Source: Leptolyngbya sp. SIO1E4 (GTDB lineage: Bacteria; Cyanobacteriota; Cyanobacteriia; Phormidesmidales; Phormidesmidaceae). From it: DNA of 64,000 bases. The stretch's first letter is position 1. Each line of letters starts with the position of its first letter. The notes beneath the pieces were generated by a model. The model did not search any database. It was given only the letters and a program-made list of their open reading frames with translations, and had not been told where the DNA came from. The stretch spans positions 1,872,001 to 1,936,000 of the forward strand of contig JAAHFU020000002.1 in NCBI GenBank assembly GCA_010672825.2, given 5' to 3'. A program made the translations under genes and the position numbers. Positions 1 to 64,000 of this stretch are shown piece by piece.

Positions 1-66
1 AACCCTTTTCAAACGTAGGCGATCCTCCGATTTCAGACAGATTTGTGAGCCATCTTCTAGATGATT

Positions 67-170
67 ACAGCCTTTTTTAGCTGAGTGAGGTACATCCTGG
101 TCGCAATAGGGGCTAGGGTCTGGGGTTTGGGGTCTAAGGTTAGTACTTCATCAGAGTGAGCAACGCTGTA
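67..170 (+). repeat. Dispersed repeat family 1, copy A
   Basis: About 104 bp that recurs with roughly nine in ten bases matching at 16489-16591. Shorter, more diverged relatives lie at 24911-24977 and 38130-38202 (inverted) and 45248-45300. The core is a G/T-rich run of GGGTCTGGGGTTTGGGGTC type following GTACATCCTGG. All copies are intergenic. The rest of positions 1-230 shows no gene. Confidence 0.75.
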
Positions 171-230
171 ACGGCTCAATGAACCCCTGATCACATCTGA
201 GCCTGATGTCAACATTATCACTCAAAGGCT

Positions 231-899
231 ATGACGATGAAACCAACTCAGCGATCGCAAATTCGATCAATCAAATTTCTGCTTGCTTGGATTGTTGCCA
301 ACTTTATTGGCGGCTTCTGGGTGGGATATTTTGAGGATAACGGCATGCAGTTTATGGCCACGATAGTCTACACCGGGATCTTTATTGGCACCTTGCAGTG
401 GGCCGTTTTATGGTGGGCCGGTAATCGGAGATCACGATGGTGGCTGTGGCCGTTAGTGAGTGCCCTAGGGTGGAATTTTGGCATTACCTTATTACTCTTC
501 AGCGTGTCGTTTATTGGGGATATTGCCAATGGTCTAGCGCATCAGTTTGGTCTGTGGGCAACCTTCTGGTCTAACCTGATGCTTGGGCCGATTTGGGTGT
601 CATTTATGGCGATCGCCCAAGGGGTTCTTCTCAGTCGTCGGACTCAATTTCAAGGATCGGTGTTGGGCATCTGGCTATTAGCCAGTTGGTTCGGGGGGGC
701 AGTCAACGGCGCAACCGGTGCTGCTTTGTGTAGTGCCTATTGTCAGGTGCTGCCCCAGGCGCTAATCGGTCTGGTTAATGGGGCTGGCTGGGGTGCATAT
801 GGGCTCATTACTGGAGTCGTGCTGTTTGTGAGACCTGGCTTGCTGTCAGGGTTTCAGGAACGTTTGCTGACCGACACCCCCGTTCGACGCCTTCGGTAA
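231..899 (+). CDS. Six-helix integral membrane protein, unknown function
   Basis: A 222-residue hydrophobic protein with about six predicted membrane segments (near residues 17-35, 41-64, 70-96, 108-134, 142-168 and 176-200), separated by short loops and rich in Trp and Gly. I do not recognise the family and see no enzymatic motif. AAAGG lies a few bases upstream of the ATG. The last 54 bases overlap, tail to tail, the 3' end of the histidine kinase on the other strand, so the two transcripts would be antisense at their ends. A repeat lies just upstream. Confidence 0.6.
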   Translation: MTMKPTQRSQIRSIKFLLAWIVANFIGGFWVGYFEDNGMQFMATIVYTGIFIGTLQWAVLWWAGNRRSRWWLWPLVSALGWNFGITLLLFSVSFIGDIANGLAHQFGLWATFWSNLMLGPIWVSFMAIAQGVLLSRRTQFQGSVLGIWLLASWFGGAVNGATGAALCSAYCQVLPQALIGLVNGAGWGAYGLITGVVLFVRPGLLSGFQERLLTDTPVRRLR

Positions 900-2534
900 G
901 CGCACGATGACATGGGTGCCTTTGCCCTGCTGGCTTTCGATGTCGAGGGTGCCGCCATGCAGCTCTACCGCAGCTTTGACAATGGGCAACCCAAGCCCCG
1001 TGCCTGGAATGGAGCCCACATTACTGCCGCGACTAAACGACTGAAAGAGCTGCGCCTGGTCGGCATCAGGAATGCCAATACCCTCATCTTTAACATGACA
1101 GATTATCTGGGTAGCTTCGCCAATGAGCTGCACCCGAACGGTGCCCCCCTCAGGAGAATATTTAATGGCATTGGAGAACAGGTTGCCAAAAACCTGTCGC
1201 AGCAAGCCGCGATCGCCCACAAAGCCTGCCAGATCACCTCGAATACTTAACGTCAGATGATGCTGCTCGCCGCTGAGCATCTGCTGCTCCGTAATTAAGT
1301 TGGATAAAAACGTATACACGTTGATCTGAGTGGGCTGTAGCTTCAGCTTGTCTAACTCAGCCTGATTCACCAGCAGCATGTCGCCCACCAACGCTGACAG
1401 GTGTTTCGACTTCTGCTCAATAATGTCCAGAAATCGCTCCTGTTTTGGCGGTGTCAGGTTGTGATGATGGGTTTTTAGGGTCGCGGCTGCGGTTTGAATC
1501 GCGGCCAGGGGCGCATTGTATTCATGGGAAACCGTTGCAATAATCTTGGATTTGAAGGTGTTGAGGGCCTTCTCTTTTTCTAAAGCAGTTTGGGTGGTCG
1601 CGAGGAGTTCAGCATGTTGAATTGCGATCGAAAGGTGTATGGAAGATTCATCCAACATCTGGACTTCATCGGGCTGCCACTGTCGCCCGTCGGTGCACTG
1701 ATGGGCCACGAGCAGTCCCCAGAGCCGGTTGGTTGGCGAGGGGTCAGCACCCATCAAAATGGGGGTAACTAAACTGGCCTTGACTTCAAATTGCTCCAGT
1801 AGGGCAATATGACAAGGATCTAACCCAGCGGTGTCAGTATCTACCACAATTTGCTGGCGTCCCTGGCGATATTCCTCAGCCCCGTAAGTTTGAAAATAGG
1901 TATCTTTGATGGCTTTGCCGAGGGCTGGAGTCCAGGTGTCACCCACAGATTCGGCAATAATCTGACCGCTCATGTCAGCTGAAAACTGGTAAGCCAGTAC
2001 CCGATCGCATCGCAGCAGACGGCGGACTTCCGTGACGGCTGTCTCAAGAATTTCTTTCAAATCTAAAGACTGTCGAATCTGAAAGGCAATATGCGTGATG
2101 AGACGCTGCCGTTCTTGGTTTTTCTGCAGTTGCTGCTGTAGCTGGGCCTGACGAACAACGTTACGAACGGTGTGCTGCAAAACATCTCGCTTGAGCTGGT
2201 CTTTGACTAGATAGTCTTGCGCTCCGCCCTTCATGGCGCGAACAGCTATCTGTTCGTCTCCATGCCCTGTCAGCATGATGACGGCTGTGTGTGGGTGATG
2301 CGCTTGCACTACATTGAGCACCTGCAATCCACTGATGTCAGGGAGCTGAAAGTCTAGCAAGATAGCATCAAACCAGTGTTGTTGGCACAGCGCTAGCCCT
2401 TCTTCAGCACAGCTGGCCTCAAAGACAGCGTAGCTTTGATGGGGATCTTGGGATAAGTAGCGTCGATAGAGGGTGCGATCGGCTTTTGAATCATCAACGA
2501 TGAGCAGCGTCCTGCAAGTCTCCATTGCAACCAT
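846..2534 (-). CDS. Hybrid receiver-GAF-histidine kinase
   Basis: 562 residues. Domains in order: receiver (about 8-125, phospho-acceptor Asp61 in LLDFQLPD), a short helix, a GAF domain (about 155-310), a dimerisation/phosphoacceptor domain with His337 in SHEYNAPL, and a HATPase with the N-box around 451-457, DEGIGI and GTGLGL. The GAF has the phytochrome/cyanobacteriochrome-like signature PCHIALLEQF with Cys241-His242, followed by LWGLLVAHQC, so bilin attachment is possible but not shown. It lies 90 bp downstream of the Rcp1-like regulator and on the same strand as the phytochrome, probably a co-transcribed light-signalling set. The receiver-first order suggests it takes phosphate or a signal from an upstream kinase. 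Confidence 0.85.
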   Translation of the reverse strand: MVAMETCRTLLIVDDSKADRTLYRRYLSQDPHQSYAVFEASCAEEGLALCQQHWFDAILLDFQLPDISGLQVLNVVQAHHPHTAVIMLTGHGDEQIAVRAMKGGAQDYLVKDQLKRDVLQHTVRNVVRQAQLQQQLQKNQERQRLITHIAFQIRQSLDLKEILETAVTEVRRLLRCDRVLAYQFSADMSGQIIAESVGDTWTPALGKAIKDTYFQTYGAEEYRQGRQQIVVDTDTAGLDPCHIALLEQFEVKASLVTPILMGADPSPTNRLWGLLVAHQCTDGRQWQPDEVQMLDESSIHLSIAIQHAELLATTQTALEKEKALNTFKSKIIATVSHEYNAPLAAIQTAAATLKTHHHNLTPPKQERFLDIIEQKSKHLSALVGDMLLVNQAELDKLKLQPTQINVYTFLSNLITEQQMLSGEQHHLTLSIRGDLAGFVGDRGLLRQVFGNLFSNAIKYSPEGGTVRVQLIGEATQIICHVKDEGIGIPDADQAQLFQSFSRGSNVGSIPGTGLGLPIVKAAVELHGGTLDIESQQGKGTHVIVRLPKASNGGVGQQTFLKP

Positions 2535-2624
2535 TCGTTCTTTACCCGGCTTCTCAGCACTGGCGAGATGCTTTAGATAATCCTATCTGCTGTCTCCACC
2601 AGAAAACCCAGAAACCTACTTTAC

Positions 2625-3080
2625 TTAGCTAAAAACAAAGAATGGAGATGTATTGGCACCCAACCAGTAATCTACAAAGGCCTGAACCATGTCTTTCAAG
2701 GCTTGATTCTCCACGGGTTTTACCATGTACCCATTGGCTCCCTGCTGGTAGCAGAACTCAATATCACTCTGGGCAGACGAGGTCGTAAAGACGATGATAG
2801 GAATTTTAGAAAATGCCTGATCTTGCTTTAACCGGGCTAAGACGGCCCGACCGTCTGTGCCAGGCAGATTCAGGTCAAGCATGATAATCGTGGGCTGGGG
2901 CACCGGTTCAGATGCCTCATAACGGCCAGTTCGATACATCAGCTCTAATGCCTCATCGCCTGTCTGACAGCGATAGATAGGATTTTGAACATCCATCTGC
3001 CGCAGCAGCCGCTTCAGCATCCGAAAGTCAGCATTGCTGTCTTCGATCACCAAAAGTGGATTAGGGAGAATTGTGGTCAT
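2625..3080 (-). CDS. rcp1: Rcp1-like single-domain response regulator
   Basis: A 151-residue stand-alone receiver with the acidic pair in VIEDS, phospho-acceptor Asp69 in IIMLDLNLPG, Thr in FTTSS and Lys in MVKPVEN. The longer alpha4-beta5 region and C-terminal extension are typical of Rcp1, the partner of cyanobacterial phytochrome Cph1. It has no output domain, so it should act by protein contact. It follows the phytochrome kinase gene on the same strand, the usual cph1-rcp1 order, and precedes the hybrid kinase. The assignment rests on motifs and context. Confidence is high for the receiver and somewhat lower for the Rcp1 name. Confidence 0.85.
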   Translation of the reverse strand: MTTILPNPLLVIEDSNADFRMLKRLLRQMDVQNPIYRCQTGDEALELMYRTGRYEASEPVPQPTIIMLDLNLPGTDGRAVLARLKQDQAFSKIPIIVFTTSSAQSDIEFCYQQGANGYMVKPVENQALKDMVQAFVDYWLGANTSPFFVFS

Positions 3081-3206
3081 CCGCGCTCTAAAGATGTTTG
3101 TAAAGCGATATTTTTACGCGTAATAGAACTTAACAGACCAAGTCTCCCTCTCAAGCGATATTACAGGTAATTTTTAGAAATCAGCCCTATTCTTAGGGGC
3201 ATTGCC

Positions 3207-5501
3207 TTATCCGCCAGCGAAAGTAAAGAAAAATGTGCTCCCTTCTCTAGCATCGGACTCTACCCAGATGCGTCCTCCATGGCGCTCAATGATTTGGCTC
3301 ACAATCGCCAACCCGACACCGACTCCGCCGCCATAGAATTCTTGCGGATGAAGTCGCTTGAAAAGCTTAAACACCATAGATTGGTGTTTTTTGCTGATGC
3401 CGATGCCGTTGTCTCGAACGTAGAACACTTGGGGGGATCTGGCTAAGCCAAGGGCAGCGTCTGAAGACTCCGCTGAAGTATCCGTCGCCATGTCTTGATA
3501 ACCCACCTCAATCCATTTCTCGGGCTGGTTATTGTATTTAATGGCGTTACTGATCAAGTTGCGGAAAACTTCGCTGACGAGGACTGGGTCACACTGAATC
3601 TGAGGCAGCGATCGCGGAATACGCACGTCGAAAGCAGTTTCAGGCTGGCTTGCCTGCACCACATCAGCGGCTCGCGCCAGCACCTCATTCAGGTCAGTGG
3701 TGTGAAGCTGCAGCTCTGTCTGGCGCAGTTGAGCAATCCTTAACAGGGCATTAATGAGCGTCTCCATCCGCTGAGAGAACGCCTGAATCTCATTGAGATA
3801 GTCCAGCCCCTCAGCGTCTAATACTGCAGAATAGTCTTCTACCAGGATATTGGCGTAGTTATAGATGCCGCGCAGGGGCTCTTTTAGATCATGGGCGGCC
3901 ACATATGCAAAGGAGGCCAGTTCACGATTGCTGTGCTGGAGTTCGCGATTGAGTCGGGCTAACTCGTCCGCTTTTTTCAGCACGATACCCACAATGGCAT
4001 TCCTGAGGTCAAGGGCGCCGTTAATCTCAAAGGGTTGCCACGGTAAAGCGGTGGCGTACACAGTTTCCTGCCAGAGTTCAAACGAGGTGCGCGGGCACAG
4101 CTGTACTTGCCCGTCCTCATTGACTTGTACGCCATCATCGGGTTTGCCCCCCCAATTGATGGTTTGCAAGACTTCGGGGCGAAACCAAAGGATCAGGTAG
4201 TGCTGAACCTGCGAAATGCGGAGCAGTAACAGGCCACTCGCCGTAGCTTTGAAGCTCTCTGCTTCAGGATACGCCTGGGATAAACAGGGGGTCTGAAACA
4301 GGTCCTCTTGAAGGGTGTCATCGGCCCAGGCGATTAAGGCGCGCACCTGCTCTTCGGTCGGGGTGGTGCCGGTGAGGGTCAGCTCCTTGCCCAGGCATAT
4401 CGCAGCCCCTGCCGCATTGACCAGGGTCAGGAGGCGCTCTTCCGGTTTGATTAAGGCATCAATAAAGTTATCGGCCTGAGCGATAGAGGCAATCAGTTCA
4501 GACTGTACGACATTGAGTTGCGATCGCTGATTGAGATCTTCTTGCCTGACTTTGTTGGCCAGTTCTGACGATGCCATCTGTGATATCACTTCGCAAGCCG
4601 CTCTCACCTCATAAGACAGATATTTAGGGCGAGTGTGATGGCAAGAAATCAGACCCCAAAGCTTTTGGTCTTTAAGCAGCGACGCTACCAGCGCGGCTGA
4701 CGTCCCCATATTGCTGTAATACTCAACGCAGCATGGGTCAGGGCTTCGCAGTGTAGATAAACTCAAATCAGGCGATTGTGCCGTCTTTTCGTGCGAAGGG
4801 GGAACCAGTGCAACGGGGGCAGCGCCCATATTGGGAATCATCCGCTGCTTGCCACGGGCATAGAGTTCTCTAAACAACGCCGGAATTTCATAGGCAGGAA
4901 AATGAAGGCCCAGATATGGGGTGAGGTCGGCTTGGGTTGCTTCAGCGACCACCTCCCCGGCGGCCTGTTCATCAAAACGATAAATCAGCACCCGGTCATA
5001 GCCAGTCAGATGTTGTATTTCATCTACCACAATCTGCAGCAGAGCCGTGCGAGTGGTTGCCTGCTGCATGCGGTCAAGGGCTGCCCTCACCAGAGCATGA
5101 ATCGGAAGAACTGTGCCAGGTTGGGCTGTGGTGGCAGGTTCCATCTCCAGAATGGCCATGGTCCCTACCTGGTGGACAAAACTATTAAAGTGAGTCAGTC
5201 CATCGGATGTCTCCACTGAGAGGTTGAGGGGAATGACCCGTGTCTGTGCCAGGGACACGCAGCGCTGCAAAATCTCTAATTGATCAGTGCCAAAGTGAGT
5301 CTCGAAAGGCGTTTCGAGCAGCTGTTGCGGTTCGATACTCAAATGTTCCTGGGTGTTCGCACTGACCTGCAAAATCGAGAAATCTGCCTGATCTAACACC
5401 AACAGCACGCCATGGGGTTGAATCGTGTCAGGAAAATGAGGGGGATGATAGTCAATCGGTAGGGTCGCGATATCACCTGGAGCAGCACTCGATTCATTCA
5501 T
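3207..5501 (-). CDS. cph1: Cph1-type phytochrome histidine kinase with atypical GAF residues
   Basis: 764 residues from the ATG at 5501; a TTG 18 bases upstream is possible. Order: N-terminal PAS with PDTIQPHG, GAF (about 140-315), PHY with the tongue motif PRTSF (470-474), coiled coil, HisKA with His537 in AAHDLKEP, and HATPase (DNGIGI, GVGVGLAI). There is no N-terminal bacteriophytochrome Cys. The GAF Cys257 sits where Cph1 Cys259 binds phycocyanobilin. Two usually invariant residues differ: DIP is EIP (Glu205), and the His after the bilin Cys is Cys258, giving a CC pair. Tyr of YRF and the later HH are kept. It heads an operon with the Rcp1-like gene. The photochemistry is probably unusual (inference). 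Confidence 0.88.
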   Translation of the reverse strand: MNESSAAPGDIATLPIDYHPPHFPDTIQPHGVLLVLDQADFSILQVSANTQEHLSIEPQQLLETPFETHFGTDQLEILQRCVSLAQTRVIPLNLSVETSDGLTHFNSFVHQVGTMAILEMEPATTAQPGTVLPIHALVRAALDRMQQATTRTALLQIVVDEIQHLTGYDRVLIYRFDEQAAGEVVAEATQADLTPYLGLHFPAYEIPALFRELYARGKQRMIPNMGAAPVALVPPSHEKTAQSPDLSLSTLRSPDPCCVEYYSNMGTSAALVASLLKDQKLWGLISCHHTRPKYLSYEVRAACEVISQMASSELANKVRQEDLNQRSQLNVVQSELIASIAQADNFIDALIKPEERLLTLVNAAGAAICLGKELTLTGTTPTEEQVRALIAWADDTLQEDLFQTPCLSQAYPEAESFKATASGLLLLRISQVQHYLILWFRPEVLQTINWGGKPDDGVQVNEDGQVQLCPRTSFELWQETVYATALPWQPFEINGALDLRNAIVGIVLKKADELARLNRELQHSNRELASFAYVAAHDLKEPLRGIYNYANILVEDYSAVLDAEGLDYLNEIQAFSQRMETLINALLRIAQLRQTELQLHTTDLNEVLARAADVVQASQPETAFDVRIPRSLPQIQCDPVLVSEVFRNLISNAIKYNNQPEKWIEVGYQDMATDTSAESSDAALGLARSPQVFYVRDNGIGISKKHQSMVFKLFKRLHPQEFYGGGVGVGLAIVSQIIERHGGRIWVESDAREGSTFFFTFAGG

Positions 5502-5725
5502 TGATAAACGCCTATACAATCTCTGCTGTTCTTTTAAAAACCTCTACTTGTATTGTTTACTATGACATTTCACCGAAAATTTCTGCTGTGGGAGTATCCC
5601 CCAAGGTTGCCCATAGAAAAACAGCGACGGCGGAGTCGGTTGCCCAGATTCTCCTCCCATCGCTGTGGTTTGCTTTGCGTATGGCACCACCCTGATAGCG
5701 GCCTCAGCAACGCTACGCTAAAGAA

Positions 5726-6256
5726 CTAGTGCTGGCCCCAAGACACCCAATGACGAGAGATGCCCGTCGAGACCTGTCCAGGATGGGTTTGGACTTGGGT
5801 AATATCGGTACCTTCTAGATCTACGCCTTCAAAATCGACGCTGTCTAAACAGGCACTCGCCAGATTGACATGCCGGAAATTGGCCCCACTCACCTCAGCT
5901 TCGATCAGGTTGGCTCCGCGCAGGTCGGCCCCTTCTACATCCGCTGTTCGCATATCTGCTCGGGAGAGGTTACTGCCCACCAGGTTCGCGCCCCGCAGAG
6001 ATGTGCCAATTAAATTGACCTCTTCGAGGTGTGCCCCACTCAGATCAGCGCCGCTCAGATCGGCATTGGTCAAATTGGCACATCTCAAATTCGCTCGCGT
6101 CAGGTTTGCGTTGCTGAGATTGGCTCCACTTAAATCAGCCCGACTCAAATCAATCCCGCTGAGGGTGTGATTGCTCAGGTCGGCACCATGGAGTGTGATC
6201 TCAGAAAAGTCGCGATCGCCGCGATTATATTCATGTAACAACTGTTGAATATCCAT
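5726..6256 (-). CDS. Cytoplasmic pentapeptide-repeat protein
   Basis: 176 residues made almost wholly of A(D/N)LSG-type pentapeptides from about residue 18 to 155, in runs such as ADLSGANLSN, which fold as a right-handed quadrilateral beta helix in this family. The N-terminus (MDIQQLLHEYNRGDRDF) is a short cap and there is no signal peptide. Such proteins are very common in cyanobacteria and mostly of unknown role; some mimic DNA or serve as scaffolds. GAGG lies upstream of the ATG. It stands alone between the phytochrome promoter region and a 400-bp gap. No specific function can be given. Confidence 0.85.
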   Translation of the reverse strand: MDIQQLLHEYNRGDRDFSEITLHGADLSNHTLSGIDLSRADLSGANLSNANLTRANLRCANLTNADLSGADLSGAHLEEVNLIGTSLRGANLVGSNLSRADMRTADVEGADLRGANLIEAEVSGANFRHVNLASACLDSVDFEGVDLEGTDITQVQTHPGQVSTGISRHWVSWGQH

Positions 6257-6566
6257 CTCTATCGCCTCATGATTGAATGCAGCCTAGTTTGTGACTGAAG
6301 CGAAATCGAGTGTGTATTTCCAACGACAAAAGGATTTTAGGACGGTCAATATCTAACTAAAAGCCACCAGAAATGCACTGAAAAAGACTCTAAGACTATC
6401 AGAACTAGGTTCTTTAAGTATTGCTCAACAAACTCTATCTGGCTTAAATAATTAACACAATGAAAAAGATTAAATGGCAAGAATCTTAATGGATTGTGCC
6501 TTGCTCGTGCACTGACGGCTTGATTCCTGACGCCGGCCTTGAAGAAGTCTGAAGGGTGTTGCGTGC

Positions 6567-6608
6567 CACCATGCCCAGGGCACAAAACTTTGTGCCCTGG
6601 GCATGGTG
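6567..6608. terminator. Perfect 20-bp-arm palindromic hairpin
   Basis: Arms 6567-6586 and 6589-6608 are exact reverse complements around a two-base centre (core CCCAGGGCACAAA). It lies 54 bp past the stop of the minus-strand glycine-zipper gene and has no T-run, so it is either a cyanobacterial-style terminator or a palindromic repeat. I see no gene in the remainder of 6257-6661; a 79-codon frame there has no family features. Confidence 0.55.
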
Positions 6609-6661
6609 ATGCTAGCGATTACGCTAATGGGGATGCGTTGGCGTCAGGACGGGTGCCGCCA

Positions 6662-7225
6662 TTATTCTGCTCGCAACTCAATGGGCTTTCCAGCCTCAAT
6701 GATGACGACCCGTTGAGCGGTGACATTTCCCACCAGTACCCCGGTGGCAGCCCCTCCCAAGACTTCTAAAAGGCTAATGCCATCCCCTAAGACGGCCCCA
6801 ATAACGGCTCCGCCTGCGGCCCCAATGGCTGCATCTACGGCAGTTGACCCCGCCGAAGTTTCGCGGGGGTCTTTCACATCATGCAGCACATCTGATGTGG
6901 CATTTAGAGTGGTTCTGAGTCCGCCGCCTTCAATCTCAGTCGCCACGTAGCGCAGCCCCCCTTCCACGGGTTCTAAGCGACCATTAATGACAGTCCCTGC
7001 GGGTAAATTCAGCCCATTCACAACCACTGCGGACTCAACCACCATCGGGAGTTCATAGATGGTGCCCGAATCCAGATACAACGTTTCGTCCGTTTGGGTG
7101 ACCACCTGCATCACCGTGGCTTGCTTCACTTGCGTCAGTGGGGCAGCAGCAGCGACACCGGTCAGCATGAAGGGAGCAACAGGGGCAACCAGCAATGGGA
7201 GGAACGTTAGAGTCCTAATTTTCAT
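6662..7225 (-). CDS. Secreted glycine-zipper protein
   Basis: 187 residues from the ATG at 7225, chosen because GGAGG lies five bases upstream; a GTG directly before it is the longer alternative. A signal peptide (KIRTLTFLPLLVAPVAPFMLTGVAAAAP) directs export. A beta-rich region (about 35-105) follows, then a glycine-zipper membrane-like stretch (about 130-170, repeats of AIGAAGGAVIGAVLG type) and a short C-terminal strand. Glycine zippers in periplasmic or outer-membrane proteins mediate helix packing. The family is otherwise unrecognised. It is divergent from the exported pentapeptide protein at 7460. Confidence 0.7.
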   Translation of the reverse strand: MKIRTLTFLPLLVAPVAPFMLTGVAAAAPLTQVKQATVMQVVTQTDETLYLDSGTIYELPMVVESAVVVNGLNLPAGTVINGRLEPVEGGLRYVATEIEGGGLRTTLNATSDVLHDVKDPRETSAGSTAVDAAIGAAGGAVIGAVLGDGISLLEVLGGAATGVLVGNVTAQRVVIIEAGKPIELRAE

Positions 7226-7283
7226 CACGACCTCCTATGGTCAATGTGCAAAGACATCTCATGATATTTCAAGTCCTTCGTAA

Positions 7284-7329
7284 GGGGCTTTTGTAACTCA
7301 GATCGTAGGCATAGACGCTGAGAAGCCCC
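7284..7329. other. Imperfect inverted repeat in divergent promoter region
   Basis: GGGGCTT and CTCAG (7284-7301) pair with CTGAG and AAGCCCC (7318-7329), leaving a six-base bulge. It lies between the divergent genes starting at 7225 and 7460 and could be a leader structure or operator. No other evidence. Confidence 0.3.
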
Positions 7330-7459
7330 AGAAGTTCATATGAGTTTGCGTTAAGCAACAAAATCTTGAGGACAAACTTTTCTAACATCCTTCGAGTCTG
7401 CCTAAGATAGTTCATCCTAATGGGAGAATGGGAGCGTACTGGGAATCTAGGATGTAGCC

Positions 7460-8020
7460 ATGAAGCACCCTTTACTCGCGTTATGCCTAACAGTTCTGCT
7501 CTGGTTAGGGCTGGCTCAGCCAAGTTGGGCGGCTATTCAAGAAGATGTTGACCTTCTCATAGATACCAAGAAGTGTCCTGTTTGTATTTTGAATGAAACA
7601 GACTTGAGCGGGCTGGATTTGAGTAATGCAAACCTCAAGATTGCAACCCTATCGGGGTCTGATTTGAGCGGTGTGAACCTGACGAGTGCCAACCTGATGC
7701 TGGCTTACCTGGATAACGCAAATCTCACTGGCGCTATCCTGAAAGAGTCACAAATGAACGGGGCACAACTGCCCAATGCAAATCTCACTGGCGCAGACCT
7801 GAGTGGCGTCGAGATGACTCAGGCCAATCTGACAGACGCTAATCTCTCTAATGCGGATTTGCAAGGGGCCATTATGCTGGCGGTGAAGCTGGGCCAGGCC
7901 AACCTGAAAGGGGCTAACTTGAAGGGCGCTAATCTCAGAGGGGTTAACCGAAGCATGGCTCTGTTCTGCAACACGGTGATGCCTGACGGCACCATTGAGA
8001 ATCGAGACTGTGAGAGCTGA
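7460..8020 (+). CDS. Exported pentapeptide-repeat protein
   Basis: 186 residues. A signal peptide (HPLLALCLTVLLWLGLAQPSWAA) is followed by EDVDLLIDTKKCPVC, a short Cys-x-x-Cys segment seen at the start of many exported cyanobacterial pentapeptide proteins, then about 20 pentapeptides of A(N/D)L type to residue 165, and a C-terminal tail with two more Cys that could pair with the first two. The signal peptide places it in the periplasm or thylakoid lumen. The role is unknown. A strong terminator follows, so it is likely monocistronic. Confidence 0.85.
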   Translation: MKHPLLALCLTVLLWLGLAQPSWAAIQEDVDLLIDTKKCPVCILNETDLSGLDLSNANLKIATLSGSDLSGVNLTSANLMLAYLDNANLTGAILKESQMNGAQLPNANLTGADLSGVEMTQANLTDANLSNADLQGAIMLAVKLGQANLKGANLKGANLRGVNRSMALFCNTVMPDGTIENRDCES

Positions 8021-8078
8021 CCGAAGCGCAAACGTTGAAAGGGGTGAGATTTATCAGCCCTGTGAATAAAGCCAGGCG

Positions 8079-8128
8079 TGAATGAGCGCTCACTCATGAA
8101 TAAAAGCGCTCATTCATTCTGTTTTTTT
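8079..8128 (+). terminator. Rho-independent terminator
   Basis: 12-bp arms 8079-8090 and 8105-8116 (TGAATGAGCGCT and its complement) followed by TTCTGTTTTTTT. It lies 58 bp after the pentapeptide gene stop and has the right orientation to end it. Confidence 0.8.
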
Positions 8129-8306
8129 ATCTGCGACGTGATTGATCTTGGGATTAGTCCTGGGCATGCATGCGATCGCAAACACAACGCTCACACTCGT
8201 CTGGATGATTGGCTCTAACGACGGTGTGGGCGTTTTGCTTGCATACGGAGAGTATTCTATTCTGCCTTTTGCCTTTAGCGATGAAGTGCTATTACAGGCG
8301 GCATTT

Positions 8307-8786
8307 TTAGACAGTCTCAGAGGGTGACTTTAACCGGAATTCATAGAGTGCAGGCAAAAAGTTACGATTTTCATGGCTTGGACGGCTGAGCTTGCAAAGT
8401 GCGAAGCGCTGTAGTTGGGTTAAATGGGCCCAGCTGTCTGCGGAAATAGAGGCGTCCACTTGGGTGGCCTGCTCTTGAACCTCAGCCGGAACCTCCCTCT
8501 GTCCCCAGGGGGGGTGAGGATCGACCGGAATCTCTTTGGCTGGAGATTGGGTATATTGGGCGATCAAAGCCTGGAGCTGCTCACGATAGGTGGCGATTTC
8601 TGCTGCAGTTTCACACGGTAGCTCAACCAGCTTCTCGCGTTCTGCAGAGGTGAATTGGTGCCAATGCTGAAGCTTAAGTTTGATGCCACAATTGTCTAGT
8701 TTGTAGCGCACCTGCATGGGAATACAGCGCAGCGACTGCACAAAGTCTGACTCGAATTGGAAGAAGGTGAGGTTTGAAGTAGGCAT
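8307..8786 (-). CDS. narM: NarM, nitrate-reductase-associated protein
   Basis: 159 residues with the features of the Nitr_red_assoc family: an N-terminal FFQFESDFVQSLRCIPM segment, then VRYKLDNCGIKLKLQHWHQF and a helical second half ending RPSHENRNFLPALYEF. In Synechococcus elongatus, NarM is required for nitrate reductase activity, probably in maturation of the enzyme (established knowledge). The gene starts 25 bp after the narB stop on the same strand, as expected for an accessory factor. Length matches the family. It is the last gene of the nirA operon visible here. Confidence 0.9.
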   Translation of the reverse strand: MPTSNLTFFQFESDFVQSLRCIPMQVRYKLDNCGIKLKLQHWHQFTSAEREKLVELPCETAAEIATYREQLQALIAQYTQSPAKEIPVDPHPPWGQREVPAEVQEQATQVDASISADSWAHLTQLQRFALCKLSRPSHENRNFLPALYEFRLKSPSETV

Positions 8787-8811
8787 TGCACTTTCCTAGG
8801 CGTTGGGTACT

Positions 8812-11037
8812 TCAACGGCTTTGCAAGACGGTGGATCTTTGTAGAAAAGACGCCGGGATCTGGATACCTGAATGATGGCAAATATTTCCACTCTCTGCCT
8901 CACCAATAGGCACCACCGAGACTGCACAGGCTTTCAGTTCAGGTTGTAGAGAAATAGGGCAGGTGACCGGGTGGGTTAAGGTATTGCATTCGGCGTGATC
9001 AGCCCAGAGGGCACCCCAATGCATGGGAATAAACAGCACGCCTTTGCGGATGTATTGAGTGACATGGACTTTGAGGCGGACGAACCCTCGCCGCGATCGC
9101 ACCTCAACCCAATTTCCTGACTGAACTTCTAACCGCTGGGCATCGCGGGGGTTCATCTCGAGTAGAGGTTCTGGATGCAGTTTGCGGATTTTGTCGATGT
9201 GCCCGGTGCGGGTTTGGGTGTGCCAGTGCCCATACAGCCGCCCTGTTGTCAGAACAAAGGGATAGGCAGGATCTGGGGGTTCGGCTAAGCCTTTCTCATG
9301 GAAAGCTGCGAAATTGGCGCGGTGGTTAGGGGTCGGGAAGAGATGGTTGGTGTACAGCCGTTTGTCGTGTTTAGTAGAAGCGGTTGCGTCCGTTTCGTGT
9401 TGAGGACAAGGCCATTGAATCGGACCTTCTGCAGCCAAGCGATCGTGGCTGAGACCGGTCATGTCACAGACGCGATCGGCGGTTAGCTGCACAAACTCGT
9501 CGTACACGTCAGCCGGAGACTGAAAGGCAAACTGCTTTTCGAAGCCTAGGCGCCGCCCAACTGCCGCGAAAATCTCCCAATCAGCTCGGGCTTCTCCTGG
9601 GCGCGGGCGAAAGGCTGGGCATAAGGTGACGGTGCGTTCAGAGTTGGTCATCACGCCTGTCTTTTCACCCCACTGGGCGGCGGGTAGCAGCACGTGGGCA
9701 AACACAGCGGTTTCAGTGGGGTAATAGGCGTCTTGATAAACGGTAAAGGGCGATCGCACCAAGGCGGCTTTGGTGCGCTCAATATCCGGCATGCTGACAG
9801 CCGGGTTTGTGGCGGCAATCCACAGGAGCCCCACTGCCCCGTGCTCTAGCCCCACCATCATGTCCCAAGCGGCCAACCCAGGGGTGGGGGAAATGCTGCC
9901 TGCGGGTAAGCCCCAAGCCTGCTCAACTTCCTGGCGATGCTGAGCATTCTTGACCAGACGATAGCCTGGCAAAATATGGGCCAGGCCCCCGGCTTCGCGC
10001 CCGCCCATGGCATTGGGCTGCCCTGTGAGGGAAAATGGCCCGGCCCCCGGTTTGCCAATTTGCCCCGTCATCAGGTGGAGATTAATGAGCGTTCGAGCTT
10101 TGGCCGTCCCCTCTGACGACTGGTTGATGCCCATCGACCATAGGGATAGCACGCGTTTTGACACCCCCCAGCAGCGAGCCGCTTCTTCTAAGTCCGCCAC
10201 GGTAATGCCGCAAATCTCAGCCACACGCTCAGGAGGGTAATGCTTAACTACCTGCACATAGTCGGTAAACCCCTGGGTCGCTTCATCGATAAACATGGCA
10301 TCGATCCACCCCTTTTTGAGCAATAGGTGAGCAATGCCATTGAGCAGCGTGATGTCTGTGCCAGGCTGGATCGCTAAGTGCAAATCGGCATCTTTAGCCG
10401 TAGCCGTCCGCCGAGGATCGACCACAATCAGCTTTACCTTGCCCCGCTTCTTGCGGTAGTGCTTGCGAAAGCGGTTATAAACAATGGGGTGACAGTCTGC
10501 CGTATTGGTCCCAATCAGAAAAGCACAGTCAGTTTCTTCTAAATCGGCATAGCAAGGAGGGGGACCATCAGACCCCAGACTCTGGATATAGGCTGCCACC
10601 GCCGATGACATGCACAAGCGAGAATTGGCATCAAAATTGTTGGTGCCGAGGCATCCCTTCAGCAGTTTTTGCGCCAGGTAGTAATCTTCGGTTTGTAGCT
10701 GCCCAGAACCATACATACAGATTGCCTCTGGCCCTTGGGATGCCAGGACATGACGCATCTGCTCGGCAATGGCATCTAAAGCTTCATCCCAACTCACCCG
10801 CTGAAACGGTTCCTGTAGCGAGTTGCGCATGAGGGGATATCGCAGTCGATTTTTGTCGATCGCCTCTGCAATGGTGGCACCTTTGACACAGACCATGCCC
10901 TGGCTAGAGGGATGATCGCGATCGCCCCGCACCATCCAGGGAGTGTCTGAAGCAGCGGCCTGTTTGGGGCTAGCGGGTAAAACTTCTAAACCACAGCCAA
11001 CGCCACAGTAGGGGCATAACGTTTTGCTGGATGTCAT
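8812..11037 (-). CDS. narB: Ferredoxin-nitrate reductase
   Basis: A 741-residue molybdenum-bis-MGD enzyme that reduces nitrate to nitrite with electrons from ferredoxin. The N-terminal [4Fe-4S] site is Cys8, Cys11, Cys15 and Cys50 (CPYCGVGCG then GMVCVKG). The molybdopterin oxidoreductase core follows, with [13 protein letters not shown] and the Mo-ligand-region Cys, GMGINQ-type [10 protein letters not shown], and [16 protein letters not shown]. The C-terminal molydopterin-dinucleotide domain includes [17 protein letters not shown]. Length is normal and there is no signal peptide, so it is cytoplasmic. It sits downstream of nrtP and upstream of narM, with a hairpin between nrtP and narB that could tune relative expression. 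Confidence 0.96.
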
Positions 11038-11213
11038 CGCTGGCTACCTCCTGCGATCGCCATAGATTCGTAAACAGACAGAAGCCAGATCTTAAGGTTC
11101 TAACAGAGATGTAGAGAGGGTTGTGGTTAATGATAAGAACCTGAGATCGGGTGTTGATGTATGGCAATAAGGGTGGGATTGGGTCTTTAGGCAAAAAGAC
11201 TGAGTCAAAAAAT

Positions 11214-11243
11214 GGGGAATACCCTTCAAGAAGCGTATTCCCC
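11214..11243 (-). terminator. Hairpin between nrtP and narB
   Basis: Nine-bp arms GGGGAATAC (11214-11222) and GTATTCCCC (11235-11243), 32 bp past the nrtP stop. No T-run follows on the minus strand, so partial termination or mRNA stabilisation is more likely than full termination. Confidence 0.55.
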
Positions 11244-11275
11244 GATAACTGTCCGATGAACGAAGGGAAAACTGT

Positions 11276-12907
11276 TTAGCCTTCGAAGGAAGCCCCAACC
11301 TGACCCACGGGCTCAGGCACTTCGGGATGAGAAGCTTCAGGATGCTCACCTTCATGAAACTCTGCAAAGGAACCCTGGGGCTCATCTAGGAAGAAGACGC
11401 AGAGGAAGGCGACAATCAGACCCACAATTCCCAGCACCTGGAAAAATTGCGCGTTGACAACAGCCATCAAAGGCTCTCCGCCATTGGCCGCCCTGGAGAC
11501 ATCAACAAACAGCAGACGAGTCGTGAGGAACGCAACGGCACCGACATTTCCGTAAGCACCGACATTCCCAGCAATCTGGCCTGTAATGCGCCGCTTCACC
11601 AGAGGCACAATTGCGAAGGTGGAGCCTTCAGAGGACTGCACAAAGAAAGAGCAGGCCATGGTTAAAAGCACCGCCAGTGGTAAGGGCCAAGCACTGCTCA
11701 CGGTACTCATCAGCAAGTAGCCAATGCCCATACCCCCCATCAGAATCACCATAGTCCACTTACGGCTGCCCATTTTGTCGGAAATAATACCGCCACCAGG
11801 ACGAGACACCAAGTTCATGAATGCGTAGCTGGCTGCAATCAAACCGGCTGTTGCCTTATCCAACTGGAAGGTGCCCTCAAAGAAAGCTGGCAGCATGGTG
11901 ACAACGGCCAACTCAGAGCCAAAGTTGGAAATGTAGGTGAGTTCCAGAATGGCCACCTGTCTGAAGCGATAACGCTCCGCAGGGGAATACGTTTTTGTTC
12001 CAGCGAGAAGCTCTCTGTTGACACTCCAACAGTTGTATGCCTGGAAAAAATACAGCCCCAGGAGTAGTAACCAAGCGACGTACATACCCCCCGTCGTCAG
12101 GAAGCTGACCTTCTGCAAGCGCCATGCCAACACCATCAGAATTGCGGTGAGGGGCACGTTCATGGCCATCAGGAACCAGAAGTCTCTAACTGTAGTGACC
12201 TCAATACCACGGACACTCTTAGGACGCTGGTATACCTTGCCAGGGGGGGTATCTGTAACGTTGAAGTAATAGAAAACACCATAGAGAGCTGCGACAATGC
12301 CACTCCCTGCGATCGCAGCGCGCCAATTCAGAATGTCAGTGGCGAAAGGCGGGAACGCTAGGACGCGGAAAGACTCAGCCTCAGGAAACTGGAAAGCGCC
12401 GGGCAGGAAGGCCAACACCAAACCGAACAGCACCATCGTGAAGGCAGAGAAGGCAGAGCCAAAGTTGCCCCAACCGCCATAGATGCCTTCCGCTGTTCCA
12501 ACTTCCTTGGGAGGGAACCACTCCGCAGTCATCCGGATGCCGATGACAAAACCAGCCCCCACAATGCCCATCAGCAAGCGACCCAACACAAGCTGGTTAA
12601 AGCTCTGGGCCGTTGCGAAAATAAGACAGGGGATGGCCGCATAGATCAACAATAAGGAGTAAGTCAAGCGAGGACCATACTTGTCCAGCAGCATGCCAAT
12701 GATGACGCGAGCTGGAACTGTCAAGGCCACGTTACAGAGACCAATCGTTAACAACTGAGGCTGCTCTAGGCCAAAGTCCTGCTGAATAGTGGTTGCAAAT
12801 GGTGGGAAGTTAAACCACACCACAAACGATAAGAAGAAAGCAAACCAAGTCAGGTGCAGTATCTTGTACCTTCCCTGAGTTGCTCTCGTAAACAACTCAA
12901 TGAGCAT
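11276..12907 (-). CDS. nrtP: NrtP-type nitrate/nitrite permease (MFS, NNP family)
   Basis: 543 residues with twelve predicted membrane helices. The two nitrate-signature motifs of the NNP family are visible: GGWGNFG at 144-150 and GNVGAYGNVGAVAF near residue 445. The MFS loop motif GMLLDKYGPR lies between helices 2 and 3. A long extramembrane insert follows helix 5 and the C-terminus is a soluble acidic tail. It imports nitrate and nitrite across the plasma membrane. Use of NrtP rather than the ABC system NrtABCD is typical of marine and many filamentous cyanobacteria. It lies in the nirA operon between nirA and narB. Confidence 0.95.
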   Translation of the reverse strand: MLIELFTRATQGRYKILHLTWFAFFLSFVVWFNFPPFATTIQQDFGLEQPQLLTIGLCNVALTVPARVIIGMLLDKYGPRLTYSLLLIYAAIPCLIFATAQSFNQLVLGRLLMGIVGAGFVIGIRMTAEWFPPKEVGTAEGIYGGWGNFGSAFSAFTMVLFGLVLAFLPGAFQFPEAESFRVLAFPPFATDILNWRAAIAGSGIVAALYGVFYYFNVTDTPPGKVYQRPKSVRGIEVTTVRDFWFLMAMNVPLTAILMVLAWRLQKVSFLTTGGMYVAWLLLLGLYFFQAYNCWSVNRELLAGTKTYSPAERYRFRQVAILELTYISNFGSELAVVTMLPAFFEGTFQLDKATAGLIAASYAFMNLVSRPGGGIISDKMGSRKWTMVILMGGMGIGYLLMSTVSSAWPLPLAVLLTMACSFFVQSSEGSTFAIVPLVKRRITGQIAGNVGAYGNVGAVAFLTTRLLFVDVSRAANGGEPLMAVVNAQFFQVLGIVGLIVAFLCVFFLDEPQGSFAEFHEGEHPEASHPEVPEPVGQVGASFEG

Positions 12908-12987
12908 CTATGCTACTCTCCTAGTAAACCAAGAAACGACTAAAACCTTTGTGGGGCACCCCTCACTAGGTTTTTTTTTGTCAACAC

Positions 12988-13045
12988 ACTCCCCCAATCG
13001 AGTTGGGAGTTTTCGATGGACAAGGGGGATGAACCGTCCCTTGCC
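12988..13045 (-). other. Two hairpins in the nirA-nrtP spacer
   Basis: In the 146-bp gap, ACTCCC..GGGAGT (12988-13010) and an imperfect stem pairing GGACAAGGG with CCCTTGCC (13018-13045) can form. They may stabilise or partly terminate the nirA message before nrtP. A nine-T run lies at 12971-12979 on the plus strand, but no plus-strand gene ends there. Confidence 0.4.
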
Positions 13046-13053
13046 CAAAGCCT

Positions 13054-14652
13054 TTATTCGTCCACCGTGACCTTCAGATGGCCGTTGTGCTCGGCAGACA
13101 TCCCTGTCCGGGACTGAGCACCAAAGTGCTGCGTTAATAGCCCCGTTAAAACTGTGGGTAATTCATCGCAGGGCACCCCCTTTTGCACACAGGTGCCCAG
13201 TTGGGCCTCTTTCCCAACTTTTCCGCCCATATAAATGTCAACCCCTTCGACCACCTTGCCGTCTTTCCGAACTTTGGTGCCCATCAGACCAATGTCGGCC
13301 ACCTGGGGTTGGCCGCAAGAGTTGGGGCAACCGGTCCAGTGAATGCGGACGGGATTGGGAAGCAGTAAGGTGGCATCCAGATTGCGCGCGATCGCTAATG
13401 CGCGCTGCTTGGTTTCCACCAGGGCGAAGTTACAGAATTGAGCACCGGTACAAGAGACCAGCGATCTCACAAGCGGGCTGGGGGCGATGGTAAATCTTGT
13501 CAGTAGAGGCTCCTGCGTCAGCAGCGAGAGGCGAGAATCTGGGATGTAAGGAATAATGACGTTCTGCTCAACTGTCAGACGGATTTCCCCCTCGCCGTAG
13601 ACGTCGGCCAGCCGGGCCAAATCCAACATATCGGTCACGGTTAAGCGGCCTACCGGTACGTGCAAACCCACAAAACTCAGCCCAGGCTGCTGCTGGGGAT
13701 GAATGCCAATGTGATCCCGCTTGTTCCAGTCAATTTCGTCTTTCGGTGCGGCCTTCAGCAGCGGCTGACCATAAACCTTCTCAACTTCAGTACGGAAGTG
13801 GTCAAGCCCCCACTCGTCAATGAGCCACATCAACCGTGACTTCTGGCGATTGACCCGAGAGCCATGATCCCGGTACACCTCTAAAATGGCGCGAGACAAC
13901 GAAACAACCTCCTCATTTGGCTGCACCCACGCATTTAGAGGAATGGCCGCCTCACACCGCCGGGCAGAGAAAAAGCCACCCACCAATACATTGAAGCCAA
14001 GGATCCCTTCCCGATAAGCAGGGACAAAGGCGATGTCATTGATTTCTGCATGGACTGAATTGTCGCGTCCGCCCTCTACCGCAATGTTGAACTTGCGAGG
14101 CAGGTTCGTAAACTCCGGGTTGCCCTGGCTGCGATCGGTGATCATATCCTGCAGCTGTCGCACCAAGCCGCGCGTATCAATCAGCTCACTGGCATCAATG
14201 CCCGCCACCGGAGAACCGGTAATGTTGCGCACATTATCCATACCCGACTGCACTGAGGTCAGACCGACCGCCTCAAATCGCTGAAAAATATCTGGAATAT
14301 CTTCTAACCGAATACCCCGTAGCTGTATATTCTGGCGCGTAGTAATGTCAGCACTACCCTCGTCGCCATAACGCTGCACCACTTCCGCTAAAACCCGCAT
14401 CTTTTGACTCGACAAGATGCCGTTAGGCATGCGCATGCGCAGCATAAACTTGCCTGGCGTCACAGGTCGAAAGAAAATGCCTAACCACTTTAAGCGCTGA
14501 GTGAGATCCGTCTCATCAACTGATTCCCAGCCTAACTCTGCAAACTTCTTCAGGTCTGCTTTAACAGCCAGACCGTCTTTTTCGGCCTTAAACTTCTCAA
14601 ACTTGTTGAGCTTTTTAGTTGTTCCTTGTGCTGCATTAACCACAGTTTCCAA
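13054..14652 (-). CDS. nirA: Ferredoxin-nitrite reductase
   Basis: 532 residues. It reduces nitrite to ammonium with six electrons from ferredoxin using siroheme and a [4Fe-4S] cluster. The cluster/siroheme ligands are Cys401, Cys407, Cys442 and Cys446 (SCTGAQFCNF and GCPNSCG). Both ferrodoxin-like halves are present, including MRMPNG, TTRQNIQLRG and TVEQNVIIPYI. No extra C-terminal ferredoxin domain is fused. First gene of the nirA-nrtP-narB-narM operon. An NtcA-type promoter about 240 bp upstream gives a long leader. Length and motifs are canonical. Confidence 0.96.
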   Translation of the reverse strand: METVVNAAQGTTKKLNKFEKFKAEKDGLAVKADLKKFAELGWESVDETDLTQRLKWLGIFFRPVTPGKFMLRMRMPNGILSSQKMRVLAEVVQRYGDEGSADITTRQNIQLRGIRLEDIPDIFQRFEAVGLTSVQSGMDNVRNITGSPVAGIDASELIDTRGLVRQLQDMITDRSQGNPEFTNLPRKFNIAVEGGRDNSVHAEINDIAFVPAYREGILGFNVLVGGFFSARRCEAAIPLNAWVQPNEEVVSLSRAILEVYRDHGSRVNRQKSRLMWLIDEWGLDHFRTEVEKVYGQPLLKAAPKDEIDWNKRDHIGIHPQQQPGLSFVGLHVPVGRLTVTDMLDLARLADVYGEGEIRLTVEQNVIIPYIPDSRLSLLTQEPLLTRFTIAPSPLVRSLVSCTGAQFCNFALVETKQRALAIARNLDATLLLPNPVRIHWTGCPNSCGQPQVADIGLMGTKVRKDGKVVEGVDIYMGGKVGKEAQLGTCVQKGVPCDELPTVLTGLLTQHFGAQSRTGMSAEHNGHLKVTVDE

Positions 14653-14900
14653 CCACCTTTACTCGGCACAAAATTCACTACCTACTCAAAAAATCTGAGC
14701 CAGGTCAGCGACGATCTGACAAACCAATCCGTAAAAAAGAAGCGTCGTTAGAGTCAGACTCAAATCCCATGATTAGTGCCCTTTACCTAACAAAGCGACC
14801 CTAGAGAATCCCAGAACTTGCTTCCATGAAATCCACCCGTGAGACCCATCACCTAGCCCATGACCTGAGTAGAAGCACTGTTTTCCCTGGGTTGATGCTC

Positions 14901-14942
14901 AAGTTACGAGAGTCCACCCGGTATTTTTGTAGTGTTTGTAAC
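14901..14942 (-). promoter_or_regulatory. NtcA-activated promoter of the nirA operon
   Basis: Read on the minus strand: GTTACAAACACTAC (14942-14929) matches the NtcA consensus GTAN8TAC with one mismatch. Exactly 22 bases later comes TAACTT (14906-14901), a TAN3T -10 box. This is the class II NtcA architecture. Predicted start is near 14894, giving a leader of about 240 nt. The rest of 14653-15326 contains no gene. Confidence 0.75.
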
Positions 14943-15180
14943 TCTTTTTTGCTCTGGTTGCGTAAAATGCATAACCGCAATGCACTTTGCGCAATTCTCC
15001 TTAATCTTAAATTTTTTGATTTGGGTGAAGTGTAGGATCTAAGCAAATTTCTGGAGATTCAGGAAGTCCGTTTTGGGGTCATCTCAAGAATTTCCGATGA
15101 TGGTGGCGGCAGTCGTTTTTGGGTGTGCGCGTCTTGCACGCCGACTATTGGACCTGGCGCACCCATGCCCCAATCGGGTT

Positions 15181-15217
15181 ATGCAGTTTCTGCCTTCTAG
15201 TCATGTAGAAACCGCAT
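15181..15217. other. Inverted repeat upstream of the HEAT-repeat gene
   Basis: ATGCAGTTTCT (15181-15191) and AGAAACCGCAT (15207-15217) pair with one mismatch. It lies about 110 bp before the HEAT-repeat gene and may be an operator or leader hairpin. Confidence 0.35.
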
Positions 15218-15326
15218 AATTTCTCGTTACAATGTTCGTCAAAAACTTTCTAAAGGGGGCGCTCTTGAGATAGATGTGTGCATATCTCTCGCTGAAACTG
15301 AGATACCGATGTTGCTTTAATCCCCT

Positions 15327-16448
15327 ATGCCTTTTGACACTGACCTCGTCACGCCTGCCCCTCCTGCGGCAGATTGCAGCCTGATTGCGGACACAATACA
15401 GCTTTTGTTAGAGGGTGATTTTCAAACCCGGTGGGAGGCCACTAAGCGCATTTCAGCTCTGGGCAAGCCCGCCATCGCCCCCCTCGTCACCCTGCTACAC
15501 GATGAGGATTTAGAGTGGGAAATTCGCTGGTTTGCAGCCCGTACCTTAGGCTATCTCGATGACGAGGATGCTCTGGCCGCACTCATACAGCTATTACAAG
15601 AAACCCAGGATGCTGAACTGATTGCGATCGCCGCTGAAGGGTTAAGTCGCTTTGGAGAGGCCAGCGTTCATGCTTTAGTGCAGCTGTTTGAACAGCCCAG
15701 TTGTCGGATCCCGGCTATTCAGGCCCTGGCGAGCATTCGTCACTCGGCGGCTTTACCTCCCTTACTCAAGACAGCCCAGGACCGTGATCCGGCTGTGCGA
15801 ACCATTGCCTTGTCGGCATTAGGTGACTTCCGAGATGCTCGGGTAGAGGCTCTTTTACTGGAGGCTATTAAAGATCCCGCCGCCACGGTGCGTCAGGAGG
15901 CTATTACCCACTTGGGGCTGCGGCCTCATTTACAGGAGACGATCAACCTTGTTGATATCTTGCTGCCGGGGCTTTGGGACATAAACTTGAAGGTCAACCA
16001 AGCCACGGCAATTGCCCTGGGGCGCTTAGGCACAGAAACCGCCGTGATCAGCCTAGCCAGAGTACTGGCCTCTCCCCATACCCCTGAACCCCTACAAATT
16101 AGCATCGTGAGAACGCTGGGCTGGGTTAAAAAAGAGTCGGCGCTGTCTGCTTTACTCTCTGCCCAGCAGAGCGTCTCGGTCACAGTCCAGCTTGAAATCA
16201 TTGAAGCCCTCAGCCACCTGGACGAGCCCGGCCTGAAGCAACGAGCTGGCGAAGCGCTCTGCCATTGGCTAGACACGCTGCTAGACTCCCCTGAAGCTGC
16301 CTCAGTTAAACCGGCGATCGCCTTTGCGATCGGGTGTCTGCAACATCAGTCAGCGCGTGCTCTGCTGCAACATCTATCTCAAGATGCAGATGAGCGCACC
16401 AGACTCTATGCCCAAGCTGCCCTCCGACAGTTGAAAGCTGTGGCATAA
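15327..16448 (+). CDS. HEAT/PBS-lyase-repeat protein, NirB-like candidate
   Basis: 373 residues built of about eight degenerate HEAT repeats, for example RWEATKRISALGKPAIAPL, IRWFARTLGYL-type and VRTIALSALGDF. This is the fold of CpcE-type bilin lyases, but there is no neighbouring CpcF partner. It is divergent from nirA across a regulatory region. In other cyanobacteria a CpcE-like HEAT protein, NirB, is needed for full nitrite reductase activity, which makes that role attractive here. That is inference from context, not from a diagnostic motif. The protein is soluble, with no signal peptide. It could instead be a phycobiliprotein lyase-like scaffold. Confidence 0.7.
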   Translation: MPFDTDLVTPAPPAADCSLIADTIQLLLEGDFQTRWEATKRISALGKPAIAPLVTLLHDEDLEWEIRWFAARTLGYLDDEDALAALIQLLQETQDAELIAIAAEGLSRFGEASVHALVQLFEQPSCRIPAIQALASIRHSAALPPLLKTAQDRDPAVRTIALSALGDFRDARVEALLLEAIKDPAATVRQEAITHLGLRPHLQETINLVDILLPGLWDINLKVNQATAIALGRLGTETAVISLARVLASPHTPEPLQISIVRTLGWVKKESALSALLSAQQSVSVTVQLEIIEALSHLDEPGLKQRAGEALCHWLDTLLDSPEAASVKPAIAFAIGCLQHQSARALLQHLSQDADERTRLYAQAALRQLKAVA

Positions 16449-16488
16449 ACCAATGGCTACCGCTCTCCCCTCACGTCTTCCTGCCGCT

Positions 16489-16591
16489 TACAGCCTTTTT
16501 TAGCGGAATGAGGTACATCCTGGTCGCAATAGGGTTTAGGGTCTGGGGTTTGGGGTCTAGGGTGAGTACTCATCAGAGTGAGAACGCTGTA
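16489..16591 (+). repeat. Dispersed repeat family 1, copy B
   Basis: Nearly the same as 67-170. The intergenic region 16449-16974 also holds a CCCCTTTGGTAAGGGG-type inverted repeat (around 16638-16712) of the kind common between cyanobacterial genes. The promoter of the following enzyme is probably in the A/T-rich stretch near 16800-16860. Confidence 0.75.
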
Positions 16592-16974
16592 TACAGATTT
16601 CAGGTTGGCCAATCTCAGTGCTGCCTCACCTGCCTTAATCCCTCCTTACGAAGAAGGGAAACCCAGTTCTCCCCTTTGGTAAGGGGGCGTTAGAGGGGGT
16701 TTCCGGCACGCTTCTGGATCAGACAAGGACTCTGTATAAGCGGCAGCCCCGCCTTCCGCGTAGGCTGGCAGATGAGTTTGCGTTGGCGAATTGCAGATTG
16801 ACTTAAGTCAATAATTAAAGGATTTTATATTTATGAACTCCGGTTGAGCCGCTAAAATTGTGTCAATCGGAACCCTAGAACTTTTGCCGAGGCGCCTCAG
16901 GGCGATCCCCTATCTCGGTACGATGGATCTTGAATTTTGAGCGCTGCTCCGTTGACGCACACAGGTATCTAAAT

Positions 16975-19182
16975 ATGACCGCAGTCACATCTAAGCCCAA
17001 AGCTCCTGCTTTTTGCGATGGTATTCAATACTTTGCCGAGGCCTTGCCAGAATTTGAGAATTACGGCAAGGCTCCTGTGATTGATGAGGGACAGCGCGCG
17101 ATCTCGACCCCCTCAGATCCCGCTGCGGTCTACCAAACCCTGCTCGCAGCTGATGCCCTCCGCTACCTCACCCTGCAGATGACAGCCAGCAAGCAGTCAG
17201 GACACCCCGGTGGCTTTGCCAGCATTGCTGATGGCATTGCGGCCCTCGTCATGCTGGGATACAAAAATTTGATTACAGAGGTGGGGCACCACGCGCCTGG
17301 CTTTTATAGCAACGTATTTCTAGATCGCTCCTTGGAAGACATGGGTATCGAAACGGTGGCGCAATTGTGCGATCGCTTTCGGGAAACCCATGGCCTGTTA
17401 GGGCACCTGTCTGGACAAATTCCAGGCTTGCTGAACCCCGCTGGCCCCCTGGGGCAGGGCCAACACTTCGCTATGGCGGGCGCCAAGCTACATCCTGGCA
17501 CCCTTTTCCCCGTCACCATCGGCGATGGCGGTCTGGGTGAACCGTACATCATGAGCAGCTTCGGCCACTTTCACACGGCCTATCCCACCGTCACTAACTT
17601 CCTGCCAATTCTGGTGTGGAATGGGTATTCCCAAGAGCACCACAGCATGGTGTCTACGCAATCCAATGAAGCCATGCTGGCCTATTGGCGAGGCAACGGC
17701 TTCCAAGAGATTATTTTGGTGGATGCGAAAGCCTATGACGATGCCAATCAGCCAGGCGCCTATGTTGACAGCACCGCCTTTTCTTGGAAACAGCGTCTAG
17801 CCTTTACCCAAGCCGTTTTGGAAGCCACCGATAAGGCTGCCAAGTCGGCCCTTGGTGGAACCCTCACCGTCCTGATTATCAAGCAACTCAAAGGCACTGG
17901 GGTTCACAAACGAGGTGCAAAATCCCACAATTTGTACCCTGGTGACACCCTCGATAAAGACTACATTGTGGAAGCTTTAAAGACCCGCGCCCTGACGCCC
18001 GCCGCCTGGGATTTGGTGCGGACGAATTATGAGCGATCTATGGGGGGGCCTGGTGCTAAAACAGCGGTGACCGAATCGGTCTTACCAGTGCCCGAACTAG
18101 GTGCGTTACCGCTAGAAGCGTTTCCCATCGAGGGGGATAAAAAAGTCGCGACAACGGCCATGGGGGCGTTGGCAGCCTATGTGGGGCAAAAGGATCCTCA
18201 ATTTATTGTGACCAATGCGGATGGTAATGCCGCTTCCGGTATCAACAATATCAACCAGGCCCTCAAGATCATTCACCCCACTTCCGATGAGGTGTACTTT
18301 CAGCAGCCCCAAGGTCAAGTGTACGAACCGCTCAGTGAGGATGCCTGTGCTGGGCTAGCGGCAGCCCAGGCCCTGTTCGGGGCACGAACCCTTTGGTGCT
18401 CTTATGAATCCTTTGCGATTAACGGCCTACCGATTTGGCAAACTGTGACCCAAGCTATGGCCGAACTGCGCCGCCCGACGCCCTCCACCATTACCCTCTT
18501 TACAGCGGGGGCATTAGAACAGGGGCGTAACGGCTGGACTCACCAACGACCTGAGATCGAGAACTACTTTGCAGGCATGATGCGCAACGGCAACGTATTC
18601 CCGCTGTTTCCAGTTGATGCCAATAGCATTCAAGCCTGTTATGAGTGGGCCTTGGGTACCCAAAATAAAGGGGTTACCATTACCGCCAGCAAATCCCCCC
18701 TGCCGGTTCGAACTACCTTTGAACAAACGCGGACAGCGCTGCAAACGGGGGTAGTGGAACTCCAGGCTACCCCAGGCAATAAAACTGTGGTATTCGCGGT
18801 GTTGGGCGACATGACCCTGATTCCGACCTTTGAGGCTGCCACGCAGTTAGCTGCAGAAGGCATTGGGACTCGCATTGTGTCGGTGATTAGCCCCCGTCGC
18901 CTGTATCGCCCCACAGATGTTGCTTGGGATAGCTGTTCTGAGGCAGACGGCAACTTCTTAGATGATGCTGGCTTTGAGCAGCGCTTTGGGGGCGATGCGC
19001 TGATTGGCATTACAGGCGGATCTGCCGCCATGTTGGAACCCGTCATGCTCCGTAGCACGGCTCCCCGCGATATGTTTGCTTGGAAACGCGGGGATACGGC
19101 AGCGAGCGCGGCCAAAGTGATGGCACTCAACGGCCTGACTGCGGAGAATTTTGTGCAGCGGGCGAAAGTGCTGTTGGGATAA
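16975..19182 (+). CDS. Thiamine-diphosphate enzyme, phosphoketolase/transketolase-like (Sll0529 type)
   Basis: 735 residues from ATG 16975; a TTG 45 bases upstream is the longer alternative. The N-terminal half has the thiamine-pyrophosphate binding region of transketolase-like enzymes (KQSGHPGGFASIADGI, then GDGGLGEP for the metal/diphosphate). The second half has the phosphoketolase-like blocks LWCSYESFAING and NGWTHQRPEIENYF. It is too divergent from classical phosphoketolase (about 800 residues, QQXFP family) to assume the same reaction. It resembles the second cyanobacterial phosphoketolase candidate, Sll0529 of Synechocystis, whose reaction I regard as unsettled. Possible roles are cleavage of xylulose-5-phosphate or fructose-6-phosphate, or a transketolase-like transfer. 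Three hairpins follow the stop. Confidence 0.75.
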   Translation: MTAVTSKPKAPAFCDGIQYFAEALPEFENYGKAPVIDEGQRAISTPSDPAAVYQTLLAADALRYLTLQMTASKQSGHPGGFASIADGIAALVMLGYKNLITEVGHHAPGFYSNVFLDRSLEDMGIETVAQLCDRFRETHGLLGHLSGQIPGLLNPAGPLGQGQHFAMAGAKLHPGTLFPVTIGDGGLGEPYIMSSFGHFHTAYPTVTNFLPILVWNGYSQEHHSMVSTQSNEAMLAYWRGNGFQEIILVDAKAYDDANQPGAYVDSTAFSWKQRLAFTQAVLEATDKAAKSALGGTLTVLIIKQLKGTGVHKRGAKSHNLYPGDTLDKDYIVEALKTRALTPAAWDLVRTNYERSMGGPGAKTAVTESVLPVPELGALPLEAFPIEGDKKVATTAMGALAAYVGQKDPQFIVTNADGNAASGINNINQALKIIHPTSDEVYFQQPQGQVYEPLSEDACAGLAAAQALFGARTLWCSYESFAINGLPIWQTVTQAMAELRRPTPSTITLFTAGALEQGRNGWTHQRPEIENYFAGMMRNGNVFPLFPVDANSIQACYEWALGTQNKGVTITASKSPLPVRTTFEQTRTALQTGVVELQATPGNKTVVFAVLGDMTLIPTFEAATQLAAEGIGTRIVSVISPRRLYRPTDVAWDSCSEADGNFLDDAGFEQRFGGDALIGITGGSAAMLEPVMLRSTAPRDMFAWKRGDTAASAAKVMALNGLTAENFVQRAKVLLG

Positions 19183-19186
19183 GGTG

Positions 19187-19206
19187 CCGTGGCGTGGACG
19201 CCACGG
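19187..19206. terminator. Perfect hairpin right after the stop codon
   Basis: Nine-bp arms CCGTGGCGT and ACGCCACGG around GG, starting four bases after the stop. No T-run. Confidence 0.5.
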
Positions 19207-19226
19207 GTGATATCGCTGCCAAGTAT

Positions 19227-19256
19227 TGCAATAGCCGCACGCTTGCGGCTATTGCA
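19227..19256. terminator. Second hairpin downstream of the phosphoketolase-like gene
   Basis: 13-bp arms 19227-19239 and 19244-19256 around the loop CGCT. No T-run follows; a REP-like or stabilising element is as likely as a terminator. Confidence 0.5.
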
Positions 19257-19373
19257 GAGTCAGAAGGCCCATAGGGCAAGCATCCGGCTCCTTGAACGGG
19301 CCAGTGACTTTTTAACAAAGGCTCTGTTTTGCTAGCAGTTTCCTAATGTCACATTGAGGACCTTAATGGGGAG

Positions 19374-19410
19374 AATAGCGTGATCAAATACAGAGTCAGA
19401 TCACGCTATT
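19374..19410. terminator. Third hairpin before the Crp-family gene
   Basis: 12-bp arms AATAGCGTGATC (19374-19385) and its complement (19399-19410) with a 13-base loop. It could end read-through before the regulator gene. Confidence 0.5.
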
Positions 19411-19580
19411 TCTGCGCTCGAATCTGGGTTTTCTAGGAATCTTGTTCGGCACACATGGATATTGCCCAGCTTTTGTGGGTAGTATGAATGCAGATTTTTT
19501 GCGGCGCAGGTGCGATCGCACCTGTTTTAGAAAATTCAGCAGACTTGTTTGTAACGTCTAGCCCCACGAACAGAATTCCC

Positions 19581-20264
19581 ATGCAGTCAGAAGCCTTTAG
19601 CGAGCTTTTTACACTTTTTGATGTAGCCAACCCTGAAACCGTGGAGTGGCTCCTATCGATATCAACCGAGCACGAATACCCTGCCGACCGAGCCGTGTTG
19701 ATGGAAGACGCTTGGGGCAATGCCGTTTACTTTATTGAAACCGGCTGGGTGAAAGTGCGTCGCCATGCTGGAGAAGGAGCCGTGACACTGGCCGTTTTGG
19801 GGCCAGGAGATTTCTTCGGCGAAATGGCGATCTTGGATGAGTCACCGCGTTCTACAGACGTTGTGGCCCTTTCTCCGGTGAAATTGTTGAGCGTCTCAGC
19901 TCAGCGGTTCATTCAAACATTGTTCAAAGATTCTCAGCTCCATCATCGGATGCTGCAGCTGATGGTGCAGCGGTTACGCCTCACCAATTTCCGGTTTCAG
20001 CTCCGCAACCAGCCCCCTGCGGTGAAGCTAGCGAACACGTTAGCGGCTTTAAGCGAAGCGTATGGTCAGCCCTGCGAGACCGGTACAGCCATCTTCAACA
20101 TTCCCTCTGAAGATTTGGCCGACGTGACCGATATTTCAGAGGAAGAGACTGACAAGATTATGGATAAGCTGGTCGAAAAAGGCTGGGTCAAAGTAGATAA
20201 GGAACGCGGTGCAATCTTGTTGACCAATGCCAAACAGTTGAATCAGTTGGCTGGCAGAAGTTAG
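19581..20264 (+). CDS. Crp/Fnr-family transcriptional regulator
   Basis: 227 residues from ATG 19581; the frame is open further upstream but the extra 31 residues do not look domain-like. The cyclic-nucleotide-binding beta barrel spans about residues 10-120, with the phosphate-binding cassette PGDFFGEMAILDESPRST retaining the Glu and Arg used for cAMP/cGMP binding. A long dimerisation helix follows, then a winged-helix region (about 150-225, VKLANTLAAL.. then IPSEDLADVTDISEEETDKIMDKLVEKGWV). There is no Fnr-type Cys cluster. The target is unknown. It lies alone on the plus strand. Confidence 0.85.
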   Translation: MQSEAFSELFTLFDVANPETVEWLLSISTEHEYPADRAVLMEDAWGNAVYFIETGWVKVRRHAGEGAVTLAVLGPGDFFGEMAILDESPRSTDVVALSPVKLLSVSAQRFIQTLFKDSQLHHRMLQLMVQRLRLTNFRFQLRNQPPAVKLANTLAALSEAYGQPCETGTAIFNIPSEDLADVTDISEEETDKIMDKLVEKGWVKVDKERGAILLTNAKQLNQLAGRS

Positions 20265-20552
20265 CGCACTGGTACAGAACGCGGATTTCTGGCTCGATTG
20301 CCCAAACGCTGCGGTTGATGTTCACCAGCGAAACCGGGTTCTTGTAATCAGGGTTTCGTCTTGCTGGCCTAAAGCGCTAGGGAAATTGCAGCCATTTGTA
20401 ACAGACTCTGTAGCGATCGATTACAGGTCTGTCTAGGAATTGCAGCCAGCATGTTAGCGTGAACCGTAACCTTACGGTCAGCCCTATCCAGCCAGCTGAT
20501 GATGATCTGAATAGGGCCAGTTTGCAGCAAACAAATTTTAGGAGTTTGCGCG

Positions 20553-21035
20553 ATGGGCCTTCAACCCCCCCCGCCGCCCTCTATTTCACCTCGTCAACTC
20601 ACCCTCTTACGAGTCGTCGCTTCAATGGCTTGGAGTGACGGTAACTTGGCTACTGAAGAAGTTGACCTGATGCTGAAGCGCTTCAGCAGTCTCTTTGCCA
20701 AGGAGGGCGAGCAACAGACAGAACTGCAGAAAGAGTTGCGAGACTACTTGATGCAAAATATTCCCCTTGAAGAATCTGTCCCGAAGCTACAGTCTGAGGC
20801 AGAACGCGAGTTGGTTCTGCGGTTAGGCTACGAGGTAATCAGCAGCAGCGCCCGGACTCCCGATGAGTCTTTAATCAATCCTGATGAGGAAGATGCCTAT
20901 ACGCGCCTTGTTAAACTGCTAGATTTGCCTCCAGAAACGGTACAGCGCCTTTCAGAGGAAGCTCAGTCTGCGACCACTGCGGGCTCGTTAGTCGATAGTA
21001 TGGAAGCACATCTAAAGCGCTTTTTTGATCGCTAA
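20553..21035 (+). CDS. TerB-like acidic helical protein
   Basis: 160 residues. From about residue 12 it has the TerB-type start SPRQLTLLRVVASMAWSDG, with the conserved helix followed by acidic residues (ATEEVDLMLKRF), and a second copy of the fold features near 110-150 (DEEDAYTRLVKLLDLPPETVQ). TerB-like domains are all-alpha, often metal-binding and tied to membrane stress, but the function of the cyanobacterial stand-alone forms is unknown. No membrane segment. The stop codon is the first triplet of a 14-bp tandem repeat. GGAG precedes the ATG. Confidence 0.7.
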   Translation: MGLQPPPPPSISPRQLTLLRVVASMAWSDGNLATEEVDLMLKRFSSLFAKEGEQQTELQKELRDYLMQNIPLEESVPKLQSEAERELVLRLGYEVISSSARTPDESLINPDEEDAYTRLVKLLDLPPETVQRLSEEAQSATTAGSLVDSMEAHLKRFFDR

Positions 21036-21083
21036 GCCTCCATTCCTAAGCCTCCATTCCTAAGCCTCCATTCCTAAGCCTCC
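21033..21083 (+). repeat. 14-bp tandem repeat overlapping a stop codon
   Basis: Three full units of TAAGCCTCCATTCC and a partial fourth (TAAGCCTCC). The first TAA is the stop of the TerB-like gene. Slippage would leave the stop in place but change the 3' UTR between convergent genes. Confidence 0.9.
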
Positions 21084-21114
21084 GCCAAACTTGGGTACGA
21101 TTCTGTTCTGACTT

Positions 21115-22080
21115 CTAAAGGCTCATCTCGAGCATGGCTTCGATCGGCTTCAGGGCAGCTACGCGCGTTTCTTCTGGCATCGTAATCTCAGGATGTTGGT
21201 TTTTCATCGCCAAATAAAGCTTCTCTAGAGTATTGAGCCGCATGTGTGGACATTCATTGCAGGCACAATTGCCCAGGGCAGGCGCTGGAATAAACCGCTT
21301 GTCGGGTACCTGCTTTTCCATCTGATGGATGATCCCCGGTTCAGTGACGACAATGAACTGATCGCGATCGCGCTGCTGCACATACTTCAACAGCGCAGTG
21401 GTTGAGCCAATAAAGTCTGCATGGCGGAGCACGGCTTCCTCACATTCAGGGTGAGCCACAATTTCTGCGGTAGGGTGCTCCATTCGCAGCTGCACCAGCT
21501 TTTTCTCAGAAAAGGTTTCGTGAACGATACAGCTCCCCTGCCAGAGCACCAAGTCTCGCCCCGTTTGGGCCATAACATACCGGCCTAAATTACGATCAGG
21601 GGCAAAGATAATAGGCTGGCTTTCAGGAATTTGCTCAACGATTTTGACCGCATTCGAGCTTGTGCAGATAATATCGCTCATGGCCTTGATAGCGGCAGAG
21701 CAATTGATATAAGAAATCACCAGGTGGTCAGGGTGCTGGGCTTTAAAGGCCGCAAACTGATCAGGCGGGCAGGCATCTGCTAACGAACACCCTGCATTCA
21801 GATCAGGAAGCAGCACCAGTTTGTTGGGGTTCAGGATTTTGGCAGTTTCTGCCATAAAGTGAACCCCTGCAAACACGATGACATCAGCGTCTGTGCTGGC
21901 TGCCTGACGAGATAGCCCCAGCGAATCGCCAATATAATCGGCAATATCTTGGATATCGGGTTCCTGGTAATAATGAGCCAGAATAACGGCATTGAGATCC
22001 TGTTTAAGCTCAGAAATTGCGGCAAACAGGTCTGAGGGAATCGATTGGGTGGCGGTTCTAGGCAGAGTAGTTGTGAACAC
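21115..22080 (-). CDS. nadA: Quinolinate synthase
   Basis: 321 residues. It condenses iminoaspartate with dihydroxyacetone phosphate to quinolinate in NAD synthesis, using an oxygen-sensitive [4Fe-4S] cluster. Three-fold repeated domains are visible: [23 protein letters not shown], then [16 protein letters not shown] with TSSNA, and the C-terminal [20 protein letters not shown]. Candidate cluster Cys are 98 (NAGCSLAD), 184 (QGSCIVHE) and one of the C-terminal group near 272-277. Length is typical. It converges with the TerB-like gene and precedes (in reverse) the TPR lipoprotein. Confidence 0.95.
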
Positions 22081-22139
22081 AGGGAATGGCTTTTAGTGAA
22101 GCGAATAGATTAACTAAAACTGAATTATAGTCGTTTTCA

Positions 22140-22895
22140 CTAAAATTGTGTGCGAATCTCATCCACCCGCTGAATCTGATCTGAGCTAAACCCGGCTCGG
22201 GCAAGGTGCTCTAAATGGTTCGCATCAAAGTAGCGGGCATCAAGACGGAGGGCTTCTTGATAGGCGCTTTGGGCTGCTGCCGCATCTTGATGACTCCAAT
22301 GGGCCAAGGCTAACGCTACCCAAGGATGAGGGTTATAGGGTTCTAGCTCGGTGGCACGGGCGGCATGATCTACCGCAGCCGGGATATCAGGCAACCTTTG
22401 ATAGGCCAGACTCAGGTTGTAATAGGCAATCTCATTATCAGCTTGCAGGGTTTTAGCTTGGGTGTGGGTGGCGATCGCCGGTTCCAAGTCGCCGTTTACC
22501 AGATAGGCAATGCCCAGGGCATTCAGCGCCGGAACGTGCTCACTGTCATGTTCTAAGGCTTGTCTTAGGGTTCCAATCGCCTCATTTCTTTGCGCGGCTA
22601 AATGCTGTGTCCACCCCAGCAGGACATAGCCAGAAACCGCTCTAGGTGCCAACGCTACTGCGGTTTTAAGGGTGGAGATCGCCGCCGCAAAATCCCCTTG
22701 TTGTCGCGCCTCCAGGCCCGCTTGCCGATAGGTCACCGCAGTTTGAGGGTCTTCTAAAAAGACAGGATACGCTAGGGCAGTTTGCAGCTCCGAGGAAACA
22801 GAAACTGACCGGAAGGACAGGGGCTGCTCGGTTTCCGTGCACCCAATGACTCCCCAAATCAATGTCAGTATGGCAACGGCAAAAGAGCGGTTCAT
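22140..22895 (-). CDS. TPR-repeat lipoprotein
   Basis: 251 residues. The N-terminal hydrophobic stretch ends in a lipobox (GVIGC, Cys19), so the protein should be lipid-anchored on the periplasmic side. Six or so tetratricopeptide repeats follow (residues about 55-240), for example YRQAGLEARQQGDFAAAISTLKTA-type units. TPR arrays bind partner proteins; the partner is not evident. It is transcribed toward nadA with a 59-bp gap and may be co-transcribed. Confidence 0.8.
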   Translation of the reverse strand: MNRSFAVAILTLIWGVIGCTETEQPLSFRSVSVSSELQTALAYPVFLEDPQTAVTYRQAGLEARQQGDFAAAISTLKTAVALAPRAVSGYVLLGWTQHLAAQRNEAIGTLRQALEHDSEHVPALNALGIAYLVNGDLEPAIATHTQAKTLQADNEIAYYNLSLAYQRLPDIPAAVDHAARATELEPYNPHPWVALALAHWSHQDAAAAQSAYQEALRLDARYFDANHLEHLARAGFSSDQIQRVDEIRTQF

Positions 22896-23359
22896 CTCCC
22901 ACGCAACTCCATCTAAAGCTCGCCCCTTTAAGCTAAGAATAGGCCGTCAGCGGCTGGTTGGTTTCTAACAATACTGAAATCCCTGCTTCTGACCAAATAT
23001 CTCGATGTCCTAGTTGGCGGGTAAACCTGATTTTGTAGACTGGGGTAAATACAGTCAGCCCCCCCTAGCCAACCTTTCATTCGGGTAATCTGAGGCCAAC
23101 CTGATCTGCAAAAGACTGTGGGGCCACCAACGCTCTATCTGTGCGTTACCTGTACATTCAGCCCCTAATCTTGCCATATCAAAATCAGTCATTTAAATAG
23201 GCCTGGGATCTTGGGGATCAAACGACTGAGGAAGTATCTCTCTAGCAGGGATACCAGCATCATCAAAACAGGAATGACTATGATATATTCTATGTGTTTT
23301 GTGGGCTGAAGTTGACCCCGCAAATGTACCTCGGTATGCAGTTTGGAGGATGAGATCCT
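22896..23359. other. Intergenic region, no gene seen
   Basis: 464 bp between the divergent TPR lipoprotein and peroxiredoxin genes. I see no repeat, RNA gene or clear regulator site. GGAGGATGAG just before 23360 is the peroxiredoxin ribosome-binding site. Confidence 0.5.
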
Positions 23360-23965
23360 ATGACGAGCCCAGTAGAAGGCTGTCTCCGTGTCGGTCAATC
23401 AGCTCCCGATTTCACTGCAACGGCTGTTGTTGATCAGGAATTCAAAACCATTAAACTTTCTGATTATCGCGGCAAGTATGTAGTTCTGTTCTTTTATCCC
23501 CTAGATTTTACATTCGTTTGCCCTACTGAAATTACAGCATTTAGCGATCGCTACTCTGAGTTTAAAGACCTGAATACTGAAGTCTTAGGTGCCTCCGTTG
23601 ATAGCGAGTTCTCACACCTCGCCTGGATTCAGACTGACCGTAAGCAAGGCGGCGTCGGTGATCTGAACTATCCTCTCGTTTCAGACATTAAGAAAGAAAT
23701 TAGCTCTGCTTACAATGTGCTAGACCCTGATGCTGGGGTTGCCCTCCGTGGTCTAGTCATCATTGACAAGGAGGGTGTTATCCAGCATTCAACCGTTAAC
23801 AATTTATCCTTTGGTCGGAGTGTAGATGAAACCCTGCGGGTGCTGCAGGCTATTCAGTATGTACAGGCTCACCCTGATGAAGTTTGTCCGGCTGGCTGGA
23901 AGCCTGGCGAGAAGACGATGACCCCTGATCCCGTCAAGTCTAAAGAGTTCTTCGCGGCGGTCTAA
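23360..23965 (+). CDS. Typical 2-Cys peroxiredoxin
   Basis: 201 residues. It reduces hydrogen peroxide and alkyl hydroperoxides, recycled by thioredoxin. The peroxidatic Cys54 lies in [13 protein letters not shown] and the resolving Cys in [10 protein letters not shown] near residue 176. The GGVG motif and C-terminal SKEFFAAV resemble the overoxidation-sensitive GG(L/I/V)G plus YF type, with FF in place of YF. It belongs to the AhpC/Prx1 group found in all cyanobacteria and chloroplasts. GGAGG upstream of the ATG supports the start. A second thioredoxin-fold peroxidase follows on the same strand. Confidence 0.93.
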
Positions 23966-24161
23966 GTCCAGGGTGTAGTGCTTCATAGGGGCAGCCCGCT
24001 TTGATCGATACAGAAGGAAATTCTGGAATGGCAAGTTCCCCATTCTGATTAACCTGGTTTGAGACGTGAGTCGCAGGCGATAACTTCCTTGGCGGATTCA
24101 TTAGAATTTCAGACGTGAGCCGCTCCATAGCCAATGAATAACCCAGTGACGCTGGTATCCC

Positions 24162-24728
24162 ATGCCCCCTATTTCTGCTTCCGCTGCGCCCCAGTCTAAA
24201 CTCTTCAGCCAGCGGTTTTGGCGGAGTTTTCTGCCATTACCCGCTTCTAATCGCTTGCAGTTGGGCGATCGGGCGCCAGACTTTACGCTTACAGAGGTGA
24301 GCACACGTCAACCCTATCGCTTGTCTCAGCATTGGGGAGAAAGGCCCACCGTGATTGCATTTACGCGCATCTTCACAGAGCGTCATTATTGTCCTATTTG
24401 TTTTCCTCACCTGATTGCCCTCAACGACGCAGCAGAAAAATTTCAGGCTGCTGGGGCTCAGCTGTTATTGATCACTAGCACCCCCTTAGCCCCAAGCCAG
24501 ATCATTCGGACTGATCTGATGTTGCAAGCGCCCTTACTGTGTGATCCCAGCTGTCAGGTCTTTCGTCAATATGGAACTGGGCAGGCGTTAGGTGCCCCAC
24601 TATCGGCCCAGTTTGTCCTAGATAAATATGGTCGCATTCGCTTCTGGCACCGGTTTTCATTTTTAGTGCCTAATGCTGAGCCTCGGCAGCTCCTCTACAC
24701 GCTGGCAACCCTCCCAGCAGACTCGTGA
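24162..24728 (+). CDS. AhpC/TSA-family thioredoxin-fold protein
   Basis: 188 residues. After a positively charged 30-residue leader, the peroxiredoxin fold begins at LQLGDRAPDFTLTEVSTRQPYRL. The active-site region is RIFTERHYCPICFPHL, with CPIC where classical Prx have TxxC, so it may act as a disulfide reductase or PrxQ-like peroxidase. A further Cys pair lies in LLCDPSCQVFRQYG. It follows the 2-Cys Prx on the same strand but 196 bp away, so it may have its own promoter. Role in oxidative stress is inferred. Confidence 0.75.
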   Translation: MPPISASAAPQSKLFSQRFWRSFLPLPASNRLQLGDRAPDFTLTEVSTRQPYRLSQHWGERPTVIAFTRIFTERHYCPICFPHLIALNDAAEKFQAAGAQLLLITSTPLAPSQIIRTDLMLQAPLLCDPSCQVFRQYGTGQALGAPLSAQFVLDKYGRIRFWHRFSFLVPNAEPRQLLYTLATLPADS

Positions 24729-24808
24729 GCGGCTAAAGGTACCCCCGCAATGGTTCACCCCTGACTGGCCTAGCCCCAAGCCGATCTGAAGCGGACGTCT
24801 CTTAGGGT

Positions 24809-24894
24809 GATCCAAAACGTAACGTATGCAGGAACCCGGTTTCTCTCAAGCTCCAGCCGTTACCTGGTGCAGCTTGGCAGAAACCGGGTTCCTA
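24809..24894. repeat. Dispersed repeat family 2, copy 1
   Basis: Imperfect inverted repeat with outer arms GGAACCCGGTTTCT and AGAAACCGGGTTCC. Related copies are at 31518-31636 and 47188-47304. Confidence 0.8.
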
Positions 24895-24910
24895 ACACGA
24901 GTTGATTTTG

Positions 24911-24977
24911 GAGTACGCCCCAGACCCTAGCCGCTGTCTTGACCAAACCGTCCTGGACTCCACTGAACAAGGCCATA
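24911..24977 (-). repeat. Dispersed repeat family 1, copy C (inverted, diverged)
   Basis: Contains CCCAGACCCTA and CTGAACAAGGCCATAG, shared with 38130-38202, and is related in reverse complement to 67-170. It directly follows a family 2 repeat. Confidence 0.6.
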
Positions 24978-25136
24978 GACTACCCCGAGAAAATGGTTAC
25001 AAGCTCAACATCTACCCTATAGAAGGCATAATAAACTTAGGGAAATTTAGGAAAGTGTTGTCAACGTTAACCCGTCGTCAGATCATGTAGCCTGTTTGGC
25101 TGTTTTGATTCGCGTAGTCTGAACCTAATTTGAATT

Positions 25137-25469
25137 ATGGCTAACCCTATCGCATCCGTAACCCTGCCACCGGCTCAAGATCCTCAACAGGAGGGGGAAT
25201 GGCTGAGAGCGACGTTACACCAATGGCTAGATGATGAGTTTCTGCCAGAGGCTGTCAACGAAGATATTGCCACCCGAGCGGCCCAAATTTTTATGCGGCA
25301 ACGGATGGAAGGAGAAAACGATGTTGGGTCTTTGCTGCTGGCAGTGTTGACCGAAATGCAGAGTTTTGATTTTTCGAAAAGCTTTTACGGAGAGTTTGCG
25401 ATCGCCAATGCTGTCAGCGATCTTCTGCTTGACAGTTTAGGCATTGATCGGTGCTGTGGGGCCGGGTAA
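25137..25469 (+). CDS. Conserved small acidic protein, unknown function
   Basis: 110 residues, all-helical in appearance and acidic, with the pattern WLRATLHQWLDDEFLPEAVNEDI, then TRAAQIFMRQRMEGENDVGSLLLAVLTEMQSFDFS and a C-terminal Cys pair in IDRCCGAG. I do not recognise a named domain. It looks like the small hypothetical proteins conserved across cyanobacteria. No signal peptide. It converges with the SRPBCC gene, and the two are separated by stem-loops. Confidence 0.6.
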   Translation: MANPIASVTLPPAQDPQQEGEWLRATLHQWLDDEFLPEAVNEDIATRAAQIFMRQRMEGENDVGSLLLAVLTEMQSFDFSKSFYGEFAIANAVSDLLLDSLGIDRCCGAG

Positions 25470-25500
25470 AGGGATCAAGCGTCAAAGAGGCAAGAATAGA

Positions 25501-25556
25501 GGGGTGACGATAACCCCTGGCAAGCGGGCTGCTCAGCGATTCGTTTTTATCGCTGA
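25501..25556. terminator. Two stem-loops between convergent genes
   Basis: GGGGT..ACCCC (25501-25517) and an eight-bp stem TCAGCGAT..ATCGCTGA (25533-25556) with a T-rich loop. They probably end both converging transcripts. Confidence 0.6.
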
Positions 25557-25570
25557 CTGACTACAGGTTC

Positions 25571-26038
25571 CTATTGCTGTTTAGAAGTTGCCTCTACCCT
25601 TTCTGCAACCCCTTTAAGGCGCTTTAGCTGAGCTTCCATATCCTGTTTTGTCCATTTGGCAGCAAACGTTTCAAAGCCAAAGCTGATCAGAGGGTTTGGA
25701 ATAGAGAACTCAAAGCGATTGAGGAGTTGAGTGCCTGTCGTTGTTGGCTGGCATTCCCAGCGATCGCGTCCTTTAAAGAAGCCTTCAAAGGCCCAAACGA
25801 TTAGCCCCGGTTCTCGCTCTACAACGGTGCTGACGAGGGCTGGCGCTAGCAGCGGAATTTGAATCACAAAGCGGCTCTGGCCTCCCAGTTCGGTGTCCCA
25901 GGCGGCCCCCATCGGTTCACAGCGCAGCGCTGGGTTGAGCCATTGATGCATGAGTTCCCGGTCGGTGACGCAGTGTTCAACCGTGGTAGAACTCGCCTGA
26001 ATCTGCACAGATTGTTCAAAGACTTGAGAATTTGTCAT
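25571..26038 (-). CDS. SRPBCC-family lipid/ligand-binding protein
   Basis: 155 residues with the START-like layout: beta1 FEQSVQIQASSTTVEHCVTDRELMHQWLNP, a curved sheet with LVSTVVEREPGLIVWAFEGFFKGRDRWECQ, then TQLLNRFEFSIP and the long C-terminal helix LISFGFETFAAKWTKQDMEAQLKRLKGVAE. Such folds hold a hydrophobic ligand; no catalytic residues can be assigned. No membrane anchor. Several cyanobacterial paralogues exist, function unknown. Confidence 0.8.
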   Translation of the reverse strand: MTNSQVFEQSVQIQASSTTVEHCVTDRELMHQWLNPALRCEPMGAAWDTELGGQSRFVIQIPLLAPALVSTVVEREPGLIVWAFEGFFKGRDRWECQPTTTGTQLLNRFEFSIPNPLISFGFETFAAKWTKQDMEAQLKRLKGVAERVEATSKQQ

Positions 26039-26363
26039 TGATACAGGAATTAATCAAACAGACTTGATATCATGCTTCCGAGGCTGCTTCTGCTCAAGGG
26101 AGTCAGGCTCACATACCCCGTCAGTTGTGCTGGGGAATAGCGTCTATATCGTGGGCATCTCTGAACCCTGTATCTGTTGCAGGGACTCAGAGAACTTAGC
26201 GATGTATTGTTTCTATCTTACAGAGGACGTTACGCGGTTGTATTAATAGTAATTTCGCGTAAGTATACCTCCGTAAGCAACCTCGATAGTATGAGTCGAG
26301 AAAGCCGTTCCCTGCGATTCAAATTGGCACAAATTATCGGAAAACCCGATTTTAATATCTATC
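26039..26363. other. Intergenic region, no gene seen
   Basis: 325 bp between the divergent SRPBCC and mechanosensitive channel genes. No repeat or regulator site recognised. Confidence 0.5.
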
Positions 26364-28010
26364 ATGGTCAGTCTTTCTCATTCACCTGTAAATGACTGGG
26401 TGTTCGCCCCCCTGGAGACACCCCCCATACTGGCCCAAGGCAATTCTGCTCCCATGGAAAGTTTCCTGAATGAAATGAGCGGAACCCTTGGCAATTTTTT
26501 GCCAAGTTTGGTTTGGGCGATTGTCCTCTTGATTGTTGGCTGGATTCTTGCGACAGTTGCAGCCGCTGTGGTTAAAGGCATTCTCAAGCGCACAACGCTT
26601 GATAACCGCCTGACCAATATCATCATGGGTCAAGATCCCGACCAGAGCGTGCCCGTTGAGCAGTGGGTTGCAACTGCTGTTTATTGGGTCATTATGGCCT
26701 TTGCCCTGGTGGCTTTTTTGAATGCCCTCAACCTGGAGGTCGTCTCTCAGCCACTCAATGACTTTTTGCAGCAAATCTTCCAGTACTTACCCCGAATTGG
26801 AGGGGCGGCTATTTTGTTGGCCGTCGCTTGGGCAACCGCGACACTCGTAAAAATTCTCCTAACTCAGGGACTGTCCAGATTCAATCTAGACGATCGCCTG
26901 GCGCAGCAGATGGGAGAAGAGCGCAGTTCATTTGTGCTCAATGAAACCATTGGCAACATCCTTTACTGGTTTATCTTCCTGCTGTTTTTGCCGCTGATCT
27001 TGAGTGCCCTAGATTTACCGGGGCTCCTAGAGCCGGTGGAGGCACTGATTGATCAGTTCTTGCAGGCGATTCCCCGCATTGTCACAGCCGGGATTATTTT
27101 TATCGTCGGCTGGTTTATTGCCCGCATTGCGCGCGATATTGTCGCCAACCTGCTGAAGGCAACCCAGGCTGATCAACTTGGCAGTCGATTTGGCCTCTCT
27201 GCCGATGAATCTCAAGAGGGCATTGCCCTTTCTCAATTAGCGGGCACCATTGTTTACGTTCTAATTTTGATCCCGACTGCAGTTGCAGCGCTGAATGAGT
27301 TAGATATTGAAGCTATCTCGGGCCCTGCCGTCTCGATGCTAGAGCGGATCTTGCAGGCTGTGCCTCAGGTCTTAATGGCGGGTGTGGTGCTGGTTGCTTT
27401 TTATGTTATCGGTCGGTTTGTGGCAGATCTGGTTACGAGTGTTCTGCGTAGCCTCGGATTCGATAACATCCTGAACATTTTAGGATTACCTGAATTAACT
27501 CCGCCGGAGGCTGAGCCCACTATTAATGCAGAGGGGCAGCCTGAAGTTCGGATTGAATCAGCCACGACGACGCCCTCTGAATTTGTGGGGTTGATTGCTT
27601 TAGTCGGCATCGTCTTATTTGGCGCCGTAACCGCAACAGAAATCCTTCAGTTTGAGACGCTGACGAACACTGTGCAGGCCATATTACGAGTTTCTGCACG
27701 GGTGCTTAGCGGTGTCGTAGTGTTTGCTGTTGGCCTGTACTTTGCCAACTTGGCGTTTCGCCTGATTCGCAACATGGGGGGGAGTCAGGCCAACTTCTTA
27801 GCCCAGGCTGCCCGGATCGCTTTAATCACCTTGGTAGGTGCGATGGGGCTACAGCAAATGGGTGTGGCTACCGATATCGTGAATTTGGCGTTTGGTCTAC
27901 TGCTGGGGGCAGTGGCGGTGGCGATCGCGATCGCCTTTGGCTTAGGTGGCCGCGATATTGCCTCTGAACAAATTCGTGAATGGCTCAATGCCTTTAAGCA
28001 AGGGCAGTAA
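26364..28010 (+). CDS. Mechanosensitive channel-like protein with TM-helix repeats
   Basis: 548 residues, strongly hydrophobic, with about ten to twelve membrane segments. Repeats of the type FLPSLVWAIVLLIVGWILA, YLPRIGGAAILLAVAWA, AIPRIVTAGIIFIVGWFIA and AVPQVLMAGVVLVAFYVIG are the 'conserved TM helix' units seen in MscS-superfamily proteins. Between them lie amphipathic loops starting FNLDDRLAQQ. The C-terminal segment LLGAVAVAIAIAFGLGGRDIA is the pore-lining motif of this group. No large cytoplasmic MscS beta domain is seen. Likely a plasma-membrane osmotic release or ion channel. A terminator follows. Confidence 0.85.
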   Translation: MVSLSHSPVNDWVFAPLETPPILAQGNSAPMESFLNEMSGTLGNFLPSLVWAIVLLIVGWILATVAAAVVKGILKRTTLDNRLTNIIMGQDPDQSVPVEQWVATAVYWVIMAFALVAFLNALNLEVVSQPLNDFLQQIFQYLPRIGGAAILLAVAWATATLVKILLTQGLSRFNLDDRLAQQMGEERSSFVLNETIGNILYWFIFLLFLPLILSALDLPGLLEPVEALIDQFLQAIPRIVTAGIIFIVGWFIARIARDIVANLLKATQADQLGSRFGLSADESQEGIALSQLAGTIVYVLILIPTAVAALNELDIEAISGPAVSMLERILQAVPQVLMAGVVLVAFYVIGRFVADLVTSVLRSLGFDNILNILGLPELTPPEAEPTINAEGQPEVRIESATTTPSEFVGLIALVGIVLFGAVTATEILQFETLTNTVQAILRVSARVLSGVVVFAVGLYFANLAFRLIRNMGGSQANFLAQAARIALITLVGAMGLQQMGVATDIVNLAFGLLLGAVAVAIAIAFGLGGRDIASEQIREWLNAFKQGQ

Positions 28011-28034
28011 GCCTGAGGCTATTACATTACCCTG

Positions 28035-28062
28035 CACCCCCATCGGTCATTCGGTGGGGGTG
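28035..28062 (+). terminator. Terminator of the channel gene
   Basis: Eight-bp GC-rich arms CACCCCCA and TGGGGGTG, 24 bp after the stop, followed by TATTGGTT. Confidence 0.7.
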
Positions 28063-28142
28063 TATTGGTTAAACTCAACAGCTAAATAGATAAGCATTGC
28101 GCTATACTCTATCACTCCGCCTTTCCTTTTATTAAAAGGTGT

Positions 28143-28349
28143 ATGAATAGTGATGATATTGCTCGTTATGTTGAGCAAACAGACAGCCTGGCAAAGCCTT
28201 GGGTTCTGATTCAGTGGCGACTCCAAAAATTACAGGAGCAAAAATCTGAAATGTCTCCAGAGGCCTACCTGCAGGAGCTCTCAGGACTCCACCAGTCGCT
28301 GATGAATCTGGGTGAATGGTGGGTTGGACGCGAAGACGACGTTTTTTAG
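28143..28349 (+). CDS. Small conserved protein upstream of PPK1-like gene
   Basis: 68 residues, mostly helical and soluble: IARYVEQTDSLAKPWVLIQWRLQKLQEQ, then SPEAYLQELSGLHQSLMNLGEWWVGREDDVF. I do not recognise a domain. Its stop is 21 bp from the next start, so it is probably translated from the same message as the PPK1-like gene. AAAAGG lies at the right distance upstream of the ATG. Confidence 0.65.
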   Translation: MNSDDIARYVEQTDSLAKPWVLIQWRLQKLQEQKSEMSPEAYLQELSGLHQSLMNLGEWWVGREDDVF

Positions 28350-28370
28350 CACACTCATTGCCACTAGATA

Positions 28371-30470
28371 ATGCCACCATCTTCAGAGTTACTGATGGGT
28401 GGGCACTCTTCCGAGTTGTTGGATCGCGAGCTGAGCTGGCTGGCATTTAATCGTCGTTCTCTTTATGAGGTGGCAGACCCAAAGCAGCCAGTTTTGGAAC
28501 GACTTCTAAAGTTAGCTCAAACGAGTGCTGCCCTTGACGAATATTTTATGGTGCGGGTGCCGCTGCTTAAAGACGCTGACTCAGCCAGAGACGCTGCCCC
28601 TGATCAGCCATCTTTCAAGCGGGTGCACATGTCGATGCGATCGCTGATTGCTCGACAGCAGGCCCATTTTGCCTTCAATCTAAAACCCCACCTAGCTGAG
28701 CATGGCATTCACCTGCTGGACTACAAAAATTTAACCGATATTCAACGAGGGCAACTTCATCGCCGCTTTGAGGATGAAGTCGCACCTGTGCTAGCCCCCC
28801 TGGTTACCCCACCGACAGAAACCCTGCCAGATTTTTCAAATCTGAGCTTGAACCTGGCAGTCTGTTTAGTTATTGAAGGCGATCCCGCCCTTGCCTGGGT
28901 AAAAGTGCCCCGTAGCCTGCCCCGTTTTATGGTGCTGCAGGATTTAAATCAGCAGTTTTCCTGGGAGGTTGTGCCGCTAGAGCAAGTAATTGCGGCCCAT
29001 TTACCCGTTGTTTTGCCTGAATTTGAACAGCAAGGTGCTTTTCCATTCCGGGTGACCCGTAGCGCCAACCTCGGCACCCTTGACTCTGAAACGACGAACC
29101 TGATGGAGCTGATTCAGGAGAGTTTACAACAGCGCCAACAGCAGGGTAGAGCTGTGCGCCTGGAAGTGGGACAAACCATGCCTAAGGAGGTGCGATCGCA
29201 CCTCCTTAGGCACCTGCAATTAGCAGAGGAGGATGCTTATGATCTTCGAGATTGGCTTGGGTTAGACGACCTTAAGGAACTTATCCGATTACCCCATCCA
29301 GCTTTGAAATCCTCTCCTTGGCAGCCGGTAGTTCCCGCAGCATTGGCACCCAAACCTCCCCCCTCTCTGTTATCCTTTGTGACGCTCACCCCCCAGGCAG
29401 AAACTGACATCTTTAAGGTGTTGAAAGCCCAAGATTTACTGATTCACTTGCCTTACCATTCTTTTGCGGCAACCGTAGAGCAGTTTGTGGCGCAAGCGGC
29501 CGCAGATCCCTCAGTGCTTACCATCAAAATGACGCTGTACCGCACAGCTGGGGATGCCCCGATTGTGCGATCGCTGATGACAGCAGCCAAGGCGGGTAAA
29601 CAAATTGTGGTCTTGGTCGAACTTACTGCCTCCCTGGATGAAGCAACCAATATTCACTGGGCCAAAAGTCTCGAAAAAGCTGGTGCCCATGTGGTTTACG
29701 GTGTGGTTGGCCTCAAAACCCATACCAATCTAGTGCTGGTGGTGCGACGCGAAACCAAACAGATTTGCCAATATGCCTACATTGGAACAGGAGACTATTT
29801 GCCCAACCGCCCACAGCCCTACGAAGATCTAGGGTTACTGACCAGTCGGCCCGAAATTGGGGTAGACCTCAATCATCTCTTTAACTTCTTAACTGGATGT
29901 TCTCGTCAGGTTACCTATCAAACTTTGATGGTGGCTCCTGAGGGGCTCAGATCACAACTCCAGGAATTAATTATCCGAGAGGCCCAGCACGCTAAGGCCG
30001 GTCAGCCTTCCCGTTTAGTGGCGAAATTGAATTTACTGGCAGATCCAGAAATCATTGACGCACTATACCAGGCATCTCAAGCCGGGGTAGAAATTGACCT
30101 GATCGTACGCGGGGTTTGTCGCTTGCGGCCAGGGGTTCCTGGGTTGAGCGATCGCATTCGCGTCGTCAGCATTCTGGGGCATTACGTTGAACATAGCCGT
30201 ATTCTCTATTGCCATAACGGTGGTCAGCCAGAAGCCTGGATTGGCACTGCCGATTGGACCCCGCGAGGGCTCAACGAGCGGATCGAAGTCATGGCCCCAA
30301 TTTGTGCCCCTGGTCTGATCGCAGATATCAAGCGGTGGCTTGACTGCTGGCTGGCTGATAACCAGCATGCCTGGACTTTGAAATCTAATGGTCACTATGT
30401 GCGGCGTCAGCCCCTACCCGATGAGATACCCGTGTCAGCTCGGGCTCAATTTATGGAGTCTACGAATTAG
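28371..30470 (+). CDS. Divergent polyphosphate kinase 1 homologue
   Basis: 699 residues covering all four PPK1 domains: N-terminal ELSWLAFNRRSLYEV, head domain, and two phospholipase-D-like C-terminal domains. PPK1 makes polyphosphate from ATP through a phosphohistidine. His451 (GLKTHTN) and His608 (YVEHSRI) match the two conserved histidines. However, the usual HxK is HTN, the usual ARFDE is ASLDE, and HIGTGN is YIGTGD. Arg580 in IVRGVCRLRPG is kept. These changes hit residues that bind phosphate or metal in studied PPK1, so activity is doubtful. It may be a second, specialised paralogue. A 34-bp palindrome lies within the gene. Confidence 0.85.
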   Translation: MPPSSELLMGGHSSELLDRELSWLAFNRRSLYEVADPKQPVLERLLKLAQTSAALDEYFMVRVPLLKDADSARDAAPDQPSFKRVHMSMRSLIARQQAHFAFNLKPHLAEHGIHLLDYKNLTDIQRGQLHRRFEDEVAPVLAPLVTPPTETLPDFSNLSLNLAVCLVIEGDPALAWVKVPRSLPRFMVLQDLNQQFSWEVVPLEQVIAAHLPVVLPEFEQQGAFPFRVTRSANLGTLDSETTNLMELIQESLQQRQQQGRAVRLEVGQTMPKEVRSHLLRHLQLAEEDAYDLRDWLGLDDLKELIRLPHPALKSSPWQPVVPAALAPKPPPSLLSFVTLTPQAETDIFKVLKAQDLLIHLPYHSFAATVEQFVAQAAADPSVLTIKMTLYRTAGDAPIVRSLMTAAKAGKQIVVLVELTASLDEATNIHWAKSLEKAGAHVVYGVVGLKTHTNLVLVVRRETKQICQYAYIGTGDYLPNRPQPYEDLGLLTSRPEIGVDLNHLFNFLTGCSRQVTYQTLMVAPEGLRSQLQELIIREAQHAKAGQPSRLVAKLNLLADPEIIDALYQASQAGVEIDLIVRGVCRLRPGVPGLSDRIRVVSILGHYVEHSRILYCHNGGQPEAWIGTADWTPRGLNERIEVMAPICAPGLIADIKRWLDCWLADNQHAWTLKSNGHYVRRQPLPDEIPVSARAQFMESTN
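29179..29212. repeat. 34-bp perfect palindrome inside the PPK1-like gene
   Basis: A perfect palindrome of 17-bp arms centred on TGCGATCGCA (HIP1), with AAGGAGGTG on the left and CACCTCCTT on the right. It encodes MPKEVRSHLLRH (in frame), which fits the family there, so it is not a recent insertion that broke the gene. Confidence 0.95.
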
Positions 30471-30658
30471 TGAGAGCAGCAGAAAATCGGGCGATGTCTG
30501 AGAAAAAATACCGCTCCTGTTGGGGCAGGTTTAGTCAGAATTCAAAACTCATGACCAATACATCCTGGTAAATCCTGCGCTTACTGGTATTTTGTTGACG
30601 GGAAATCTTCAAAGTTGTCCTATCCGGTTGTCCCTTCGGCCCCTTAATCATCTGTCCC

Positions 30659-30991
30659 CTAATAATCTAAGGTGACGGTCTGAAAAGTCTCAGAATCCGG
30701 TGAATCTGAATAGTGAGTGGGGGGATAAATCACACTATTGGGTTCTGAGGCGCTGCTGGGTTTCTGTAGACGTCGAGCCATGTGCTCTAAATCGTCGATT
30801 TGTTGCTCTAGCGTATGCAGACGTTCTTGAATGCGATCGCGCCGTTGTGAAAGAGAGGCAAGTTCTTGATTGAGCCGTTTCTTTTCTACCGTCAGCTTAT
30901 AAATATCTAAGTAGTGGGCAGATTCAGAGCGCTGCCGGGGCATGGTGCTAATTTTGGGATGAATTCGGCTAGCGGGGCGAGAAGAATGCAT
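30659..30991 (-). CDS. GvpV-like coiled-coil protein
   Basis: 110 residues. A basic, Pro/Ser-rich N-terminus is followed by a long coiled coil (about 24-76: YLDIYKLTVEKKRLNQELA, then SLSQRRDRIQERLHTLEQQID) and an acidic disordered tail. The pattern YxxIYKLxxEKKRLxQEL with a following QRR/RL coiled coil resembles my recollection of cyanobacterial GvpV, a minor gas-vesicle protein. The gas-vesicle genes gvpK and gvpF lie about 4 kb away, which supports this weakly. It could equally be an unrelated small coiled-coil protein. It stands alone, on the other strand from the gvpK/gvpF operon. Confidence 0.5.
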   Translation of the reverse strand: MHSSRPASRIHPKISTMPRQRSESAHYLDIYKLTVEKKRLNQELASLSQRRDRIQERLHTLEQQIDDLEHMARRLQKPSSASEPNSVIYPPTHYSDSPDSETFQTVTLDY

Positions 30992-31365
30992 AGGGGTAGA
31001 AACCTTAAACGGCGCGCCCAGGAAGGCACTTTGCTCTGAGCATACCCGCTACGCTAATCAAATAACCGATTTCTATCATCAGGAATTGCAGAACTTCACA
31101 TCGTAGTCAGGACTAGTGGGTTTCAGGATATGAGCCCGACCTCATAACTGAGCTTTCTCAAGTTCTCAGATAGCTGTGTAAAGCTCAGATCATAATCCTG
31201 CTAACTCCCGTAAAGAGATGGTGAGAAACGTCACGACTCAATCGCTCATCCATCACATCAGAGGCACCTTAGGCTCACACGCAGCGCAGTGACATATCAC
31301 TTCGGTTTTCTGATTGACCCTTTAAAGTAAGCAGACAGGTCGAAACACATTGAGAGGACACAACC
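30992..31365. other. Intergenic region, no further gene seen
   Basis: 374 bp before the 31-codon frame. No repeat or promoter clearly recognised. Confidence 0.4.
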
Positions 31366-31461
31366 ATGACTGACAACGCTGACAAAACTGCATTTCAAAT
31401 CTTCTGGCAATCTAGTGCCTCTGTTTTTGGGTTTCTCTTGCTTGTGATTCTCTTGGCCTAG
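31366..31461 (+). CDS. 31-residue single-span membrane peptide
   Basis: A small open frame with ATG at 31366, preceded by GAGAGGA about ten bases upstream. The peptide starts MTDNADKTAFQIFWQSS and ends with a hydrophobic helix (ASVFGFLLLVILLA). Charged N-terminus, one membrane span and no C-terminal tail are typical of the tiny subunits or regulators of photosynthetic and respiratory complexes, but I cannot match it to PetL, PsaM, Psb30, CydX or others. Its codons are regular and the ribosome-binding site is good; coding status is still only likely. Confidence 0.45.
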   Translation: MTDNADKTAFQIFWQSSASVFGFLLLVILLA

Positions 31462-31517
31462 TAGCGCTGACGGACTATTCAATCCGGCTAACACCTGTTG
31501 CTGGAAATCTCTAAGCG

Positions 31518-31636
31518 TGCTCCAAAGCGTAAATTGTCTAGAAACCCGGTTTCTCTCAAACCCTAGCTATTCTCTGGTTAGGCTTTGTAGAAACCGGGTT
31601 TCTATTGAGGGATGGTTTTTTACCTGGACTACTCTA
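31518..31636. repeat. Dispersed repeat family 2, copy 2
   Basis: About 119 bp. Central inverted arms AGAAACCCGGTTTCT and AGAAACCGGGTTTCT with CTCTGGTTAGGCTTTG between them, ending GGTTTTTTACCTGGACTACTC. It matches 47188-47304 over most of its length. Confidence 0.85.
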
Positions 31637-31822
31637 ATACATCTGTTGGAGCAGTCTTTTGTAGTGACTAGATGCTTGATGATGACAATTATGAAACCGC
31701 CATATGTTTGAGCTGCTGCAATGGAAACGAATGCTAGAAGGATAATCGCAGGGCGCTGCAAACGTAGAGCATTCATTTAAGTACATAAACTACTCAGAAA
31801 GCAGATAAGCGCAGATTAGACT

Positions 31823-32353
31823 ATGAAACGATTACTGGCATGGATCGCGGTTTCACTCCCTCCAACGTTGCTCATTCTCTTAGCACTTAAGCCACTCGAA
31901 GTTAATTCACTTCGGTTTATTGGCTTGCTGTTCTTTGTTGCATTGAGCATTCTGCTGTGGGTACAGATGGCAACGCCTGCTACTGAATCTAAGAAGCGTT
32001 TTCGTCAATTGACGGTGGCTTCTCTTATCACAGTTGCCTCAATTGTGGCATTCAACTGGCCGCTAAAAGCAGCTTACAGCTTATCTCGTCCAGCCTTTAA
32101 TCATGTTGCAGAACAGGTAGAATCAGGAAAAACTCTATCAACCCCTCGACGTGTTGGCTGGTTTCGTATCCAACAGATTGAAGCACCTGGCCCTGCTGAA
32201 AACCAAATTGATGAACACGGGCTGCGACTTTGGACGAACCTTCACCCCAATGGAAAGACTGGATTTGTACAATCCCGCCCGGATGACCTGAGCTTCAATT
32301 TATGGAGCTACTTTAGGTTAGATGACACCTGGCAGTTTATTTCTGAAGATTAA
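31823..32353 (+). CDS. Membrane-anchored protein of unknown function
   Basis: 176 residues with three membrane segments near the N-terminus (about 5-24, 29-49 and 62-83), then a soluble C-terminal part of about 90 residues, probably periplasmic, that contains a short SH3-like stretch (GLRLWTNLHPNGKTGFVQSRPDDLSF and so on). I do not recognise the family. The stop is 17 bp from the next gene, a lipoprotein, so they probably form a two-gene operon ended by the terminator at 32856. Confidence 0.6.
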   Translation: MKRLLAWIAVSLPPTLLILLALKPLEVNSLRFIGLLFFVALSILLWVQMATPATESKKRFRQLTVASLITVASIVAFNWPLKAAYSLSRPAFNHVAEQVESGKTLSTPRRVGWFRIQQIEAPGPAENQIDEHGLRLWTNLHPNGKTGFVQSRPDDLSFNLWSYFRLDDTWQFISED

Positions 32354-32370
32354 TACCTCTGAAAAGTGCT

Positions 32371-32811
32371 ATGCGATATCCGCTTTTCTCAACTCTGCTT
32401 GTTCTTGCTGCTGTGATGGGTTGCACTGCTACCAACCAGCCCGCGGAAACGACGGCTTCTACAGAACCTCAGGCCATTACTGAGGCGGCATCAGACAGAC
32501 AGTGCTTTCGGAACGAGTATCCATTTGAGGATAACCCAGAGCAAAAAGATGTTGAATCGCTCACTGTAGACATTCAGGGCGATCAGGTGACCGGTGAGTA
32601 TAACTGGACACCCGCCCTTAAGGATGCGCGCACGGGCAGTTTCAACGGCAGCATCAACGATGATGTGATTACCGCCGATTATGAGTATATGCAGGAAGGT
32701 CAGTCGGGTGAAACTGATATTACAATCCGACTAGAGCCAGAACAAGCCGTTGTGGAAGGTGGAGCGCCCGAGCTTGGGTTAAGCACAGCGATAGCCCGAG
32801 TCGATTGCTAA
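32371..32811 (+). CDS. Small acidic lipoprotein
   Basis: 146 residues with a lipoprotein signal (LLVLAAVMGCTATN; Cys18). The mature part is Thr/Glu-rich, then beta-like: CFRNEYPFEDNPEQKDVESL, VDIQGDQVTGEYNWTPA, and GSFNGSINDDVITADYEYMQEG. This meander of strands resembles lipocalin-like or META-like exported proteins of unknown function. Two Cys (32 and the C-terminal one) could form a disulfide. It lies right after the membrane protein gene and is followed by a strong terminator. Confidence 0.7.
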   Translation: MRYPLFSTLLVLAAVMGCTATNQPAETTASTEPQAITEAASDRQCFRNEYPFEDNPEQKDVESLTVDIQGDQVTGEYNWTPALKDARTGSFNGSINDDVITADYEYMQEGQSGETDITIRLEPEQAVVEGGAPELGLSTAIARVDC

Positions 32812-32855
32812 GTTTATCGTTTACACCCTCTGGCATCTCGTATCTGTCAGATGAG

Positions 32856-32900
32856 ATAAAAGACCCGTCGATTGAGTTTCTCAATCGACGGGTCTTTTAT
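32856..32900. terminator. Strong bidirectional terminator
   Basis: 21-bp perfect arms (32856-32876 and 32880-32900) around TTT, A-rich on the left and T-rich on the right (GGGTCTTTTAT). It is 44 bp past the lipoprotein stop. Confidence 0.9.
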
Positions 32901-33137
32901 GGGCCTTTCTCCGTCATCTCGTTTGGAACCAGCGCTTTAACGCCAGAAATCCCCTAAGCAGAGTGAGTGGCAAGCACTATAAACCCCTGGAACACTCACG
33001 ACCATCGGCGATAGGGCTGTGGGAACCCTGCTGAGCTGACTTTTTCTTCTAAGTCCTGTAACCATTATCAGTTAAGCCTTATCGGCTACGAGGGCAGTGT
33101 CGGTTAACGTGAGTGCACTGTATCGAGGGAGCATCGG

Positions 33138-33424
33138 ATGGGTGCCGAGCGTTATAAGCAGAACTTTGGGATCTGTACATTGGGGATCGCCGCTTAAATT
33201 GTCGCGCTTTGAGCATCGGCCAAGCCCTCAGCGCCAATTATGGCAAGGTGCTATCGACTGTGTTTGAGAGTGGCCAGGCCCTCAAACGCGCTTATGAGTT
33301 TTCGCTAATCCTCAAACCAGCTTTGCAAAGCTCATCGCTCCCCATTGTCAGATGACCGCTCAGAGTATGAGTTTCCAAACGGTGGTGTTGTGTGTCGGCG
33401 ACACCACTTATAGCAGTAGCCAGC
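33138..33424 (+). pseudogene. Truncated, frameshifted IS4-type transposase
   Basis: Reading in three phases gives consecutive fragments of one protein: MGAERYKQNFGICTLG, then DRRLNCRALSIGQALSANYG with KALxRAYEF, then FANPQTSFAKLIAPHCQMTA and SFQTVVLCVGDTTY. This order (LGDxRLNxR, wATKxAYRF-like, QDTT-like first catalytic Asp) is the N-terminal third of Tn5/IS4-family transposases. At least two frameshifts and loss of the last two thirds show decay. No terminal inverted repeats were found. It abuts the 3' end of the deacetylase gene. Confidence 0.7.
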
Positions 33425-34342
33425 TCAGGGCTGCCCTGACACCCAGAGACGAATACGCTCTACTCCAACCACAATTGCTGTACGCATGGCTTCAATAGGC
33501 TGCGGAAATCCTTGCGATAGGGCAACTGGTTCCCCACGCTCTAAGAGTTGCGACAAGGGGACAATTGTGTACGCTCGCTGGGCTAAGTCTTGCAATAACC
33601 CCTCTAAAACCTGGGCAGTGCGATCGCCCCAACTGCCGCTGTCATGGAGAATAATAATGGCTCCGGGGCGAAGATTGTGGCGAATAAACCATCGTGAAAA
33701 GGCTGCCCCAGACTGCGCGGTATCGTAAGGCCAGATCGAACCTAAGGCGATATTGGGAGCTCCTGAACGAGACAGGTATGTCTCTTGCTGAGAGACAGTA
33801 CGGATCATCGGGAGATCGCACCAGCCGACTCCTGGGCGCAACCAACGCACCTGAGCATATTGACTCTCTGGTAATTGAGCATAAGCCATGAGTCGTTGGT
33901 GAGTGTCATCAAAAGCCTGAAAGAAGCGATCGCCAAGCAAGATGGTCGCGCCATCTTCTGCCATGTGATTCCCGATTTCATGCCCGTCTTGAATGATACG
34001 GGCAGTGACAGCATCCAAGGGGGTATGGTTGAGCGTTTCTCGTTGCTTGACCTGGTTACCAATGAGAAAGAAGGTGGCATGGGCTGTAAATTCAGTTTCT
34101 TGCTGATTATGCTGCTGTAAGACATCCAATATCTGTGTAGTGGAGTTGGCGTCTCCCAGCCGCAGATCAGGGCCATCATCAATGGTCAGAGCCACGATCT
34201 TCTCAGGGGTGTTCACTGCATAAACAGCCCCCGGACAAACCACAGGGGATAGAACTCGTGTGAACAGCCATTGAGGGGGGTTAAAGATGAGTCCCAAAAG
34301 TCCCACAATGATGGCTGCAATACCGATTATTCTCCTGCGCAT
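33425..34342 (-). CDS. Membrane-anchored polysaccharide deacetylase (NodB family)
   Basis: 305 residues with an N-terminal signal anchor (IIGIAAIIVGLLGLIF). The CE4 motifs are visible: MT1 LTIDDGPD with the metal-binding Asp, MT2 HEIGNHMAED with one His and an Asn/His variation (usual HTWTH/HSxxH), MT3 RPGVGW, and MT4/5 with IIILHDSG. It should remove N-acetyl groups from peptidoglycan or another surface polysaccharide. The change in MT2 (GNHM rather than HSxxH) still leaves two His. The stop sits next to a decayed transposase, so the C-terminal end could have been altered by that insertion. Confidence 0.85.
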   Translation of the reverse strand: MRRRIIGIAAIIVGLLGLIFNPPQWLFTRVLSPVVCPGAVYAVNTPEKIVALTIDDGPDLRLGDANSTTQILDVLQQHNQQETEFTAHATFFLIGNQVKQRETLNHTPLDAVTARIIQDGHEIGNHMAEDGATILLGDRFFQAFDDTHQRLMAYAQLPESQYAQVRWLRPGVGWCDLPMIRTVSQQETYLSRSGAPNIALGSIWPYDTAQSGAAFSRWFIRHNLRPGAIIILHDSGSWGDRTAQVLEGLLQDLAQRAYTIVPLSQLLERGEPVALSQGFPQPIEAMRTAIVVGVERIRLWVSGQP

Positions 34343-34421
34343 TGATGATTAACCTGGTTTTACGAAAACAGCGGTTTCAAGGCAACATGTTAACTTTTAT
34401 GTGTAGACTCTCGGTGGATCT

Positions 34422-34494
34422 GACGGCATTTTAGCCAAGGCACTCGGTGCCTAAAACGCTTTGAAGCCGTCGTAACCCCTGTGTTCTCTAGGGG
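34422..34494. other. Structured intergenic region upstream of the gvpK operon
   Basis: Outer stem GACGGC/GCCGTC (34422-34427 with 34466-34471) encloses an inner stem TTTTA..GGCAC/GTGCC..TAAAA (34429-34456). A separate hairpin CCCCT/AGGGG follows (34476-34494). I do not recognise a known RNA family. It may be an untranslated leader, small RNA or terminator. The remainder of 34343-34798 has no gene. Confidence 0.35.
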
Positions 34495-34798
34495 CTAGCT
34501 GCTTTTTCCCAAAAGAAGATCAAGATTTTGTGCCCGTGATGTCGATTTTAGAAATAAATGTTTTTTCTTTAGGTAAAGTGAGGCATTCTAAAATTGATGT
34601 TGTCTTTGTTTTTGGTAAGTAACCCCATGTGTTTGGAGGTTTCTGCGTAATGCCCTGTCTTCAATTAACCAGGGTCGAAGGGTAGAAGGCGGTCGAAGGC
34701 TGAATCGGCAACCTGTCTTCGTGCAAAAGTCCCATCAAGAAGCTTCTCTAACGAGCCCGAGACAAAAACACACTGAGGCGCATTTAAGGAAGGTTTTT

Positions 34799-34993
34799 AT
34801 GATCACGGTTCGCACGATGAAGCATGTTGCAAGTAGCCGAACCATCCCGAGCTTTCGCTCTTGCCGAACCATCACCCAAGCTAGCCAGGGCATTATTCTG
34901 GATCAGGGTCGCATGATGCTCGGCTATGCCCAAGTTTTGACTAAAGATGCCCATCGCAAATGGCGGAATGGCCTATGGCAGGTACGACGATGA
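34799..34993 (+). CDS. Small basic protein at the head of the gvpK operon
   Basis: 64 residues from ATG 34799, five bases after AAGGAAGG, an excellent ribosome-binding site; longer upstream starts lack one. The protein is basic (MITVRTMKHVASSRTIPSF, then GRMMLGYAQVLTKDAHRKWRNG). I recognise no domain. Its TGA overlaps the ATG of the next small gene (ATGA), indicating translational coupling. By position it may be a gas-vesicle accessory protein, but that is inference only. Confidence 0.55.
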   Translation: MITVRTMKHVASSRTIPSFRSCRTITQASQGIILDQGRMMLGYAQVLTKDAHRKWRNGLWQVRR

Positions 34994-35160
34994 GCGATCG
35001 CGATTGCCCGCCTACGTCACAAAAGCACTATGTGTCCTCCGAGGAGTACCGGGCTCAGTTGGTGCAAGATGGAGAACGGCGCTTCCAGGAGTGGCACACG
35101 GCTTTCCTGAACTATCAAAAAGCATTTCTAAAAGAGATGGCCCAGCAGCGTAAGCGCTAG
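34990..35160 (+). CDS. 56-residue protein, second gene of the gvpK operon
   Basis: Starts in the ATGA overlap with the previous gene. 56 residues: MSDRDCPPTSQKHYVSSEE, then a helix rich in charged and aromatic residues (YRAQLVQDGERRFQEWHTAF and LNYQKAFLKEMAQQRKR). No known domain. In some cyanobacteria a small gene, gvpX, lies just before gvpK; a relation cannot be shown from sequence. The stop is 9 bp before the gvpK start. Confidence 0.55.
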   Translation: MSDRDCPPTSQKHYVSSEEYRAQLVQDGERRFQEWHTAFLNYQKAFLKEMAQQRKR

Positions 35161-35169
35161 GCTGAAGCG

Positions 35170-35643
35170 ATGACATCACAGGATTTTTTGGCACCGCGCG
35201 ATGGCGATCGCCCCCTTACCAACTCTGGCAACTCTGATGCTGGTTTGGCTCCGCTACTGCTTACCGTAGCGGAACTTGTTCGTCAATTAATGGAAGCGCA
35301 AGTGATTCGGCGCATGGAGTCGGGGAATTTGGGCGATGACGATCTGGATCGGGCCGCTGAAAGCCTGCGGCGACTTGAAGCCGAAATTGTTGGCCTCTGC
35401 GAAGTATTCGACATTGATCCTGCAGATCTCAATATTGATTTAGGGGAGATGGGAACACTATTGCCCGGCACCGGAGGTTATTACCCCGGTGAACCGTCTG
35501 CGTCTCCCTCGCTTCTAGAACTGTTAGATCGATTATTGGACACTGGCGTGGTTGTTGAGGGTGAGGTTGATTTGGGGTTGGCTCAGCTCAATCTGATTCA
35601 GGCAAAGTTGCGGTTGATATTGACGTCTAAACCCTTGAACTAA
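35170..35643 (+). CDS. gvpK: Gas vesicle protein GvpK
   Basis: 157 residues with the GvpK pattern: LLLTVAELVRQLMEAQVIRRM, an acidic helix ESLRRLEAEIVGLCEVFDIDPADLNIDLGEMGTLL, and the C-terminal block SLLELLDRLLDTGVVVEGEVDLGLAQLNLIQAKL, which is related to the GvpA/J fold. GvpK is needed for gas vesicle assembly in the bacteria tested, in the cytoplasm at nucleation. It lies between a 56-residue gene and gvpF, 9 and 20 bp apart. The usual neighbours gvpA, gvpC, gvpN and gvpJ are not in the window. Confidence 0.9.
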   Translation: MTSQDFLAPRDGDRPLTNSGNSDAGLAPLLLTVAELVRQLMEAQVIRRMESGNLGDDDLDRAAESLRRLEAEIVGLCEVFDIDPADLNIDLGEMGTLLPGTGGYYPGEPSASPSLLELLDRLLDTGVVVEGEVDLGLAQLNLIQAKLRLILTSKPLN

Positions 35644-35663
35644 TAGATGAATGGGGAACTACC

Positions 35664-36407
35664 ATGGCTCAACCTTTGTATCTATATGGTATTTTTCCGG
35701 CACCTGGGCCGAGTCACCTAGAGATTAGTGGGTTAGATGATCAGCCCGTTGCCACCCATCTGATTGAAGAGTTCGCCTTCCTTTATTCCCCAGCGCAGCA
35801 GACTCGGTACTTAGCGAGCCGTAAAAACCTGTTGGGTCATGAGCGGGTATTAGAAGCCGCGATGCAACAGGGCGATCGCACCTTACTTCCCCTGCAGTTT
35901 GGCCTGGTCATTGAAACTTGGGAACGAGTGAGGCAAGAACTGATCGACCCCCATGGAGATGGGCTCAAGCGTTTATTCAGCAAGCTCAATGGCCATCGTG
36001 AAGTGAGCGTCAAAGTCTTGTGGCAGCCCGATCAGGAACTCAACCAGTTAATGGCAGAAAATGATGCGCTGCGGCAAGAGCGCGATCGCCTTGAAGGGCA
36101 ACCCCTGAGTATGGATCAGGTGGTGACCATTGGGCAGGCCATTGAACAAGCAGTTGAAGGTCGCAAAGAAGGTATTATCAATGCCTTTCGAGAGACTCTG
36201 AATCCGTTTGCGATAGATGTCGCTGAGAATACCCCCCTCACCGACACCATGATTTACAACGCCGCTTACCTGATTCCTTGGGAGGCAGAGCCAGAATTTG
36301 GGCGCGAGATCGAAGCGATCGATGCCCAGTTTGAAGATCGTCTCCGCATCCGTTACAACAACTTTACTGCCCCCTTTAACTTTGCTCAGCTAGATAGGCT
36401 GGGGTAG
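35664..36407 (+). CDS. gvpF: Gas vesicle protein GvpF/GvpL family
   Basis: 247 residues. The N-terminal ferredoxin-like half starts MAQPLYLYGIFPAPG and includes YLASRKNLLGHERVLEAAMQQ, TLLPLQFGLVIETWERVRQEL; the second half has the helical segment LNQLMAENDALRQERDRLEG and ends in MIYNAAYLIPWEAEPEFGREIEAID. GvpF is a structural and chaperone-like gas-vesicle protein facing the gas space or nucleation complex. GGGGAA precedes the ATG. It is the last gene of the small operon; the stop codon is inside a short TAGCG/CGCTA hairpin. Confidence 0.88.
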   Translation: MAQPLYLYGIFPAPGPSHLEISGLDDQPVATHLIEEFAFLYSPAQQTRYLASRKNLLGHERVLEAAMQQGDRTLLPLQFGLVIETWERVRQELIDPHGDGLKRLFSKLNGHREVSVKVLWQPDQELNQLMAENDALRQERDRLEGQPLSMDQVVTIGQAIEQAVEGRKEGIINAFRETLNPFAIDVAENTPLTDTMIYNAAYLIPWEAEPEFGREIEAIDAQFEDRLRIRYNNFTAPFNFAQLDRLG

Positions 36408-36528
36408 CGCAAGCGCTAGGCGAATAGGTCAACTTGGGCGCAAGCAGATAGCAGAACATGAAAGGGCGCAAGGCCAACAGTCATATGCAATTGCCCTTTG
36501 ACGCATCCACCCATCCACGCTTCTGCCT

Positions 36529-37083
36529 TTAGACCGTCATGATGTCTTTTTCCTTATCCTTCAAGGCTTCGTCTACTTGAGCAACGTATTTGTCAGTGAG
36601 CTTCTGGACTTGCTCTTGTAAATCACGTGACTCATCTTCAGACAGGTCACCTGCTTTTTCTTGTTTACGAAACAGGTCAATGCCGTCTCGGCGAACATTG
36701 CGTACAGACACCCGCCCCTCTTCAGCGTACTTGTTGGCAACTTTGACAAATTCTTTGCGGCGTTCACTGGTCAGGGGAGGGATGTTCAGGCGGATAAGCT
36801 TCCCGTCGTTATTGGGGACTAAGCCGATATCGGACATGGAAATTGCCTTTTCAATCAGCCCTAGGGAGCTTGGGTCAAACACTTGAATCATCAGCGTGCT
36901 TGCATCGGGGGTGCTGATGTTAGCCAGTGACTTGAGCGGGGTTGGGCTACCGTAGTAGTCCACCATCACCCGATCGAGTAGGGACGAATTTGCTCGCCCG
37001 GTACGGATGGTGTTGAACGCTCGGCGCGTTGCCTCCACCGCATTTTGCATGGCTAATTCAATGTCACTTAAGTTAGCTAACTT
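36529..37083 (-). CDS. frr: Ribosome recycling factor
   Basis: 184 residues from the GTG at 37083, chosen because it gives [19 protein letters not shown], the family start and length, and because GGAGAA lies upstream; a longer ATG start at 37119 would put 12 extra residues within pyrH. The three-helix stem and small beta domain are intact: [47 protein letters not shown] and [12 protein letters not shown]. It splits post-termination ribosomes with EF-G. The start overlaps the pyrH end by 11 bases, so the pair is translationally coupled. Confidence 0.95.
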
Positions 37084-37801
37084 CACAGGATTCTCCCACA
37101 ATTGTGCCAATTGACTCACCCATCACCGCCCGACCAATATTTCCAGGCACGGATAGGTCAAATATCATGATAGGAATGCTGTTATCTTTGCACAGGGCGA
37201 TCGCCGTCCCATCCATAACTTTGAGATCATGGGTTAAGACGTGGCCATAGGTCAAACTGGTGAACCGTTTAGCCTTTGGGTTCAGCTTGGGGTCAGAATC
37301 GTAAACCCCATCTACTTTGGTTCCCTTAAAGACCACGTCTGCCCCAATTTCAGCTGCCCGCAGCGCAGCCGTGGTGTCTGTCGTAAAAAAGGGATTGCCG
37401 GAACCTGCCCCAAAAATGACCACACGAGACTTTTCAAGGTGGCGAATGGCCCGGCGGCGAATGTACGGTTCTGCAACCTCCTGCATCGTAATTGCTGTCT
37501 GTACCCGCGTGGGGGTTCCATTTCGCTCGATTGCGTCCTGGAGGGTCATAGCATTCATGACCGTTGCCAGCATTCCGATATAGTCAGCGGTGGCTCGATC
37601 CATACCGGCAGCAGCCCCTTTTAGGCCCCTAAAAATATTGCCACCGCCGACGACGATGGCAATCTGGATTCCTTGTTTGACAACTTCAGAAACTTCTTCT
37701 GCGATCGCTTGCACAATGGCGGGATCAATACCATAGGAGAGCTGGCCCATCAGGGCTTCACCGCTTAGTTTGAGTAGTACTCGTTTGTAGGTATTCCCCA
37801 T
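37073..37801 (-). CDS. pyrH: UMP kinase
   Basis: 242 residues of the amino-acid-kinase fold. It phosphorylates UMP to UDP with ATP as a hexamer. Visible motifs: [12 protein letters not shown] (P-loop-like Lys), [79 protein letters not shown], and [21 protein letters not shown]. Standard length. First gene of the pyrH-frr operon found in most bacteria. Confidence 0.97.
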
Positions 37802-37982
37802 TTTTTTATCCCTGGCCGACTACCCCAGGATTCCCATTACATCTAACCATATCTAGTCAATTTCTGGTCTGGTCTAATGCTTGAACATAGAGAAGCTGCG
37901 TCATTTACACTACACGCCTGCCTGCATCTTAAACAATACCGCTTGGCAATACCATTGCCACCTGAATGTGTAGAAGGCAAAA

Positions 37983-38046
37983 GGTAGAAACCACAAGGCG
38001 GAAGCAAGGCTTGATTAGAGGGTGGTTTTGTTATCTGGACTGTCCT
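37983..38046. repeat. Right-end fragment related to repeat family 2
   Basis: GTAGAAACC followed by a diverged middle and then AGGGTGGTTTTGTTATCTGGACTGTC matches the right end of 31518-31636. The left half is missing. Confidence 0.45.
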
Positions 38047-38129
38047 GTCTTACCACAAATGCAGGGTGTGCTCTATCTGAATGGGAACTGCTTTACCGTC
38101 TAGTAATAGCAGTGTGCAGGCTAATCAAG

Positions 38130-38202
38130 CACACCCTAGACCCCAAACCCCAGACCCTGTCTTGACCCAGATGTACTGGACTCAACTGAACAAGGCCATA
38201 AG
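38130..38202 (-). repeat. Dispersed repeat family 1, copy D (inverted)
   Basis: The run CACCCTAGACCCCAAACCCC followed by CAGACCCT is the exact reverse complement of part of 16489-16591; the second half matches 24911-24977. It links the two subtypes of the family. Confidence 0.75.
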
Positions 38203-38239
38203 GCGAGTAAGGTGTTGAAATTCAAGCCGTCTGACGGGG

Positions 38240-39700
38240 TTAATGAACTGCCGGTTGGGCAAAGTGATCAATCTCATCAAACACCCGCTGAATCTCCGCT
38301 GCGGTTGTAAACGGGTTCAGCAAAACAACTTTTAGCCAGTTTTGCCCGCGATACTTCGGCACTGACACAAAGGCCTCACCCTTTTGCCACAAATGGGCCT
38401 GTAATGCGGCATTCCAGCTATCCCACTCTGCAGGAGATACCCAATCTGGACAGCCCCGAAAACAGACTAGATTCATCTCTGGTTGACTGGCTAACTCTAA
38501 ATACGATCGCTGCTGCACAGCGGCGACAAACTGCTCTGTTAGGGCATAACTTGCCTCAATCAGGGTCCCATAGCCCTGTCGCCCTAAATGTTGTAACGAC
38601 AGCCACAGCTTCAATACATCGGCGTGGCGGGTGCCCTGCACCGTGATCTCCCCAAGATTCACCCAGTCCTTTTCTGTGTTCATATAGGGCGCAACCAGTT
38701 GGAAATGGTGATACAGGGCGTTTACGTTGCGGAACAGGACTGAGGCGCAGGTCTTGGTCACATAAAGCCATTTTTGAGGATTAAAGGTAACCGAATCTGC
38801 CTGTTCGATGCCTTGCAAGCGATCACGATATTGCTCTGAGAATACCAGCGCCCCACCATAGGCCGCATCCACATGGAACCATAGATCATGGGCTTGGGCG
38901 GTCGCGGCTATCTCTGCCAAAGGGTCAATATTGCCCGTGACCGTTGTGCCCGCAGTGGCCACCACAGCAAAGGGCTGTTGCCCTTTCTGGTGTGCCTGGG
39001 CAATGGCTGCCTGCAAGCTGTCCACGTCCATCTGAGAATTACTGTTGGTCGGAATCGCGATGGCAGCATCAACCCCAAGACCCAGCATCATTGCGGCCTT
39101 TTTAATTGACGTGTGCGCCACAGCTGAGGTAAAAAAAACCGGCGGTTTCTCTAACCCTGCTAGCCCCGTTTTCACAATGCCAAGCTTGACATTGCGCGCC
39201 ACTGCCAGTGCCTGCAGATTCGCCAAACTGCCTCCACTCACCAACACGCCCCCGGCGGTATCACCGAGGCCAAACAGTCGCGCAATGGCTCGCAGCAGCA
39301 GGGGCTCTAGCCGTGAGAACAAAGGCGACATCTCGACACTCAACATGTTGTTGTTGAGGGCAGCCGCCACCCAATCTCCCACGATAGAAAACGTCGTTGG
39401 CAGTGGATCCATATGCCCCATATAGCCAGGATGGGCAGGATTCATGGCCGTTGCCAGCACGGCATTCACCTGCTCTAGCAGGGCGCTCACCTCCGTTGGC
39501 CCATCCGGAATGGTGATCTCAGGCAAGGCTTGAGGGTAGGGTAGCGGTGGGCGGCTCGCAGCTTTGGTCAGGGCGTCCAAAATTTGGCCCGTAACCTGCT
39601 GCAGCAACGGTTCGATGGCCTGTCGGTTTCTGCCTGTAGGGTCGATAAAAGCGGTCGGGGGGAGTCCTGAGAAATCCAATGTGGGTGCTTGATACAACAC
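38240..39700 (-). CDS. PLP-dependent group II decarboxylase
   Basis: 486 residues. The aspartate-aminotransferase-fold core has [13 protein letters not shown] near the N-terminus, [32 protein letters not shown], the cofactor-contacting [13 protein letters not shown], and the Schiff-base Lys in FNPQKWLYV. This is the decarboxylase family of glutamate, aspartate, diaminobutyrate and aromatic amino acids; the substrate cannot be told by eye. Candidates are aspartate-1-decarboxylase (beta-alanine for pantothenate) or diaminobutyrate decarboxylase. No operon partner. coaBC, also in the CoA pathway, lies 6 kb away but on its own. Confidence 0.88.
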
Positions 39701-39738
39701 TACTGATTGTGAACGATGATGCTTGCCTAGATGCTTAC

Positions 39739-42414
39739 CTAAGCGTTGCTCGTAATCGCCTGCAGCGCATTTTCAAGGGTGTCTAGGCCACAACCGATAT
39801 TGCTTTTAGCCCAGTCAAGTAGCCTGGAAACTCTCTCGCCTTGAGGGGTTGAAGCCTCGCCTAAATTACCGCGAGGAGCATCTAGGGCAAAGACCAATTT
39901 CTCAAAGTCGGAGGTGGCTAAATTACTGAGGGTGTCAAATAGCTTTATCCGCTGCATGGGGTCATCTTGCAGGGTTTGAATGGGCCAGGAGTCCTTGCAG
40001 TTTTCAGGATGAAAGCTGCTGCTCTCCGCCAAGGGAGGGTAATCATTCTTGTCGGCCTCCGGGTCATAAACAGGGTCGCTGAAACCCAGGATCAATTGGC
40101 GAACATCCACCATCTCAAAGCATTTTTGGCATTGAATTTTTTCTTGACCTTTGTCGATAAAGCGATGCAGCACATTGAGCGGGAAGAACTGAGGGGCATC
40201 ACCCGCCTGCCAGAGATCGCACTGACAAGGAATGAGTTTGTTGACGCGCATGCGATCGTAGGAGTCATTGATTTTGTCAACCTCATGGATAATGACCGTG
40301 ACCAGGTCTTTCGGGCGCTTGCCGCAGACGCGGATATGGATCTCACCTTTGTGATACAGCTCAATGATCTCAGCCTGAGCAGAGCCGTTGTTGAGAACGA
40401 CACCACTTTTCCAGACGAGTCGCTGACCAGCAATAAATTTATGCATCTCAACGATAAAGCGAGTGAGAATGCCTTTAGGCATGAATCCGTAACGGTAACG
40501 GAGCAGCAGGGTTGGCGGTTCATCCCAGTTATAGGCGGGTTTATTGCTGCTCAGAAGTTGAGGGGCAATGTACTGGTCATCGGTGCCAGGAATTTGATAA
40601 CAGAGCTTGAACCGCATCATGAGCTGTAGCAGTTCATCGCGCATGTCCGCATATTCGTCATCGCTCCAAACGATGTCGAGGTGGGTACGGGTGAAGCGGC
40701 CAAGGTTGTCGTAGATTTCCTTTGTATCAAGGGCTTTATAGACAGCGGCAGTGCCCCATTCAGGTTTAAGAATGACCGTATGCTTGAGAATGGGGTCTTT
40801 TTGAAAATGCAGGCAAACCCCTAAGTCGTGGAGATATTCACTCAGCTGAAGCTGATCGGCTTGATGCGTAAACCCGTTTGCTTCACAAATTCGATAATAT
40901 TCCACTAAAGAAATATAGTTTCGCTGATCGGTTTCTAAGGCCCGTCGAATATCCACCCATTTCTTGGGCAAACGGGTTCCAACATGGGGTAAATCAGTGA
41001 TGTACTGCTGAATCTTCCGCCTGATTTCATCCAGACCCCGATTCGTTTTCAGATTCGTGGCCAGAGTCTCCCGGAAGTTGTTAAATTCGCCCCGCAGTTG
41101 CCCTTCGTTGACGTCGCAATGCCGATCTTGTTTTTCATTTTTAACAATGAAGACAGGGCTACTGTCACTGAGCAGTTCAACAATGCTGAGCCAGTAGTAG
41201 AAATCGGTGTTGTCTTGCCGAGTATCGACCACAAGGGCGTAGAGAGAGCGTTTGGTCAAGAAAAATTGATGGGTGGCATGGTAAATTTCTTGTCCGCCAA
41301 AATCCCAAATATTGGTGCGGAAAACGGTTCCATCCGGCAACTCAAAGTCCCAGCGAATAACATCAATCCCTTCAGTAGAGACTTCGTGGGAGTCTAGTTC
41401 ATAGCTGGGGTCAACAATCTTTTTAGCCAGGGATGTCTTGCCAGCCCCCCCCTCACCCACAATGATGAGCTTGGCCTCGTAAACATAGTCTTTACCTTGT
41501 TCTAGCTGCTGCCGCAGGTAATTGAGGACACTTTGTGTTCCTTCCCAAACAATCTCTGGGGGGGGATCTTCGAATTGGTTTCCGTAGAGTTCCAGCTTTT
41601 CGAGCTTCTGGAGCCTGCCGATTTCAGGCGGCAATGCATTCAATTGGTTGCCCACCAGGTCAAGTTGTTGCAGGTGGGTGAGCTGTCCAATTTCAGGGGG
41701 CAATACACTCAGCTGATTGCTGACCAGGTCGAGCTGTTGCAGGTGGGTGAGTTGCCCGATTTCGGGCGGTAGGGCTCTCAGTTGATTATCAATGAGATCA
41801 AGCTGTTGAAGATGGGTGAGATGCCCAATTTCGGGCGGCAACACACTCAGCTGGTTACTCACCAGGTCAAGCTGCTGCAGATGAATCAGCTGTCTGATTT
41901 CGGGCGGCAGCGCTCTTAATTGGTTGTAGCTGAGGTCGAGCTGCTGCAGATGAATCAGCTGTCTGATTTCAGGGAGCAGTGCCTGCAGTTGATTATTGAA
42001 AAGGTCAAGCTGCTGCAGATTAGTGAGCTGTCTGATTTCGGGCGGCAATATGCTGAGCTGATTTGAGCCTAGGTCAAGCTTCTGCAGATTGATAAGCTGC
42101 CCAATTTCGGGGGGCAGTGATCTTAATTGGTTGTAGCTGAGGTCAAGCTGCTGCAGTTTGGTAAGCCGTCCGATTTCAGGGGGCAGCATCCTCATCTGGT
42201 TGGAACGCAGATCAAGTTGTCGAAGATGAATGAGTTGCCCAATTTCAGGGGGCAGCGTACTGAGTTGATTCGAGCCGAGGTTCAGCTGCCGCAGATTTGT
42301 TAGCTGTCCGATTTCGGGAGGTAGCTTCCTTAGTTGGTTGCGCCCTAAATCAAGGGCAGTCCAACCTTCTGCAGCAGCTTGATCAATCAGCCTCTGTAGG
42401 GGGTCTCGGGCCAT
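39739..42414 (-). CDS. LRR-Roc-COR (ROCO) protein with a C-terminal adaptor-like domain
   Basis: 891 residues. Twelve 23-residue leucine-rich repeats (about 18-295, consensus [23 protein letters not shown]). Then a Roc GTPase (about 308-470) with P-loop GEGGAGKTS and switch DFGGQE, though the NKxD base-recognition motif reads KNEKQD. A COR dimerisation domain follows to about 720, then a Cys cluster (IPCQCDLW and IQCQKCFEM) that may bind a metal. The last 70 residues ([20 protein letters not shown], then [20 protein letters not shown]) look like small death-like/effector-associated domains of cyanobacterial conflict NTPases (inference). Bacterial ROCO proteins are GTP-driven switches. No effector gene is adjacent. 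Confidence 0.88.
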
Positions 42415-42621
42415 CCGTCGGTATTGCTAAAAAGATCTCCCTCAGTCTTAGCAGCCAATGCCCAATTTGGCCCACCTTTTATCTCTAAGTTTAAATTCAA
42501 AGTTTGAATTTTCTCTTGGCAAGTGTTGAACACGGGCAATCGGGGTGATGACTTCTGGGCATCAACAAATCTTGAGGGTTAATTTTAGACAACATCTTAC
42601 TAGACGTCTATACCTCTGCCC

Positions 42622-43020
42622 TTACTGAGCTGCCTTATAGGCTGCCCACCCTCCTTGTTGGGAAATGTCTGGCCAGTTATGCTCATCAATTAAAGCCTTG
42701 GGGTACAGCATCGCGATCGCAACCTCTCCAGTTTCTAGGGTCACTTCTGCTGGGTACATGTGGGGGGGTTCTGTCGACACGAGATGATCGTACTGCTCAG
42801 GGGTCAGGGCGTAGAGTTCCCCTGGAATTGAGATGCCGCCGGTTGTCACAGCATAAATGCCGGGGTGCCAGCCACCTTTCACAGCATGCAGGCGGTAGTG
42901 GGGGGCAGTCTGTGCTTCTCGGATAAACTTGGCATCTTGTAGATTGCCATGATCCGGTTGCCCTCGCAGCGCCGAACCACAGATGAAAACCCACTTTTCG
43001 GTTTCAGCCGTCCCTGTCAT
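42622..43020 (-). CDS. Allophanate-hydrolase-C-like / gamma-glutamylcyclotransferase-fold protein
   Basis: 132 residues from ATG 43020, which has GGGGAG seven bases upstream; the open frame extends 21 codons further. It matches the C-terminal domain of allophanate hydrolase and related stand-alone proteins: VFICGSALRGQPDHGNL, TAPHYRLHAVKGGWHPGIY, GGISIPGELYAL, and the tail DISQQGGWAAYKA. The catalytic role of such small forms is unclear. It lies 52 bp downstream of the GntR gene and is divergent from an allantoate/carbamoyl amidohydrolase, so it probably works in ureide or carbamoyl-compound breakdown. Confidence 0.8.
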   Translation of the reverse strand: MTGTAETEKWVFICGSALRGQPDHGNLQDAKFIREAQTAPHYRLHAVKGGWHPGIYAVTTGGISIPGELYALTPEQYDHLVSTEPPHMYPAEVTLETGEVAIAMLYPKALIDEHNWPDISQQGGWAAYKAAQ

Positions 43021-43072
43021 GTCAATTCTCCCCATTGAATCAGCCCTTATCGTACCGGGCGCTGCTGCTTTT

Positions 43073-43768
43073 TTACTGCTCAACCGCGTTTGTTTGTAAT
43101 GCTTCTAGGGTGGCAACCACCCGCTGCTTGCTGGCCTCTAAATGGGCTTCAATCGTTGCCATCGCGGTGGGCAGCGATCGCGACTCAATGGCCCGATAGA
43201 TTTTGCGATGCTCTGTGCAAATTTCAAGCACCTTAGGGTTACTGCGAGTTGTTTGTACCCGTAGCAGCATCATCTTGTCAAACACCTGATCGAGCAAATC
43301 TGTCAGCCAAGGATTGCCTGCACTTTCAGCAATATGGCGGTGAAACTGATAGTCCAGATTTAACATTTCAAAGGTGTTCAGCGTTGAAGTTTGGCGCTGA
43401 ACAGCCCGTTCTGCCTGCGTAATCGTGAGTTCTAACTGTTGCAGCATCTCGTCACTGGCGTGGGTACAGGCTGCTTGAATGGCTGCTTTTTCTAGAGCAA
43501 TGCGGCAGTTGTAGAGATGGACGGCATCCTGGGTTGATACGGTGATGACCCGAATACCGCCGCCAGGGTCAGCTGCGACCAACCCTTCCCGCTGTAGCTG
43601 TCGGATGGCTTCCCGCACAGGGGTGCGGCTAACCCCGAGCTGCTTAGCCAGATGGGTTTCTACCAGGCGATCGCCTGCCGCCAACTCTCCTGACAAAATG
43701 TGGATGCGTAGGGCCTGATAAGTCTGTTCATGCAAGGCTTCTCGCCGGGGCAGCGGGTTCGGTTTCAT
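43073..43768 (-). CDS. GntR-family regulator, FCD subfamily
   Basis: 231 residues from ATG 43768, with GGAG upstream; two GTG codons just before it are alternatives. N-terminal winged helix: LHEQTYQALRIHILSGELAAGDRLVETHLAKQLGVSRTPVREAIRQLQREGLV. C-terminal FCD ligand domain (about 85-225) has the metal-binding Asp/His set in DYQFHRHIAESAGNPWL and HRKIYRAIESR, HLEAS. FCD regulators usually repress and release DNA on binding a small carboxylate or amide. It is divergent from the amidohydrolase at 43918, with a 13-bp palindrome between. It probably represses both transcripts and itself. Confidence 0.92.
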   Translation of the reverse strand: MKPNPLPRREALHEQTYQALRIHILSGELAAGDRLVETHLAKQLGVSRTPVREAIRQLQREGLVAADPGGGIRVITVSTQDAVHLYNCRIALEKAAIQAACTHASDEMLQQLELTITQAERAVQRQTSTLNTFEMLNLDYQFHRHIAESAGNPWLTDLLDQVFDKMMLLRVQTTRSNPKVLEICTEHRKIYRAIESRSLPTAMATIEAHLEASKQRVVATLEALQTNAVEQ

Positions 43769-43815
43769 CACCACTCCAAGCAGTCCTCTCCGTGAGCGTT
43801 AGGAAAACATCAGTT

Positions 43816-43857
43816 GTAGACAAGGTTACTGTGCGCTTAGTGTATACAGTATACGTT
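43816..43857 (+). promoter_or_regulatory. NtcA-activated promoter of the amidohydrolase gene
   Basis: GTAGACAAGGTTAC (43816-43829) is an exact GTAN8TAC NtcA box. Exactly 22 bases later comes TACGTT (43852-43857), a TAN3T -10 box. Predicted transcription start is near 43864, 54 bases before the ATG. Confidence 0.8.
43842..43854. promoter_or_regulatory. Probable GntR (FCD) operator
   Basis: GTATACAGTATAC is palindromic apart from its central base. FCD GntR regulators often use GTATAC-type operators. It lies between the NtcA box and the -10 and overlaps the -10 by three bases, so binding should block transcription of 43918. Confidence 0.7.
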
Positions 43858-43917
43858 GACAGTATCTGAGCTAAACCGTTGCCCATTGCTGGGTGCTCCA
43901 TTACCGCAGGAAGGACT

Positions 43918-45180
43918 ATGACGAATCGCCTCATTTCGACCCTCGCCATTGACTCAGATCGGTTGATGCGCTCAATCAAACGGCTGGCCCAGGTGGGGCA
44001 GTTGCCGAATGGGGGTGTCCAGCGGCTGGCCTTTAGCCCCGAAGATTGCCGGGCCCGGCAGCTGGTGCAAGCCTGGATGCGGGAAGCAGGCATGACCGTT
44101 GCCATTGATGCGGCTGGCAATATCATTGGGCGCTACGCTGGCCATTTTGAAGATGCTCCCCCTTTGGTTACGGGGTCTCATATTGACACAGTCCCCAACG
44201 CTGGACACTACGACGGCACCTATGGGGTGCTGGCAGGCATCGAGGTTGTTCGAAGCTTGGCCCAACAAGGCATCCGGCTAGACCATCCTTTAGAGGTGAT
44301 TGTATTTGCCGATGAGGAACGCACGATGCTCGGCTGCAAAGCCTTAGCAGGGCAACTGTCCTCTGATCCGGAGCTGTACCGGGGGCGCGAAGGGGATCCT
44401 GTGGATGCCTGCTTGGAGCGCATTGGTGGCAATTGGGCTGCGATCGCCCAGGTACAGCGGGCACCGGGTAGCGTCGCTGCTTTTGTGGAGCTGCATGTGG
44501 AGCAAGGCCCGGTGCTAGAGTCTGTAGACAAGCAAATTGGTGTGGTGACGGGCATTGTCGGTCAGCGGCGCTATTGGATTACCCTTGAAGGCCAGTCTAG
44601 CCACGCAGGGACGACCCCCATGCCCATGCGCAAAGATGCCCTGGTGGCTGCCTCTCAGGTAGTGCTGGCAGTTCATCGCCTTGGCAATCAGCCCGGTGAC
44701 CAGGTGGCGACTGTTGGTCGGATGGAGTTACATCCCAACGTCCCCAACAGTATCCCTGGTCATATTGAAATGAGTTTGGATATTCGTGATCTGAGTGGCC
44801 ATCGCCTGGATGCCCTGATCGCAGAAATCCAGGCTGAAATTCACCTCATTGCGGCCCAAACTCGAACTCACATTTCCTTGGCGCAGCGCTTAGACAACGA
44901 ACCTGCCCCAGCGAACTCCCACATTCAATCGGCGATCGCCCAGGCCTGCGACGACTTGCAGCTCAGTCACTGCTCCCTGCCTAGCCGCGCCAGCCATGAC
45001 GCCCAAGAAATGTCTCGGGTAACAGATATGGGCATGATTTTTGTGCCCAGTGAAGGGGGCATCAGCCACGCCGAGCAAGAATATACCTCTCCAGAAGCCT
45101 GTGCCCAGGGGGCAAATGTGTTGCTCCATACGCTGATGCGTTTGGATCGCCATTATCGCTGTTCTGGAGATAGTCGATAG
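43918..45180 (+). CDS. M20-family allantoate/N-carbamoyl-amino-acid amidohydrolase
   Basis: 420 residues from ATG 43918 with AGGAAGG upstream; the open frame continues to a TTG at 43879. Binuclear zinc site: GSHIDTVPNAGHYDGTYGVLAGIE (His, Asp), FADEERTMLGCKA (Glu pair), ELHVEQGPVLE (His), and the C-terminal SHDAQEMS His. The lid/dimer domain has GQSSHAGTTPMPMRKDA. This family opens allantoate, ureidoglycine, N-carbamoyl amino acids or beta-ureidopropionate and frees ammonium. Substrate cannot be fixed, but the NtcA box, the GntR operator and the allophanate-like neighbour fit nitrogen scavenging from ureides or hydantoins. Confidence 0.9.
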   Translation: MTNRLISTLAIDSDRLMRSIKRLAQVGQLPNGGVQRLAFSPEDCRARQLVQAWMREAGMTVAIDAAGNIIGRYAGHFEDAPPLVTGSHIDTVPNAGHYDGTYGVLAGIEVVRSLAQQGIRLDHPLEVIVFADEERTMLGCKALAGQLSSDPELYRGREGDPVDACLERIGGNWAAIAQVQRAPGSVAAFVELHVEQGPVLESVDKQIGVVTGIVGQRRYWITLEGQSSHAGTTPMPMRKDALVAASQVVLAVHRLGNQPGDQVATVGRMELHPNVPNSIPGHIEMSLDIRDLSGHRLDALIAEIQAEIHLIAAQTRTHISLAQRLDNEPAPANSHIQSAIAQACDDLQLSHCSLPSRASHDAQEMSRVTDMGMIFVPSEGGISHAEQEYTSPEACAQGANVLLHTLMRLDRHYRCSGDSR

Positions 45181-45247
45181 CGGAACATGGGGAGATATCA
45201 CAGAAGGACGAATGACAGGCTCAATAAGCGGACTATTGAGTGATAGC

Positions 45248-45300
45248 TTTGTTCGGTTGAATCCAGTGCATCTTAGCCAAGACAGGGTTTAGGGTGTACT
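45248..45300 (+). repeat. Dispersed repeat family 1, copy E (short)
   Basis: TTGTTCGGTTGAATCCAGTG and then GACAGGGTTTAGGGTGT match the reverse complement of 38130-38202 and the core of 16489-16591. Confidence 0.6.
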
Positions 45301-45334
45301 TGCGCCGAATGCAAGCCGCTATATCTGGACTGCC

Positions 45335-46570
45335 TTAACACAACTGCTTGAGCACAAAATCATAGATATGGTGAGCTAAATGCCGCTTAGTGCAGCGTGG
45401 CACAGGGATTGACTGACCTGATTGGGCGATCAAAACTGCCTGATTAAACTCACTGCCAAAGCCACTGTCCGCCTGATCAACGGGGTTAGCAACGATCGCA
45501 TCTAGCCCTTTAGCCTGCAATTTTTTCAACGCTGGCGTCACAATCTCTCCTGTCTGGGCCGCAAAACCGATGAGCAGTTGGGTTGGAGACTTTAACTGGG
45601 CCAAGTGCGCCGCAATATCAGGTACTGGCACTAGCGGTAGAGAGTCGGGTAAGGCTGCTTTAGGCAGTTTGTCAGGGGTGCGATCTCGGGGTTTGACATC
45701 TGCTACAGCCGCTGCCATCACTATCCAGTCTGCCTGGGATAATTGAGCTGTCATGGCTGTCTGCATGTCTGCAGCTGTGGTGACAGGGATGCGCTGAATG
45801 CCCGTGGTCGCAGCCAAATGCTCCGATGCCATGGGGCCGTGGACTAATGTCACCGTTGCCCCTCGATGCAGGGCGGCTTGTGCTAAGGCTACCCCCATCT
45901 TTCCGGTAGAGGGGTTGCCAATGAACCGCACGGGATCGAGGTACTCTTGAGTGCTGCCCGCGCTGATTACAACGTGTTTCCCGGCTAAATCTCGTTTTCC
46001 TTGACTCCATAGCAGAGAGTCCGTGATCGCACAGATTTCTGTGGGTTCGGCCATGCGCCCCTGGCCGACGCGATCGCAGGCGAGGAGGCCAGTCCCTGGG
46101 GCAAGCGAGTGATATCGAGGATCGCTTTGTAAGTGAACCCAGTTGTGGTGTACGCTCCGTTGCTGCCACATATCAGTGTTCATGGCGGGGATGAGCAACA
46201 CCGGGCAGGTAGAGGCCAAAACGATATTGGTCAACAGATTATCTGCTAGGCCGTGGCTCAACTTTCCCAATGTGTTGGCGGTTAAAGGGGCCAAGATTAA
46301 GAGGTCAGCGGCCTCTCCTAGCTCAATGTGCAAAGGCCGTGCTTGCTCAGCAGACCAAAAATTTTGATCGGTATAGGCAGCATGGCGACAGAGCGTGGCG
46401 AGCGTTAAAGAGGTGATGAACTGTTGTGCCTGCTCGGTTAACACGGGAATGACCTCTACCCCAGCTTTCGCCAGAGTAGAGGCCACCTCGCAAACTTTGT
46501 AGGCGGCAATGCCGCCCCCAATCCCTAAAACGACTCGCTTTTGGGAAGGAATCGTTCCTTCAGTCACCAT
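45335..46570 (-). CDS. coaBC: Phosphopantothenoylcysteine decarboxylase/phosphopantothenate-cysteine ligase
   Basis: 411 residues, bifunctional enzyme of coenzyme A synthesis. The N-terminal CoaC flavoprotein domain (about 1-180) has VLGIGGGIAAYKV, HIELGEAADLLILAPLTANTLGKLSHGLADNLL and AMNTDMW. The CoaB domain follows with VISAGSTQEYLDPVRFIGNPSTGKMG, the DNA/pantothenate ligase signature AAAVADVKP, and IGFAAQTGE with the catalytic Lys/Asn region IVANPVDQADSGFGS. Length is standard. The DUF2555-type gene is 17 bp upstream on the same strand. Confidence 0.95.
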   Translation of the reverse strand: MVTEGTIPSQKRVVLGIGGGIAAYKVCEVASTLAKAGVEVIPVLTEQAQQFITSLTLATLCRHAAYTDQNFWSAEQARPLHIELGEAADLLILAPLTANTLGKLSHGLADNLLTNIVLASTCPVLLIPAMNTDMWQQRSVHHNWVHLQSDPRYHSLAPGTGLLACDRVGQGRMAEPTEICAITDSLLWSQGKRDLAGKHVVISAGSTQEYLDPVRFIGNPSTGKMGVALAQAALHRGATVTLVHGPMASEHLAATTGIQRIPVTTAADMQTAMTAQLSQADWIVMAAAVADVKPRDRTPDKLPKAALPDSLPLVPVPDIAAHLAQLKSPTQLLIGFAAQTGEIVTPALKKLQAKGLDAIVANPVDQADSGFGSEFNQAVLIAQSGQSIPVPRCTKRHLAHHIYDFVLKQLC

Positions 46571-46587
46571 CGACCCTTGATACCTGG

Positions 46588-46800
46588 TTACTCTTCATCA
46601 AAAGGTTCGATGTCCAGTAAATGGGTGTAGTTTTGCACAAGTTCTGGACGTTGGAAGGCCAGTGCTCTCAATAGGTGCCAGTCTTGCAGCCCTTCAAATG
46701 CAGTGTCGTAGGCGTCTTGTTCGAGGCGCGTTGCCAATTCGGCCACCGATTCCTGATTCATCGCAGAAATCGATTCTTGTGACACATGTAGCGTATTCAT
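46588..46800 (-). CDS. DUF2555-like cyanobacterial protein
   Basis: 70 residues from ATG 46800 with GGGGGAGG upstream; a longer frame adds 15 residues without support. The sequence is SISAMNQESVAELATRLEQD, then YDTAFEGLQDWHLLRALAFQ and RPELVQNYTHLLDIEPFDEE, the pattern I associate with DUF2555, a family restricted to cyanobacteria and of unknown function. It is soluble and acidic. It ends 17 bp before coaBC and is likely co-transcribed. Confidence 0.8.
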   Translation of the reverse strand: MNTLHVSQESISAMNQESVAELATRLEQDAYDTAFEGLQDWHLLRALAFQRPELVQNYTHLLDIEPFDEE

Positions 46801-47187
46801 ACAAACCTCCCCCGGCTTAGGTTTCCGCATAGGCTGCGATCGCACAAAGACAAACAGCGTAGGTAGATAAACAATACAACCGCCTGGTTAAGCTATTGCA
46901 TTTATGGTGGCTATCGTCCTAACTGAGTCACTACGTTTGTAAACTTACCCAGAGGGTATAAGCCTTACTCAACGTTACCCTGATCAAAATTGATGCAAAC
47001 AGCCTAAGTCTAGACCTCCTTCATGCCTCAATCTTAAAAGTCTGCGCTGCCGTTGTGATCGCGTTAGCGTCAAAACTTATTCAAACCGTTTAAAGTCTAT
47101 ATTCCCGATAGAAGTGAGAGCCGTTTTGTGTTGATGAGCAGGCTTCACAATTCCTAAAGAATTGGCCGCTAATCGATTCTAAAAGTA

Positions 47188-47304
47188 CTCTAAAGAATAA
47201 ATTGTCCAGGAACCCGATTTCTCTCAAACCCCAGCCATTCTCTGGTTAGGCTTTATAGAAACTGGGTTCCTATTGCGGGATGATTATTTGTTTGGACGAC
47301 TCTA
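47188..47304. repeat. Dispersed repeat family 2, copy 3
   Basis: About 117 bp with arms AGGAACCCGATTTCT and AGAAACTGGGTTCCT (one to two mismatches) and the shared middle CATTCTCTGGTTAGGCTTT. Both ends carry ACTCTAA. The remaining 46801-47397 region holds no gene. Confidence 0.85.
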
Positions 47305-47397
47305 AGATGTCGTGATAGCAGTCTTAAACCGCTGTGAACTAGAGAGTGATCGCTGTGATTCAGGAATGCTGAGTCGTTTCTGTTTGTGTTTAAAGCT

Positions 47398-48039
47398 CTA
47401 AGGTTTGAGCTGATGACAAAAGGCTTTAATCTGCTGCAACACAAGCGGCGAGACTTCATGGCCCATCTGAAATTCCTGATAAGTTAGGTCAACTTTTTGA
47501 GCTTCCAACACTTCTCGTGCTTGACGGGCTTTTTGAATGGGGACCACGGGATCTTGACGACCATGAACCACCAGTACTGGGCCTAGATTAGGATGTGGCG
47601 CTGGCAGGCTATGGAGATACCCACTCAACACTAAAACACCTGCCAGCGGGAGTTTTAAGCCAACATCCAGAGTCATTGCACCCCCCTGTGAAAACCCTGC
47701 CATCACAGTCTTTTCGGGGGGGATACCAGTGTCTTGCGCAATTTGGGTGAGCCAAGTTTGCAGCTGCTGGCGGCTTTCTTGCAGGTCAGATTGCTGCTCA
47801 AAATCATAGGGGGTTTGGAAGTCGTATGCAGCCGGGAAGCCATACCACATGCGCCCGCCCGGAGCGTGGGGATGGGGGAAAGGGGCATCCGGAAAAATCA
47901 TCTGGTAGCCAGGCAAAGGCAGATAGTCTGCCAAAGTTGCTAGATCCTGAGCATTAGCGCCCCACCCGTGCAAGCCAATGAAAAGTTTATCTGTCTGGGT
48001 ATCCGTCTCACTGGTTCGTGCGATCGCCTTTAAAACCAC
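47398..48039 (-). CDS. Phospholipase/carboxylesterase-family alpha/beta hydrolase
   Basis: 213 residues. The fold and triad are clear: FIGLHGWGANAQDL (oxyanion), the nucleophile Ser in MAGFSQGGAMTLD, Asp in VVHGRQDPVVP, and His in FQMGHEVSPLV. It belongs to the small esterase/acyl-thioesterase group (Abhydrolase_2). Substrate unknown; no signal peptide, so cytoplasmic. Standard length. It is divergent from purH. Confidence 0.88.
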   Translation of the reverse strand: MVLKAIARTSETDTQTDKLFIGLHGWGANAQDLATLADYLPLPGYQMIFPDAPFPHPHAPGGRMWYGFPAAYDFQTPYDFEQQSDLQESRQQLQTWLTQIAQDTGIPPEKTVMAGFSQGGAMTLDVGLKLPLAGVLVLSGYLHSLPAPHPNLGPVLVVHGRQDPVVPIQKARQAREVLEAQKVDLTYQEFQMGHEVSPLVLQQIKAFCHQLKP

Positions 48040-48211
48040 ACGCTTTCTCCTTATTCTTCTGTGGGCCGATTTTAACGCCTAGACTCCCCTTCCTAAATTG
48101 CCCACTCCCTCTTTCCCTCTCTCCCCTTCCTCCCTTTTTCGATACAAAGACCCGCGATGCTGAAGGCTTTTCGATATATTGAGTGGGTGTGTACTGAAGG
48201 AAATGTGGGCC

Positions 48212-49768
48212 ATGACACGGCTGGCGTTGCTAAGCGTATCGGACAAAACTGGATTGGTAGATCTGGCCAAGGCACTGGTCGAGAGATTTGAGTTTGAACT
48301 CGTCAGCAGTGGGGGCACTGCCAACGCGATCGCAGCAGCCGGGCTCCCGGTCACCAAAGTTTCCGACTTTACCGGGTCGCCAGAAATCCTGGGCGGACGG
48401 GTCAAAACCCTGCATCCTCGCATTCACGGGGGAATTTTGGGACGGCCAGGGCTACCCAGCGACGCAAGCGACATGGCGGACAATGACATTCGCCCCTTTG
48501 ATTTGGTGGTGGTGAACCTGTATCCCTTCGAGCAAACCATCGCCAAGCCCGATGTCACGCTACCGGAAGCCATTGAACAGATTGATATTGGAGGCCCCAC
48601 TTTGGTGCGGGCAGCGGCAAAGAATCACGCTTATCTCACCGTTTTGTGCAGTCCAGCCCAGTACACGCCCTATTTAGCAGAGATGACGGAGAATCAGGGT
48701 GAGGTGTCTCCTGGGTTACGTCTGGAGTTTGCGCGTCAAGCATTTTGGCACACGGCGACCTACGATCAGGCGATCGCCTACCACCTAACCACTGCGGGTG
48801 AAACGCCTCGATCTGACGCGACACTGCCCCAGCGCTGGACGCTGACTGGAACCCAACAGCAGCCCTTACGCTATGGCGAGAATCCCCACCAGCCCGCAGC
48901 TTGGTATCAGGTTGGCACAACCCCGTCGGGATGGGCCGCAGCGACATTGTTGCAAGGTAAACCCTTGAGCTACAACAATCTGGTAGATTTAGAGGCTGCT
49001 CGCCGCATCATTGCAGAATTTCCTACCCAGGTGCCTGCCGCAGCGGTTCTCAAACATACGAACCCTTGCGGAGCGGCACACGGTGCTACCCTGGCAGAGG
49101 CCTACCAACGGGCGTTTGAGGCCGACTCAGTGTCAGCCTTTGGTGGAATTGTGGCGCTGAATCGGCCCATTGATGTTGAGACCGCAACCACCCTGACCCA
49201 AACATTTTTAGAGTGCATTGTTGCGCCTGGGTGTGAAGCAAACGCTCAAGAGATCCTGGCCAAAAAGAGTAATCTGCGGGTGCTGCTGTTGCCCGATCTG
49301 GTAAGTGGCCCTGCCTATACCGCAAAGGCGATCGCAGGGGGCTTTTTGGTACAAGCTGCCGATGATATTGAAGAAGATCTGACCCAGTGGCAAATTGTGA
49401 CTGAAAAGAAACCCGATGCAGACACCCTAGAAGAATTGCTATTTGCGTGGCGGCTTGTGAAACATGTGAAGTCTAACGCCATTGTGGTTACGAAAAACCG
49501 CGTGACCCTTGGGGTCGGTGCTGGGCAGATGAATCGGGTTGGAGCGGTAAAAATTGCCCTAGAGCAAGTGGGTGAACAGGCTCAGGGGGCGGTGCTTGCC
49601 AGCGATGGCTTTTTCCCATTTGATGATTCGGTGCGGACAGCCGCAGCGGTGGGGATTACGGCGATCGTGCAGCCCGGCGGCAGTAAGCGTGACGAAGACT
49701 CTATTAAAGCGGCGAATGAACTGGGCTTAGTTATGGCCTTAACCGGTATTCGCCATTTTTTACATTAG
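48212..49768 (+). CDS. purH: AICAR transformylase/IMP cyclohydrolase
   Basis: 518 residues from ATG 48212, which gives the family start MTRLALLSVSDKTGLVDLAKAL and has GAAGGA about ten bases upstream; earlier frames add 11 residues. N-terminal IMP cyclohydrolase (about 1-195: GGTANAIAAAGLPVTKVSDFTG, GGRVKTLHPRIHGGIL, NLYPFEQTI, IDIGGPTLVRAAAKNH). C-terminal formyltransferase (LRYGENPHQ, AAVLKHTNPCGAA, FGGIVALNRPID, VTKNRVTLGVGAGQMNRVGA, DGFFPFDDSVRTAA). It carries out the last two steps of IMP synthesis. A polypyrimidine stretch precedes it. Confidence 0.97.
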   Translation: MTRLALLSVSDKTGLVDLAKALVERFEFELVSSGGTANAIAAAGLPVTKVSDFTGSPEILGGRVKTLHPRIHGGILGRPGLPSDASDMADNDIRPFDLVVVNLYPFEQTIAKPDVTLPEAIEQIDIGGPTLVRAAAKNHAYLTVLCSPAQYTPYLAEMTENQGEVSPGLRLEFARQAFWHTATYDQAIAYHLTTAGETPRSDATLPQRWTLTGTQQQPLRYGENPHQPAAWYQVGTTPSGWAAATLLQGKPLSYNNLVDLEAARRIIAEFPTQVPAAAVLKHTNPCGAAHGATLAEAYQRAFEADSVSAFGGIVALNRPIDVETATTLTQTFLECIVAPGCEANAQEILAKKSNLRVLLLPDLVSGPAYTAKAIAGGFLVQAADDIEEDLTQWQIVTEKKPDADTLEELLFAWRLVKHVKSNAIVVTKNRVTLGVGAGQMNRVGAVKIALEQVGEQAQGAVLASDGFFPFDDSVRTAAAVGITAIVQPGGSKRDEDSIKAANELGLVMALTGIRHFLH

Positions 49769-49970
49769 GTACCTTTGTTCAAACGCTGCGTTTAAGAAAC
49801 GCATTCATTGCGGCGGCTGATGTTAATGGAAACCCAGATAAAATTTCTGGAATAGGCATGAAAAAATTGTAAGGACAGCAAATTTGCTGTACCTATAAAA
49901 TAGGCCAACTAGATTTGGATAGGGGACTTATCCGCTAGATTTGTGCAGGGTCTACAACATCTCAAAAATA

Positions 49971-50010
49971 TAAAAGACAGGATGTGCATTAACGCACATC
50001 CTGTCTTTTA
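49971..50010. terminator. Bidirectional terminator
   Basis: 17-bp perfect arms 49971-49987 and 49994-50010 (TAAAAGACAGGATGTGC and its complement) with loop ATTAAC. It serves the converging purH (+) and pilin (-) genes. The remainder of 49769-50105 holds nothing else that I see. Confidence 0.9.
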
Positions 50011-50105
50011 ATAGACTAGCTTCAACACTTCACTGACTCTGACAAAACGACCAAAGCCGAATCAGGTGATGTTATTACTAGCTTACAAATCTGAAGGCTA
50101 GACAG

Positions 50106-50684
50106 TTAGTCTCCAGTGCCTTCAACGTTAGCCGCGGCGCAGTCGTCTGAGGGTTCGGAAGCTTCCTCTCCATTGCCCCTTGCAGACTTGAAAATGCCGG
50201 TATCACCATCAGTGTTTACGCAACCCAGCATAGCTGCTGCAACTCGATCGCCTACAAAGCCATCTGCGTCGCTGCCGTCAGGGTCAGGGGCAGCCGTTGC
50301 TGAAGCAATCCCGTCAGCAGGGGCAAGCAACGTGAACACATAATATTGCTTGACTGCTGTACCGTCTTCGTCTGCACCGATATCAACATCAAGAACAGCG
50401 AGCCCGGTTAGATCTTCTTCGTCAATCGTCACCTCTGTGTCAGGGCCTGCAAATTCACCGAATTCAACAAGGTAGGCTTGCTGAGCCCGGTTGATGGCCC
50501 CCAGGTTAGTTTGAGCTTCCGTTTCACGGGCGCGAACGGCTTGGTTCAAGAATGCGGGTAGGGCAATGGCTGCCAGGATGCCGATGATGATGATAACCAC
50601 CAACAGTTCAATCAGAGTAAAGCCGCCTTCTTTTTTCTTGTTCAAGAAGTGCTGTAAAAGTTTTGCCTTCAGGCTAGTTTTCAT
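50106..50684 (-). CDS. pilA: Type IV major pilin (PilA-like)
   Basis: 192 residues. A short leader is cut at KKKEGG^FTLIELLVVIIIIGIL, with Glu5 of the mature protein present. The conserved N-terminal helix continues to LPAFLNQAVRARETEAQTNLGAINRAQQAYLVEFGEFAG, which is the cyanobacterial PilA pattern. The globular part is acidic and ends in a Cys pair (LGCVNTDG..SDDCAA) forming the D-region. Pilus assembly gives motility and DNA uptake. AAGGAG precedes the ATG. A terminator follows at 49971. Confidence 0.93.
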   Translation of the reverse strand: MKTSLKAKLLQHFLNKKKEGGFTLIELLVVIIIIGILAAIALPAFLNQAVRARETEAQTNLGAINRAQQAYLVEFGEFAGPDTEVTIDEEDLTGLAVLDVDIGADEDGTAVKQYYVFTLLAPADGIASATAAPDPDGSDADGFVGDRVAAAMLGCVNTDGDTGIFKSARGNGEEASEPSDDCAAANVEGTGD

Positions 50685-51067
50685 GGTGATGTCTCTCCTT
50701 AGAGAAGCAGAATAGCTTGTGTCTAGCTCCTGGAAGCTATGCTACCCGGTTCACTTTAATTTCATATCACCAGTCACCAAAGTTTTTTGAGAGAGTCCGG
50801 TTTTCAGTAGTTACTCTCAGAAATGAGGGGTTATCTCTCTGCAAACATCTCATTTGTCAGGTCGAAATCGGCGCAAATCCTGAAGTAAAACTTAAGATAG
50901 TCGAATATTCTGAAGCATTTAGATCCCTGCTGGTGATGAGCATTGGTTGACTGTGTGATGGGTTTCTGCAATTTCAAAGTCAATCAATCGGCAGCTTGCT
51001 TCTACTTGATGCTGATGTTGCTGCTCACAACGCTCTTTAAATCAGGCAAGGTTTCTCACAGCTAACC
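50685..51067. other. Intergenic region upstream of pilA
   Basis: 383 bp. Presumed pilA promoter region. I see no repeat, gene or clear regulator site. Confidence 0.4.
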
Positions 51068-51268
51068 CTAAGACTGTACGGTGTAACCGGCAGCGGCGAT
51101 CGCCTGCTTAACGTGATCTGCTTCAGTGACCGTCGAAATCTTGACTTGCTTAGTAGAGGGGTCAGCTTGTACAGAGGCAGCAGCATCCACTGCTTGCACA
51201 GCCTTTGTAATGGTTTCTGCACAGGCAGAGCAGGCCATATCGGGGATAGTCAGAGTCAAGATTGCCAT
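51068..51268 (-). CDS. Heavy-metal-associated (CopZ/Atx1-like) protein
   Basis: 66 residues of the HMA ferredoxin-like fold. The metal site is MACSAC (MxCxxC), within LTIPDMACSACAETITKAVQ. Stand-alone proteins of this type carry Cu(I) to P-type ATPases such as CtaA/PacS in cyanobacteria. The last strand VKQAIAAAGYTV is normal. No partner ATPase is in the window. Confidence 0.9.
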   Translation of the reverse strand: MAILTLTIPDMACSACAETITKAVQAVDAAASVQADPSTKQVKISTVTEADHVKQAIAAAGYTVQS

Positions 51269-51507
51269 AGTGTTGAAGGGACTTCGGGCTGTACAGCTTC
51301 TACAATACGTTCTTTTTCCCCACTGTGCGCCTGACCGTTTACCTGGTGGGTGGTGTTGGTTTGCTAATGGGGCATCAGCTATAGGGTATGGGTCTTCTTA
51401 TGCGACATCTGCAATGATCAGAATTGCAATATTAAAACGGTCAAATCTGAGCTATCTTTAATAAGCGGTATTCAACAGAAGGATTTTCGGATATCGTGAA
51501 CTTCTCT

Positions 51508-51588
51508 GCGGATGTGGTGGAATTGGTAGACACGCACGCTTGAGGGGCGTGTGGCTTTGCTGTGCGAGTTCGAGTCTCGCCATCCGCA
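51508..51588 (+). tRNA. tRNA-Leu(GAG)
   Basis: The acceptor stem GCGGATG pairs with CATCCGC (51581-51587). D-loop GGAATTGGTAGACA, anticodon stem CACGC/GCGTG with loop TTGAGGG (anticodon GAG), a long variable arm (GTGGCTTTGCTGT), and T-arm GCGAGTTCGAGTCTCGC. The long variable arm and anticodon identify Leu. The discriminator base is A; CCA is not encoded. Confidence 0.95.
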
Positions 51589-51778
51589 TATATGGCGCTG
51601 GCCATTTTGATTAAGGTGCTGGGTGCTGCTCTGAAGGGTTTGCACAGGGTTAAAGTGGCTTGGAATCTTGTCTAATCAGGCTGGCGATAGCGATATCAAT
51701 AGCTGGCTGGATTATTGGCTAGGTCGTGTAAATCCTGTAGCTCTAGCATGCTCTAGTGACGCACTTTATATAGGGACG

Positions 51779-52993
51779 CTAGACAACGGCAGACAAGTTC
51801 ATTCCCTGCAGAATGGGATGTTCTTGGGTACTGGGATAGTGAACTACGCTGAGGGTGTTGGACTGTAGCGCCACTGTATTAGAGCGGCTGGGTAAAGTTA
51901 GCAGCGTCCTGAGGAAATGTTGCAGGGGGGCGGGTTGTGCAACGGCTAGAACGGTTGTCAGCCCGGTGTGGGTATGGGCGTTGAGAGAGCGGTGAATGGC
52001 CGCCTGCCACTGATGCCATAGCTGCGATCGCTGCACAGAGAGCACAACAGTTTCAGGATTATGTTTCAGGAGGGATTGTGCTGCTTGATGGCAAGGATAA
52101 TTCCTTGAGCCTTCCCAACCCTCTACGACTGCTGCTTGTACCGTTTCTCCCTGTAGCAAGGTCGTTAATGCCGGATCAGGAGAGGCATTTGCCTGACAAG
52201 GTAACAGCAGCAGCCGTAGCCCTTGTTTGTTCCCTTGAACAGGAGGCAAGCGATCGCCCACGGTCAAGTTAAGAACATGCAATTGCCCTTGTTCGCAGTG
52301 GGGGGTCTCAAAGTCTAAAACCGTGAGACCGTTGTAGGTTTGTTGGATGGTATGGTGCTGGCACGGTGGCAGCCCTAAGGCCGTATTGATGAGAGCCTGA
52401 TTAGTGCTGCCGTGGCTGACCACCAGCAGAGTTTGGCCCCGATGGTGGGGCAGTGTCATTTGCCAAAACTGTTGGGCCCGCTGGTACAGATCGCGGACAG
52501 GATAAAAAGCCGAGGGTTGGGCCTCGTCCTCATTGAGTTTGCAGTGATTCCCAGTCATCTGAAACTGCTCGGGGGTTTCTCGCCAACAGCGATAGGCCAC
52601 CGGTTGTTGCGATCGCACTGTCTCGTAACGGAGTCCTTCCCAGGCGGGGAGATCAATCTCCCGCAACAAAGCAGACGCCGCCAAGCGCTTCAGTTTAGGC
52701 GCCTTGAGATAGGGCAATACGGAAGCAACAGTATCTTGGGCTCGCTTTAAAGGACTGGCATATACCGCATCAATAGGACAGTGAGCTAAAAACTGCCCGA
52801 CTTTTTGAGACGCTGCAACGCCTCTAGCCGTTAACTCCGACTGATCAGAACTGCCCTGAAAACACTCCGCATCATTAAAAGTGCTGTAACCGTGACGTAA
52901 AAGGACAACACGAGTCCCCGTATGGGGGACAGGCGGTAGATTGCAACCCGGTAAAAATTCAGCAAGTTGAGGAGGAGCAAGGTAGGCAATCAT
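51779..52993 (-). CDS. Two-domain histidine phosphatase (phosphoglycerate-mutase family)
   Basis: 404 residues from ATG 52993; a TTG start 21 bases earlier is possible. The first domain (about 30-235) has the RHG motif VVLLRHGYSTFND, the second catalytic His in LLVVSHGSTN, and the phosphate-site Arg in SPLKRAQDT. The second domain (about 240-404) looks like a degenerate copy without the RHG motif. This fusion resembles cyanobacterial histidine-phosphatase proteins of unknown substrate (sugar phosphate or alpha-ribazole phosphate likely). Confidence 0.85.
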   Translation of the reverse strand: MIAYLAPPQLAEFLPGCNLPPVPHTGTRVVLLRHGYSTFNDAECFQGSSDQSELTARGVAASQKVGQFLAHCPIDAVYASPLKRAQDTVASVLPYLKAPKLKRLAASALLREIDLPAWEGLRYETVRSQQPVAYRCWRETPEQFQMTGNHCKLNEDEAQPSAFYPVRDLYQRAQQFWQMTLPHHRGQTLLVVSHGSTNQALINTALGLPPCQHHTIQQTYNGLTVLDFETPHCEQGQLHVLNLTVGDRLPPVQGNKQGLRLLLLPCQANASPDPALTTLLQGETVQAAVVEGWEGSRNYPCHQAAQSLLKHNPETVVLSVQRSQLWHQWQAAIHRSLNAHTHTGLTTVLAVAQPAPLQHFLRTLLTLPSRSNTVALQSNTLSVVHYPSTQEHPILQGMNLSAVV

Positions 52994-53690
52994 TATGAAT
53001 AACCTAAACAACAAATCTGAATAAGGGTATTAAGGGGGCGACGTTAGGGCTTATATCTAGAGTTAGAGCCAGCTTGCACTCAATTTGTTCCTGTGGAGTT
53101 TTCTGGAGCGGGTTGAGTGAACGGCGCTTATCATGGGGGAAACTCCGCTTCAGTCAGCGATACAGCCGAGTCTGGTTTTCATGCAGAGTGCTGCATAGAT
53201 GTTCTCAGAATGACGCCACCTACCCAGGGAAATTAGTTTGATTCGCGGACACCGACAATAAGATGCGGGCTAGAGTTTGGCGCGTGTCTCACGGATGAGG
53301 GGTCAAAACAGATCTCGTGAATCGAAGCCTAGAACCCGAGTGAGGATTGTGCTGAACCACGCCACGTCGGTCTCTCCCTCATATAAGAAGTTCTTCATGA
53401 AAGCCTTCTCACAAAAAGTTCACACATGTCTTATTACGATTTGTGATTCTAAAGATGGGGCAAAGATTAGGCGAGTTGAGAAGCCGCTTGAAACTGCACT
53501 CACCTGCTGACCTGAGGCTGTTTTTATGAAACCGATGAGACGGATTTGACCCTAATTTTGGTAGGCCTAGATTGTCTAAAAAGCGACGGATGTGTTCCCG
53601 AGAATCTGCCAATCAGTTGTCTGTTAACGGTACGAAGAGGCTAATTTGACGGGCGTTTTCTCTTCTTAAAAATTCTCCGAGGTGACTGTC
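52994..53690. other. Long intergenic region before the polysaccharide cluster
   Basis: 697 bp between divergent genes. No repeat copy, transposase remnant or tRNA is visible, and the short frames in it have no family features. It probably holds the promoter of the polysaccharide cluster. Confidence 0.4.
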
Positions 53691-54896
53691 ATGAAGAAGA
53701 AGTTGATGTTTTACTGCCAACATATCCTGGGCATGGGTCATTTGATCCGCAGTATGGAAATTGTGCGGGGGCTCATCGACGACTTTGAAGTGTGTTTTAT
53801 CAACGGTGGAGAGGTTGTTCAGGGCTTTCAGGCACCCCCGTCAGTGCAGGTGATTAATCTGCCTGCGATTAAAACTGATACTGAGTTTCGTGAACTGCAG
53901 GCCGTTGATAAAACCCTCACCTTAGAGGAGGTGCAGGTGTTGCGGCAGCAGCAACTCTTAGCCGTGCTCAAGGCGTTTCAACCAGATGTGTTGATGATTG
54001 AGCTGTTTCCGTTTGGCAGACGCCGGTTTTCTTTTGAGTTAATTCCGCTGGTTGAAAGTGCAAGGGCTCAAAATGCCAAGGTGGTTTGCAGCCTGCGTGA
54101 CATTGTTGTTACCAAGCAAGACCAAACCCGCCATGAGGCTAAAATTTGTCGCTTGATGAATCAGTATTTTGACCAGCTATTGATTCATGGCGATCCAACC
54201 CTACATCCTTTGGATGAGAGTTTCTCTAGAGTCCATGATTTAGACTGCGATGTTCACTACACGGGGTACGTGGTGCAGCGTCCTGAAAACACCAAGCTCA
54301 CCATTGCAGACCAAATCGTATTAGGCAAAGAGACGCCCATGATTTTGGTGAGTGTGGGCGGGGGGCGCTTTGGCCATGAACTGCTCGATTGCGTAGTCAA
54401 AACAGCAGAGATTTTAGAAGACAACCTTCCTCATCGTATCCAAGTGTTTACTGGCCCGTTTATGTCTGAGGAGAAATTCTGGGCGCTGAAGCGGGTTGCC
54501 CAAGATTGGAATAATCTCCATATTCACCGCTACACGCCTAATCTGCTGGCTTATATGCAAAAGGCTGACCTCTCGATTAGTATGGCGGGCTACAACACAA
54601 CGATGAATATTTTGACCACCGGTGTGCGAGCAATGATGCTGCCGTTTACCGGTAATGATGACCAAGAACAGACCATGCGGGTCGAACGGTTAGCACACCT
54701 GAAGCGAGTGCGACGACTGCATCGTGATGACTTGGTGCCGGAGCGCTTTGCAGCTGCCATTATGGAGCACCTGCAGCAGCACCCCGCCAACCTCAACATT
54801 GACCTGAATGGGGTTCAGCAAACTGCTCAGTTTGTTAAGGCGTTAGTGCAGACAGCTGCTACGAACGAAACCCCTCGACAGGCAACCGCTGCTTAG
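53691..54896 (+). CDS. COG4671-type glycosyltransferase (first of a tandem pair)
   Basis: 401 residues from ATG 53691 with GAGGTGA upstream; a GTG nine bases earlier is the other choice. GT-B fold like MurG and related enzymes: N-terminal LMFYCQHILGMGHLIRSMEIVRGL (sugar acceptor side), VVCSLRDIVVT, then the C-terminal nucleotide-sugar half ILVSVGGGRFGHELL, YTPNLLAYMQKADLSISMAGYNTTMNIL. It should move a sugar from a nucleotide donor to a polysaccharide or lipid intermediate. The next gene is a clear paralogue, so the pair likely adds two related sugars or the two act as a heterodimer. Confidence 0.82.
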   Translation: MKKKLMFYCQHILGMGHLIRSMEIVRGLIDDFEVCFINGGEVVQGFQAPPSVQVINLPAIKTDTEFRELQAVDKTLTLEEVQVLRQQQLLAVLKAFQPDVLMIELFPFGRRRFSFELIPLVESARAQNAKVVCSLRDIVVTKQDQTRHEAKICRLMNQYFDQLLIHGDPTLHPLDESFSRVHDLDCDVHYTGYVVQRPENTKLTIADQIVLGKETPMILVSVGGGRFGHELLDCVVKTAEILEDNLPHRIQVFTGPFMSEEKFWALKRVAQDWNNLHIHRYTPNLLAYMQKADLSISMAGYNTTMNILTTGVRAMMLPFTGNDDQEQTMRVERLAHLKRVRRLHRDDLVPERFAAAIMEHLQQHPANLNIDLNGVQQTAQFVKALVQTAATNETPRQATAA

Positions 54897-54928
54897 CTGT
54901 CCGTAACTAAGTCAACTGAGGAAGACCG

Positions 54929-56134
54929 ATGAAAAAAATTATGATTTATTGCCAATACTTGGCAGGGATGGGACATCTCGTTCGCAGCTCAGAAATCATC
55001 CGCAGTTTGGTCAAAGATTTCAAGGTTTGCTTTGTCAACGGCGGGCAACCTGTCCCCCAGTTTGAACTGCCTGCTGAAGTCGAGGTGATTTATTTGCCGG
55101 GTCTTTGGCAAGATGACAGAGAGCTTAAGCCGATTGACGAGTCCCAATCTCTCGAAGCGGTGAAAGCACAGCGTCGACACAGGCTGCTAGAGGCGTTTGA
55201 TCAGTTTGAGCCAGACTGCCTGATTACCGAGTGTTATCCATTTAGTAAGGTTAAGCTAGCGTTTGAACTCATTCCCTTACTTGAGCGCACCCAACTCACG
55301 GCCCGCCCGACTCGAGTGGTTTGCAGCCTCAGAGATTTGATTATGACCCAGCCGATGTCGCGCGATGCCTGGGTGAAGCGGTCAGAAAAGGTTTGTCGGT
55401 TAATTAATCAGTATTACGATGCGGTGTTGTTCCATGCTGATGCCACCTTTCAGAAGCTTGAGGACTGTTTCCCTCGGGTTGAAGACCTCAAGTGTGACAT
55501 CATCTATACCGGTTATGTGGCCCAGTCGCCGCCTGAGCAGCAATCTTTAACCGCTGAAGATATTGCAGGGCTGAGTGATAAGACCCCGGCTATTGTGGCC
55601 AGTGTTGGGGGAGGTCGGCACGGTTACTCGTTGCTCAGCGCCCTTGTGGAAGCGAGTCCTCTCTTGGCTCACGTTTTGCCTCACCAGATTTATGCCTTTG
55701 CAGGGCCTTTTATGCCGGAGGATGACTTTGCTCAGCTGCAACGAGCGGCGGCGGCTCGACCCAATGTCACCCTCCGCCGCTTTACGTCTCGGCTGATTGA
55801 TTATCTGCAAAAAGCTGAGTTGTCAGTGAGTTTGGGCGGCTACAACACCACAATGAATTTGCTGAGAACCCGGGTGCGATCGCTCGTTTTACCGTCGCTT
55901 TCAAAGAACCAGAATACTGAGCAGCGCATCCGCGCCGAGAAACTCGCCAACTTGGGTGTTTTAAGCCTGCTTGAGCCAGACGATCTAGGCCCCGAGCGCT
56001 TAGTGCACACCATTCAAACTTGTCTGAACAAAGCCCCGGTGATGCATCAGATCAACCTGCAGGGGGCAGACAACACGGCACAGCATCTTCAAAGCATCCT
56101 GACAGAGCCCGCTTTAAAGGCTGTGGGGGGATAG
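54929..56134 (+). CDS. COG4671-type glycosyltransferase (second of the pair)
   Basis: 401 residues; GAGGAAG precedes the ATG, 32 bp after the previous stop. It follows the same plan: IMIYCQYLAGMGHLVRSSEI, VVCSLRDLIMT, IVASVGGGRHGYSLLSAL and LQKAELSVSLGGYNTTMNLL. It differs from its neighbour mainly in the middle region (residues 60-100) and near the end. Conserved glycine-rich and GYNTT motifs in both copies argue that both are active. A pyrimidine-rich 150-bp spacer separates it from the GT4 gene. Confidence 0.82.
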   Translation: MKKIMIYCQYLAGMGHLVRSSEIIRSLVKDFKVCFVNGGQPVPQFELPAEVEVIYLPGLWQDDRELKPIDESQSLEAVKAQRRHRLLEAFDQFEPDCLITECYPFSKVKLAFELIPLLERTQLTARPTRVVCSLRDLIMTQPMSRDAWVKRSEKVCRLINQYYDAVLFHADATFQKLEDCFPRVEDLKCDIIYTGYVAQSPPEQQSLTAEDIAGLSDKTPAIVASVGGGRHGYSLLSALVEASPLLAHVLPHQIYAFAGPFMPEDDFAQLQRAAAARPNVTLRRFTSRLIDYLQKAELSVSLGGYNTTMNLLRTRVRSLVLPSLSKNQNTEQRIRAEKLANLGVLSLLEPDDLGPERLVHTIQTCLNKAPVMHQINLQGADNTAQHLQSILTEPALKAVGG

Positions 56135-56286
56135 GGGATCAGGGGGATGGGTGACGGGTCTCTCTTGAGCCATCATTCCATCACTTCCCCACCGCCCTGC
56201 TTTCCCACGGCCCCATTCCATCACTCCCGTATTCCCTGCCTTTTTCACCGTTCCCGATCCCCTATCGTCAAACTTCAAAGGAACCC

Positions 56287-57507
56287 ATGAATAAGAGAAT
56301 TTGCATGACGACTCTGGAATTCCCACCCGATGTCGGGGGCGTGGGCGAGTCGGTTAAGCGGATTGCAACCATGCTCTCCGACCTGGGGTATGACGTCCAT
56401 GTTGCGGTCTTCCGTGCGGTCTTTCGGAATGAACGTGCCATGGCCCAGGCTGGGGAATATCGGCGACCTGGTTGCCAAACCACTGAGCAAGAAGGCATTA
56501 CCGTGCATCGTCTGCAACCGGCAGTGCGTTCAGTTCAGGCTAAGGAGCAAGACTATCTCTGCGATTTGTATGGTCAGCTTCAAACCTTGCATCGAGCCTA
56601 TCAGTTTGACTTGTTCCATGCCTTTTTTATTAACGAAATGGGCTTTTTAACGACCCTACTCGGCCAGGAAACCGGAACGCCTGTTATCAACAGTGTCCGG
56701 GGGGCCGATTTAAATAAGCATATTTTTAGTCCCCAAATGTTTGGGCAAATCACCTGGACCCTTGCTAATTCCGCTTGGACGACCTTTGTTAGCCAAGACC
56801 TGATGCATCGAGCCAGGACTCTGGTGCCTATGATTCATGCCAAGTCTTCAGCGTTTTGGAATTCGATTTCTCCGCTATCGTTTGATAACCTGCCTCAGCC
56901 AGCCCTGGCCAATCAGCTAAGGGGCACCGTGATTGGCTCTGTCGGGAGCTTTCGAGACAAAAAAGGCCTGGAGTATCTCTTTGATGCCTGTCAGTCGCTG
57001 CGATCTACCACGGAGCTAACGTTGTTGCTGGTGGGGGACTTTGCTGAGAAAGAGCGCAGCTATTGGGAACAGGCTCTCCAGCAAAGCGGTTTCGCGGAGC
57101 GGGTGGTGATTACTGGTAAAGTGAGCCGCCAAGAGGCTCTGGCCTACTTGGCCTATATTGATATTTTCGCGATTCCTTCGCTCCGGGACGGCTGCCCCAA
57201 CGCCATGCTGGAAGCGATGCTAGCAGCTAAGGCTGTGGTAGGTAGCAGCGTAGATGCCATTGGCGAAATTTTGGAAGATGGGGTCAATGGTCTCGTGGTT
57301 CAGCCTAGTAATACCAAAGAGTTAGCCCATGCACTACATCGCCTCATTACTCAGCCCGGCCTGCGGCAACAGCTAGGGATTCTGGCCAGACAGAAGACCC
57401 TAGAGCAGCTTGCACCTGCTGTTGAGCAGCAAAACTGGCAAAAGGTTTATCGGCAAGTGCTGGGGGTGAGCGATCGCCCTTTTAGAGAAGAGCTTGAGGT
57501 CGCATGA
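56287..57507 (+). CDS. Glycosyltransferase family 4
   Basis: 406 residues, GT-B fold. N-terminal TLEFPPDVGGVGESVKRIA is the acceptor-side signature of GT4. The C-terminal half has IGSVGSFRDKKGLEYLFDAC, VVITGKVSRQEALAYLAYIDIFAIPSLRDGCPNAMLEAMLAAKAVVGSSVDAIGEIL with the EX7E motif. It adds a sugar with retention of configuration. AAAGGAA precedes the ATG. It lies between the paired glycosyltransferases and the ABC exporter, on the same strand, so it probably belongs to the same pathway. Confidence 0.92.
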   Translation: MNKRICMTTLEFPPDVGGVGESVKRIATMLSDLGYDVHVAVFRAVFRNERAMAQAGEYRRPGCQTTEQEGITVHRLQPAVRSVQAKEQDYLCDLYGQLQTLHRAYQFDLFHAFFINEMGFLTTLLGQETGTPVINSVRGADLNKHIFSPQMFGQITWTLANSAWTTFVSQDLMHRARTLVPMIHAKSSAFWNSISPLSFDNLPQPALANQLRGTVIGSVGSFRDKKGLEYLFDACQSLRSTTELTLLLVGDFAEKERSYWEQALQQSGFAERVVITGKVSRQEALAYLAYIDIFAIPSLRDGCPNAMLEAMLAAKAVVGSSVDAIGEILEDGVNGLVVQPSNTKELAHALHRLITQPGLRQQLGILARQKTLEQLAPAVEQQNWQKVYRQVLGVSDRPFREELEVA

Positions 57508-57674
57508 GGAAATCGGCAGAGATGATGCGTCATGGGATTAAGCGTGGGTGATTGGAGTTCCTATCCCCTTTCTCCCTTTGCCCCGGCAGCCTCTGCCCTT
57601 TACCCTGCCCCCGTTCCCCTTTCACAGACAAGCCCCTAACCGTTTGTCGTCTTAATTTGAGAGCATTCTTTGTT

Positions 57675-59522
57675 ATGACTAAGCGCCGTCCTCCTCGAAA
57701 TCTTCAACAGGCGATGCCTTCTATGCAGCGAATCTTGCAGCGATTTTGGCCACAAATTCGTAAGCAAAGCCCATTACTCGCTGTGGCTGGAGCAGGGTTG
57801 GTTGCCGAAGTCTTTGCCCGCATCTTGGCGCCGTGGCCGCTGAAGCTGGTCTTTGACTATATTCTTTTACCGGATGCCCACAACGCAGAGTTAGATTGGA
57901 TTTTCCTGCGTACCCTCAACCCAAGTATGTTGCTGTTACTGTTGACGGTTGCGATCGTCGCAACGGCAGCACTCCGGGCCACGTCAGCCTACATTAGTTT
58001 GGTGGGCTTATCCCTAGCGGCGAGTCGCATCATTACTGAGGTGCGCGCGAAGCTGTATGCTCACCTCCAACGTCTGTCACTCTCCTTTCACTACCAGGCA
58101 AGAAGTGGTGATTTAATTACCCGTATCACCAGCGATATTGATCGCCTGCGGAATGTCACCGTTAATGCCACCCTTCCCCTCATCATCAACACCTTGACCC
58201 TGTTTAGCATGGTGGGTGTGATGTTCTGGCTTGACTGGGAACTGGCGCTCATTTCTTTAGCGGTCTTTCCCTTATTTGTGCTGTCTAGTCTGAAGCTTAC
58301 GAAGCGCATTCAAAAGGTGGCTCGTCAGCAAAGACAACGTGAGAGCGCCATGGCGGCTACTGCTGCTGAAGTCATTGGGGCTATCAAGGTGGTGCAGGCG
58401 CTGTCTCTGGAAGGCCGCCTGGAGGAAATGTTTGCCAGTGATAACCGTCAGAGTTTAGAAGACAGTGCCCGGACCCAGCAACTGTCGGCAGGTCTCCAGC
58501 GCACCGTCGAGATTCTGGTGGCGATCGCCACGGCCCTGGTGCTTTGGCGTGGAGTCGTCTTGGTGCAGCAGGGTGCGGCTACGCCGGGTGATTTGCTCGT
58601 ATTTATCACTTACCTCAAGACGGCCTTTAAGCCGACTCGTCAACTGGCGAAGCAAATGGCTCAGATTTCTAAAGCGACGGCCTCTGGTGAACGCATTGTC
58701 GATTTGCTGGATGTTGTGCCCGATGTCCAAGATAAACGGGGAGCCATTGCTGCTCGGCCTTTTCGAGGGGACGTGAGTTTCCGCAATGTCTGCTTTGCCT
58801 ATGATCCTGAAAAGATGATTTTGGAAGGCGTTAACTTTGAGGCTAAGGCAGGTCAGCGCATTGCCCTGGTTGGCCCCTCAGGGGGAGGCAAATCTACCTT
58901 GGTGAGTTTGTTGCTCCGCCTGTATGACCCCTTGGCGGGTGAGGTATTCATTGATGGCCGCGACCTGCGTGATTACAAAATAGACTCACTTCGTGGGCAA
59001 ATCAGTATTGTGCTGCAGGACAGCGTTTTGTTTGGGGCGACTATTCGCGACAACATTGCCTACGGAGCGTTAGGGGCCACTGATGCAGAAATTGAACAGG
59101 CAGCGCGATTAGCCAATGCCCATGAGTTCATCATGGCTCTCCCTCAGGGGTACGACACCCTGATGAGTGAACGAGGGGCGACCCTATCGGGGGGGCAGCG
59201 GCAGCGTATTGCAATTGCTCGGGCAGCTGTCCGTAGAGCGCCCATCGTCATTTTGGATGAACCTACCGTGGGGCTTGATAATAAGAGCGAAAAGGCTGTC
59301 AATGAGGCCCTTACCCGGTTAACTAAGGACTCCACGACCTTTTTAATCACCCACGATTTGAGAGCCTCTAGAAACTTTGATCAAATCTTGTATATCGCAG
59401 ACAGTCAGGTTCTAGAGCGCGGTACCCACTCAGAGCTGATGCGTTTGGGTAAGCACTATGCGGCGCTTTATCAGATGCAGGTGGCAGTAGCCCCTATAAA
59501 GCCCTATTCCCTGAGTGCCTAA
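57675..59522 (+). CDS. ABC exporter (permease-ATPase half transporter)
   Basis: 615 residues from ATG 57675; the open frame begins at 57552 but the first 41 residues are encoded by a pyrimidine-rich leader and look non-coding. Six membrane helices (about 35-330) with coupling helix region ISLVGLSLAASRIITEVRAKLYAHLQRLSLSFH. The ATPase has Walker A GPSGGGKST, signature LSGGQRQRIAIARA and Walker B VILDEPTVGLD. It resembles MsbA/HlyB-type exporters that move lipid-linked sugars or glycolipids. In the cluster it may flip a glycolipid intermediate. It is 17 bp ahead of the heparinase-like gene. Confidence 0.92.
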   Translation: MTKRRPPRNLQQAMPSMQRILQRFWPQIRKQSPLLAVAGAGLVAEVFARILAPWPLKLVFDYILLPDAHNAELDWIFLRTLNPSMLLLLLTVAIVATAALRATSAYISLVGLSLAASRIITEVRAKLYAHLQRLSLSFHYQARSGDLITRITSDIDRLRNVTVNATLPLIINTLTLFSMVGVMFWLDWELALISLAVFPLFVLSSLKLTKRIQKVARQQRQRESAMAATAAEVIGAIKVVQALSLEGRLEEMFASDNRQSLEDSARTQQLSAGLQRTVEILVAIATALVLWRGVVLVQQGAATPGDLLVFITYLKTAFKPTRQLAKQMAQISKATASGERIVDLLDVVPDVQDKRGAIAARPFRGDVSFRNVCFAYDPEKMILEGVNFEAKAGQRIALVGPSGGGKSTLVSLLLRLYDPLAGEVFIDGRDLRDYKIDSLRGQISIVLQDSVLFGATIRDNIAYGALGATDAEIEQAARLANAHEFIMALPQGYDTLMSERGATLSGGQRQRIAIARAAVRRAPIVILDEPTVGLDNKSEKAVNEALTRLTKDSTTFLITHDLRASRNFDQILYIADSQVLERGTHSELMRLGKHYAALYQMQVAVAPIKPYSLSA

Positions 59523-59539
59523 GTCGGAGGACTCCCACC

Positions 59540-61633
59540 ATGACGGTAGAACAGCAGCCTATTTTTATCGATGCGATCCGACAGCTCTCGCCAGAGGTAT
59601 GCTTAGACTACTTCTTGAATCGCAAGCCTGTGGGGGGTCCCCCGCTGCCTAAACCGAGTGCAGAAGATGTGGCGATCGCCCAGCGGGTTCTCAATAACGA
59701 GTTCACGATCTGCGGCGAGACCTATCACTTACCGGCTGATTTTTCTTGGCAAACCAATCCTAGTCGCGATAAAGAATGGCAGGTCTCCCATCATAAATTC
59801 AGCTATGCGGTCTCTTTGCTGCAGGCTTATCGCTGTTCGAAAGCGGAGCCGTATCTGCGCAAGTGGGTGGCGCTGATCGACTCATGGCTAGACGAGATGT
59901 CTTCCGGGTTTATTGTGGCGAGTGACGCCCAAGTTGAGGCTCGGCGCGTAGAGCGATGGGTATATTCCTTCCTTTTACTGAGAGAGGTGCCATGCCCGAG
60001 GGGCATCATTACGCCCGACTTTTGGCAACGGTTTTTGTCGCGCATTGCCACTGAAACCCTCTATCTCTGTGAGCATCTTTCTCAATCCCTTAACCACCGT
60101 ACGCTCCAGCTCTCATCTATTTTTCTCGTGGGGGTTGTCTTCCCTGAGTTTCGTTTGCACTCCTACTTTGTACGGGTAGGCCGAGACAAACTGACCGAAA
60201 ATCTGCTCAACGAGTTTTATCCCGATGGCGTTCATGTTGAGCTATCGACCCATTACCATCAGCTCAGCCTCAAATCTTTTCTGGCATTTGTGGAGCTGGC
60301 CCAGGCTCACAAGGTGCGGTTAAATCCTGAGCTGTTGTCAAGACTTTCAAAGGCCCTGGATTTTTACCTCTATATGCAGTGGCCTAATGGTGAGATTCCC
60401 TTGATTAATGATGCCGATGATGGTGATTTTCGGTATTTGCTCAAACAGGGCAGCGCCCGATTGAACGACCCCCGCTGGCGCTGGGGGGCAACCCTCGGGA
60501 AGGAGGGCCAACCACCCGAGCAGTCATCTAAACAGTTTGAAGATGCGGGCTATTTTGTCTTCTCCGATGGCTGGGGGGTCGATGCGGTCACGGCCCAACA
60601 GCGTCAGCATGTGTTTTACGATTGCGCCCAGTTGGGGGCAGGTAAGCACGGGCATTTTGACCTGTTCAATTTTTGCTATTTTGCCAACGGCAAGCCGCTG
60701 ATGATTGATCCGGGGCGGTATACCTATGATGCGGTGCCAGGAGAAGAGGGTATCAACTGGCGCAGGGCCTTTAAGAGCACGGCTTATCACAATACCGTGG
60801 AGATCGACGGTAAAGATCAGACGCGCTATATTCCCAAGCCCAAGCCCGGCAAGTTCAAACTTGGCCCAGCGGTGCAGGTGGCCGATCGGTCTTTTAAGCT
60901 GGGGCAGCAGTCTGACTGGGTTTGCGCCCAAGCCCACAGTGTTGAATACACGCCCGTGCATCAGCGATTTTTTCTCTATATGCAGCGGCAGTATCTGTTC
61001 ATTCTGGATCGCATCCACATTAGCGACGGTACGCCTCACTCGTGCGTCCTGCGGTTTCATCTCTCGCCTGAGATGCAAGGGGAGGTCTCTCTGCAGACCC
61101 AAGGGCAGCAGATTAGCGCGATCGCCCCTGACCTCACGCTTCTGAGTTATCACTGCCCGGGTATGACTGCTGCCCTTGAGCCTGGGTGGGCCTCTAAAAA
61201 ATACGGCATCAAACACCCGATCCCGGTGGTGACCCTGGGCCAAACCGATACCCAGTCCCTTTTCTTTTGCACCGTCGTAGCGCCACGACCTGTTAACACA
61301 TCCCCAGCCGCCAACTTTGAGATTCAGTCCCTGGATTTATTGAACGAAGCCACTGACAGCATGCTGCTATTTCAGGTCAGTGGACAAGACCAAGGCCAGG
61401 CCTTTCGCGATCGCTTCTGCTTTGCTAGAGACGGTCAAGCTGGCTCATTTCAAGGGTTTGGCCTCACCTTTGAAGGGCAAGGGGTCGGGTTTCGGCAAAC
61501 CGCTGAAGGCCAAGTCACGTACCTGCTGTCTCAACAGGCTAAACACATTGCCATTGACAACCGATCGCTGCTGACCAGTCAGACAGCTCAGTCGATTGAA
61601 TGGCACACAGCCCAGAAAGAATTTGGGAAGTAG
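59540..61633 (+). CDS. Heparinase II/III-family protein
   Basis: 697 residues from ATG 59540 with GGAGG upstream. N-terminal all-alpha toroid (about 40-340), with SQSLNHRTLQLSSIFLVGVVFPEF and FYPDGVHVELSTHYHQLSLKSFLAF including possible catalytic Asn, His and Tyr. C-terminal beta sandwich (about 360-697): HGHFDLFNFCYFANGKPLMIDPGRYTYD and STAYHNTVEIDGKDQTRY are the classic PF07940 features. It may cleave a uronate-containing polysaccharide during synthesis or export, as in alginate clusters. No signal peptide is seen, so it may act in the cytoplasm or leave by another route. Confidence 0.88.
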   Translation: MTVEQQPIFIDAIRQLSPEVCLDYFLNRKPVGGPPLPKPSAEDVAIAQRVLNNEFTICGETYHLPADFSWQTNPSRDKEWQVSHHKFSYAVSLLQAYRCSKAEPYLRKWVALIDSWLDEMSSGFIVASDAQVEARRVERWVYSFLLLREVPCPRGIITPDFWQRFLSRIATETLYLCEHLSQSLNHRTLQLSSIFLVGVVFPEFRLHSYFVRVGRDKLTENLLNEFYPDGVHVELSTHYHQLSLKSFLAFVELAQAHKVRLNPELLSRLSKALDFYLYMQWPNGEIPLINDADDGDFRYLLKQGSARLNDPRWRWGATLGKEGQPPEQSSKQFEDAGYFVFSDGWGVDAVTAQQRQHVFYDCAQLGAGKHGHFDLFNFCYFANGKPLMIDPGRYTYDAVPGEEGINWRRAFKSTAYHNTVEIDGKDQTRYIPKPKPGKFKLGPAVQVADRSFKLGQQSDWVCAQAHSVEYTPVHQRFFLYMQRQYLFILDRIHISDGTPHSCVLRFHLSPEMQGEVSLQTQGQQISAIAPDLTLLSYHCPGMTAALEPGWASKKYGIKHPIPVVTLGQTDTQSLFFCTVVAPRPVNTSPAANFEIQSLDLLNEATDSMLLFQVSGQDQGQAFRDRFCFARDGQAGSFQGFGLTFEGQGVGFRQTAEGQVTYLLSQQAKHIAIDNRSLLTSQTAQSIEWHTAQKEFGK

Positions 61634-61811
61634 GGAATGGGGAACAGAGAGACGTCGGGTATCAGCAGTTAGCAGGGCGTGAAGTAGTCAGGCCGTCGAG
61701 ATTTCACCCTTCCCCCTCCCCTCCTCCACCTCCCTTCCCGCCTAAGCAAGCGAGTCTGACAGAGATTTTGACCTTGAGTTCCGTGACATTTACCAATTTC
61801 AGGAAAATCCC

Positions 61812-62960
61812 ATGACACACCCTCAAGTGACTATCGTGGTTGTCCCCCGAGAACGCTTTCAATTTACTCAAGACTCTTTAGAGAGCCTGTACGAAAACAC
61901 CCAATTTCCCTTCCATCTCATCTATGTCGATAATCACTCGCCTGCCTCAGTGCGAGACTATCTGGCAGCCCAGGCTGAGGAGAAAGGGTTTGAGCTGGTG
62001 CGATCGCCGCATTATCTTTCTCCCAACCAGGCTAGAAACGTCGGTCTGCGGCGGGTCAAAACCCCCTATGTTGTCTTTGTTGATAACGACGTCGTATTTT
62101 CTTCTGGTTGGTTAGGGGCTCTGGTGAACTGCGCCCAAGAAACGGGGGCAACTGTTGTGGGGTCTTTGGTATGCCAGTACAAACCGCTGCATACCATCAT
62201 CCACTGCATCGGGGGGGACTATATGGCCTCAGAGGAGTACGCACGCTTTGCGCAGGGTGAGCAAGGCCCCAGAGGGACCCTGACAGATGCCGGACAGTGG
62301 ACTATCCAAGAGAAGACCTATTTTCAAAACCACCCCATTGCTGAGATGAGCGATCAAATTCAGCGCCAGACCACGGGGTTCATCGAATTTCATGCCATGT
62401 TGGTGCGCACCAGCATCTTTAACCGCATTGGTCTGTTGGATGAAGCGTTCTCTTGCACGAAAGAATATTTAGACTTTTGTATGACGGTCACTCGCGCAGG
62501 CGGTCTCATCTACCTTGAACCCACGTCTGTCGTGACGTTTTTGACCCATCCTCCAGCCCCTGCCCTGGAGCGCGCCGATCTGCCCTACTTTATGCTGCGC
62601 TGGAGTGATGAATGGGAACTCAACAGCCTGCTGCATTTCCAGAAAAAGTGGAACCTGACAGAAAGTAGCTACTTTCAAAAGCGCTATAAGAAGCTGGGGC
62701 AGCGGCGACGGAAGGAAATGATTAAACCGATTGCGGCCCGGTTTTCATTCTTAGGGAAGCCCGCCACTAAGTGGATTGAGAAACGACTGTTTCAGTTAGA
62801 GAAAGTTTTCAACCGCTATGTTTCTGCACGGCACCGTCGTTTGGTGGAGACTGCTGCTGTGTCAACGTCGGGAGATGCCAACATTCGCTTTCCAGAGGTG
62901 GCTGAACAGAATGCGCCTGCGCCCTCTATGTCGTTTTCAACGGCAGCTCAATCTCATTAG
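61812..62960 (+). CDS. Glycosyltransferase family 2
   Basis: 382 residues. GT-A fold: VTIVVVPRERFQFTQDSLESLYENT, LIYVDNHSPASVRDYLA, the SPNQARNVGLRRVKTPYVVFVDNDVVF segment with the metal-binding DND (in place of DxD), and FIEFHAMLVRTSIFNRIGLLDEAFSCTKEYLDFCMTVTRAGG with the base-catalyst ED-like motif. The C-terminal region (about 270-382) is basic and of unknown function. Likely adds a sugar in the same surface polysaccharide. AGGAAAA precedes the ATG. The 178-bp spacer before it is pyrimidine-rich. Confidence 0.92.
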   Translation: MTHPQVTIVVVPRERFQFTQDSLESLYENTQFPFHLIYVDNHSPASVRDYLAAQAEEKGFELVRSPHYLSPNQARNVGLRRVKTPYVVFVDNDVVFSSGWLGALVNCAQETGATVVGSLVCQYKPLHTIIHCIGGDYMASEEYARFAQGEQGPRGTLTDAGQWTIQEKTYFQNHPIAEMSDQIQRQTTGFIEFHAMLVRTSIFNRIGLLDEAFSCTKEYLDFCMTVTRAGGLIYLEPTSVVTFLTHPPAPALERADLPYFMLRWSDEWELNSLLHFQKKWNLTESSYFQKRYKKLGQRRRKEMIKPIAARFSFLGKPATKWIEKRLFQLEKVFNRYVSARHRRLVETAAVSTSGDANIRFPEVAEQNAPAPSMSFSTAAQSH

Positions 62961-63003
62961 CGGTGGGCTCGTTTTCAACGCGCGATTTTCGTGAGTGGGG
63001 CTA

Positions 63004-63019
63004 CCCCGCCTAGGCGGGG
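63004..63019. terminator. GC-rich palindrome between GT2 and aldo/keto reductase
   Basis: CCCCGCCTAGGCGGGG is a perfect 16-bp palindrome 43 bp after the GT2 stop. It may end or attenuate the message of the polysaccharide cluster. Confidence 0.5.
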
Positions 63020-63112
63020 CGTGCCCGATGCGCCCCGATGCCCCTCATGTGTTGGGGTCATTGTGCAAGTTGTTGATGTTGATGTATTCACCTGTTTTTA
63101 GGAAGTGACACG

Positions 63113-64000
63113 ATGCTTTATCGCAAGTTTGGCAAAACTGGCTTTCAGGTTTCCGCTATGGGCTTAGGAACCTGGAATATTGGCAATCAGTGGGGTCATA
63201 TTGATGAAACGACTGCCATTGATACGGTTCGCAGCGCCGTGGAGCACGGTATCAACCTGATTGATACGGCGGAGTCCTATGGCATCCCGGCGGGGCTCTC
63301 GGAAGAACGGTTGGGTAAAGCCCTGACTGGCTTGCGCGATCGTGTTTATGTCGTCACCAAAATTGGGCGTTGGGGTCGACGCTCGGGGCAGATGGTGCCA
63401 ATGACCACCGTAGATATGGTGCGCCTGTGTACCCATGCGTGTCTCTATCGCCTGCGCACAGACTATGTGGATGTCATGCTGTGTCACGAAGGAAAGCTGT
63501 CTGATCCCAAAATGGCCGAGACTTATCTAGAGGGTTTTGAAACCCTCAAAGCACAAGGGCATATTCGTGCCTATGGGATCTCAACCGACAAACTTGAGGT
63601 GCTGAAGCTCTTTAACGCCAATGGCACCTGTAGCGTTGTTGAGGTGGACTATTCTCTGTTGAACCGTGGCCCTGATGAGGAGTTTTTACCCTATTGTCAG
63701 GAGCATGGCATTGCGGTGCTGGCCAGAGGGCCTCTCCATAAAGGGCTGCTGTCGGGTAAATATTCATCGGAGACGGTGTTTACTGATACGGTGCGCTCTG
63801 AGTGGTACGACAGCGATCGCGCTAAAGAAAAGCTAGCCCGCAAACTGACCAAGGTAGAAACCCTCAAAACGGCTTTGACCCCCGGCGAAGAAATGGTGAC
63901 GGCGGCTCTCCGCTTTGTCATTTCTCACCCTGTACAGCCAGTGGCGATCGCGGGTGCTAAGTCTCCGGCACAGGTAGCGATGAATGCTCAAGCGGGTAAT
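63113..64000 (+). CDS. Aldo/keto reductase, 3' end beyond the window
   Basis: Partial: 296 codons are visible and no stop is reached by the window end. ATG 63113 has GGAAG upstream. The (beta/alpha)8 AKR fold has the catalytic set: Asp in NLIDTAESYG with Tyr, Lys in VVTKIGRWG, His in VMLCHEGKL, and the cofactor strand AIAGAKSPAQVAMNA. It reduces a carbonyl with NADPH. Its place behind the glycosyltransferases suggests a sugar substrate or precursor, but it may be a separate gene. Expected total length is about 310-320 residues. Confidence 0.9.
   Translation, partial: MLYRKFGKTGFQVSAMGLGTWNIGNQWGHIDETTAIDTVRSAVEHGINLIDTAESYGIPAGLSEERLGKALTGLRDRVYVVTKIGRWGRRSGQMVPMTTVDMVRLCTHACLYRLRTDYVDVMLCHEGKLSDPKMAETYLEGFETLKAQGHIRAYGISTDKLEVLKLFNANGTCSVVEVDYSLLNRGPDEEFLPYCQEHGIAVLARGPLHKGLLSGKYSSETVFTDTVRSEWYDSDRAKEKLARKLTKVETLKTALTPGEEMVTAALRFVISHPVQPVAIAGAKSPAQVAMNAQAGN

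Follow-up and report, generated by a model that had tools for sequence, protein, structure and literature searches.

Joint control of a ureide-catabolism promoter by a pathway regulator and a global nitrogen regulator reportedly occurs at the hpxSAB promoter of Klebsiella pneumoniae, in work said to have appeared in J Bacteriol in 2011. There the GntR-family protein HpxS is said to act together with NAC from sites that overlap core promoter elements, and to be dual, a repressor without allantoin and an activator with it. At the cyanobacterial nir operon NtcA works with the pathway regulator NtcB, a LysR-type activator. Canonical class II NtcA promoters (glnA, nirA and urtA) have a GTAN8TAC box, a 22-nt spacing and a TAN3T -10 hexamer, with a predicted box centre at -41.5 (PMC3898017). 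A cyanobacterial GntR-family protein, PlmA, has been linked to PII-PipX (PMC5083789).

The locus described here lies in the window, i.e. the 64-kb stretch of DNA that was analysed, and as judged from its sites it resembles this known style of control, a pathway regulator combined with a global nitrogen regulator, here with NtcA and an FCD-type GntR protein. It shares with the canonical class II promoters the box, the spacing and the -10 hexamer, but has a predicted second, substrate-type regulator site inside the core promoter. Like PlmA, the regulator is a GntR-family protein that would be tied to cyanobacterial nitrogen control; unlike PlmA, which belongs to a distinct, universal GntR subfamily acting via PII-PipX, it is of the FCD type and patchily distributed. 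As at nir, NtcA would be joined by a pathway-specific regulator for one nitrogen source, with the difference from NtcB that the predicted GntR site is at a repressor position. As in Klebsiella, predicted sites for a pathway GntR protein and a global nitrogen regulator meet at one ureide-catabolism promoter. However, the nitrogen regulator is of the LysR type there (NAC) and of the CRP type here (NtcA), gene set and phylum differ, HpxS is reportedly dual, and the likeness is drawn at the level of logic. Literature searches on an NtcA and FCD-GntR pair, on hydantoinase with NtcA and on cyanobacterial purine catabolism yielded nothing matching, and substrate-specific repression on top of NtcA was absent from the NtcA literature searched. 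An earlier note on this DNA had known of no described pair of this kind; this held for the pair itself in the literature searched, while the logic reportedly has a precedent in HpxS and NAC.

The preferred reading, to which we assign a probability of about 0.7, is that the region between the divergent gntR and M20 genes (Table 1) would be a doubly gated promoter at which purine-ureide scavenging is activated by NtcA and repressed by GntR. It provides a concrete, falsifiable map of how nitrogen hunger may be coupled to one organic nitrogen source in cyanobacteria, and names a predicted repressor and a list of targets (transporters, HpxO-linked enzymes, M20 and AH_C).

Table 1. Genes and predicted promoter elements of the divergent GntR/M20 locus (positions in the window)
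Feature	Position	Strand	Remarks
Stand-alone AH_C (allophanate hydrolase C-terminal, GGCT-like) protein, 153 aa	42622..43083	-	TTG frame overlaps GntR stop
FCD-domain GntR regulator, predicted repressor	43073..43768	-	Alternative start GTG at 43774
Intergenic region	43769-43917		Between leftward FCD-GntR gene and rightward M20 gene
NtcA box GTAGACAAGGTTAC (GTAN8TAC)	43816..43829	+	Exact match; centre -41.5 of inferred start
Predicted GntR operator GTATACAGTATAC	43842..43854	no strand	Perfect 6-bp arms, central A; overlaps -10
-10 hexamer TACGTT (TAN3T)	43852..43857	+	22 nt after NtcA box
Predicted M20 transcription start	43864	+	Inferred from -41.5 geometry
M20 hydantoinase/carbamoylase-family amidohydrolase, 420 aa	43918..45180	+	PF01546, TIGR01879

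The identities and the divergent orientation of the FCD-GntR and M20 genes given in the earlier note were confirmed. In the regulator both PF00392 and PF07729 scored above cut-off, and residues D139, H143, H187 and H209, which correspond to the metal-ligand positions expected from FCD structures, were invariant in seven orthologues. By GntR protein, the closest named relatives were Halomicronema and Oscillatoria CS-180. The M20 protein passed the NF006771 model (PRK09290 group, allantoate amidohydrolase) with 436.1 bits at a cut-off of 399, and scored below the AllC equivalog TIGR03176 (268 against 597.75). Its best solved relative was L-carbamoylase (N-carbamoyl-L-amino acid hydrolase), followed by ureidoglycolate hydrolase, with allantoate amidohydrolase farther away. 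The enzyme is likely an allantoate amidohydrolase or a related ureide amidohydrolase. In the cyanobacterial M20 subfamily to which it belongs the DEE loop (ADEERT-MLGCKA) is shortened, with about 5 residues fewer than the DEEGARF...M motif of the solved L-carbamoylase 3n5f.

The gene behind gntR had been described as allophanate-hydrolase-like; the AH_C domain is indeed there, but without the amidase half. An assignment as allophanate hydrolase was rejected, as the protein consists of AH_C only and reached 55-66 bits against cut-offs of 511 and 487 (TIGR02713 and PRK08186). Its conserved part starts near 43035 (ATG). That AH_C could be the missing ureidoglycolate lyase was unsupported by any lack of the known lyase, PF04115 being at cut-off in 44 of the 59 genomes of the comparison set, including, though weakly, the window genome. 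Close orthologues of AH_C were present in most relatives having M20 and HpxO, where the gene was often divergent from M20 or followed by dihydropyrimidinase or HpxO. The regulon draws attention to an AH_C-domain protein whose gene accompanies those of purine catabolism. A protein of the LRR-Roc-COR (Roco) family with 891 aa is encoded at window positions 39739-42414.

HpxO urate hydroxylase was found in 42 and M20 in 43 of the 59 genomes, and 41 had both (41/2/1/15 for both, M20 only, HpxO only and neither; p 5e-11, shared ancestry ignored). M20 therefore occurred in 41 of the 42 HpxO genomes. The HpxO of the window genome scored 597.6 bits (cut-off, 500), and its gene lies side by side with those of a pbuX-type (xanthine-type) permease and an OHCU decarboxylase. 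The genome also encodes dihydropyrimidinase, a Rieske relative and exactly one M20 of this family. The ureide catabolism proposed earlier is well supported by the co-occurrence of M20 with HpxO and by the presence of HpxO, OHCU decarboxylase and the xanthine-type permease in the window genome. The simplest reading of these gene sets would be breakdown of purines or urate via allantoin and allantoate, in which M20 sets the ureide nitrogen free.

The same circuit may instead serve a hydantoin, a dihydropyrimidine or an N-carbamoyl amino acid, by means of dihydropyrimidinase, M20 as a carbamoylase and ABC uptake. We regard this as the less probable substrate, but as one that deserves consideration. 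It would fit the likeness of M20 to L-carbamoylase, the gene order GntR-AH_C-dihydropyrimidinase in the sister genus, and a dihydropyrimidinase enzyme scoring above the dihydropyrimidinase cut-off and below that of allantoinase AllB. However, M20 tracks HpxO, many genomes with M20 and HpxO lacked dihydropyrimidinase, and guanine deaminase, xanthine permease and HpxO were found within GntR loci. Dihydropyrimidine dehydrogenase PreA was over cut-off only in genome G054 (1 of 59), and reductive uracil catabolism was rejected for most genomes.

The promoter elements listed in the earlier note (NtcA box, 22-nt spacer, TAN3T -10 and dyad) are present letter for letter, two short sites falling within 42 bp. 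The dyad occupies part of the spacer and extends into the -10; it had been called near-perfect, and is actually an inverted repeat whose arms match perfectly on either side of a single base. The start near 43864 was obtained again when the box centre was taken as -41.5 (rule from PMC3898017), and is a prediction from this geometry. The window genome has an NtcA gene (385 bits; cut-off, 245).

GTAN8TAC alone was observed twice in the 64-kb window against 4.4 expected, which is chance level, so that the exact box, although present, is not significant alone and could be a chance match in a single sequence. The combination of box, 22 nt and TAN3T was observed once against 0.08 expected in the same window, and GTATACNGTATAC with up to 2 mismatches also once, as an exact copy, against 0.47. 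The exact 13-mer dyad has two copies in the 8.2-Mb genome against 0.024 expected from a dinucleotide model that was derived from the window and applied to the whole genome. The case for the paired sites rests on comparative evidence.

In nine aligned M20 promoters the string TGTATACAGTATAC was invariant, while the flanking sequence varied. In five Halomicronema-type genomes (the window genome, G000, and G001, G014, G032 and G022) the operator is preceded, at a distance of 12 nt, by an exact NtcA box; among these the interior of the box varies while its GTA and TAC ends stay. As read from the alignment, a TACNNT hexamer is kept 22 nt after the box in G001, G014, G032 and G022. G027 has its box 22 nt upstream of the operator, which adds one helical turn, and the same distance separates GTATAGACAGCTAC from the operator in the ABC-operon promoter of G054, which is divergent from gntR. 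All five sister-genus genomes with the GntR/M20 pair thus carry both sites (spacer of 12 nt in four and 22 nt in one), an outcome in favour of the reading in the earlier note. The pairing recurs in Microcoleus, where the spacing is different but again fixed: at six loci an exact box is found at a fixed offset of about 26 nt from the operator position, the operator being clear in five of them and degenerate in one. A TATTNN-type -10 is found some 22 nt behind the box, and the start is covered by the operator. At M20 of Pseudanabaena, Xenococcus, CCP2 and others the operator is present, with no exact NtcA box within 260 bp. Relatives without GntR keep an NtcA box upstream of M20 and have no GTATAC dyad. 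As the one site is kept without the other in these two groups, NtcA and GntR control, as predicted from the sites, is a matter of separable layers, combined in several lineages. The pairing of box and operator is lineage-specific, and predicted NtcA control does not extend to the whole regulon.

These comparisons also bear on the possibility that only the GntR switch is real, with GTATACAGTATAC serving to repress M20 and gntR, and GTAN8TAC being fortuitous or part of a weak promoter in which NtcA has no role. The chance-level frequency of the box, the lineages with an operator and no box, and a trans ABC promoter without the canonical box-22-TAN3T arrangement would agree with this. We nevertheless consider it unlikely, given the kept box ends around a varying interior, the spacings of exactly 12 and 22 nt shared by five genomes, the independent recurrence at a fixed distance in Microcoleus, and the box in GntR-less relatives.

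Two variants of the operator were also observed. The genomes of genus g12 (L024-L028) have before M20 the form TGTATACA-N6-TGTATACA, two boxes 14 bp apart, and the M20 promoters of Pseudanabaena have an extended form similar to it.

The exact dyad was present in 14 of the 27 genomes with a GntR orthologue (E < 1e-60) and in none of the 32 without one (Fisher p 1.5e-6; 59 genomes, shared ancestry ignored). The named genome collection yielded 77 usable regions upstream of GntR relatives; 34 of them contained the dyad or its longer variant with at most 2 mismatches, compared with 1 of 77 after shuffling. Sites lie upstream of gntR itself in G012, G020 and G054, which suggests that this regulator may be autoregulated.

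Nineteen of the 20 exact dyad copies in the 59 genomes adjoin M20/AH_C, GntR, nucleobase permease, guanine deaminase/Rieske or transporter genes; the remaining copy, G057:C67, has no obvious target gene. In most genomes the exact dyad adjoins the M20/AH_C or M20/GntR region. The second copy of GTATACAGTATAC in the window genome, at L051:7434-7446 (G000:C1:972433-972445), is upstream of a PotABCD-like ABC operon. In G054 the dyad is likewise at an ABC transporter operon, of which M20 is the last gene, and a dihydropyrimidinase, a PuuE-like protein and a cytosine-deaminase-like amidohydrolase are encoded near it. Further copies adjoin NCS2/AzgA-type nucleobase permeases (G020 and G057), an NMT1-type ABC transporter (G057), EamA-type transporters (G017 and G041) and Rieske oxygenase genes (G057, and G041 with guanine deaminase close by). 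HpxO urate hydroxylase and OprB-type porins were found within named GntR loci, HpxO in those of Microcoleus and Aliterella. The ABC, HpxO and dihydropyrimidinase promoters of the window genome have no clear canonical NtcA promoter (box-22-TAN3T). A GTAN8TAC match at its ABC promoter, GTATCGCTGTATAC, was not counted, as it overlaps the left arm of the dyad and the operator supplies its TAC end; it was the only exact box at these promoters and may be a chance match.

Site positions, conservation, co-occurrence and regulon content were read directly from the DNA, and from them we infer binding by NtcA and GntR, activation, repression, the inducer and the exact substrate. NtcA with 2-oxoglutarate would bind its box and activate M20 as a class II activator, with the -10 and start of Table 1. 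The FCD-GntR protein on GTATACAGTATAC would block RNA polymerase for as long as it has no pathway metabolite bound; because the dyad lies between the box and the -10 and overlaps the latter, bound GntR would exclude polymerase. Metal binding is expected of Asp and His residues that the FCD domain has retained, which makes a carboxylate metabolite, for instance a ureide acid, plausible as the inducer. GntR would also repress its own gene and, in trans, the ABC transporter operon elsewhere in the genome. Urate would be converted to allantoin by HpxO and OHCU decarboxylase, and allantoin would be opened by a dihydropyrimidinase/allantoinase-type amidohydrolase before hydrolysis by M20. M20 would then be produced only when nitrogen is scarce and substrate is present at the same time.

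Both proteins could also bind with GntR acting as an inducer-dependent activator or dual regulator and not as a plain repressor. FCD-GntR proteins can act both ways, and HpxS is reported to do so according to the presence of allantoin. This is improbable here, however, since the operator lies where a block would be expected, overlapping the -10 in Halomicronema-type genomes and the start in those of Microcoleus, and since a class II activator site is already there in the promoter. Chance resemblance without any functional regulatory site would be conceivable for short motifs, which arise randomly, and for a box that is not significant alone, but it is very hard to reconcile with an operator that is invariant in nine M20 promoters, exceeds its expected number in the genome and is tied to the presence of GntR.

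Extended beyond the locus, double gating by NtcA and GntR would amount to a cyanobacterial regulon, not described in the literature searched, where NtcA forms an AND gate with an FCD-GntR protein that represses purine/ureide catabolism. The operator position would vary by lineage (in some between the NtcA box and the -10, in others on the start), and the stand-alone AH_C would be a new enzyme of ureide breakdown. We propose this wider picture tentatively, at somewhat less than even odds. Iron-uptake-type SomB/OprB porins are located inside the GntR clusters L141, L126 and L122, and possibly provide outer-membrane entry for the nitrogen source. Rieske oxygenases (Rieske and VanA_C) at L058:7010-9129 and L053:6197-7303 carry the operator, and such operator-bearing enzymes are candidates for a xanthine-oxidising step replacing xanthine dehydrogenase.
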